NCBI RefSeq assembly: GCF_910592395.1
Contig: NC_088310.1
Span: 4,409,501 to 4,473,500, forward strand
Source of the DNA: Lineus longissimus
Lineage: Eukaryota > Nemertea > Pilidiophora > Heteronemertea > Lineidae
Length of the DNA: 64,000 nt
Direction of reading: 5' to 3'
In this document: positions 1 through 64,000 of the stretch, piece after piece
How the letters are laid out: the number at the start of each line of letters is the position of its first letter
Position numbering within the stretch: position 1 is the stretch's first letter
Notes under the pieces: model-generated
Told to the model about the DNA's origin: nothing
Seen by the model: only the letters and a program-made list of their open reading frames with translations
Databases searched by the model: none
Position numbers and translations under genes: made by a program

Positions 1-94
1 TTTCTATCAAATCGTTGAATTGAGAGCGTCAACCACAACATTATTAGTCATGTAGAAACACTATTTGGGGAATGTAATGTAGTGGGAAACAGGC

Positions 95-235
95 GACGAC
101 GAAGAAACCCACGCTCTCGAAGAGTGTCGCCCACTCTATTTCATGAGTGTACCGGGACCGGCCAGGAATCGAACCTGAGACCTCAGAGGTGATAGCTGCT
201 GATGTTTTGACTGTATAAGTTTGTTTTATTATCCT
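95..235 (-). repeat. tRNA-derived SINE-like fragment
   Basis: On the minus strand a B-box-like stretch (GGTTCGATTCC, about 165-175) sits in a T-arm-like context, followed by non-tRNA sequence. No complete cloverleaf can be folded, so it is not a functional tRNA. A tRNA-headed SINE or tRNA relic is the simplest reading. A second, more diverged B-box-like fragment lies near 48.48 kb. The family is not identified. Confidence 0.4.
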
Positions 236-240
236 TGCAG

Positions 241-3200
241 ACTCAGGAGAATGCTTGGTGGAGACGCTACGTTTGACATAGGTAAATACAATACAATGCA
301 TATCATTTCGCGGCGCTTAAAAAAAAATTAAAATTACATGGCCCAATAGGCTGATTTATGCTTAAACTTCATATGATTCACTTTTGCGAAATTACGGTTA
401 TATTGCATGCAGTTACAATTTTTGTATCCCCATATCATTTCGGTGTAAAATTTTCTGCTTGATCATTGCTTCAATGCATCCTTTCCAGAGTCTGACCCAA
501 CATCTGAGTACTTCGCCGGCACCGATGTTGCTCGAAGTCTGGATGACATCTTGAAGGAGCCATGGGCTAAAAAGGTGAGCAACACGAAATCAAATTCAAA
601 AGACGTATAGCCCGATATATCCGAAAAGGGAATGAAACTGGTTTTGAAGAGAAAAGTCCACGTTAACAATTGTAAAAAGGAAAACAAATGACCAACAGCT
701 CAATGTATCTTGAAGGAGGTACTTGAAGGAGGTACTTCGTATAACCATTGGGGTGTTACAGATTTTTAACAAGTTGGTCATTGCTTCTGAAACCCCTTGC
801 ACCAAATTATCCATTGCAGAAAAAGCCAAGGAATTTCAAGGTTCCAAAGAAAATCAGGTCGAAACTGTTTGTCAGGCAATTCTTCGGCAGTTCCTTTGAA
901 CTTGATGACAAGGAACCAAGTGAGTCCGAGATCCCCAAACCTGATGTGAACAACAATGACGACTGGGCAGTTCAGCTAGAGGTGGAACCCGAAAACGTTC
1001 CAAGTGATGATACAATTCAATTTGTGAACGAACCCATCGTCTTGGAAGTACTGCTACATGCTCCGTTTGAAGGCATTGCAGATCAACCTGAAGTTTTGCA
1101 GAAGGTACTCAATGATACTCCGACCGAGAACGCTGCAGACCCAACTGTCGTAGAGGAAGTACGCAATGACACTCCGACAGAGAATGCTGCAGACCTAGCT
1201 GTCGTTCAAGAAGTACTCGATGATACTCCGACCGAGAACGTTGCAGACCTAGCTGTCGTAGAGGAAGTACGCAATGACCCTCCGACCGAGAATGCTGCAG
1301 ACCCAGCTGTCGTAGAGGAAGTACAAAATGACACTCCGACTGAGAATGCTGCAGACCCAGCTGTCGTAGAGGAAGTACAAAATGACACTCCGACCGAGAA
1401 TGCTGCAGACCCAGCTGTCGTAGAGGAAGTACTCGATGATACTCCGACCGAGAATGCTGCAGACGCAGCTGTCGTTGAAGAAGTACTCGATGACACTCCG
1501 ACCGAGAATGCTGGAGACCTAGCTGTCGTAGAGGTACTCGATGATACTCCGACCGAGAATGCTGCAGACCTAGCTGTCGAAGAGGAAGTACGCAATGACA
1601 CTCCGACCGAGAACACTGCAGACCCAGCTGTCGTAGAGGAAGTACACGATGATACTCCGACCGAGAATGCTGCAGACCTAGCTGTCGTAGAGGAAGTACA
1701 CAATGATACTCCGACCGAGAATGCTGCAGACCCACCTATCGCGGTGGACAGCGGAGCTCCAACTGTTGAAGCAGAAGTTCTAAATGATGCCGACATCATT
1801 TATGCCTCGTATGGACCTCCTACTCGGGCTGCTAGATATTTGCCGGTCGTAGAGGAAGAGGCTGAAGACGCTGAAGAAGCGGAAGAAGCTCAAACTGTTG
1901 AAGCAGAAGTAATAAATGATGCCGACATCATTTATGCCTTGTATGGACCTCCTACTCGGGCTGCTAGATATTTGCCGGTCGTAGAGGAAGAGGCTGAAGA
2001 CGCTGAAGAAGCGGAAGAAGCTGAAGAAGTTGCTAACAGTGTTACGGATAAGGTAAGTTTCACACTAGGTTGGTCTAGAAGGCGATCGCAACATACGCAA
2101 GAATACAAATCAGTGGTATGTCTAGAGACACAGCCAAGATCAACAGTTAGATTCTCTAGCGACTCCCCTGTGGAAAGATAACTCTCAGACTTTGAAAGAA
2201 TGGAGGAGAGAAACATTTATAACTGTTTGCAACAATGTCTATCAACTAAGATGATGCATTATGCATAGATTGATTCAGAAATGGTACAGGTAAATATGAT
2301 CAGTATTTGTCTTGAAAACTGTTATGCCCATGAATTAACTCAGAAATGACACCAACAGATTGACGTAGCTGATACTGTCGACGATGAAGCAGTCGAACAG
2401 GTTCGTACTGAAGAAGTGGTAGCTGAACCAGCCGTACTCGTAGTCGAAGCACTCCAACATGCTCCTACCAAGAACAGCGTAGCTGCAGCATTCGTAGACG
2501 AGACAATCTATCAGATTTCTCAGGACGATGCCACGGTCGAAAAGCCTACACCGGCTGCCAGATATGTACCGGTAAGATGCAGAATTGATTTATCTAATTA
2601 TAACATGGTGATGTCTGTAAGACGTTTGATAGACTCGCATGTCTCTTTAACTTGTTGGATGTCCAATAAACATCTTATAGATATCTTCATTTTATTGTGA
2701 AAAACAATTTTTGAACTTTTTAAAAACACTTTTTGACTTCGAAACAACAAAACAACTCTCTTCTTTTCAGAAAAAGCCTGGAAAGGCTCGGAGAATCTGG
2801 CGGCGTATAAAGAGAACGTTCACTGCTTCTAGACGTGATATAACTTATCAAAGTTGCGATGATGATGCAGAGCTTCTGTATAAGAGGAGCCACAACATCA
2901 GTTGCCAAACTGTCGGGGAGAAGGAGGAACGGGATATTGCCCTCGCGATTGCCGCCAGTCTGGCGCAGGGGAGGCCTCGGAGGAGACTTTCGACAGTCGA
3001 GGAGACTTTCGAAGACATTGAACTCGATGAGGACTGTCAGGTGGTTGATTTCGAAGCTTTAGCCAGCAAGGATAAGGTAAGATTATATGAAGTCGCTGGC
3101 ATGATTTAATTCATTGGATGCCTCCAGATTACTTTACATGCACAGTTAGTAGGGAACAAACTTTGGCTTTGCGACAAAAAACCCTCGTCGAATTGTCGAT

Positions 3201-3503
3201 GCAGTGAGAGGGAACTTGACTAGTAAAACTTGATATTGCCCTATTGGCTCTTGTCTTAGTCTCCCTTTAAGGCTAAATATGATAACAAGCTAGTATTCGT
3301 TGTCGGAGAGGCAGAACAGTGCCCGGATCGGTGATGATTAGAACTACCGATAAAATAACAGACTGATGAATTTTTCACGAATTTAAATATTTCAATTCAT
3401 TCTCTTTTTTGAATTTCTTGAACAGCCAGGAAAGGCTCGCCGAGCCTGGTTACGGTTCAAGGGGGCATTCACGAGCTGCCTCCGCCCGAAGTCTAGTGAG
3501 TAG
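241..3503 (+). CDS. Repeat-rich acidic protein with duplicated basic modules, function unknown
   Basis: Predicted exons: 241-281, 489-574, 820-2052, 2359-2571, 2771-3076 and 3426-3503, all with AG/GT borders and matching phases. From the ATG at 251 the frame gives 648 residues, but the first exon is open upstream, so the start is uncertain. Exon 3 holds twelve 18-residue repeats (core NDTPTENAADPAVVEEV) and then two 44-residue repeats (TVEAEV...DADIIYA.YGPPTRAARYLP). Exon 4 ends in a related PAARYVP motif. Exons 3, 5 and 6 each begin with a basic module (KKPRNFKVPKK, KKPGKARRIWRRIKRTFT, PGKARRAWLRFKGAFT), which suggests exon duplication. Exon 5 also has EERDIALAIAASLAQG, resembling a ubiquitin-interacting motif. 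No signal peptide or membrane segment is seen. I do not recognise the family. The stop overlaps a good donor (A|GTGAGT at 3495/3496), so the gene may have an alternative 3' end. Confidence 0.6.
1111..1755 (+). repeat. 54-bp coding tandem repeat, about 12 units
   Basis: In-frame tandem array inside exon 3 of the repeat protein. Eleven units keep the length at 54 bp (18 codons). The eighth (NDTPTENAGDLAVVEV type) is 51 bp, having lost one codon, so the frame is preserved. The last unit decays into PPIAVDSG. Open antisense frames across this array are by-products of the repeat. Confidence 0.9.
1762..2028 (+). repeat. 132-bp coding duplication, two copies
   Basis: Copy 1 begins at 1762 and copy 2 at 1894. 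They encode nearly identical 44-residue blocks that differ by few residues (VLNDADIIYASYG versus VINDADIIYALYG) and end in an acidic Glu/Ala run. The low divergence points to a recent duplication or ongoing homogenisation. Confidence 0.85.
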
Positions 3504-5132
3504 ATTTCCCCCGACTCCTTAACGGCTCTAAGATGCTGTGGCAGGTTCGTAGACTGTGGTAAGTCTGAGGTCCCCTTCGAGGTGTGGGCTGGTTCACCAT
3601 CTACGGCACCCTAACCCTCGGCTTGCTCTTGCTGCACCGCCTCTACGAGCTTAAACTGTGCCGCGAGCAGCCGTGGGTGTGCATGTGGTGATGAGGTCGG
3701 AATGACTGGGATGGAGATACGGGGGGTGGTGGACGTAGGAGAACTGAGGCGTGGCAGCGGTAAAATTAAAGAAGAGAAGTTGGAATCTGCAATTTCATTT
3801 CTTTAATTTTAAATTAACACAGATAACGGAATTTTACTTTAGATTAACACAAATAATGAAATTTGATTTGAACACAAATAACAAAATTTAATTTTAAAAG
3901 CAGAGGCTGTTGTCTGATTCCACTTGGTTAACCGCACTCGCGGGTCAGCTCAGCCTCTTGATTTCTCCCATACGTTGTGGTCGGCTGGTGATGGGGCCAC
4001 CTGGTTAGCCACCCTTGTGAGCCTCAGTCACCAGTCAGCTGGCAAATAAGCCTGTTGCGAGAGAAATCCATTTTTTAGTACATGAAAAGCAAACAATGAC
4101 AATTGCCACCACATCTCTTTTCGAATACTGAACCCACCCCAGACGGTCTTATCCCGACTTTTCCCTCCGGATCCCACCAATTCACATTGTCTGATGGTGG
4201 CCATGTCCGCACCGCAACAAGTAACGGCCTCGACTTCACGGCACGCCTAATCGTTCCGCGGTCTTAGAGTTGCGCCAGGGGAGTCAACAACTGTTGTACA
4301 GAATCGGACCAGCATCATTACCAACCACACAGTCAAGTCCCGTATCGCGACACCAGAAAACTCCACAATGACAAAAGAGCAACCGACGCCACTTAAACAC
4401 AGAGCAAACAGCGTCACATCATCGAATTTCTCTACTTGGTTCGAATAAAACATAAAATCCATTTCTGCTGCATTTTTCTTTTCATTTGAAATGTTGGCAC
4501 TCATCAAATAGCCCTCATGTCGAGGGCAATATTGATTTTCCACGCCCGAGGCCGCAGGCTGAGGGTGATATCACTACATTCCTTGGGCCAGAAAATTTCA
4601 TGTAGCCCTCGACTAATGGCTATTTTTTCCTTGATTCATGACAACTACGAATTTCACATTCATTACCAAATTTCGGAAAGTGGAATAAAAAATTGATATC
4701 AGCAGGTCATAGGCAATTTGGAAGAACAAATTTTGATAAATTGAATACACTACACCCCCCCCCCCCCGCCCTTGCCATGACCTCATTGGACATGGAAAGG
4801 GGTGGTGATTATGTGATTTTCAAACATCCTTGTACAAGGAACCCGCCCAACATTGTCGCGGTACGGTTTAAACTGTTTGCTTCTTGAACTTTATATGCAC
4901 TATTGTCCTGAAAGGTTCAGAAATCATATTTATCGTAAGATTACTTTTTATACCTAAATGCACCGCCTTCCCCAAGTTGACAGGTTAAATACCAATAACC
5001 GTATATCTTTTTTGAAAATTATCATCATTCTGCAACTCAGGGGTCGTTCTTTATAGTTTTTTTCTTCGTTTAAATCGAATAGCATCAATCATAACTTGAG
5101 GCTATTTATCATCAGTGTCGACATATCTTCAG
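3504..5132. other. Intergenic or intronic spacer, no gene seen
   Basis: No supported exon. It contains an AT-rich triplet of imperfect ~30-bp repeats (about 3812-3897, core ATTAACACAAATAA) and a poly-C run at 4755-4767. I looked here for the missing Walker A and Q-loop exons of the downstream ABCG5-like gene and found none. Short open frames (for example 4247-4543 on the minus strand) have no domain or splice support. Confidence 0.6.
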
Positions 5133-8100
5133 GTTGAGCATTTGATGGCCGAGCTCGGTCTAAGTCACGTGTCCAGTGTCAAGGTCGGCGGGGAGAAGGT
5201 CCGTGGTGTATCGGGAGGAGAAAGGCGCAGGGTCAGCATTGCCATGCAGATGCTTTTGGATCCAGGTTCGTTCAGGGCTGGCTTGTTCGCATCTTGACCC
5301 AACCTCCAAGCCACGCCATTGCTAGCGCACTTTTACTCTACGAGCAAATGTAACTAACTCTCATTGGGAGATAGATCTTGACCACCATGGTTTTTACATC
5401 TCATCTCATGCCAGTCTAATTTGGCGCTTAATCATCTTGGTGTCGCCATTTAAAACCATGTCTTTTTTCAGTTCGATGAAATTCCTCAAGCTCTTTTTTC
5501 AGACATCCTCTTCCTTGATGAGCCCACGTCTGGCCTCGATTCGTTCACAGCTTACAACATCGTCGCCTTGCTCAGCAGTCTAGCGCAGAGAGGCAAACTA
5601 GTCATTCTAACAATCCATCAGCCCAGGTATGAAGAAGGACCATTATTCTTTTCTTTGCATATCCCATTCTATGACAAACTCTGGTCATTGACGTCATGAA
5701 GCTTTGAAAAGTTATTTTTTACCTTCACTGACGAATGCCATCAATTCATATGTATAAGCTTATATGTATTAAAATTAACGATATATACGAATCGTCTGCC
5801 AAAGATAACATAAATGTTCCAAAATCTATCCATTAGCAATTAAGTCAACCGATAAGAAATACATTAATGTTAGATGCAGACGATACATGTAGATGTAAGT
5901 CCGAGCCCAAAATGAAAAGAATTTTCCCCTAAAAGTCTAGAATCTATTTTATCCCAGGTCCAATATCTTTGAGTTGTTCGACCAGGTGATGGTCCTATCT
6001 CAGGGCAATATGGTCTACCACGGCCTGGCCAAGGAAATGGAAGGATACTTCCATAGGCTCGGCTACCCTTGCCCCGAGCTCACAAATCCGTGTGACTTTT
6101 TCGGTAAGTTGTCTAACGGATTTCAAACACATAATCCACAACATAACTAACCAGTTGAGTTCTTTCATCGGAACATCCGTTCAGTGGTCGTGATTCTTTC
6201 CGCAACGAACTCAACATGATTTTGCATTGGAGTAAGCCCTTGGTAATGGTCCAGTGGTCTAAGTGACAGTCATGATCTGATGGATTATGACAGTTTTGAC
6301 ACGAAGGACTTCACCCTTTTTTCGCTTCAGCAAAACCATGTACGTGTATAATTAAATGGCAGCACATAAATGAAGCGCTGGACTCATTTGTACTTTCAGT
6401 CGATCTGGCTACAGTTGACATGACATCCCCGAAAACCGAGAGCGAGACTCGGCGACGGATGGATATGTTGGTAGATGCTTATGGGAAATATCGATCACGT
6501 GTCATCAAGAATGATACGCCGCCTAGCGTTTCCGTTAGTGAGGAAGCAAGCAACGAAACGTCAGCGGGTACTGTTCACGCTGGGCCAGTGAAACAGTTTT
6601 CTATCCTATGCAGGTATGACCAAGCATTGACTAGATTATGCATAGCTAATCTACATGGACATCTACACTTGGCACTAGAACTTAATCTTTTAACAAAGTC
6701 ACATCCTTCCTTCTTGTAACTCTTACAAAAAGTATGTATCAAGATGTTCCAGCGCTTGTAGGGTCACACAGAAAGAAATGTCAATTAGTTCATCATTTCC
6801 CCCACTTTACTCAACTTCATTGATATCGGATGCTAAGTAACATCTATGAAAAAAGAAACGTACATGTGCATTAAGAAGAGTGACACCACTTTCTGATGAA
6901 CGCGATGGCTTCGGAAATTATCGATTTCAAGACAATGGCGGGAGAACTGACACTATACCTTTTGCATACACATTTAGATAAACTCAACTGAAGTAAAAGT
7001 CTTCCTCACAGGTCTCATTTTAGTGACACAACCATCTGTTCCAAATTTCAGACGGGCCTTCCGCAATCACATCGAGGACTATGGCTTCCTCGCGGTGCAG
7101 GCCGTGATCGCCCTGGCTATGTCCTTCCTCATCGGTCTCATCTACTTCCAGCTGACAAACAATCAGTTTGACCTGCGGGATAGATTTGCCCTCATGTTCT
7201 TAATTGGTGCGCTTTATCCTTATAATGTGGTGCTCGATGTTGTTGGAGAATGTAAGTTAAAGGGACTTGATTTCATGGGATTTAGGTGGGCTAGATGATA
7301 ATGTGTTTTCTCGTCATCATACGGCGCTACGTTTAACGTCACACTGATGACGATCGCTTATGACGATTTTAGTTCATATATGGACATGGTTTGCGAGGAA
7401 TTTCAGGTTCGCCCACAATACATTTCGTTCTAATGAAGTATTGAATGCAGTTGAACGTGCGCCAGAGGCATATATGTTTATGACTAGGATTACCTGGTCC
7501 TTGATGTTGTTGGAAACAAAGGAAAGGAAAGGAGTCATAAAAAGATCATCCTGTACGCCTACTTGGGCGATTAGCGTTACCCTAATCCGATGGTTCCATC
7601 TCTTTCAGATCACAAAGAACGGCGAATCCTGTTCAGAGAAACGAATGATGGACTCTACACAGTTGGTCCATATTTCTTCTCGAAGGTTATAACTTGATAC
7701 TTTATATTGTAATAAATAAGTTCACCCGATAGGAGTCTTTGCTTGAATTCCCCTGTGAAATATGTACCAGAGGGTTTATATCTTTCAATCTGTTTTATAA
7801 GGTGGCAATGCGAGATCTTTTCAATGAGAATGCCGGAGCCGAAAGTAGTTTTGCTGCGGTCACGACCGCGCTGTGCAGCGCATTTGTAAAACCAGGCCTG
7901 ACGGACCGGAATGACCGCAACCACATCTAAATGCATATCTTGTTGCAGGTCCTAAGCGAGCTTCCCGAGCACAGCGTCTTCGTCATGCTCTACGTGATCC
8001 CCGTCTACTGGCTGGCCAACCTCCAGCCCGACCCGATCCTCTTCCTCCGAACGTACGGGATCACCTACATCCTGGTCTACTGCAGCCGGAGTATGGCCTA

Positions 8101-8744
8101 CGTTGGGGCAGCCCTGTTGCCAACCTATCACATGTCTGTCCTGGTCGCACAGTTCTTCTTCACATTCAGTTTTCTCTCCGCAGGATACGTAATTAACCTC
8201 ACCAGTATCTGGGAAGGTAAAGTTACTTTTCGTAAACAGTTCTGTTAAGAAATTCTCACTTGAAAAATACCGGTAGGCCTATACAAAACTTCCTTTGGTT
8301 GCTTATCGACGTCACTAAAGTAGTAAGCACCCCCTCCCCCGCACACACATCTTTTAAGAGTATAATCGATAGCTTTCTGTCGTGATTGCCGCCGTATCAA
8401 TCAACAGTAACCCACACGTGCCATCAAATTGGACATTTGATCCATTTTACATCGACATTCGATCTTTTTCAGGGATGAAGTGGTCCACAAATGTGTCGTA
8501 CCTCCGATGGGGATACCTCGCACTTGCCCAGACCCAGTTCAAGGGCCTGAACTTCACGTGTGAAGAGACCATCCCAGGGGTCATCCCCTGCATCAAGACA
8601 GGCGAACAAGCACTAACAGCCTACTCAGTCAATGATTTCTCCGTGGAGGAGGCCTGTCTGATTCTAATAGCATTTATCTTTGTCTTGCTTGCACTCTTTT
8701 ATATTTGTTTGCGATGTTTTAACCAGAAGCCCCACGAATCATGA
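5133..8744 (+). CDS. ABCG5: ABCG5-like (sterolin-1) ABC half transporter, 5' part missing
   Basis: Eight exons join in frame to 477 residues: 5133-5265, 5503-5626, 5958-6103, 6400-6613, 7052-7251, 7609-7685, 7949-8216, 8473-8744. Seen in order: the ABC signature [11 protein letters not shown], Walker B and D-loop [13 protein letters not shown], the H-loop ILTIHQPR, the G-family segment [14 protein letters not shown] followed by [10 protein letters not shown] (close to the human ABCG5 linker), a membrane domain (first helix about [16 protein letters not shown]), and the extracellular [10 protein letters not shown] loop before the last helix. Human ABCG5 is about 650 residues, so roughly 170 N-terminal residues, including Walker A and the Q-loop, are absent. 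No such exon is visible back to position 1. ABCG5 normally pairs with ABCG8 to export sterols across the apical membrane, but no ABCG8 partner is in view. It may be a truncated copy, or its first exons may lie beyond the left edge. Confidence 0.8.
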
Positions 8745-10050
8745 TAGAGGTCTCATCAAATATTTGAACTTTCACCTGAATAAGGGGACCTTTATTTCAG
8801 GCAGGATATTGGAGTGGTATGGAATATTAGTATAGTTTGGTCAACTTCCATTATCGTAATGTACATGTATAAAGTGTAATGCGAAAATGTACAGTATGCA
8901 TTTACGTTCAGTTGACTGGGTAAGATTTTGGAACAGAACGTATGTTATGGCAATGTTAAGAACTTGTATGGGGTTTTCGCAGCCCCGAAACGCCAACGCG
9001 AACGCCTGTCATGTTGTTCGACATCGTTCAACAATGGGATAGGCGTTCACGTGAGCGTTTCAAGAGCTTTGCGAAAACTCCCTAATGCCTTGGGTCAACG
9101 CCCGAAACGAGAACGCTCTGTCCCTGCAGGGCGCGAGTTCTTACGAGGGCTGAAGCTTTCATATCTTATTTGGGGCTTCTTCGTTCTTTATCCGGCTATC
9201 CTCCTATTTCGAGGAGATACAATACCAACCAGCCGCTTATTTGTCCCGCTTAAACAACTTGATCGCCTTTGTTAGTTCCTAAAATGTTAAAGGAAAGTCA
9301 AATTGATTAAAGGTCAGCAGATTGCAAAATACGACTCGAGCTTGACAAATACCATTAAGCTGCCTTTAAGAGATCCAGTCGTTGCACAAGTCTTTATTTT
9401 ATAGACCAGCTGAACATGGTAAAACTAACTAAATTGGTGTTTACCTCTTATGCAGCTTATTGGCTACATAAATCAACTACCTGTGGGGAACTCGAAACTG
9501 CTATCATTTATCAATGGAAGCTCATTCCCGCCTTAGGTTTTAACCAGGCCGTTCTAAATTCCCCATTTTTATAAAAGTTTCGCTATAGGTTACCTTTCAG
9601 TGATTAAACCACTTAGGAGGAACGATACATTTTATCCTCTCATATTACAAGCTGCTCAAGCGTGTTCCAAAATAACTTGCGATCATTATTACATGCATCC
9701 ACGATCGTGTTGACAATATATCTCCGCTTCTTTTTTCTAAACAAACTCATTATAGTCATATCATGATTTCTTTTTAAAGAGACGGGTCAAATTTCTTTTG
9801 ACCATACTGCGTCCCAGAATATAGACAGTCATTAGTGCTCCAACATGATTCACTCAAAATCATTACACGGCAATGTTTGTGTCTTCCGAGTGTCCCCTTT
9901 CTCGGCACTTTTCCTCAATGTTTGAGGAGCACGTTAGAAAAAAGACTAACTTGTTCCTCGGTGTCTTCAATATCTTTCCATGCCACACCTTAATCCGTCG
10001 ATCATTGGTTAGAACATAACAAAGGTACTGACTTCTCATCTTTCCCACTT
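8745..10050. other. Intergenic spacer with a foldback near 9.0 kb
   Basis: The 3' flanks of the ABCG5-like gene and of the minus-strand GPCR. Apart from the inverted repeat at 8971-9081, nothing gene-like is seen. A 115-codon open frame at 8928-9275 runs through the foldback and has no recognisable domain. Confidence 0.6.
8971..9081. repeat. Imperfect ~40-bp inverted repeat (hairpin of about 110 nt)
   Basis: Left arm 8971-9010 (starts GGGTTTTCGCAGCCCCGAAA) pairs with right arm 9039-9081 (ends GCTTTGCGAAAACTCC). The ~28-nt centre is itself partly palindromic (TTGTT...AACAA). It could be a small foldback transposon or a long RNA hairpin. No target-site duplication was identified. Confidence 0.6.
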
Positions 10051-11547
10051 TCAGTACCTAAAGTCATTCTCGGAAAATTTTGTGTTGGCTCCTCTTTCAA
10101 ATTTAGCAAGTTTTTCTCCAGAGCTGAAACTTGATTCGTTAAAAACGGCATTCTGAACTTCATAAACACGTGATGATTTGGAAGTGGTCCTAAAATGGCG
10201 AAAACACGTGGTGCAACGAATGTGATTACTAGAATTGTTCTCCCTGACGCTTTGAGTAGCAGCCGTGCGGGAATGAGGTCCCGAGTGATTATTGCTAGCC
10301 GTAACGTTAGCAGAAGAATTTTCCCTTTGGCTACCGCTGCCGGAGTCACTTGTACCAAACATCATGGCTCTCCTACAGCCGATCATTCGGTAGAACTCCC
10401 TTCGAACCTCGTAACCACTCAGAACATACACAACAAAGTTCACGCTGAAGTTAACTGTCCAGAGAAGGTCGAATATGTTGAGATAAGACTGAGATGCGTG
10501 GTAATAACTCGGCCGAAAGTATATAATGTTGGCCAGAAGTGTGTTAGGGAAGCACAGGCCGAACACGGTGAAGGAAAGTGTCACGAGCATATTCGTTACG
10601 CGTTTTATGTGATGATCCTTTCCGGAGACCCTCCGGACTTTGGGGCGAAAGAGCAGACACACTATGGTCATGTTAAATAAGAAAATAAGAAATAAAGGCA
10701 CCGCGATAACAAAAAATGTTGCCACGTAATAATGTACGTGTTGTGCTTCCTGCGTCATGGCGCAGCCTGTTCCCTCGATGTATTTCGTCTCCCAGATGTG
10801 GTAAGACTGCGCACAAAATGCCATAACGGTGATGAGAATTATTTGTACTTTTGCTGCGTTCCTTGTACAGAAGTTCCTTCCCGTCAGTGGAAAACAGACG
10901 ATTATGAACCTTTCCAGGGTTACCAAGACAACCAGCCAACCACTGCAAATGTGAACAACCGTCGTCAACAATTCACAGAAAATACATTCCAGATCTGTCG
11001 TGAACGTAATTGGGGTGTCCTTACCATATAACTTGGATACTAAATTTATGTAAGATATTGACCTGACAACCAAGGCCATGCTGTCGTAGAAGGCCAGAAC
11101 AGCCAGAAAGATACTGTAGGACGTGAGCCTCATCTTTGCAGAATTCATGACAAATATTGATAGAATATTCCCAATCAATCCGAAAAGGACACAAATCGGC
11201 AAAACTATCAGACGAATCCATTTCCCCCAATCGTGATTAAACAAGATAATCTTACTCTCCATTACTTGGTACCAATAATTCGGTATCCAAACGTGTCCAG
11301 GTGTGTCATCACTACCATTGGCAGACGACAGGATAGGACGCACAGACAAAGATGACGTCGTATTTAGCATTCCGCCATCACCGGAAGTGTATTTGTAATC
11401 AACCAAAGTTGTTGGTGTACCAGGGTTGAACTGATTGAATGTAATCGCAGTTTGAGTCATTGTTTCGGCTGACGCTTGGATCCCTTTGGTAAAGACGACG
11501 TGAAAGATTGCCTCGAATGCAAATAAAACGCAATTTCTAATCTGCAT
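10051..11547 (-). CDS. Intronless class A (rhodopsin-like) GPCR, peptide-receptor type
   Basis: A single-exon frame of 498 residues. A glyco-type N-terminus (for example NTTSS, NGSDD) is followed by seven hydrophobic segments. TM1 carries GLIGNILSIFVM, TM2 LAVLAFYDSMAL, and TM3 ends in ERFIIVCFP in place of the DRY motif. TM7 ends INFVVYVLSGYEVRREF-like (read as NFVVYVLSGYEVRREF), so the NPxxY motif is absent. This pattern is common in the expanded invertebrate FMRFamide-receptor-like/GPR139-like receptors. The long C-tail is rich in Ser, Asn and Thr. The M at 11547 starts a hydrophobic stretch that could be a signal peptide; a later Met is possible. The ligand cannot be inferred. It should act at the plasma membrane through G proteins. 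Confidence 0.85.
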   Translation of the reverse strand: MQIRNCVLFAFEAIFHVVFTKGIQASAETMTQTAITFNQFNPGTPTTLVDYKYTSGDGGMLNTTSSLSVRPILSSANGSDDTPGHVWIPNYWYQVMESKIILFNHDWGKWIRLIVLPICVLFGLIGNILSIFVMNSAKMRLTSYSIFLAVLAFYDSMALVVRSISYINLVSKLYGKDTPITFTTDLECIFCELLTTVVHICSGWLVVLVTLERFIIVCFPLTGRNFCTRNAAKVQIILITVMAFCAQSYHIWETKYIEGTGCAMTQEAQHVHYYVATFFVIAVPLFLIFLFNMTIVCLLFRPKVRRVSGKDHHIKRVTNMLVTLSFTVFGLCFPNTLLANIIYFRPSYYHASQSYLNIFDLLWTVNFSVNFVVYVLSGYEVRREFYRMIGCRRAMMFGTSDSGSGSQRENSSANVTASNNHSGPHSRTAATQSVRENNSSNHIRCTTCFRHFRTTSKSSRVYEVQNAVFNESSFSSGEKLAKFERGANTKFSENDFRY

Positions 11548-12112
11548 GATGGATGATATCCGTCTGCATGACGTAACAGCGGCGAATACTCATTCTTTCA
11601 ATCCAGGAAACTGAGTCGAAGTTGGGAAGGGCTCGTCACACCCGTTGGGAATGTCCCGCGCGAAATCTATCACTGTCCACAGTCCGCGATGTTTAGTCAA
11701 GATAAGCGGGAAGTCAAGAATGAATGGCAGTGTCAACAACACCTCATTGGTAAGCGGCAACCCTGGAAGCAGATGAAGGCTGATATGAGAACAATGACAC
11801 TAAAAGGACGTGGGTGCAATATCTTGTACGGGCGTGTCACTGCTTAATCCATCGAACACCCATTCATAAGAAACAATCAACGTTGATAAATGAGTGGTCA
11901 ACCTGCCTCAGGTCTGTCCAGATATCTGTCATATGGGCTGACCTGAATCCTCAACGTTTTTTTACTGATAAGTGTCTGTCAAATCGCTGTTTACAGCTAC
12001 TGTCACTATCATATAGGACATCGCAGAGAAGTGCGCTGGGTTATCAAAATGCAGATGATGGTGTTGTAAGAAGATGAAGGAGAGGATAAAGAAGAGAAGG
12101 GTCTATGGAACT

Positions 12113-12250
12113 GATGTTGACATCGATTTCCATAAAGCTATTGATTTGGTTTGGCATGATGGACACAGACTCAGATTAAAAAAACTTTTTCTCTTATCAC
12201 ACTCTCTCATCCCTACTAATTGCACGGTTTCTTTTCGACAACTATTATGA
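12113..12250 (+). mobile_element. Reverse-transcriptase relic of a non-LTR retrotransposon
   Basis: The plus frame reads DVDIDFHKAIDLVWHDGH and continues to a stop at 12248. This matches the RT-domain pattern LDFxKAFDxVWHDGL of jockey/CR1-like non-LTR elements. Only about 45 codons remain and no endonuclease or RNase H flanks are visible, so it is a dead fragment. Confidence 0.55.
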
Positions 12251-13675
12251 CACTTGCAGTACTCATTAACTTCTGCATCTTTACCTTATTGTTTCAATGG
12301 CTTCAATCAATTTCATGTCCTCATTATTTTCGTCTGTAAATATGTGTATTATAGTTGCATCGATCTGAGACCGTTTTTGTATATTGTTTTAAGAAACGGG
12401 CGTAATTATTCGCTTGGTCGTAAGATCCCATTCGAACTGTTTAAATTGGACAAACAATGAGTTGGCCACACCATGTTGTCCAATGGTCAGACATCATATT
12501 CCAGCAGCCTTTGCATCAATATTCGCAATTAATGAAACCGTCTTAGATATGTAGAACGAGAGTACATGCTTAAAATGTGATTCGTGCAAAGGATCGAAAT
12601 CTTCTGAGGTCAATGACGACTATTCACCTTTTTTATGACAGGGAAATGTGTTGATGCAAAAATCATGCATCTAGCTTTCGTAGTTTTTGTTTGATATATA
12701 AAATAAAACAGCACGCAAAAATGCGCCATATCCACTCATGAAAATTAGCCACGGACCGTAATGCAATCGAATCTCCCGTCGCAATTAATGAAAATGTGTG
12801 AAGTTAAAAATATGCTTTTATACATGAAAACTATCAACAACACTTTGAATGAAGTATCCATGTACTTACAGCGATATCCGAGCGATAATCCCTCCCGTCA
12901 TCCCTAGTCTTAGTCACTGTCCGTCTGTTGATTCTACACGCAGCGGGTCAATTCGTAATTTCCTTATGTCGGCTTGGGAGATTGACCAAAGTGTAGAACA
13001 TTATAATTTTCCCGTGACACTAATGTTTCCCACGCTGCAGACGTCCGTATAGCTGTTCCTTAAAAGTCACGTCCAGTTTCCATAGCAATTAAAAGATGTT
13101 TGCGATGTTTATTAGCAGGGCATACTAATTTCCTGTTGCAATAGGATTACAAAACTGTCTCCAACAAGATCGAAGGACAAATGCCGTGCTCAGTAGCTCA
13201 TAACGACCTCCTTATGCATGACCGGAACTATTCATATCGATGCTTGAATATTATCGCTGCTTTGGAGAATGAAACTCAAATACACTCACATCGGTTCCGC
13301 CGCGTTGTATTTCTTGTGGGGGTAGGACTAATTGCATCATTGCGAAAATGTTTACTACTCTCTAAGATTGATTGAGACACGAAAACGCACTTTACCTTAG
13401 CCCGGCCCAGCTGCACTTTTACGGCATTTATTGCATTTTTATTCTACCCACGATTAGTTACGAACGGCGTGCCATTTAAGTAAGACTCATCTAGTCAACA
13501 TAATGACATCGTATTTCCTAATGATGATGGTGAAACCGAGAGATGGTTGTAGCCTTTAGTTAATTTGATGCTTCAAAGATCATTCCGATCAACCATATGA
13601 CTGAATTAACAAATACAATAATTACTAATACCTATTTCTCCCATTCTCTCATGAGGATTCCGCTCCCCCCCCCCA

Positions 13676-13902
13676 TCATTTTTGGACTTTGAAAATTTTT
13701 CAGAATTTTGAACTTATGAAAAGTTTGTAAGTCCAAAGAATTTCGAACTGATGAAAATATTCAACTCTGAAAGATGAAAAAATCTCTAAGTCCAAATATT
13801 TTTTTCAGTTGTTTTTTCTGCTCAATCATCACTCATAAATTTTTTTGACTTTGAAAATTTTTCAGAATTTCGAACTGAAAGATGAAAAAATTTCTAAGCC
13901 AC
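13676..13902. repeat. Diverged direct repeats, A/T-rich
   Basis: The block GACTTTGAAAATTTTTCAGA appears at about 13684 and again about 165 bp later. The block GAAAGATGAAAAAATCTCTAAG also occurs twice. The pattern suggests a short duplicated unit of mobile or satellite origin. There is no coding potential. Confidence 0.6.
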
Positions 13903-16495
13903 ACTGAAATATTGGGAACAGCCGAAAACGGTTATACATCAGTATGGCAAGAAAACAGGCCCGCAAACGGTCCATTTTACGTGCACAGGTTGACAATTAT
14001 AAGACTACTTTCGTTACTGAACAATCAATTCATGTTCGAGTGAAAAGACGAAGAGACCTCCCCCGTTATAAGCTCATTATTTCGAGCAATCAACCCATTA
14101 CCAATAGGAAACCATCCCGTTTATGGTTATGATGGCAGTCCTGGCTTAAGGTCTACTTCGTACGTCTAAGAATTTGAAAATTTAACTTGAATTTGAAGAT
14201 GTCTTGTTTTGTAAGTACGTACTGAATATGAATTCAAACAATGTGTAAAATAGAATAAACAATAAAATAAACAATGTTTAAAATGTTAAACAATGTTTAA
14301 CAAAGTTCAAATACTACAAATGCAAGGTTTCGGCAAATTTGCGTGCGATGATAACTACGAACGGCGTTGGCCTTTAAGAATCACATCTACCAATCGGCAT
14401 TGTATCCGTCGGGGGCCGCTACGCATGGTATATACTTCTTTATTAGATAATTCAGGTTGACCTGAAATATCTAAACAGTTTTGTTGGTGTCCTCCAAATA
14501 GCTAGGACGTAGTAAGCCATGCATTTGTAATGAAAATGCAGACCATCTGCAAATATTCAGCATGAAATAAAACGTGGTGTGTTTTAATCCAACAAGGAAC
14601 ACCGCAATAGCACATTTTCGACAATTTTGTACAGTTGTTTTGGCATTTTTGACAGGAAGCGCTTTTTATGTTCCTATCGGCTCACCGAGCAGTAGACAAT
14701 TCAATACTTGCCGAAGAGACCCATCATTGCCTTAGGCCTATCATACTGTTTGGCTTAATAGTATTAAGAGTATGTAAACAGTATATAGGTTATACCTTCT
14801 TTTACCGTCAAGTTTGTTTAACAGTATATTGGACGTCTTGTCTGTCGTGTTGTTGGACTTCGGGTCATCGTAAGTAAACCTTTTATGATACACCAAGATT
14901 TTCTTTTCCAAGACTAACTTGTGGTGCTGAATGTGTTTTACTCTATATTACCATTGACCTTTGTTTCTCATCTGACAAAAGTGGAGTAGTCCCCTTATGC
15001 CCGTCCTCCTCCACGCTCTAAGGTGCTCTGATAACAGCATCAATACTCCAACGAATTCTGTCAGTTTTTCATTTGCGTTTAATTAACTCCGACCAATATT
15101 TCAGAAATTTAGCCCATCGTCTAAAAAAAGTAGGTCGAATACTCGTAATGTCATTTACCGTAATTTGGCACACTCCCGTATGATGGGTGAGATTTCAATT
15201 AGAAAATGGACACTATTCTTTAAGCCAAGAGTTTAATCAGTTCAGTGACCGGTGCCATCAGTTCATTGCCTCACATACATTGTATTTTCCTACCCACGCC
15301 TCAGTTTTTATCACAATCAGCTAAATGACGACTATTTTGGTATACATGTACTTGCCAATCGGGGCGGGGCGGTAAGATTTAGTGAGATATCGCACTTTTT
15401 TACGTGCAGATTTTCGCCGTGCATAAAGTCGAATCGAAATTTTCCAGGGGTTGTCGCCCGAGTTGGCGACAACTCGCAAAACGGGCCTCCATGACTGGTA
15501 ATAGTGGGAATATATCGAGAGAATCATTCAGCGGGCGACAGCTGGAATCATCTGTCTTCTTTCCAACACCTTCTGTCAGTGTTGATGATTTATCATTTTC
15601 TAATTTCGCAGACTTGTCCATGTCTTGCCCTTGAGGCATGTCTGTCTGCTTTTCAAAACGCTCTGTCAATATTGATAATATCCTTTCCTAATAGCAACGT
15701 ACTGTTACCAATATCGATGATGTCTGTGTTTCTAAGGTTCTACAGTTGAACTGACACGTTCAATTTGTTGATCTCACTGACGTAAGTTAAGTCAATAGTC
15801 ATTAATTTTAAATGAGTTGGTTGGTTAGTATACCTGCTAGTGTGACAAGCTTTCTCATATACACTGTATTCTAATTGCAGTTGTGATATGAGAGTAGACA
15901 GCCGATGTTCTCGATCTAAGTAGTACACGCAAACACCAGGTATGATCAAGATTTTTGCCCGAATTTAGCCACCTCACATAACTGAAAACGTTTTTAATTC
16001 AAATTAGAAACTGTCATATTCATTTGCCTTGAACGCTTTTGTTCTTTTGAAATTAATGGTCGTATTCTTTTTCATGGGAGAATGTTTTGTCTGCTGTTGT
16101 TGAGGTTAAGGCTATATTAGCTTAAGGGGTACTTAAAAAGCCAAGGCTTGTCAGCATAGTATCATGTGAAGAAAGAACTAATACTAATGCGAATATTGTA
16201 TTTAGTGTTACAATATTGGCCGAAAGAAATATGACCCCAAGAGGCTATTAAGCTATTAAGCTGTCTAAACCATAGACACGGGATTATTCAATTTAAAATT
16301 GTTTGGTTAACGGCGATAACTGCTTGTTTTGGATATGCATGTGCCAGATATATGTCATCGCGAAGAGCAAATAAGTTATGAAAAATGTCAGAATGATCTT
16401 ATATTTTCTTTCTAGGGATTTGGTGAGAGGGAAACAAGGCTTGCCGCAAATAAAAACAAATTAAATTGTTGACAAATCAAAAAAAGTGAAGTAAG

Positions 16496-17227
16496 ATGAC
16501 TAATAGGGACGAGGTTTTGGCCGAGAAGAATAAAAAGTCCACAGTGCGCGTGCGTCATAAGAACAGGCAGGAACAGAAACTGCTTGACCACAAGTTAGAA
16601 TGCATTGATTATGACAGGCTGAAAAGGGCAGGAATTCTTGACAACGATATCAAGAATATGCAGATACAAGTGTACGGCATAGCTTTAGATGATTGCAGTG
16701 CTACACCAGCAACGAGGCCTACTTCAGACGGGTTTACTGCCGACAGTAGACCGTATTCAGGATTCAGCTCCGGTTTAAGTGAGTTCAGTATGGATATGCC
16801 ATCACGTCCTGACACCTACATGAGCGGAGTGGACTTGGAGTTAGAATTACAGGCTGCCCTCGGAAAGTCCGAAACCATCGACGGATGTAGATTTGGAGCA
16901 TTCGAAGGGTCTTGTAAACATTTTCCCTGCTGTATCCCCGAGACTTACAACAGTTTCAGAGAGTTGGACGCTGATAAAAATCTCTCGCCCCGAGCTCGGC
17001 TCTTGGAGGGCAGAGTTAGGAACCCCACCCCGGAACTTAAGCCGGAAGCGACCAGTATAAAGACAACCATCAGTTCCCGAGAGAGAGCGCTGAAGACGAT
17101 GATAAAGGACATGAAGCAGAGAAACGAAAAAGTGAGACCTTCGGATCGGAATGTTAAATACGGCGCTCCACTTTCACTGAGGAAGCTTTACAAACCTGCG
17201 AGACCAACCTCCTTCGCTGAGGACTGA
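16496..17227 (+). CDS. Unrecognised hydrophilic 243-residue protein
   Basis: A single open frame of 243 residues with no membrane segment or signal peptide. The N-terminal 60 residues are strongly charged and probably helical (KKSTVRVRHKNRQEQKLLDH, then YDRLKRAGILDNDIKNMQ). The middle is Ser/Pro/Thr rich and likely disordered. A short Cys-containing segment (CRFGAFEGSCKHFPCCIPE) follows, and then a basic C-terminus. The length and biased composition argue for a real gene rather than chance. It may have an upstream noncoding exon. I cannot name the family, and neighbours give no functional clue. Confidence 0.6.
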   Translation: MTNRDEVLAEKNKKSTVRVRHKNRQEQKLLDHKLECIDYDRLKRAGILDNDIKNMQIQVYGIALDDCSATPATRPTSDGFTADSRPYSGFSSGLSEFSMDMPSRPDTYMSGVDLELELQAALGKSETIDGCRFGAFEGSCKHFPCCIPETYNSFRELDADKNLSPRARLLEGRVRNPTPELKPEATSIKTTISSRERALKTMIKDMKQRNEKVRPSDRNVKYGAPLSLRKLYKPARPTSFAED

Positions 17228-18664
17228 GTGAACATTGGAATATATTCACAGTGTTGAGAGAACTGTAACTAGGTTGAATAGTGCAATTTCGTCCGGCGTT
17301 GGCGTAGAATATTGCAATTTTCTCACGTCACAGCAATTGGAATCTCGCCCTCGTATTCTTCTCACTTGACTCGATATCGAAAGCATATAGCACAGTTGAC
17401 CAAGTATCGAATGGGACTAAATATCTGTAGTGTTAAAGACTTAAAGGGACAACTTGGGCTTTGTATTGGATTTACCAGACCAGGAGGATACCTCTGCCTA
17501 CCACAATGCGCCACCACCTGCAGTATTGACTAATGCTGATCTCTAATAACGATTGTCGCCAGTGTTGCGAGGCAGTTTTGGACATGGTTTGTGAATATCA
17601 TGCAGGTCGATAGCCACTTTTAGCCAACTCGGATCTGCAGAAATCGTTTTCGAATCTAGCAGTCGGAAAAAATTTAATAATAGGATTTTGTCAATAATCC
17701 AGCTACATGTACTTTGTAATCATGAAAGACAATGTCCCGTTTTGCCCAAGAGAAAAAAAAATAGATATGGAACTGATCTTGTCTTTACACAGTTTGTATG
17801 TTTATGTACTTGTCTATACAGGGTATACTACCAAGTCCACTTTTCTAAGCAAAAATAAAACGGGCACAGCCAAAACAAAATATAGTTTATTTCATTTGTG
17901 TATAGTCCTTAATACGAACAATGAATTCCACGGACGAATTTACGGCTCCAAGGTTACTCAACGTTCCACGTTTTCAGTTGAACACGATCCCTCTCTGAAC
18001 ATCATGTAAACGTTATGGGAAATGAGCACTCGCAATTTCTGTACAGCAAATACATCTGGAGTATAACTGATATTTGAAGTTAGACCCCTTTCATAAATGC
18101 CTTAAATGGCTCGATCACGAAAGTGAAACCAGGTTACAAAATCTATTGTCTCAAATTCCCCTATAAATTCCCGCTGTAGTACAGTAAACTGTCTTATAAC
18201 AAAGAGTTATCAGGGCAAATCTTGATAACATCTACCCAGTGAAACAGCTTTCATGGCGGTCGATAAGCCTTAGGCGGCGAGGACAACTAACCCTAATGAG
18301 CCAATCGAAAGAGATGGTCGCGCGAAATGGATTTCCTTTCACGTGGCGGATGTCGCAGAAATCTTCAAGCTGTTATCAACAATCAGGTAATTTTTTTGCA
18401 ATTGACTTGAATAAATCCAGTAATCGATTGGTATTGAGAACTACTTGGTGTGATTAAGTCCGATGGATAAAATGCCGCCAATCGTTGATGCAGGGTGCTG
18501 GCGCCCTATGATAACGCAAAATCAATACAGAGGCCGATCAATGGGTTCAAAATATTGAGTTTAAAGCTCTGCTTGGGTTAGGCACCAATGATAACGGATT
18601 GCCAAAGATTTCTGCTCTGTCTCAACATTGATGTGATTAAAAGACGACAAGGAGTACGCGCGGA
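17228..18664. other. Intergenic spacer upstream of the channel gene
   Basis: No supported gene. An in-frame TAA at 18638 precedes the channel start codon at 18665. The short segment near 18.25-18.30 kb (GGCGGTCGATAAGCCTTAGG) resembles one near 25.32 kb inside a channel intron and may be a dispersed repeat. Confidence 0.5.
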
Positions 18665-21600
18665 ATGTACCATAGTGCGAGTGATGCGCCCGCGATAAGG
18701 CCGGACTGCGCTACCACAGCTGCGAGTTTCTCCGGTTCTTCTCAAAGTACTTCGAGGTTCAGACGAGGACTGATGAAATCTGCCCGTGTTGGTGAACGAA
18801 GCGACAGTATAGATACCATACTTGAGGAAGATGAGGATAAAACGGAAAAGGAGAAAGAAGTGGTAACTCCGGTGAGTGACAAATCTACCAATACATGTAG
18901 TATCATGAGCATTCCATTCTTTAGTTTCCCCAAAGCAAAACCCCAAGGTACAACCACTGACGAAGACTTTAAGCATTCCTTCCCTTGTATAGGAACGATG
19001 GTTCATTTGAATACCGATTATATAAGGGCGTAGCTCGCTTTCAAGAATACTTCTTTTCCTTCTTCAGGCAAAAGGGGCTGCTACAAGCAAAATGATGGTC
19101 AGTGCTGTGGCGTAAGTAAATTATTTTTTTATGGGCGTAGGCTGGGGATCGGGGGGCGACAAATACCCTTTAAGCGGCATTGTTGAAATGGATCAAGAAA
19201 TTTCTTAAGATGTCATGAAACCTTGAATTTGTTTTTCGAAATCTTGGCATATGATATGCATGATAGTCTTGAACAATGTGTTGTTATCAGGACTTCACTT
19301 TACGTAGGAGTCTTGCATATTATTTCTACTACTCATCGAGCATTTGGCGACTTTCAAAGGTAAAATTCAAAATTTTTGTTTTGCTAGTCGGATGGGCCAA
19401 TTGAAGAGAGCAGCCATAGTGAAGTCGGAATCAGAAGATGGAGAGAAGAGCAAGGAGGCTGAGAAAGAACCGGCGCAAGCGACAGATGACTCAGCGAAAT
19501 CGGTGATGCCGGTTGCGCCGTCTATTGACAAGGCAGAATCGGAAGACGATGAAGAAGACGATGAACTCATGCTCAGTGCTAAGAGGGTGAGTTTGATGAA
19601 CAACCTATATATCAAACAATGTAATGGTATCACCAAGAAGTGTCTTATTATGCTTATTTGTTGTTCTTATGCCTACCGCAAAAATAACAATTATAATTTA
19701 TCGCTTTTCAAGGAAGAAGAAGACACTACTCTGCACTCCAGCGATTTTGTATTCGACCCGGATGGTGATGTTGCTTATTACTGGCTGGTAAGTAACGTAG
19801 GGTTTTGCTTCTCCTTCTTCTTCTTCTTCTTCTTCTTCTTCTTCTTCTTCTTTTTCTTCTTCTACCACAACTATAGTTGTACATTTCTCCTGTCCTCTGG
19901 TACGGCGCCTTGGTTAAGTTACAAGTAGCCTAAACACTTTTGTAAGACAGTGAATACGTCATAGTGAACTGTTTGCTTATAAGCTATCTTGAATCTTGAA
20001 TGGTACTGTGCCTGACCGCGTTTCGAGCTATAAGATGATTTTAAATGAGATTTCGTTATGCGCCTCTATCTTTTCAATGAATATACGGTATATTTTAGCA
20101 ACAATTGAAAAAAGACCTACTGAATTCTTGAATATTATAGTAATCTCATAATTTCCAAAAAGATTTAAGCAAGATTCTGAGGAATAGACGGTGTTTTGAA
20201 AAACTAATTCTACATCAATTCACCGATGTCTTATCACTGCAGTGCATCATAACAGTAGCAGTCATCTATAACTGCTGGATTATCATTCTCCGGATAGGAT
20301 TCACAGAGATGCGAGAAGATGTAAGTGACATAAAATCTTATTTCGTTTAAATCCCATTTATATCGTGACACTTCATCGGGTGTATATCAGACATGAACCA
20401 CTCCTCCAAAGCCGCCTGGCTGGTAGACAGAGCTACTGAAGACATGGTGGTCAACAAAAATGGATGCAATAGCATTCCGCGACGTTACTATTTATAGCTC
20501 ACAAGGTCATTTGAATAAGATAATGATGACGTTTTAGTCACGTGACAGTCGGACATCGACACTTATTTCTACGCATTTGAGCTTATTTCAAAGTCAATTA
20601 TCTTTGACCCTGCATTGTTTTTAGCATGAATGATACCATAGAGTCAGAGAGAGAAATATTCAGAACAATTATGTAGTATTTCCAACACTCGGACATGTGC
20701 CAGATTGAATCTGACTGCCCCAGTTAGAAAGCCTGAATCCATTACGAAACCGCATGTTTGTCCGACATTGCCTGTAATTCAGCGATGGGGAAATAGAGGG
20801 CAGCAGCTGCAGTGACGTCATCTTCGCGGATTGCTATTATATCTCGCAATACTTTTAAATATTGTAATCTGTATAAGATACATGTATAAGTAAAGAATTG
20901 TGTTACCTCTTATGAAAGGGCCAGCCAGCTTTGGCTTATGAGACACTCTTTACTTCCAAACTCCTATCTCTCATGCCAGGCACCTGGCGAGAAGGCAGTT
21001 TGGACCCTATATTTAATAAGCTAGTTGTATATAACACCATCAAACTCCTAGCAGAAAATCCTGACAGAATAACTATAATCTGTGGAAATTCTGGCAAATC
21101 ATACGAATGTGCACTCGGGGCCATCTCTTGGGGCCAATAAATCATAATATAGGCGTTGTGTCACCTTACACGTAACATCACAGAGCACGCCAACAGCATG
21201 TACTCAGATGTCAAAGCCACAACATCGAGAAAAAAACAAGCAGAATATAATTATGAACATGATCGTCAGTACATAGAGTCATATTGAGCCGGAACATTCA
21301 AATCAACAAGTCGTTGCATGGTCGATGCTGAGGATCAAGGGCGGAGTATACAGTCCCCTGGTAATAAATCTCCACCTGTGACCAGAGGGAACACAAACGT
21401 TCTTGATCTGCTTTTCATTCTGTGCACGAATCTTAACATGGCAGCGACTGTTCCTTTGAGCAATGAGACCGGTCTGGATACATCAACTTTGAGAACAGCA
21501 GGCCCCCGCGAGTGTTGGTGGTACAATATCATCGACAACCCGAAAAGTAAGGCTCAAATGCCCGCCTTCATGATCATGGTACCGTTGCAACTATTCGTCT

Positions 21601-24600
21601 CGGTCTCGGGAACCTTCACCAACGGCATCTCCTTTGTGATTCTGGGTCGGGAAATGGATGCTTCCTCGATTCGACTCCTATTCCGTACACTAGCAGTGGT
21701 CGATACATTGGTTCTCCTCGCGTTCCCCTTTCTCTACACGTTTGAAGCCCTCTACAGGTATATGGCTTTCTGGGCCATCGAACCCTATGTCGAGTATTTC
21801 CAATACTACGGAAAATACATTTACGCATTTGCTTGGTGTGTGAACGGCTTGGCAGTACATATCGTGACTATCGTCACAATCGAACGATATATCGCAATTT
21901 GTAAGCCATTACACGCCCCTTCAGTCTGCACAATGCGAAATGCCCGTCTGTCTGTCGCGTTTGCAGCCTGTTTTAACTTCGCACTTCAATATCCTACGAC
22001 CTTCGCAAATACGTTTGGCATGTATTACGGACCCTGTTTTGACAGTTATTCCGACACATGGTTCGCCGACTTCTGGCCAAATGCGTACCAAAGTTTGATA
22101 TTTGAAATATCAATGTACTACATATTCATATCCATAGTCCCCCTGTTACTACTGATTGTCCTGAACGCCCATTTGATCTCATCTTTAAAGAAATCTGCAA
22201 AGCGAGCGTCCCGCTCAAAACAGGACAAAGAATCCACTGAAATAACACGGCGTGTTGTCCTAATCGTCATCATGTTCATGATATTTCAAATGCCAGCCTT
22301 CTTCAGCGACATGTGCCAGAACATCAACGAACGCACGCGCGACGAAACGGGGACATTGTTCAATGAGGAGATGCTAAATGGTTTGAAGATTCCCTGGTAT
22401 TGTTTCACAAGCCTAAACTCCTTTGTCAACTTTTACATCTACATCATAACTGGGAAACGATTCAGGCAGAAGCTCCGTGCAGTTTTCAGTTGCGAGCGAA
22501 GCCAGTAGTTGAAGCAAGCGGCGTATGACAACAGATACTGAAATGACGCGGTTGTCAGGAGCCTGCCGCTGAACAGAAAATGTGGGATAAGAGTTCTGTG
22601 CATCCCCTTTCAGAAGCCGTGCCATAAAGAAATGAAATGAAGTGTATTTTGTTTCTTTATGACTCCACCTTCCATTTACACTGATGTATACTGACTGTTC
22701 ACTTTGATTGTAGGTGCAAACTGTTTCTTTGTCGACGTGTGTCGATCGGCGAAAACGTTTGAACATTTTGAGATGTGGAGGAAGAACTATCTGTACGCTA
22801 CATGAGGTTTCCGCAAGTAGGGTCGTCGGTCCAATCAGATATCCTTATTCTGCATCACTGTGGTCATTGACTAGGAACCAATCAAAAGGCGTCACTGATT
22901 TAGTAAGACTTCCTGTAAAGTTTCTTGCGAGTTGCTTTTATTAAGTCAAAATGGGACACCCCACTGCATCGGAGATTCGGTGCGGAGCATACAATTATAC
23001 TTTTAGGCCAACGTACCTCAAATCCAATGAGGACATTGCAACATTCGTCGCCGCTGTTCCCTTGACTCTTGTTCTAACAGTTATAGGACTGGTGGGAAAT
23101 GGATCATGTTTCATCCTTATTCGAAGGTGGGCGGCACCCTTTCCTGTGGCCCGCTTGCTGACTCAAGCTGTATGTATTTCGGACTCTTTAAACCTTCTCG
23201 CATTCGTCGTGCGTTACACTGTCAGGGAAGTGTACAATGCTTTTGGTGTGTTTCATGATTACATGCAGTTGTATGTCACGTGTTACATCGGCATTGATCT
23301 CCTCAACTGGTGGCTGACAACATTTTCAGTCTACATGGTGGTGATTCTGACAACAGAGAGATACTATTCCGTATGCAAGCAGAAACCAATCTCTACCCAC
23401 AGAGCGTGGATTGCCATGGCCGCTTTAGCCCTGAGCAGTTTCATTTACCATTGCCCTCCTTTGTTCCTCAACGAACCCGCCTATCCCTTTGACCCTTGTG
23501 GCGACAGGTTCAAAGAGCTGCCGGCGGGTTTGGGGATGGACGATGATTGGCTGTACAAGATGGCTTATGGAAAGTTGGCGGTGTATATCTTTTCTTACAT
23601 CGTTCCAATAACAACTATTGGTTTCCTTATCGACGCCACTGGAAAGAATGCGCACGCACCACGTGACAAACAAAATGGAAAGAACAATATGGCCGCCAAT
23701 GAATTGACGAAAAGCATCATGGTTATTGCAATTATTTCAATTGTTTCGAGGGTACCTACCTTTTTGTTCTACGCCTATGATGATTTTCGATACATGAAGG
23801 AAGTGGAACCTTACCTTTATGTTGAACCCGAAACTGTAGTTTGTATCGTTAAGACAACCTTAGTTTTCTCCTTGATAAATACTTCCACAAAATTTTACGT
23901 TTTCGTCATCGTTGGGAAAAGAATTGGGAAGTTTTTTAGTTTTTCTGTGACAGGAATCGCCGAATGAACACTCCGTTCACAGTAACGGCCAATGTCTGTT
24001 AACGCAAAACCGTTTGTTGTCACATAAGTCGTGAAGGATCCAGAAATTTGGTAAAAGGGTGCCGCCACAGCAACCACTTTGCTGCGATCTTGGAAAACGT
24101 GGGAGAAGCATCGACCCTAAAACATAAACAGTTTGACATTCAAGTGCATGTAAATGTACCAAATATATGCGTCTAACGGGCTTAAATTCGACGTAGTTAC
24201 ATGTATTTGCTTCTTGGGGAATAGCGCCCAGTCTTGGAACCACGGGTTCGGCAAGTTGATTTTAGTTACATTTGTTAGTCAGGTTGGGAGGCAGATCTCA
24301 TAAACTTTATTGCATCGATCGCCGACTTAATTATACTTTCAGCCTCTCAACCAGAGGATCTTCTTCTACCTCGACTACGCATGTGATATAGCATATCTCC
24401 TGGACGTTGCTGTCCAACTTCGAACAGCTTTTCTCGAGAACGGTATTCTGGTAGGTCCTTTTACCGGCTTGCTCCTACAGACCAAAATCAAAATCAACAC
24501 GGACCTAAAGCACATAAAAGAAAGGAACAAAGGTGTATCCGTGACATCGTCTATGAGCTCGTTGATGTAGCTTGGGTAGAATTACTGTGAATGGCACTCC

Positions 24601-27600
24601 GGTTTTTCCGACCACTTGATATAGTTTGTAGCTATGGTGTCATAGAAACGTTTTTAATTCAACATTTGCCCTAACTTGTCATGCCAAGGCTGGAGGAACG
24701 TCAGCGTCCGAATGGTTTGATTTCATGCTAATGACCAGCTAGGTCAACAGCTCTTGCTGACAGTCACCCGATCTATGAATCTAGAATGCGGTCGATTTTG
24801 GGTTGGTGTCAACAAAGGTGTTGAATCCCGGTCAAGTTTGAAGAAAAGGACAAGTGCGTGCCCAAAAACGCACATCAAGTTCGACGAAAGCTGAGAGCTG
24901 AGCTCCAGTTGCTTGGTATAATATCTATACCTGTATCCGCGGGGACCGGCCATTTCAGTTTCGCATTTATAAATTCCTGTCCTATACAGGTTGATGAATA
25001 CATTCGCAGCTCAAACAGATTTAATACATTATGCTCGTGTTCTGTAGGGCATTTGTACTTTAGACCTGTCCCAGCTGCCTATGTACTACATTCGTTAGAT
25101 ATTGAAATTCAATATTCTGAGTCATACAAGTAGCTTATTACGTTATTTTGCTCCTTACAAATTGTACTACGCAGTTGAAGTATTCAGGCCTAGCCCATTA
25201 CACGGTTCACTGTCTTCAAACAAAGCCCGCTCACCCTAAGCTGAAATTCCCATTGTTCTACCGTCAAAGGATTATCTGCGCAAATTTGAAAACGACGATC
25301 CCACGAAACACCTTTCAAGGTGGTCGTTAGGCCTAAACCCGCGAGGGCAAATAAACATACTGTACGCTACTTGGCTAGATTAGCTCACGAATGGATTCAT
25401 GATTGTAAAACAGGTTGAGCTTTATGAATCCGACACGGACCTTTTAAGTTCGCGGATGGCGTATCATTACTCACTTTGAAGATGACGGAAGGCTGGAAGA
25501 AAGAACCACGCATGCAACTGCACGGTATCCACGCATTTTAATTTCATTACAAAGTCCCTTGACTTTGCAAGATACATCATGTTATTTGCCTTTCGTTTGT
25601 AGGTGTTAGACCCAGTGAAATTAAGTCGCAATTACAGAAGAAAGCCAGAATTTGTTAAAGATATGATTTCGATTGCTCCAGTTGGAACTATAGCCACATT
25701 CATAGCTGGTGAGATTTTCGTTCTTTAAGGGTATTCAATTCTTTTGTCACATTTATGAAATTTTTCATCCACTCCGAGTCATTACAGGTAAATGTACATA
25801 GACAATGCATCTATACCTTATTGCACAAATGGTGTTGAAGTGCAAAACACTGAAGTAAATGTAGTCATGCTAAGTGCATTCTTAAGCATAAGACGGAGCT
25901 AAAAATTATCTACAACAGGCATATATTTGATGAAATGCCTATCACTCTAGTTGAGCAGTGATGGTACAAATCGAGATCCGGTACAATAGAAGCGTGTTGA
26001 TGAATATTCATACAAATTATCATCCTGACTCTCATGCGTTCGAGCTCTACAAAGTGATTTAGCGATCTCAAAACATTGCGGGTCAAGATGACAAATATAG
26101 CCGACGAGAAAGACGAATTTCCATCTTTTCAAATCAATTTCCGTTTCAGAACTGACAGACAGCGCTATTGTGGACATCGGTGAAATAGACGAATGTGAGT
26201 ATTAAGCTGAATTCGTGTACATTTTTATGAGTGTGCGCAAACTCTTATCGGCAACGCCATAGCCTTATCATGAGAGCAATATCCGAATCGAAGTAGCCGT
26301 AAATATAATATCACCACAAACTATCAATTTCCTATCTAAATAGCGGCCGTGGTAGGAGAGGCAGAACGGCAGTGAGTGATGAAAATGCTAGCAAAAACAC
26401 AGTAGTGACGTTCTACATGTGTATGTTTATGAAACAAAGGGTTTACATGCACAGGAGAGACCAATGAACATCATCATCGCAAGGGAGACCAATCACTCTA
26501 CACTGCCTCACACCGGCTTTCACTTTGTAGACAGTGACCATTTAATACGTGTTGCCTCACCTAGTAAAAGTGCACCTTCGTGAAATCTGCAGGACCGGTC
26601 CTTGTGATTAAGAATTTTGCCTTTCCGGTTCAGCGATACGATCGAAAATCTCACAAACTACCTCTGCAACTTCCACTGCCAAAGCAATTGCACAAAGCAT
26701 TAGTCACAAACTACCACTGCAACTACCACTGCCAAAGCAATTGTACAAAGCATTGGTCACAAACTACCACTGCAACTACCACTGCCAAAGCAATTGCACA
26801 AAGCATTAGTCACAAACTACCACTGCAAAAGCAATTGTACAAAGCATTAGTCACAAACTACCACTGCAACTTCCACTGCCAAAGCAATTGCACAAAGCAT
26901 TAGTCACAAACTACCACTGCAACTACCACTGCCAAAGCAATTGTACAAAGCATTAGTCACAAACTACCACTGCAACGGCCACTGCCAAAGCAATTGCACA
27001 AAGCATTAGACACGAGAGAATTGTTGTTTTAAAGTCTAAATAACAATCACTGTGTTGCAGCCGACATCTACGTGCCCATCGTCCGACTCCCACGCCTCAT
27101 TAAGTTCCACACTATGACCAAGTGTTTCGAGGTGACGGACAGTCGAACCAGCAACCCCAATACCGTGAGAGCTTTCAAACTCACTCTCTACCTGTCCGTG
27201 GTTATACATTGGATCGCCTGTTTCTACTACATGGTATCAAGTGTAAGTGTTGATTAAGAATATTTTGTAATCGAACATACCACATGCACAAATACGAAGA
27301 ATTTGTGTTCAAAATACGTCGTAAGTCAGTATTGCCATGGAGTGATGCACGACCTCACTATAAGATGTAAATGCTATTTCGTACGATGGTTAGAGTACCC
27401 ATGAAATGGGTACATGACCAGTTCTAATAATCTTCAAGACGTTGGCGTAGGCCTCCGATGGAGAAGAAAAAGAAGAAGTAAGAGAGTAGAGATAACTTAT
27501 GGCTGATTCTCGATTTCAGTATGAAGGCCTTGGTATCAATGACTGGGTATTTCCGAATAAAACAGAAGATCAACATTTTCGAAGGTATGAGTAAATCCTA

Positions 27601-30600
27601 TTTTCGAAGGTATGAGTAAATCCTGTTGAGAGAACTACAATGTATTTTCCAAGCTGCTTTGATCCAACAATCATTCAGATAACAGTAGACCAAGTTCAAG
27701 ATACACTATTTAAGGTGAAACTACATGTGTAGTGACTCCATTTTGCAAATCAAAGAAACACCAGAACTCATCCAAAACACACAAAATTGTAAAAGTATTA
27801 ATCGGAAGACATTGATATCTTTGGTCTGCATGGCCTCCGAACAGTTAGAGTCCGATTTTTGGTGTTTGATAGAGTTTTGGTGTGCCTGAGATTGGCAAAA
27901 TGGAGTCACTTTAGCTTCACTTCAATTTTTCAACCATTTTTTTTCTGAGGTTGAGACTTATTTCAACCCCCGGTGTTAACCTTGCCATTATCTCCTTTGA
28001 CCTTTTGCAGAAGGTACGTGTTATGCATGTACTGGTCAATGATGACACTGACAACCATTGGAGAAACTCCAGTACCACGATCAGATCTCGTAAGTTACTA
28101 TGGTCACGTGGGCACAACCAAAATGGTGGCGGCAAGCAATATTTTGGAGATGGCATCATGAAGAAAAATACCGATTATCATTATTTTCTGCTTGTGTATA
28201 GCCTAATTTGAGGAAATGTTATCTGCTAGAGTATTGGATCTGACAATGAAATGCGTGATTTTGGTGCCGGAGTTCTCCAATTCAATGGCGTTTCTTTTTG
28301 TTTTTTCCCTTCCAAGGTTGCTTGCCGCCTCTAAGATTTTGGTTATTTTCTTTCAGTAAATACATCCGTTCACTTTACTGGTCGACAATGACATTGACAA
28401 CAATCGGAGGCACAGCCAATCCAGAAACAACACTTGTGAGTAACTTTTTCTGCTCTTTACAGCATCATCAGAATAGTGTACTACAAAATGTGATGTTCCC
28501 CGTACGCCGGTGTATGAACTCCCGATAATCAGCACGAAGAACTGTTGTCCTCTTTGTCAAGATAGACGATGTTAAATTCTATGAACCAAGGTCTCCATCC
28601 TCTAACCGTCGTCGATCTTGATCAGTTGGCCACAGCGCTTCGTAGTCACTGACTTTTCCGCTTGTCCTTTCTTCCAGGAATACGTTTTCACCGGCGTCAC
28701 CTTTCTCATCGGAGTGTTCGTGTTCGCTGCCGTTGTGGGAAATGTCGGAGACGTCATCAGTAACATGAACGCAGCCAGGCAGGATTTCATGGCGAGGTAG
28801 GAAACATGAAAAACATTCGACCCTCAGTTTTTCAACTGTTGGACTTGGGCTTTAAGCTTCGTTTTGAAATTTTGAAAGTGTCAAATCGCGTCGCACCATC
28901 CCGGCGACCAGTTTCTATTGAAGTACAGAGGATTTCCGCTAGGGTCGTCGTCTGGGTAGTAGGCGTAGTGATAGTCTGCCGTCAGCTCAAGAAGACGCTT
29001 GTACATGACGTTCACGGTGAAGGGGTGCTGCTCAGAGAGGTCATGGTGTTCAGTGGGATCACGCCCAAGGTCAAACAGCTGACGCTTGCTCGGTTCAGGG
29101 TGAATTTCTCCCGCGTCTTCATCCCTGGCGAACCTTACCTCATTGTCGTCTGCTAGCGTTGGTGCGGGTGTCCAACCATCACGGTCTGCCGGACCAGGTT
29201 TGCCGACAATCAGTTTCAAGTTCCCCACCCTGATGGCGGCGTTCTCGTCGATGTCGTCGATGTTGTAGACGAATTCCTTCCTCGCACCAGGATGGTAAGG
29301 CGTTGTCAGACTCTCGAGCTGGTTCATTCCATCCAGGGTCAGGTTCTCAGGCGAGTGACCCGCGACGGCTAGGAGAGTTGGGAACCAATCTACCGCATGG
29401 AAGAGCCCACGGAAAATCCTTCCAATCGTTTTCTTGAAGATGCCTCCGCTGACAAACGCAGCACCTCTGGTCCCTCCTTCCCAAAGTGTGTATTTCTGTC
29501 CCCGCAAAGGCCAGTTGTTACCTCCATAAAGCGTCCGGCCACCATTATCAGTTGTGAAGACAATGACCGTGTCATCCAACATCCCTTTCAAGGCCAATGC
29601 GTGCGTGATATTCCCAATCGCTTCATCTAACGCGGACACCATACCAGAAAATGCTCGTCGTGTCCTGTCATTTATTTTGTGATATGGATATTCAAATCTT
29701 TCCGGTACTTGCACTGGGGAATGGACTGCTTGGAATGGTAGATACAAGAACAGAGGCTTCCCTGTATCATGATTTGTGATGATCTGCCTTGCTCGTTTGG
29801 CAAATAGGAATGTTGAGTAGGTCCCCCTAGCGCCGTCGTCTGGTTCAGAATTGTCCCGGAAATCGTAACCATCGATTGACGACCCATACTGCCGGTCGTG
29901 AAGGAAGTAGTCTTCCGCTCCGTTATAATAACCATAATGAGAATTGAACCCGCGATGCAGAGGCGTGTAGGAAAGGTTACAGAATCCCAAGTGCCATTTC
30001 CCAACGATGTGAGTAGCGTAGCCAACTTCTTTCAGTTTCTCGGGAAGAAATGTGAAATTGGTCGGGACACCCTTTGGCTGTAGAGGCCTGATGACTCGAT
30101 GCTGCATGCCAGAACGGAACGGGTACATCCCAGTCATGAACGCTGTCCTCGACGGGGAACAAAGTGGCTGCACATACGAATTCTCCAATATGACGCCTTG
30201 TTTTGCGAGTGTGTCCAGGTTTGGAGTGAGCATGTCCGGGTTGTGCCATCCGACGTCGTTCCATCCGAGATCGTCTGCGACTATAAAGAGGATATTTGGT
30301 CTTTTCGCTCCGACCACATGAGAAAGGATGACCAGGAACACTGGAAAGGCCCTTGAAAATTGCCGCAGTTGCATCTTTGGTTGAATACTTGCTTAGATTC
30401 TCAGGACCAAACACAGTCACAACAAGAAAAATCAGTGCTGGCGCTTTGCACAATCATGTCCTATTGGTAGGACAAAATATAACCATGATCAAAACAATGA
30501 TCTTATCTGTGACCTTGCTATTTCAACTCAATGTCGTTGCTATTTCAACTTAATCTCGTAGGTTATTTACGTCCGATAGTACATATACATGTACTTATCT

Positions 30601-33600
30601 CAAATGATAGAATAGGCCAAAACACAGATATGTTGGTTTTCAATTACTTGTCCAAGAGGTGAGAAAAGCAGAAGAAAATCCCATGCTGACCCATTAAATT
30701 GCTCGTATGTATACAATGTATATTTATTTTCCCTTTGTAGGATGGACCAGATTAAGTTCTACATGGATCATCGTAGAATTCCTGAAGTCCTGCAAAACAG
30801 AGTTAAACGATGGGCTGACTACAGCTGGACTCGGTGCGTTAAGGCTGAAATTTAATTGGACAATAGACTAATCAAACTACATGTATCATTCTTAAGAGTT
30901 TATCCGCGAGCGTCCCTATTTATAAAACAAAACAATTCCGTTCGTCAGAGTAAATCTAAACCCACGCACATTTTGACACCGAGACAACGAATATCCATGG
31001 CGATCCAGCCAATCGCTTTGAAATCTTTGAACGCTACGACAATTTGTATTTTCATTCCTTATGAGATTTCTCGAGGTGCCAATTTACTATTTCAGCACTC
31101 AAGCAATAGACGAAATCAGCATGTTAGAGATGTTGCCAGAGCGTCTCCGCTCTGAGATCGCCATCCATGTTCACCTCGAGACGCTCAAGAAGGTGAAAAT
31201 CTTTGAAGAATGCGAAGAGGGGCTTCTCCATGAATTGGTGCTGAAGTTGCGGTCACAGATCTATTCGCCCGGGGACCATATCTGCAGGACCGGCGAGATT
31301 GGCAGGGAGATGTACATCATAAACCATGGGAAAGTCGAGGTGAGGAGTTTCTTAGAAGAGCGTAGCTACAGAATGGTCCATTTAGTAAATGTTATTGAGA
31401 TAATGGGCCGAAGGCCAAACTTACTTTTGTTCGAAAATCAGAACAGCACCATTATCATTAAACAGGTATAGCTAAATTATACTCTGAAATATGTGTACAT
31501 TGCATCTCCTTCCATATTCCTGTCACTTCCAGATATTGGTAAACAGTCCTAGTCAACCATCTGGTAAAATGGTGGTTGCTACTCTCTCGGAGGGGAACTA
31601 TTTTGGCGAGATCAGCTTATTGAAATTGGACGCTGGTCAAAACAAGTAAGTGCTCTGAACTCAACCTCCAAAATTAGTATGTTATATCGCAAAGTTTAGT
31701 ACAAAGAAACAATCTTCAATTAAACTCTGAACTTTAGCAGCAAAATCAGGTCTGGTTGTGCCAGCATCTCCTGTCGATCAGGTCTGGTTGCGACAGCATA
31801 TGCTGTATTATCACGTCTGGTTGTGACAGCATATGCTGTATTATCAGGTCTGGTTGTGGCAGTATGTTATGGTATGGTTGTTGCAGTATCTGCTGTCTAT
31901 CAGGTCTGGTGTTCTGATTTCATGCAATCCCTTTATGAAAATGATCAGGTATTCACCACGTGAAAATGAGACACATTTTTCCTGGGTGGAGACAAGGTCC
32001 ACCCTGTAGAAACATGGTGCACTACGTTGGGTGAGTACACATCTAGATCAAAGTCTTTCAAATAATTATTTGAAAGACACTGGTTGCGTTTAGTATTGCC
32101 TGCATCATGTATATCATATTTTTTTATCAAACACCAAGATAACTCTTTTGTGGTTACAGCAAAGTTCATTTGAATTTTTATATTTCAGGCGAACCGCAGA
32201 TGTGCGCTCAGTGGGTTACTCTGAGTTGCTATGTTTGTCCAGGAAAGAATTGATGTCGGTAAGTTTAGGTATTTAATGAATCGGTGTTATATACCGATGA
32301 AGACAAATATATCTTGAGGGATTAAGGTATATGGTTCTATAGAGACCATGGTCGTCAATACCTCTGAGATCGACAGCACACAAAAGAATCCTTTGTCTGC
32401 CGAAAACTCTACCCTCGGATATTTCAAATGTTTACACCGGCCATATGGGGGATGGTACCATAAAGTATATGGTTATTGAAAACTTAAAAAAGAGCAATAT
32501 ATTAATTAAAGGCAATTATTGATATCTAACACTTTTAAAATTTCAGGCTCTTGTCGAATACCCAGATGCTAAAGATATTCTGGAAGCTCAGGCCAGAGAA
32601 AGGTAAATTCATACCCGTGCAGTACATAAAACCTTAGTTTAGTCAACAGGAAAAATATGACCTTGTCAGTAACAATCATGTACCGTCCATTACTATTTGA
32701 CTCTCATCCTTCTGTTGCTGACAATCATTCATTGTCGTCCGTCAGTGTATACATAAACCGATAGCTACTTGACTGGAATGCCCCATTCTGACAATCCAAC
32801 GTACATGTACATCGTAGTTTTAGCAATTCTGCTCCATTCGCAACTTTCTTCGAGCAGTGTTATGTGGGACTTCCTGTCAGGTGACAGGTCATTTCACTTG
32901 TTGACCAATCACAAGCCCAGTAATAGTCATGGCCATGCGTGCTACGCCGAAACATGGATGATAGATGTCTGCTGATTGGCTTATAACTGACTGGAAGCAG
33001 TGCCAAATCGCTGCTTGAGAAAAGTGGTGAATTCGTCTGCACAGTGTCGAAAATATCGTTAAAATGGTTGCTTGGTCTCATCAATTTGTTTCTCCCAAAA
33101 GAATGCAGAAGAACAAGGAGGTGCGTCGAACCAGTACGGCAGATTCCACATCGGGTGACAAGCCATCATCAAGCTCTACATCTCCAACAACTGAAGCCCC
33201 AAAACCACCGCCAAAACCCGCGGAGGAGAAGCCAGTTCCGCCGCCACCGCCGCCGCCACTTCCGGCGCTCATGAAGGGCAAGAAGGACACCTTGTGGCAA
33301 CTGCTGAAATCGGATGACTTTCAGCGCGCTGCTGGGCCAGAGAGGCAACTTGGTGAGAAAAAAAATTGAATAATTCATTGTCCTTACTTCAGGCCTGAGA
33401 ATGATGGATTACTTAGTTGACTCCCAGATTGATTTATTAGTTAGAAAACATTGTAAGGTGATAGAGAGTGTACAGGAATGCCATGAACATAATCTATCAT
33501 CATAATCGATCCGACATTCAAAACGGTTCTTAAAACATCCCTCTTCAAGGAACATGACGGGACAGTGCTTGAACGGTTCAACAACTGAGTAGCGCTTTAT

Positions 33601-34744
33601 AATTTGGTGACTTGTGTTTCAACGACTGTCAGCTGCATGCCTCCTCTTTTGTAGGTAAAGAGCTTTCACAACTAAAGGAGGTCGTCAAAGACATGCGGTC
33701 CTTTGATAGCCAGATGACAAAGGAAAGAGTACAACAACTATCGGAAAAGGTATGGATCTGCTGTATTGATAAGAATATTTAAGTATCGTGGTTATATCAG
33801 GTTTCTGTCGTACCTCAAGCTCGCGATACCACTAAAGAGAGGCTATAGGTAGGAGCCGGGTTGATCAGATTAAGTTGTAGGAAGCCGTCAATAGAAGTCT
33901 CTTTCATCTCAAAGTACACCGAAACTTTTCGCACTTGTACGAGGATTATAGTTCGTGCTGAACCAAACACGACCAAGTACCCTTGCAATCCAGCTCTATT
34001 TATTCGCAAAAATAATACAAAAAAACCTCGAAAATTGGCAGTTTACTGTTTACAAATGAATTACATGTACAATGTTCCTCATTTTCATTTTCTCAGTGCG
34101 ACGATCTTAAGAAGAAGTTAAAGCAAAGGAACGTAGAGCTGCGGGACGCTATACAAAGAATCAACGAACTGGAGACCTTCTTGCTCCTCCCAGAAAACGG
34201 CCCAAGATACACAAACAAGTTGAACGGTCTCGCCTCCGTGAGAACGCGCCGGTACCCAAGGAACAACAACAGAAAGACAAACGGCCATGTTGACCTTTTG
34301 ATTGCTGCTGCTGTGGATTCCACTCGACGCAGCAGCACCGGAACTGTCAACGTGGAGGAGAATGGTAATAGCTACACTGACCAGGATAACTCTTTGACGT
34401 ACCTTGGTCCTCCGAGTATCAATCAGACAAATGGTGAGCTTTCCGACTCCGAATTGAATGATATCAACGTTGCAAATGACTCTTCGCAGGGGCGCCGGAC
34501 CCGCAATGTTGCCGTCCCTGGGATCTCGATCAACGGGATCTTGGAGCAGGAGCCGGCGGACGTGACGCTGGAGCAAGGCGTGGCAGAGGACACTGACCCA
34601 GACTCGAACAGTGAGATCTCCCCGGGCAGTTCGGGGATGTTTGGTTATGACTGTGCTAACATTGCTAGTATTTTGACCGACACGTCTAGGAATAATAGCG
34701 AAAGTTCCAGTGGCTCTTCGTCCGAAGATAGTGACGGCGGTTAG
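18665..34744 (+). CDS. CNGA: Cyclic-nucleotide-gated cation channel, A-subunit type
   Basis: Nineteen exons join to 943 residues using either pore exon: 18665-18871, 19068-19111, 19388-19586, 19713-19787, 20243-20320, 24343-24450, 25603-25708, 27061-27242, 27520-27584, pore exon 28011-28089 or 28357-28435, 28678-28796, 30741-30833, 31096-31339, 31533-31645, 32189-32258, 32547-32602, 33102-33352, 33655-33749, 34097-34744. An acidic N-terminus leads to S1 (~172-195), S3 with [14 protein letters not shown], a short S4 (VRLPRLIKF), the pore (355-381), S6 and C-linker ([29 protein letters not shown]), and a cyclic-nucleotide domain with [11 protein letters not shown] and [18 protein letters not shown]. 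The Thr of that RTA motif favours cGMP in vertebrate CNGA. A proline run and a coiled coil (~729-750) resembling the CNGA leucine-zipper region follow. The family conducts Na+ and Ca2+ in sensory cells. Two introns contain other genes. Confidence 0.92.
19813..19864. repeat. (TTC)n microsatellite in a channel intron
   Basis: An almost uninterrupted TTC/TCC run about 50 bp long, starting 25 bp after the donor of the fourth channel exon. It makes a long pyrimidine tract on the sense strand. Confidence 0.9.
21318..22508 (+). CDS. Intronless class A GPCR nested in the channel gene
   Basis: A single exon of 396 residues inside the 20321-24342 intron of the channel gene, same strand. Seven hydrophobic segments are visible. 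TM3 ends with [17 protein letters not shown] (ERY in place of DRY). TM6 is followed by [13 protein letters not shown]7 ends [20 protein letters not shown], where NFYIY replaces NPxxY. These features match FMRFamide-receptor-like invertebrate peptide GPCRs. A later Met at about 21438 would give a shorter N-terminus and leave NETGL as an early glycosylation site. It has no introns, so it could be a retrogene-derived or ancestrally intronless family member. The ligand is unknown. Confidence 0.88.
   Translation: MVDAEDQGRSIQSPGNKSPPVTRGNTNVLDLLFILCTNLNMAATVPLSNETGLDTSTLRTAGPRECWWYNIIDNPKSKAQMPAFMIMVPLQLFVSVSGTFTNGISFVILGREMDASSIRLLFRTLAVVDTLVLLAFPFLYTFEALYRYMAFWAIEPYVEYFQYYGKYIYAFAWCVNGLAVHIVTIVTIERYIAICKPLHAPSVCTMRNARLSVAFAACFNFALQYPTTFANTFGMYYGPCFDSYSDTWFADFWPNAYQSLIFEISMYYIFISIVPLLLLIVLNAHLISSLKKSAKRASRSKQDKESTEITRRVVLIVIMFMIFQMPAFFSDMCQNINERTRDETGTLFNEEMLNGLKIPWYCFTSLNSFVNFYIYIITGKRFRQKLRAVFSCERSQ
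22951..23967 (+). CDS. Second intronless class A GPCR nested in the channel gene
   Basis: A single exon of 338 residues, 442 bp after the previous GPCR, in the same channel intron and on the same strand. TM1 carries [17 protein letters not shown]3 ends with [13 protein letters not shown]7 ends with [16 protein letters not shown], so NPxxY is again replaced. NYTF near the N-terminus is a possible glycosylation site. It resembles the same peptide-receptor class as its neighbour but is clearly diverged, so the pair may be an old tandem duplication. Intracellular loop 3 is short (about 25 residues) and the C-tail is very short. Confidence 0.87.
   Translation: MGHPTASEIRCGAYNYTFRPTYLKSNEDIATFVAAVPLTLVLTVIGLVGNGSCFILIRRWAAPFPVARLLTQAVCISDSLNLLAFVVRYTVREVYNAFGVFHDYMQLYVTCYIGIDLLNWWLTTFSVYMVVILTTERYYSVCKQKPISTHRAWIAMAALALSSFIYHCPPLFLNEPAYPFDPCGDRFKELPAGLGMDDDWLYKMAYGKLAVYIFSYIVPITTIGFLIDATGKNAHAPRDKQNGKNNMAANELTKSIMVIAIISIVSRVPTFLFYAYDDFRYMKEVEPYLYVEPETVVCIVKTTLVFSLINTSTKFYVFVIVGKRIGKFFSFSVTGIAE
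26150..26194 (+). other. Candidate symmetrical cassette exon of the channel (S3-S4 linker)
   Basis: 45 nt flanked by a good acceptor (CCGTTTCAG|A) and donor (GAAT|GTGAGT). The flanking exons meet in phase 1, and this exon enters and leaves in phase 1 with an open frame. Inclusion would add 15 residues, [15 protein letters not shown], and change the junction Ala to Ser, just before [15 protein letters not shown] (S4). The insert is acidic. It could be constitutive, optional or chance. Without it the linker length already matches vertebrate CNGA, so it is not needed. Confidence 0.45.
26651..27010. repeat. 53-bp minisatellite in a channel intron
   Basis: About seven units, each containing TCACAAACTACCACTGCAAC and AAAGCAATTGYACAAAGCATTAG. 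Start positions (26651, 26704, 26757, 26810, 26851, 26904, 26957) show a 53-bp period, with one 41-bp unit that lost 12 bp. The array ends about 50 bp before the acceptor of the S4 exon. Confidence 0.92.
27576..27625 (+). repeat. 25-bp tandem duplication copying a splice donor
   Basis: TTTTCGAAGGTATGAGTAAA begins at 27576 and again at 27601, with the two copies differing at their last base. The first copy spans the donor of the exon before the pore (exon end 27584). The second copy recreates the same donor 25 nt later. Use of the downstream donor would read TAT GAG TAA, an immediate stop. Confidence 0.85.
27711..27924. repeat. Foldback element just upstream of the pore exons
   Basis: Left arm about 27711-27780 and right arm about 27861-27924 are reverse complements over roughly 65 bp with mismatches and small gaps. 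The best core is AGTGACTCCATTTTGC against its exact complement. The element ends about 86 bp before the first pore exon. It could be a MITE or an RNA stem that affects splicing. Confidence 0.7.
28011..28089 (+). other. Pore exon A of the channel (filter with Glu)
   Basis: 79 nt, entering after two bases of a codon and leaving on a codon boundary. Acceptor CCTTTTGCAG, donor CTC|GTAAGT. It encodes the pore helix and filter [16 protein letters not shown]. The filter Glu corresponds to CNGA1 E363, which binds external Ca2+ and Mg2+. It is more diverged than pore exon B in the residues just before YWS (RRYVLCM versus KYxxSL in other CNGAs). Confidence 0.85.
28357..28435 (+). other. Pore exon B of the channel (filter with Gly)
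   Basis: 79 nt with the same phases as pore exon A. Acceptor TTATTTTCTTTCAG, donor CTT|GTGAGT. It encodes [20 protein letters not shown] and then ANPETTL. The filter Glu is replaced by Gly, as in vertebrate CNGB subunits (TIGG). The first two bases after the acceptor are TA followed by A, so splicing it after exon A (codon boundary) would create TAA at once. The two must be alternatives. Confidence 0.85.
28881..30374 (-). CDS. Intronless arylsulfatase (ARSB/ARSI/ARSJ-like), nested antisense in the channel gene
   Basis: One exon of 497 residues inside the 28797-30740 channel intron, opposite strand. Its stop is about 85 bp from the donor of the S6 exon. A signal peptide (~1-23) precedes [19 protein letters not shown] with metal-binding D34/D35. 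C72 in [11 protein letters not shown] is the residue converted to formylglycine. K126 and H128 (GKWHLG), H218 (AVHSPVQVP), D276/N277 (TTDNGG) and K294 complete the site. All catalytic residues are present, so it is probably active. Members hydrolyse sulfate esters of glycosaminoglycans in lysosomes or outside the cell. The length fits the arylsulfatase B group (about 530 residues in humans). Potential N-glycosylation at NFT, NLS, NIT and NLT sites. Lack of introns suggests retroposition. Confidence 0.92.
   Translation of the reverse strand: MQLRQFSRAFPVFLVILSHVVGAKRPNILFIVADDLGWNDVGWHNPDMLTPNLDTLAKQGVILENSYVQPLCSPSRTAFMTGMYPFRSGMQHRVIRPLQPKGVPTNFTFLPEKLKEVGYATHIVGKWHLGFCNLSYTPLHRGFNSHYGYYNGAEDYFLHDRQYGSSIDGYDFRDNSEPDDGARGTYSTFLFAKRARQIITNHDTGKPLFLYLPFQAVHSPVQVPERFEYPYHKINDRTRRAFSGMVSALDEAIGNITHALALKGMLDDTVIVFTTDNGGRTLYGGNNWPLRGQKYTLWEGGTRGAAFVSGGIFKKTIGRIFRGLFHAVDWFPTLLAVAGHSPENLTLDGMNQLESLTTPYHPGARKEFVYNIDDIDENAAIRVGNLKLIVGKPGPADRDGWTPAPTLADDNEVRFARDEDAGEIHPEPSKRQLFDLGRDPTEHHDLSEQHPFTVNVMYKRLLELTADYHYAYYPDDDPSGNPLYFNRNWSPGWCDAI
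31747..31910. repeat. ~33-bp imperfect tandem repeat in a channel intron
   Basis: Four to five degenerate copies of TCAGGTCTGGTTGTGACAGC followed by ATATGCTGTATTA, at about 31777, 31810 and 31845 among others. It lies between two exons of the cyclic-nucleotide domain. No coding function. Confidence 0.8.
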
Positions 34745-35683
34745 ATATCAGTATTCAAAAAGACGAAAAACGCTGCTATAGGTCGGAGTAAACCTCTTGA
34801 CGGTTTTAGACTTTCTGACACGAATAGGTAAATGTCAATCCATGTAGAAGTAAAATATAACGATGGAATAACTCAATTAGATCTCAATACAACTGATAAA
34901 GATCAAACTAGTTTCTTAAGATTCAGTGTAACCTTCTGGATCAAATTAACATGATTTGAAGTAATTTAGCGATATCCCGAAGATACAGGTTGTCAAACTG
35001 CGTGTACACAACGGCATTTTAAGAATTTTCATTCAATACGTATTTACAAAATCTAAAATTTCTGAATTCGAATACAAATTTGAACAATTCAAGGAGCGGC
35101 GTACATGATAATGTAGGCCATTAATCAATCTCGTTACAGAACGATTGTATTCATATGGGTTGTTATAAATAGTCATATCGATAAACTATTATCAGTGTCG
35201 TAAGAGACATAGCGTCCAGTAGTCTACATGTCAATCTAGGTCAAAATATCTCAAGTTGACCACATCGAGGAACGAGAGAGGACTTGGTAGATGAAATGTT
35301 TGAAGGTAAGTCTTTCGTTATTCGCTCACCAGCTCCACACATCTTGACCATCAGGTTTTGGATCCACTCCGCCGACCTGGAAAGGGGAGGCTACGGATGG
35401 AGTACCTCTGATGGTTCAGAATGGCTCCAGATGGTAGGATGGTGTCTACATGTCGACATTTACATCTGCCTCCTGGCAGACACATGGGAATGGCAGCTAC
35501 ATAATATAATGGCATGTTGGTCATTTGCAATATAGGCACCTCTACCACGAAATCGAAACAAATGCCAGGCCGGAATATCTCCGCGTATTGTATGTACTAT
35601 AGACCTCACAAGATATGTTAATTTTGCGCCCTGCGGATTTTGAACCAATTTCCAACCTCCCTTGCAGATCCTGAGGTCACGAA
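34745..35683. other. Intergenic region and likely 5' UTR of the dioxygenase gene
   Basis: No supported coding exon. A splice acceptor (CCTTGCAG ending 35667) lies 16 bp before the dioxygenase ATG, so a 5' UTR intron is likely. A matching donor (TGAAG|GTAAGT) occurs at 35305. Splicing these two would bring a short upstream ORF starting at 35291 in front of the main ATG in another frame. Confidence 0.5.
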
Positions 35684-36784
35684 ATGGCACAGCTGCTTAC
35701 ACTACGTGGTCGCTTATTCTCAAAACCGTCGATAGTAAAATGCTTTCAGAACTGTAAGGCCATCGTAATAGAACCAGAAAGGCGTTTTTCTTCATCTGTA
35801 AACCTTGCTGGGGTGACATCCTCCGTCAGATTACTCCGCGTCCAGCGCCCTCGATGTCTGCCGAAACGATGCAAGGCAACTCTTGCGCAAGATCCGCGCT
35901 TGCAATATACCGTCAAACCTGATGATTTCCAGGCCACGGACATGAACGATGTTGAGGATATTGTAAAGGAAGTCACAGAAGGCCAGGGGTATCTCTTGCT
36001 CCCTCAGGTTTTCTCACCAGAAGACATCGCGCATGCTAGAGATGTCATTTACTACTTGATCAAAACGGAAGGCCAACGGGCGACACATTTTCAGGGAAGT
36101 GACGAGTCGAGACATGACCTTCAAGCGCGGACATGGAATTTGCTGAATAAGGGAATGATCTTTGAGAAGATGGTGCAACATCGGAAGATCTTGGCCATCG
36201 TGGAACGCATTTTGGGAGATGATCTTCAGCTCGGGAGTATAGCCTCGAATACTCTCTTCCCAGGCGCCTCTGGCCAAGAGCCGCACATCGACTATCCATA
36301 TTGGGATTTCTATGAACGGAAACATTGGCCAGCAAACCCAAAAGTGGCGAACGTCCCATTCCATATGAACATGCAGGTTACCGTTTTGCTGGATGACTTC
36401 ACGATAGAAAATGGTGCTTCCGCTGTCATTCCCTACTCCCAGCGGAAGTGCGAATACCCACATGACCAGGCGGCGTTTTATAAACATTGCGTGCAGACGC
36501 CAGGCAAAGCTGGTGACGTCGTCATCTTCCCCGGCCTCATCCAACATTGTGCCATGCCCAACAAGAGCGATTCCTCCAGATGTGGACTTCTATTGCAATA
36601 CCTCCCAAAATATATTCGACCAATGGAGGACATCAAACGAGCTTTGGACGCAGACGTTCTGAAACGTGTCTCACCGCGCCTGCGCAAGCTCCTCCTGCTT
36701 GATTATCCCTATCCGGCCATTTTGGATGAAGTCGAGGCAATCAATTCGGAAGGATCGAAATCGGACTTTGACTGGAAATACTGA
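35684..36784 (+). CDS. Phytanoyl-CoA dioxygenase (PhyH) family protein, intronless coding region
   Basis: A single open frame of 366 residues. The first ~70 residues are basic, Ser-rich and lack acidic residues at the start (MAQLLTLRGRLFSKPSIVK), which suggests mitochondrial import. The double-stranded beta-helix follows, with iron ligands H201 and D203 (PHIDYPYWDFYERKHWP) and H288 (LIQHCAMPNKS), and R299 as the likely 2-oxoglutarate anchor. VLLDDFTIENGASAVIPYS and GKAGDVVIFPG are typical PhyH core strands. The family uses Fe(II), O2 and 2-oxoglutarate to hydroxylate substrates. The substrate here is unknown; it does not look like the peroxisomal PHYH ortholog (no PTS2 seen). An in-frame TGA at 35672 supports the ATG chosen. 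Confidence 0.85.
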   Translation: MAQLLTLRGRLFSKPSIVKCFQNCKAIVIEPERRFSSSVNLAGVTSSVRLLRVQRPRCLPKRCKATLAQDPRLQYTVKPDDFQATDMNDVEDIVKEVTEGQGYLLLPQVFSPEDIAHARDVIYYLIKTEGQRATHFQGSDESRHDLQARTWNLLNKGMIFEKMVQHRKILAIVERILGDDLQLGSIASNTLFPGASGQEPHIDYPYWDFYERKHWPANPKVANVPFHMNMQVTVLLDDFTIENGASAVIPYSQRKCEYPHDQAAFYKHCVQTPGKAGDVVIFPGLIQHCAMPNKSDSSRCGLLLQYLPKYIRPMEDIKRALDADVLKRVSPRLRKLLLLDYPYPAILDEVEAINSEGSKSDFDWKY

Positions 36785-39700
36785 CAGCCCGTGGTTTCTG
36801 CTGCGGATGCAAATAGCCTGTTCTGTCAAGATCAACCATTTAGAAAGAACGTCTTCCTTAAATCCAAATCATCCAGATACACGTAGCATTGGTTTAGAAT
36901 TCTTTTTGGACTCAATGTACATTTTCGTGGGTAAAAGTAGACCAAAAAACTGTAATTTGGTGCTAAATTCACTTGACTCTTTTAACAAACATTACCATGC
37001 TTTCGCCATTATCAAAGATAACTAGACGTCCCCTGAACAGATGGCGTCACTTGTCGACTTGTTTGACAACTTGCCTTTCCACCTCGTCACCGGTCGCCAG
37101 GGTTGGTTTCGTCACTGCTTTGGAAAAGGGCCGGTAACAATTTCTTGGGCTTCAAGATAATTTTGACATGCATCCCTTTACAACTGCCAATGCAAAAGTC
37201 AATCATCGGTGACTTAAACCACAGAAGTCCACCGGTGAAGTTGTATAAGTGAAGCTTTATACATTCTGCGTCGGATGTAGGATTATCACGACATGAAATG
37301 GGTGAAGGATTAACTTGTCAAAACAACAGGGATGAAAAGCCTACCAAAGAATTTCAAGAAGTTAAACCGTTTGGTCTTGTGACGTTGGAATTGAATCAAA
37401 GGAGAAATATGACGCTCTGGTGTTCTCAGCCACTTTCAGGTTTTTCATAAGCTAGGTCATAACGCATACTTGATACGAGGTACAGCGTTGTCGCAGACAT
37501 CCGCTACTGTGATACTTCAGATGTAACCACACCCAAAGTGTTTATTAAAATCTTAAGAGCCCATTTTTCGTGCCGTGCTTTGCAATGTGGGTGTATATGA
37601 TATTAACTTGGGGCCAATGTCGCACGTTTTAGGCATTTATTGAGGGGATTAAGCCTAACCTTCTCATATTTTGATAATCTGGTATAAGGGCTGAGACGGC
37701 GCACCCCGGACACTTTTTCGAATGATTAAGTTCTGATTGAAAGATTGGCAGTCGGCGCATGCGACATGCTGATGCCATGAGTGTTGCGAGCTCGAGAAAA
37801 TGTATGCTTGGCAATCGGCCCATGCTAGTAATGCGCCGGCCATGTGAAGCAAGCAAGGTTTGTTAAACGATATGCTGCCAATTGAGGGAACGTGTATGGA
37901 AAAGGAAATCATCTCAAAGGACCAACGAAGTTATTAAGGGCTGCTGATATTACCCAACTCCCGGCTGACCAGTCAGTCACCTTTCCACTCCACCTTTATT
38001 CAAGAGTGTGCTTTAAGTGGAAAAATATCAAAAAGGAAGAAATTGGTAGGGCAAAACAACTCGACCTGTTCAGTTTTGCGTGTTTTCATGGCATTGTTCA
38101 CACCTTATTTTGAAGTTATGATAACTCAGAACAGAACCAGAGTGGAAAGGGGCAACGTGTGATAAACAGGGTTTTTTCTATCCCTCGAAAGGAAGAGGTT
38201 GAGGTCCCTGACCAGGTCTGTCCGGCCCCTCGATGAACTTTGACTGTGATCAACGAAAACCATATCATGAGGGGTACATAGCCTTTACCAGTGACCAAGC
38301 TTTTGTAAATTTAAGGAAAAACAACTTGCATCCCTTTAACAAAATTTGCCTTCAAGTATATTGGGTGATCCACGGACTTGCTCCCAAAACGTTCCCACTT
38401 GTCTCTTCATTCCTGTTGTATGCATGCGTATACGGTAGGATTCAGGAACTTCACCGGAACGTGTCGCCGGGGAAGGCGGCAGATGCAGAGTACCCAATTC
38501 CTTCAAATGGTGGAAATTTTAGGAAGAAGGAATACAACAAATACATGAATTTATGTACAATTTATTGTGACATTTCTTAGAATAAATATATACTGCTTTT
38601 TCTTCCAAATCGGCTACATTTAGAATATACTATACATCATCACAATCGTACAATAAGATCACAGATTAGTTGAGAAGTTTGTACTATATATACATGTACA
38701 TTCAGTGGCAATCAACCCCTTAACTTGCCCTGAGCAATGTCACATCTGTTTCATGTATAAGACAGAACACGACACAGTGGCTGGAACACCAATCAAGCAA
38801 AGCCACGTGGGGAAGGCCAATGTGACATTTTCATATTATGTTCTTTTCCTGTTCCAACCGGCCAGTTAGAAAAAAATGTAGGCCAATCTCCTTGACATCA
38901 TAACGAAAACCGGTACAAACTGGTAAAAAATCACAAGCCAACAATTTATTGTAGTACAAGGCTCCCTTGATCGTTCCAACCATGAAAAAAGTTGTACTTT
39001 TTCTTTGCTTTTTGTTTTCATTACATATTTGGTTAAACAAAATAATCGCCAAAAACTGTTGTATAATGTTTCAATTCTAATACAAACACCAAATATTAAC
39101 CAAACATTATATAACAGTCGCCAATCTGAGTAAACAACCTGATTGATTCTAACCAAATTCCTTTTTTTCCTCGCCAAACATGTACATGTACAACTTATAT
39201 GGCATAAGTTTCTAAAATTTGTACAATTGTGGGTTTTTTGTACACGACCCTTCATAAATAACTATGCACGCCACGCATTTTTTTCCGTACTTTCCGGATA
39301 GAGACTTATTAATCTTTCCTACAGGTAGCTTGACAATAATTCTAAAACACCTTGGTTACAATGATTCATTTTTATAATGAATTATGTACAAGCCTCATTC
39401 TGACTATCACTGAGGCTTTGGTGAGACAACCTGGCTTGCCTCTTTGTAGGCGGATTATTCCTAAAAATCATTAACTTTGATGTGTTTTAAGATAGAAGTT
39501 GACACCGAACTGGAGGTATTGGTCGTCTCGCCAATCACCGCTAGGTGGAGATGTCCTTTCGACCAAAACACTGGTTGCCCCCGTCGATTTTGGCCTACAT
39601 TTTAACTCCTATACATCTACCTCGCGGCAGTGTTTAGTGAGACAACAAATACCTCCACTTGGTATCAATTCCTTAAACCATTGGAATTGAGAGCTAAACA

Positions 39701-42700
39701 GGCGTCTCTCAATAAAAAAATGCAAGCTTATACTTAACATGCCTAACAAAAGTAAGACGATTCACCGGATACCTAATATCATCAGACTAGGACACAACAT
39801 GCAAATATCACCCATCTTTTGTCTTCTCCCATTACGTGAATGGGCGAAATTAAAAAAAATCATTGTGAGGCCTTAAAAGAGGCTTATTGTCTGAACACAG
39901 AGAAAGACTAATACCTTTGATATATTCACATTATTAAAAATTCAAATTCCATATTAGTATGGATATGGATTCGATAGTTCTTACATACCCTGTACAGCAT
40001 GTATTGGCATGCAGTATTGAGTTCGTCCATGTTTTGTTCGTCCATGCCCCGATGTTTACCTGTTTTCGCCAGTATTGGCAGTTCCTCCATAAGGAATGCC
40101 TGTTCAAATCTTAATCAGACCCAGACGGCATGCACAATGATCCGAAAAAGACATATCGTTATAATTTTATATAGTCCTGATAGCGGATGTCTATTGTTGC
40201 TAACATGATAAACCCAAAATATCTTTTGTATAAAATTCATAACCATTTCCGTCTGGCATTTACATGTAATTCGCGACAACTTTCATGTCACCGGCAAATG
40301 TCTTTCTTTTGTATAACTGATGAGAATAAAATGTTATTACCACCATCACGGACTTTTATTGTCGGACATATTTACATGATTTGTAGATAGAACGGGAGAC
40401 AACATGGAGGACGTTTGAAAGTATACATCGTGACCCTCAAGTTATGGGCTTCGTAATGCCGCCCCGAACTTCATCACACCAACGAATGAGGGAGGCTCCG
40501 GAATGTTTCATAGCTTACAGTTCTGGCAGTTGTTGCCCTCAAGTTTCGTTTCTTTGCCCGCGGTTTTGTTGCCCGCAAGACCGTTTATTTCCTGTTTAAA
40601 TACATATACAGGAAAAAAGCGTTCCTTCCAGACAATTCCTGTCATGCGTGTGCAAATCAGTTGTAACAGTGAAAACTTTAGAGACATTCACGTTCTTAAT
40701 TTTTTTTGTTGGCAACTGATAGACACAATCAGGAGCGTTCTACCATGCAGAATATTATTTTAGGACGGGACTCAAACGCGCTGTGCCAGAACACTGAAGG
40801 ATAAGTGTTTGACAGTTCAAGGTCTTGAGAAACTCACATAGTGCACGCTTCTGAAGAAACACAACGCGAAGCTGCTCGACCTTAAGCGCATTGAAAATAT
40901 TTTGAAACCGGTTTTCACAACCGCTTACTGTTTATGCCCTAATTCCTTAAGTCATTCCCTAAATCGTACATACATGTAGGCTGGCATATGAGCGAGAAAA
41001 TTGTGACTCTGTGTAAACCTCGACTTGAAATTTAATTTTTCTCCAAATTGACTTTGATTTAGAATGAAAACCCAAGTTCCGGCTTTAATCGCCCACTTAC
41101 TTTTGTTACGAACCCAACCATCCCGTCTTAAATTGTTCTAAAATATCACACCGGTCTATTCAGAATGTGCGCAGGACCGTTACATGTCAATCAGTGGTTT
41201 CAGATTTTGTAACAAATTGTAATATTATTAAAAAAAATTAATAAGATATTCAAGGCATTACTTCCAAAATCAAGTTAAAGTTTGATATCCAAAAACAGCG
41301 AATTTTAATCGCCAGCTTACTTTTCAACCACGAATGAAAGTCCCAGCAAGTGAGGACACCAATGTTATCCGTCAACCTCTTAATTATTGCTACAGACGTG
41401 AGTGACACCTATTACGGCATGGCATAGTTTAGGTGTACCCCAGACAACACTGACTACCCCTTCAGCCCGAGTGAGACCTTTACAGTTATTACTTTATGGT
41501 AGTATATCAAAATTAGCCGCAGAACGAGTCTCTTCTTGAAGAAACATGAGCATGAGAAAACGTTTAACTTGGCTAAAATGATTGAATGGAATGCACGACC
41601 CTGCACCTTCTTGCTGTTTGAATAAATCGAAAGGACAACAAACACTATAATTCTGGGGGCCTGAGTGCACAACAAACACAGACCAATATGGACGATATAA
41701 GGCCAATGTAGAAAGAATAATTTCCATTTTAGACTAATAAAATTCTATATGGCGAATGTTTCCATTATAAATCCATTCAGTCTGAGTGAAAACCATTTGC
41801 CCTGTAAACATTTAAAAATCAAACATTTGGATGGTTGGACAAGTAGGAAATTGTATAAGTCGTGGATTACATTACGTATCAAAATGTACAACATTGATAC
41901 ATACGCCAAAGGGAAAAGCCCATCACGTCAAAATAAAGTCACAGGCTGATTTCCTTTTGGTCGGCGAGAGAAGGCAGGAAGTCAGTCGATCCAAAGCAGC
42001 GATAATATTCCGGCCGTCTCATCACACTTCTATCACTGCGCAAAGACTCAGTCTCACTTTTTAGATCTCATAAACAATAGTGTACAGTAATATGATATGA
42101 TTGTCACTGATAGCAATAATAAATCTGGTCTAATGATGTTCGCGATGAGCGATGTTACTTCTGAACAGAGCAGTCAGCAGTCAGACAAGAATCCTCAAAG
42201 GACGGGTTGAAGACCGTTCAAGCCATTTCATTGCATTTCCAAAATCCTGCGTCATTTGCCGCCGACCTCCCTTCCATCAAGAAAGTTTTAACCTAAAGTT
42301 TGTATGACCGTCGTCTGTCTGGTCCGACATGTTTTTTATGCAAAGGACTATACATATACTCTTTGGAGCAAAGTTCCAAAAAATACTGCTCTTTAAACTT
42401 TATCACAGAATATATCACAGTCACAAGATCATTTCATTGACACATTAAAAAACTTCACCGGTGTAGTCTCAGTTGCGAGTCTAAGTGTCCAAACTATAAG
42501 TCACAGTATATATACGTGATATGGTATTTTGAATACCCTTTCAAAAGGCCTACGTCTTATAAACAAACACGACATGTCAAACTGTGAAAATGAATGAATC
42601 TGCAAACCTTTCCTCCAAACTCCGCAAATTAAGCGTGAACTTGGCACCAAAAGTCATTCCCGGAAATTTTGAAGTGCATCCATCAAATTGAAGCAAACTG

Positions 42701-42919
42701 ACCGGGATCAGTGCTCAGACGATTTTATTGCTTGCAACAACAATACCGGAGACCTTTGAAAGCGGAAAAGTTGAAGAAGAAAAGTTTGCAATGAGTCTGA
42801 CGTGTACGGTCTTTCTAGACGGAATATATGTAAATATTTTTAGAGATACCTTGTGGGCATCGAAAATGTATATACAAAAAACCATACAAATTGTTTATGT
42901 AAAAATCCTGACCAAATTA
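36785..42919. other. Long intergenic region, no gene seen
   Basis: Six kilobases that are AT-rich, with frequent TACATGTA-type words and several AATAAA signals (for example 38581). No domain-bearing ORF or convincing exon chain on either strand. The right part may hold the 3' UTR of the minus-strand gene ending at 42920. Confidence 0.6.
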
Positions 42920-43942
42920 TCAACTGGTGGTGGCCACTTTTTCCCGTATCTCGGCCGTGGTTGGCGGGTCTAAGCCGGTCAGCCACTCCCGACACTTTCG
43001 CTCCGACTGGGATATGGACAGTTCGCTCTCAACAGCAACTACAGTGGTGTCTTTCTTGCCCTCGGCGTAAACCAGAACCGCCCCGCGTATATTCCCCGCC
43101 TCCTGCTGAGTCCGTGAAGTATTCTCCTTATTCTCAACCGACATTTGCTTAGTGTCTTTCTGAATCTTCTTTTCCTTGACTTCAAACATTGCATCCGCGA
43201 CTTGTTTCGGTCTCACCTCCGCTAGTTCGTGATACTGTACTTCCGTAGTTTGCCGACGTTTCTTCTTTTCGCGCTTCGTCTTCTTGCGGTTCCGCGCCTC
43301 CATCTCTTTCGAAGTGGAGATTGGGAAGAGAAGCGCAGGGGTAGGGGCAGGATTAGGGGTGTAAGCAGTAGGACTAGAGTAATCCTGCTTCTCATAAAAA
43401 GTTCTCTCATGTTTTAGGTTGTACCATTGTCTACTCTCCCCGACAATCGTACTCGGGGTCAAGCGGTTGCTCTGCTGACTTGGCAGTGCCCGCGGCGTAT
43501 TCTGTCCCCGGCTTGTCTGCGCCATAACATAACCGGGAGATTTATCAAAAATACTCGGCAGTTTCACATCGTTCGTACTGTCATCTTTAGCCTTCGGCTT
43601 CATAGGCTTTCTATTCCGAGGCGGCGGTGACCGCATGTAATCCTCCACCTCAAACAGGTTGGGGCAGCTGGGAGTCCGACATAACCGAGGCACGCTTGTC
43701 AAACTCATAATACTGTTCGACTTACCGCGCAGACTTGGGAGCTTTGTCGGGCTCCCGCTAGACATTGACGTATAGTCTGAATCTGTCCCCGAAGAACTCT
43801 CGGACTTCCGCATCTTTCGCTTATTTGACATGGAAGTACTGTCACTCGCCCTGCTTACCACGCTGTTACTCAAAGATATCGGCGGAAGAAGACCGCCGTC
43901 CGATTCGTTCCCGGGATAACCATCAGCTCGGTCCACAGCCAT
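42920..43942 (-). CDS. Unrecognised, largely disordered 340-residue protein
   Basis: An uninterrupted minus-strand frame. The N-terminal half is Ser/Pro/Arg rich (SNKRKMRKSESSSGTDSDY, SPTKLPSLRGKSNSIMSLTS, RTPSCPNLFEVEDYMRSPPP), with many likely kinase sites. The middle has a lysine/arginine cluster (RNRKKTKREKKKRRQTTE) resembling a nuclear localisation signal. A helical C-terminus ends SQSERKCREWLTGLDPPTTA and EIREKVATTS. No membrane segments or catalytic domain. The length without stops and the strong composition support a real gene. I cannot assign a family. Confidence 0.65.
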   Translation of the reverse strand: MAVDRADGYPGNESDGGLLPPISLSNSVVSRASDSTSMSNKRKMRKSESSSGTDSDYTSMSSGSPTKLPSLRGKSNSIMSLTSVPRLCRTPSCPNLFEVEDYMRSPPPRNRKPMKPKAKDDSTNDVKLPSIFDKSPGYVMAQTSRGQNTPRALPSQQSNRLTPSTIVGESRQWYNLKHERTFYEKQDYSSPTAYTPNPAPTPALLFPISTSKEMEARNRKKTKREKKKRRQTTEVQYHELAEVRPKQVADAMFEVKEKKIQKDTKQMSVENKENTSRTQQEAGNIRGAVLVYAEGKKDTTVVAVESELSISQSERKCREWLTGLDPPTTAEIREKVATTS

Positions 43943-46421
43943 CTTGAATCACAGTTGTATGATAATGATCATGAGAAACAGAGCGGGGATTTTAGACTGA
44001 TCCAAGTACCTGAACGAAATCAAAGAAAATGAAGGGATATTCAGTCTACATTCTTGAAGTGGTCGAGTGAACACAGACTATCTCACGAAAACTTCCTGAT
44101 TGTTTGAAACGCTGAATATTAGATTCCAACAAAGGACCTTATCCGAAATGTTCTCCAATGTGTGTTTTTAGGTACTCAAGCACACTTGTTTCAATTGGAT
44201 ATTGGTAACCGCTGCGTGATCTCACTTCTAGTCTCTTTATGTCGCGAATATGTCACGAATCTGCCAAAGGGTGGCCAGAGACCCGCTGATCACTTTCCAC
44301 TGGATTTCCAGACGATCGCAACTTGATACGTTTCGGCCTGGTAAGCGCCGGGTGGTGATGAACCAACGACGATCGAATCTCCTGATGTTTCCAGTGGAGA
44401 ATTATTCCGAAGTATACAGCATGTACTTCAGATATTTAGATAGACTTCCGACCGCGGTCGCCGGCGTTATTGCACTGATAATACAGCAATGAATAATAAA
44501 CCGGTATCGAAACATTGGTCGCTTGGAGACTGGTGAGAGAAAATCGAATTGCCTGACGTAACCACACCTCTTGTTAGACCTCCACAAAGTGTATATTAGT
44601 TCGTACAAACAGATACTATAACTTGAGATAATGTCTTGTTGGAGAGTTTCCTTAACAAACGTAACCAATATATGAACAAAGTGTCAAGAGTTATTGGCTG
44701 ACTGCAAGTCCAGAAAATGACGCTGTTTGATGAATGTACTTAAAGCAATAATCCTTGGTCCCGAAATGTTCGCATTTACCTTCAGGTTGCTGCTGTAGTC
44801 ACGACGAATTTGTCGCCGGAGGCTTTTCTCCCGAAACCGCCAACCTTTGGTTCACTCTCTCAGTGTTGTCAATCACGAATCTTCTGGGACGTTTTTTCTT
44901 CTCCAAAACCAATTGGGACAGTCTTGTCTCTATTTAACTGTCTCAACTGTGATCTCCAAAAGAACTACACCGCTATTTAACGTTGGTTATTCAGCTAATT
45001 CGGTATGACTTCCAATTATAGCTTCCTTGTTGGATAATAGCAAGGTGCAAGCACCAAACCTGTTCATGACGGTTATAGCGTGAACGACATCGACTAAAAC
45101 GGCCCAAAGAAATGTCCTCAAACTGTTGCTGAATTCGATGAGCGTCCTAGATATTAAACCGATAACAAGCGTGTCAGGAACAATATGAGCAATTACCCGA
45201 TTTGAAAAGCAGACAAGGCCTCCTTTTGTTAGTTAACAATTATCCGCGAATTGGGACGGGTTCGGAATGTCCCACGTTAACAAGCTTGGACTTAGGTCTG
45301 CTCGCCCGAAACCTCTGAGCTGGACTGAGTATTTCTAGCATGAGAGCGACTGCAGAAGTTCGCCCCGAAAGTCACTCACAATTTCAGCAAATCAAAATAT
45401 TGAATTCTAACTGTGATCAATGCACATTTAAAGAGTCTATAATCCCCGAAAATCAGCTTTACCTGGTATTTACTCGTATTCGTTAGTATGAAATCAAACA
45501 AAAAATACACCACATGGAACATTGTGTAATAAGTATATCAGGTTTGTGAGACACATAAAGTCTTAACGGTTATTACTGTATAAGCCTTTCTGGTGTTTAC
45601 TGTAAACCGTAGGCCTAAACCAATGCGGCCAGCCAGTCGCCTAGTTTTGCACTTACTCCCATTTGTGCAAATTACCATATCAAAAAGGTTTATTAATCAT
45701 TAAAATGCTATAATGTATAATGAGTAAAACGCTTTTAGGTTTAGCAGGCTCTAGGAAAATGAAACCATACGTGGTTTTAGAGTATTCAATCAAAATTTAA
45801 TCGGTTGGTTGCCAATCACTTCTGATCGGCATTAATTTTTTATCCTCACATCTGCCTTATAGGATATATCGACATCCGAATTGGTACATATACCCTGATT
45901 TTCACTATAGGGCATATCCGAGTCTTTCAAATAAACTTCAAACGTGTGATAAAGATCAACTGAGGACAAAGATCATGGATTGGAGGCAAAGCTGCCAAAT
46001 CCGAATGTTTGACTTCTTAAACCAAGGTCAACGGAGGTTGAATACCTTCCCAGCAGTGTGTCCGCTATGAGAAGATCGTCCCAGTTTGACCAAGGCTTAG
46101 CTTTCCGACCCCTTGGGGTTGACAGTTTAACCTTACTCGTTATTAAGTTGGGAGTTTTTCCAATAGAGTTTCCGACCGCAGCATTCCAATTGAGGGAGGG
46201 GGTAATATGTCTGGGTGATTACGCTCTCCAGCTAACGGGGGTTCTGGCGCCGGGCATTCAACTAAAGTATAAAGATTCTTCTTGACCAGCGCATCATAGG
46301 AGAACATAATTGGTGCAATCATAAGTGTAGATTTATATGCACCAACACCACCTTTTGTGAACATTGATTTCAACCACTCATTCCAATCCTTGGAAATATT
46401 TCTTTCGGCAAAAAAATATAC
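43943..46421. other. Intergenic region, no gene seen
   Basis: The likely 5' flank of the minus-strand ORF at 42.9-43.9 kb, then plain AT-rich sequence up to the tRNA gene. Short open frames lack support. Confidence 0.6.
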
Positions 46422-46494
46422 TGCCGAAACCCGGGATCGAACCAGGGACCTTTAGATCTTCAGTCTAACGCTCTCCCAACTGAGCTATTTCGGC
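46422..46494 (-). tRNA. tRNA-Phe (anticodon GAA)
   Basis: The minus strand gives a full 73-nt cloverleaf. Acceptor GCCGAAA pairs with TTTCGGC, with A as discriminator base. D-arm GCTC/GAGC, anticodon arm TTAGA-CTGAAGA-TCTAA, variable loop AGGTC, and T-arm CCTGG-TTCGATC-CCGGG (one G-U). The B box GGTTCGATCCC is intact and there is no intron. Internal A and B boxes suffice for RNA polymerase III, so it is probably functional. Confidence 0.95.
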
Positions 46495-46844
46495 TGACAT
46501 GCTAGTCGAAGACGGTATTGGTCTATAAAGGACCAGTGCAGGACCTTCAACGGCATCTGGAATTCACGCACAATGTTTTTTTCGTGTGGGCACCGAGTGT
46601 CTCCAGGAATCGCTGACAAATAGACAACGGAACAACCAGGCCACCCCGGCATGAGCAGACCATTTATGGACCTATTGCGTTGTACGCATCCCTCCCAAGG
46701 GTAGGTATAAGGTACAACCCTGTCCCTTCACCACTTCAGTGTCGAAAGAAACACGTCTCAGACAGTCAGAGGCACATTCTTGAGAGACGAAAGACACAAT
46801 CCCAGGACATTCAAATTTGTCGTTGAAGATATACCTGGGACTGA
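46495..46844. other. Short spacer between tRNA and tandem array
   Basis: Flanking sequence with no gene or RNA feature seen. On the minus strand this is the 5' flank of the tRNA-Phe gene. Confidence 0.5.
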
Positions 46845-47930
46845 GCTACATGATCGTCCTTGTTCTCTTCATAAGACGTTGGCTAGGGGCTACAGAGTAC
46901 TGTCCTTGTTCTCTTTATGAAATCTGACACTTGTGGAGTGCTCAGATAGGCCAATAGCCCGATAGCTGTCTCAGGTGTTCTGGTTGTGAAGCGCTATTTG
47001 GGAGGTACCTGGGCGCTACTCCGTATTGTCCTTGGTGACACGTGGAATGGTAAGATAGGGCAATGCTGGAGCTGTCTCATGTGTTCTGGTTGTGAATCGC
47101 TACCAGGGAGGTGTCTTGGCACTACTCCGTATTGTCCTTGCTCTCTGTATGAGATGGGACTCTTGTGAAATGGTCAGATCGGGCAATACTGGAGCTATCT
47201 CATGTGTTCTGGTTGTGAAGCGCCACCTGGGAGGTGTCTTGGCACTACTCCGTATTGTCCTTGCTCTCTGTATGAGATGTGACTCTTGTGAAATGGTCAG
47301 ATCGGGCAATACGGGAGCTGTCTCATGTGTTCTGGCTGTGAAGCGCAACTTGGGAGGTACCTTGATGCCATTGCGTATTGTCCTTGTTCTCTTTATGAGA
47401 TGCGACACTTGTGGAATGGTCAGATCGGGCAATACATGCATGAATAGCTGATGTTCTGGTTGTGAAGGCTACTCGGCAGCTACCTTGGAGGTCCTTCAGA
47501 TTGTCCTCGTTCACCTTATGAGATGTGACAATTGACCAATGATCTGATAGGGCAAAAGCTGTCGTGTTGTGGTTGTGAAGCGCTATCTGGGAGGTACCTT
47601 GGCGCTACTTCGTGTTTTCCTTATGTTACACTGCTGTGTCTTTTGGAATGACCAGATCTGCAGATAGGGATAGCTGTCTCAGGTACCTTGGTTGTGAATC
47701 ACTACTTGGGATGTACCTTGTACCGTATTGTCCTTGCTCTCTTTATGAGATGTGACACTTGTGGAATGGTCAGATAGGGCAATACTGGAGCTGTCTCAGA
47801 TAACCTGGTTGAGAAGTGCTACTTGGGAGGTACCTGGGAGCTACTCAGTATTGTCCTTGTTCATTTCATGAGATCTGCCACTAGTGGAATGGGCAGATAG
47901 AACAGAAGCGGTCTCTTGTGGTGAAGTGTT
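46845..47930. repeat. ~120-bp tandem repeat array, about 8-9 units
   Basis: The word GGTTGTGAAGCGCTACTTGG recurs with variation at about 46982, 47088, 47209, 47332, 47457, 47570, 47689 and 47807, a period of 106-125 bp. Each unit also has CTCCGTATTGTCCTTG and CTCTTTATGAGATGTGACAC. Units are diverged by substitutions and small indels. Overlapping open frames within (plus and minus, 47.09-47.45 kb) are by-products. Confidence 0.9.
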
Positions 47931-50746
47931 ACTTCAGAGGACCATTAAATCAATGGCTTCAGCTATGTCGGTTGTTTTTAGACAGAGAGCGAATGGTATG
48001 CTTAAATGACTTCAACTACACAAGACCATCAAAAGAACTGTTGTTGCCTTTTTTTAGATTCGGTCTTGTATACTGTCTATTTCAGCAGTCTTTATCAGCA
48101 ACAATGGCACCATCTGAATCAATGGGCCGACCAGAATGTACAGATACCATTAAATCAATGACTTAATCAATGTCGATGTTTGTAAACATGCTTTGTATTG
48201 GAGTTATCATTAATTCATGGCCAACTCAATGTCCAGTTCGTGTTCATATCGACACAACTGATCACAAAATTGGCTCCTCTAATATTTATTGTGTGGCTGC
48301 AGACTCAATTATCTCCCATGATTACGACCAATTCTTCGAAGTGGAGATGAGATAGGACATGAATCTCTGGAGAGGGTCAGGGGCACATGTATCATACTAT
48401 AGCTGGTAGCTAGACAGAAAATAACTCCCATTGAAGTGACTTCTATCTTGACGAAATGGGCCTTGCCCAAGTAGGAATCAAACCCGCTACCTTAGAGGTA
48501 ACACCCAGGCATCGATTTTCTTGCAAAAATAAAACAGTCCTAACCTTGCACATGGTGTTTTCCTAATGAGGAATCCGACCAAGTCGATAATCTGTGCAAC
48601 TTTTTTCCACATGCTTCATGGTTTCATACCAGTTTCCATTGTTTATCACAGTTAGTCTAGCCAGACGATAATAAGACTTTATGCTCAAACATTATGGAAA
48701 TAGTTGACAGGGTCAATAAGTCACTAGTCCGAAACAACCCCAACCCCAGGGGGGAGTTGCCAGGCTTTCTTGTTACATTTTTCCTGGTCTTGGTAATGCC
48801 CCAGCCATTGTGGTGAAAGGCAGACATTCTATTTGCTCCGCATAACAGTCATCCATTTCTATTGATACTGCAATTTTTCTTTATCTACAAATATTTCACA
48901 ATTAACCTTTCCATTTTCTCCTCAATAGCATTTTGTGCAAAAAGAGCTTTGGTTCATTGGTGATAACAGAACGTATTGATTCTGACAATGTTTACGTACC
49001 TGTTATCAGAGACCATTGTTCACAGGACTTTACATGTTGCCTTTGATATTGTGTATATGCATATTTTTTTCGTTAAGAAGTATTCCGATGGGGGGGGGGG
49101 GGGGCACTCTATATACATGCATACTCCATGTGCATACCAGCCTTAAATATAGGCTCCTTTTGCAAATAGAGCCACTTCACCTGAGCAGCTATTGCAATTC
49201 TGTAGACTACTTCAAGGACAGAACAGAGTGAAAGCACTCACCCCAGTACTGACATGAACAGCAAGAATTAATTCTTGATAACAGTAAGTGCCTGTATAGT
49301 GTTTACTGATCAAAACTGATCAATATTGATTGAGATATGGATGCCAGCCTTGAACAGATCTTATAATTAGTCAAGAATGTAGAACTGAATCACAGCAATA
49401 CAAAGAAGGACTGATCCGACAAAAGCCTGCTTAGCCTAATTATTAACTGTAGCCATATAAAAACAAGCAACCGTTGAATAATATTTACGTTAGGTCCAGT
49501 CAAGTCAGTTAGAGTGTACACACTGGAACATGAAGTTATTGCCAGTGCCTCAGTACACATGTAGCTCACAAAAGATTTCCTATGAGGTTCTTCCATTTGT
49601 TGAGATAACTCACAACATTAAACCAGTGTCAATGCTTTCATAAGTAGACAAGATTTTTCTTTTTCTTTCTTTTATACTTTATAACCAAAATACACTTAGG
49701 TGTAAAAGAGAGAGTCGACTCTTCGTTTTATCAAGATAACACAAACACCAAACCAATGTCAATGCTCTGTTTGGCCCATTAGGTTCCTCTTCATAGACTA
49801 AATAACTAAAATAAACATAGGTGGTCAACTTAGTGTGAAAAGTCTGAGCAAATAGAAGGGTTTTGCTTGACAAAGTTAGTTGACTAAGATAAACGTTAGA
49901 TCGAACTTGAGATTACTCTCAGAACAGTACTCGACAAGCAATCATCCAAATATTTAACAAAGCAGTAAAGTCCTTAATTGTGAAATCTATTTTATAGGGA
50001 TAACATCCCTCATTGTCAAAAGAAAATGTACAAAATGCGTAAAAAAGCCACCCCATCCTCCCCAATGATTATTTCAAAGAGACTAACAACACAACACATT
50101 TGATATTAGAGCGTACCATCAACAGTTATATTCACCCATTTTCACAATATGCAAGGAACCTGCCATATGAAATCAAACAAACTAAACATAAATATTCAAG
50201 ATATAAGTTAATAAGTTATCATATTTATTTCCATTGCATATATTGCTACAACACAGTTAGAGACATACACATGTAACAGCTAAAAAAGGTACTTGTGATA
50301 CATGTCCACCAGTGGAAATAAAACACAAGCTCCGTTTTGAATCACGGACCTCCTAATTACATGATGCATGACAAACATCTGGAACTGACAAAGCTTCCAA
50401 ATAAAAATAGATGCTGCTTAGTTATGTAGCACTGCATTGTCCACTCAGACTGAGATTAACTGAGTGGGGTTTATTAAAAGAATGTCTTTCCAACTTTCCA
50501 ACCTGATCCCCTCTCAACAAACCCAAGAAAGGAGAAGTCACCCATGCCAATGGTCTCATAACAGCCTCTGACAGAAATTACACAAGTGCAAAGATACTCC
50601 TCTGAGAAGGCACTAAGAGACTAGCCAAATTACGTACATGTGAGGCCAAGAGAAACATAATCATGTAACTAAATCAGGGGAATTTTTGGCATCACGTACC
50701 AAGTATGGATTAAAGAATCTCATCTATATTTGCCAATACAATTCAC
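47931..50746. other. Intergenic spacer and 3' flank of the ABCC10-like gene
   Basis: No supported gene. It contains a diverged tRNA-like fragment on the minus strand near 48.46-48.53 kb (GGTTTGATTCC) and a 15-bp poly-G run at 49090-49104. The right part should include the 3' UTR of the ABCC10-like gene, whose stop is at 50747. Confidence 0.6.
48455..48530 (-). repeat. Degenerate tRNA-like (SINE head?) fragment
   Basis: The minus strand shows GGTTTGATTCCTACTTGGGC preceded by GGTGTTACCTCTAAGGTAGC. It resembles the anticodon-to-T-arm half of a tRNA with a mutated B box. No intact cloverleaf forms. Confidence 0.3.

Positions 50747-64000
<13,254 letters not shown>

Follow-up and report, generated by a model that had tools for sequence, protein, structure and literature searches.

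Two tandem versions of the pore exon lie within a single CNG channel gene in the 64-kb window (the whole stretch of DNA analysed here), one placing a glutamate and the other a glycine in the selectivity filter. From the sequence, a mutually exclusive filter switch is probable, and we consider it likely overall that an old duplication of the pore exon gave rise to mutually exclusive A and B filter cassettes in this gene, with the intron stem and the physiology proposed below.

Two alternative pore exons and their reading frame

Pore exon A (28011–28089, + strand), recognized by its TIGE filter motif, the gene model and tblastn, and pore exon B (28357–28435, + strand), recognized by its TIGG motif, joining tests and tblastn, are each 79 nt long and separated by 267 nt. 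Both are preceded by AG; GTAAGT follows A and GTGAGT follows B. Each completes a codon split with the common upstream exon, which supplies two of its bases and runs from S5 to the pore turret (27520–27584, + strand, donor after 27584; gene model and joining tests), and each stops at a codon boundary before the common downstream exon at 28678, thereby encoding 27 residues. The original prediction had described such a pair, 267 nt apart and with equal phases, and it is borne out by coordinates, frame and tblastn, as is its contrast between a filter Glu in exon A and a Gly in exon B. The four productive junctions it listed (27584/28011, 28089/28678, 27584/28357 and 28435/28678) all fit our gene model.

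A and B share 46 of 79 bases and, in the peptides after the split codon, 14 of 26 residues. In tblastn searches of the window, A as query recovered B (E = 4.5e-6), B recovered A (7.4e-7), and a CNGA3 pore piece recovered both (A, 1.5e-8; B, 1.1e-6); apart from the common downstream exon, the next matches to these three queries had E values of 0.13 or worse. No third pore exon was found in the window by a six-frame motif scan and tblastn. The pore carrying exon B scored best against CNGA3 (97 bits), then CNGA1 (94 bits), with CNGB at 47–58 bits.

Joining A to B makes the first codon of B a TAA stop, for either start of exon A, and skipping both exons shifts the frame and leads to a stop about 30 residues on. 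Because inclusion of both stops translation and omission of both shifts the frame, only transcripts with one of the exons would make a channel, and mutually exclusive use of A and B is strongly implied. The frame logic can be read directly from the sequence, and from it we infer that cells use exactly one exon. Mutually exclusive exons have been predicted from similar length, conservation of splice sites and frame, and homology (PMC3228551); A and B agree in length, splice pattern, frame and peptide homology.

Donor scores were 7.8 for A and 8.5 for B, both mid-range among the gene's own 18 donors (4.6 to 10.3). Against the gene's own 18 acceptors (−6.1 to 12.7), that of B was strong (10.9) and that of A was low (5.1), ranking between the fourth and fifth lowest. 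Exon A has a tandem acceptor, with AG at 28009–28010 and 28012–28013, giving starts at 28011 or 28014; the first makes the two exons equal in length, and the second would remove one Arg before the pore helix and keep the frame. Two simple causes of exclusivity were rejected: incompatibility with the minor spliceosome, since both donors are of the ordinary GTAAGT/GTGAGT kind, and an A–B intron that is by itself too short, since it measures 267 nt whereas the gene model includes an intron of 126 nt.

The host gene and its family

Both exons belong to a metazoan CNG channel gene (18665–34744, + strand) that looks complete, with 20 coding exons that have AG/GT borders and join in frame, and with matches in PDB and Pfam. 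The model encodes 958 residues with either pore exon, the frame remaining open to the stop. It was obtained by a search over splice-site choices up to 4 nt from hand-placed exon borders, which left four variants, distinguished by the borders of exons 3 and 4 and by where exon A starts; the choice of start ATG is a guess. In Pfam the protein matched PF00520 (Ion_trans, 81.4 bits) and PF00027 (cNMP_binding, 58.5 bits), both over the cut-off. Alignment to CNGA3 and CNGA1 placed the S4–S5 exon at 27061–27242 (+ strand). The common downstream exon (28678–28796, + strand) carries S6, with the hinge Gly, the gate Phe and Val, and a Gly at the arginine-gate position. Four exons at 31096–32602 (+ strand; gene model, PDB alignment and Pfam) encode the end of the C-linker and the cyclic-nucleotide-binding domain, and the last two exons (33655–34744, + strand; gene model, Pfam and PDB) encode a coil, in which no CLZ was matched, followed by a long tail. 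A 45-nt exon at 26150–26194, in the S3–S4 stretch, could be optional, as its skipping leaves the frame open to the normal stop.

Among the best 60 of 83 PDB matches to a 464-residue core of the protein, CNGA1/2/3 scored 430–443 bits (CNGA3 and CNGA1 best, at 441–443), CNGA4 344 bits, CNGB 279–294 bits and HCN1 up to 159 bits. The common S6 stretch was identical to CNGA1 at 25 of 37 positions, to CNGA3 at 23, to CNGB3 at 15 and to CNGB1 at 12, and of its 18 diagnostic columns 12 were CNGA-like, three CNGB-like and three neither. In these comparisons CNGA comes ahead of both CNGB and HCN, and we place the gene in the CNGA clade in the wide sense.

Four subfamilies, CNGC, CNGD, CNGE and CNGF, are sisters of CNGA, and a CLZ domain has been recognized in classical CNGA alone (PMC9803222). 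The whole protein had no CLZ match in Pfam at E values up to 0.001, two C-terminal pieces, searched at E up to 10, had no CLZ among their listed families (14 for one and 25 of 28 for the other), and the C-terminal coil matched no CNG chain in PDB. As a positive control, a CNGA CLZ piece scored 62.6 bits with PF16526 in the same library. Given the working control and the missing CLZ match, we do not file the gene as a classical CNGA; it may be of the CNGC, CNGD or CNGF type, and a much diverged zipper may be present in the coil despite the lack of a match. The label 'CNGA' in the original prediction is thus right for the clade in the wide sense and uncertain for classical CNGA. Most of the 271 non-vertebrate metazoans counted in PMC9803222 carry one CNGB gene, so this genome may well have one too, and a CNGB1-like sequence occurs in a pond snail transcriptome (PMC11556747). 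A reading based on a single gene does not imply that a B subunit is absent. The viral contigs searched held no relatives, and the genome contigs searched held one locus, from Bdellovibrionota, with 36% identity over part of the C-linker and binding domain, too distant to help.

Other reading frames and repeats lie in and around the gene. Within the large CNG intron that separates S1 from S2 are two long uninterrupted reading frames, one at 21288–22508 (+ strand) that Pfam assigns to the rhodopsin-family GPCRs and one at 22945–23967 (+ strand) that has no Pfam match and looks GPCR-like. An uninterrupted sulfatase reading frame (28881–30392, − strand; Pfam 174.7 bits) occupies the intron right after the S6 exon on the opposite strand, and an uninterrupted reading frame of the PhyH (phytanoyl-CoA dioxygenase) family lies just downstream of the CNG gene (35675–36784, + strand). 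By eye, the intron before the S4–S5 exon shows repeat units around 'cacaaactaccactgcaac' and 'caaagcaattg' (26660–27010), and a reading frame at 745–2181 (+ strand) has tandem repeats mostly of 18 residues (such as NDTPTENAADPAVVEEVQ).

An inverted repeat between the exons

The A–B intron contains a 12-bp perfect inverted repeat (28128–28139/28318–28329), extended by one of 9 bp (28116–28124/28336–28344). Inverted repeats and duplex energy together define a 5′ arm at 28116–28139 and a 3′ arm at 28318–28344 (both + strand), so that the stem begins 26 nt past the donor of A and finishes 12 nt before B. The duplex between the intron ends was predicted at −42.1 kcal/mol (matched by 0 of 300 shuffles) and was the strongest among the 19 of the gene's 20 introns that were long enough to be tested, the other 18 giving −7.7 to −18.6. 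The arms alone gave −41.8 kcal/mol (0 of 60 shuffles), and both repeats had pair probabilities of 0.53–0.98 in the ensemble of 27585–28677. Folding of the whole A–B intron was moderately unusual only (z = −2.11; 4 of 200 shuffles as good).

Across 21 pairings, with 60 shuffles each, the two arms together were the only combination to reach 0 of 60. The upstream intron paired in a mildly unusual way with exon B (3/60), the 5′ arm (4/60) and the loop (5/60). Its pairing with the 3′ arm was ordinary (34/60), as were those of the downstream intron with the 5′ arm (36/60) and the 3′ arm (23/60). The intron before exon A also has a foldback of its own, separate from the A–B stem, in which 55 nt are 76% complementary (27731–27785/27856–27910).

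A simple consensus scan of the region 12–60 nt before exon B returned a single candidate branch point, TCTAAGA, 23 nt upstream, with its adenine at 28334 (+ strand) in a 3-nt bulge of the stem (28333–28335). From this predicted structure we infer that the stem would hide the branch point of B and hinder joining of A to B.

In the most serious competing account, to which we give slightly less than an even chance, the stem plays no part in splicing and is either an old inverted-repeat element or a foldback that formed by chance. Duplexes of this strength do arise elsewhere: 4 of 3000 random 267-nt places reached −42.1 kcal/mol, and six of 12,747 scanned positions did so, three of them here and three at two other places in the 64 kb with equal or stronger end-to-end duplexes (starts 3416, 3436 and 47086). 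The separate 55-nt foldback in the upstream intron points the same way. On the other side, the stem stands alone among the 19 introns tested and overlies the candidate branch-point region of exon B, and neither arm has another copy in the 64 kb, allowing up to ~20% substitutions. On this last result, an inverted-repeat transposon family was also rejected as the source of the stem.

Predicted effects on the pore

In vertebrates, TIGE marks CNGA and TIGG marks CNGB (PMC10761061), and the PDB sequences likewise confirm the Gly that had been attributed to the vertebrate CNGB filter. Nine pore-exon columns separate CNGA1/3 from CNGB1/3. At these, exon B has the CNGB state twice (349 Arg and 363 Gly), the CNGA state six times and neither once, and exon A has the CNGB state once, the CNGA state five times and neither three times. 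The position of the CNGB pore-helix Lys/Arg (K841/R403) is Met in both exons; that of the CNGB S6 arginine gate (R880/R442) is Gly in the common downstream exon, which retains the hinge and gate residues of CNGA3. The diagnostic columns, the missing pore-helix charge and the missing arginine gate exclude exon B as a CNGB module, and judged by its residues exon B is a charge-neutralised alpha-type pore, not a beta pore. What remains of the proposed splicing switch between an A-like and a B-like filter is two exons that differ as Glu and Gly; the B-like part needs correcting, since exon B is CNGB-like at only two of nine columns.

The exons also differ in the pore helix. Exon A carries Met at each of the three positions that correspond to CNGA1 L351, T355 and L356, whereas exon B does so at L356 only. 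Seen at the residue level, A pairs a canonical filter with a changed pore helix, and B pairs a neutral filter with a near-canonical helix.

When the filter Glu is neutralised, Ca2+ current and block are nearly abolished, inward current is lower and the current rectifies outwardly (PMC10761061). The CNGA1 mutants E363A, T355A/C, L356A/C and T364A/C inactivate, and E363C gives no current (PMC5758780); the accessible portions of these two papers contained no E363G data. Because E363C gave no current, B homomers might not conduct. By analogy with CNGA1, B is expected to show less divalent block and less Ca2+ entry, possibly with inactivation, and A/B mixtures to be graded. The original prediction had the Glu bind Ca2+; this needs qualifying, as CNGA1 structures place Ca2+ below the Glu, which nevertheless attracts the ion and helps to coordinate it (PMC10761061).

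Both exons could instead be used for a different end, with gating (pore helix and inactivation) as the property that matters and not divalent selectivity. By analogy, the Met residues of exon A at the T355 and L356 positions may indeed change gating as well, and the contrast of Met at L351, T355 and L356 in A with L356 alone in B falls where CNGA1 mutants inactivate (PMC5758780). Those mutants carry Ala or Cys, not Met, the effects on gating and on selectivity can coexist, and neutralisation of the filter Glu acts very strongly on Ca2+ current and block (PMC10761061). We regard gating as the main purpose of the pair as unlikely.

Unproductive joins and coding constraint

A repeat search showed that the end of the upstream exon and its donor are duplicated in tandem as two perfect 25-nt copies (27575–27624, + strand; 100% identical), which may reflect a recent duplication, an allele or an assembly artefact. 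The second donor (after 27609) equals the first in sequence and score, and its use lengthens the transcript by 25 nt and results in an in-frame stop for both pore exons. The exon pair could thus be seen mainly as an off switch, in which double inclusion or the 27609 donor yields unproductive mRNA and so sets the amount of channel; the halt of A–B joining exactly at the first codon of B and the stop reached through an equal second donor would both suit such a function. It would not need both exons to be kept as good coding sequence, as they are, since a pure poison exon has no use for this; the predicted stem would oppose A–B joining, and the 25-nt duplication is probably recent because its copies are identical. 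We therefore rate an off switch as improbable.

A and B differ at the first codon position in 9 of 26 codons, at the second in 8 and at the third in 15, a third-position excess that is borderline over only 26 codons (P = 0.05), with dN of 0.42 and dS of 1.8. Exon A is identical to CNGA3 at 15 of 26 residues and exon B at 17. When A was mutated neutrally to 33 differences, 14/26 identity to A was kept in 9 of 20,000 runs and the 17/26 identity of B to CNGA3 was reached in none; in the reverse test, starting from B, the corresponding counts were 15 and 0 of 20,000. This control is approximate, as it loads every change onto one exon. On these comparisons both exons look constrained. Ungapped, the 30-nt flanks of A and B match at just 13/30 and 10/30 positions, for which reason the duplication looks old. 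That exon B, or A, is a dead duplicate no longer spliced in is the least probable of the alternatives: at some positions common to CNGA1 and CNGA3, each exon has a residue other than that of vertebrate CNGA, but neither has an in-frame stop, both have usable splice sites, and the neutral-decay control, approximate as it is, disfavours decay of either.

Discussion

We propose that an old tandem duplication of the pore exon produced two mutually exclusive cassettes in a gene of the CNGA clade in the wide sense. Isoform A would carry the glutamate of the filter ring and isoform B a glycine in its place, the pore helix and S6 being alpha-type otherwise. Transcripts with both exons or neither would meet early stops, leaving those with a single exon to make channels. 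The predicted stem would overlie the branch-point region of B and draw the donor of A near the acceptor of B, which would hinder A-to-B joining and favour A; B would be used when the stem opens or fails to form. Extrapolating from work on CNGA1, B subunits would strip negative charge from the mouth of the filter, so that Ca2+ entry, divalent block and inward current would all weaken, and would perhaps add inactivation; mixed A/B tetramers could give graded intermediates. A bolder version, in which splicing alone sets 0 to 4 filter glutamates, and with them in graded fashion Ca2+ entry, divalent block and inactivation, in this CLZ-less CNG gene and the intron stem over the branch point of B is the splice switch, is one we put forward tentatively and think rather less likely than not to be the full account.

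If true, control of the filter Glu by splicing would be a second evolutionary route to a contrast that vertebrates obtain from separate subunit genes, and a parallel, in a different channel class, to the E/K pore exons of NALCN. It would also provide a natural E-to-G pair on one backbone with which to test filter charge against Ca2+ entry, block and inactivation. The exchange of pore exons is known in other channels and, within the literature searched, is apparently new for CNG channels: the accessible text on CNG splicing and filter variants, drawn mostly from outside subscription journals, described no alternative CNG pore exon. The CNGC–CNGF subfamilies are channels of the CNGA clade, as is the window gene, whose protein has no CLZ match; the available main text of the paper that describes them does not use the words 'exon' or 'pore' (PMC9803222).

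In their splicing, the exons resemble docking-site/selector systems (PMC6071210), which also combine tandem duplicated exons with strong intronic base-pairing. They differ in that both arms lie here inside the A–B intron, and pairing with the flanking introns is mildly unusual at most.

Among alternative pores, exon 12 of the invertebrate CaV3 T-type channels is likewise an alternative exon of the pore region, reported to alter ion passage and block, but the channel has four domains and the exon covers its extracellular D2L5 loop (PMC7382465). Vertebrate CNGA/CNGB heteromers combine TIGE with TIGG, as A and B could, and there the Gly cuts the charge at the filter mouth and weakens Ca2+ block (PMC10761061); unlike the two exons, they are products of separate genes, and CNGB brings a pore-helix Lys/Arg and an S6 arginine gate that are both absent here. 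The closest likeness is to NALCN, in which exons 15a/15b and 31a/31b exchange E for K at a single filter residue across many invertebrate groups (PMC3557258). There, too, the tandem P-loop exons are mutually exclusive, the upstream one encoding Glu and the downstream one lacking that negative charge. NALCN is a four-domain 24TM channel in which one of four filter residues changes from E to K (PMC3557258); the window protein has one ion-transport stretch and a cyclic-nucleotide-binding domain, and is a single-domain CNG subunit in which E changes to G, so that a tetramer could have as many as four residues exchanged and A and B could mix. By analogy, the gene would work like a NALCN-type alternative pore without being a member of that family.
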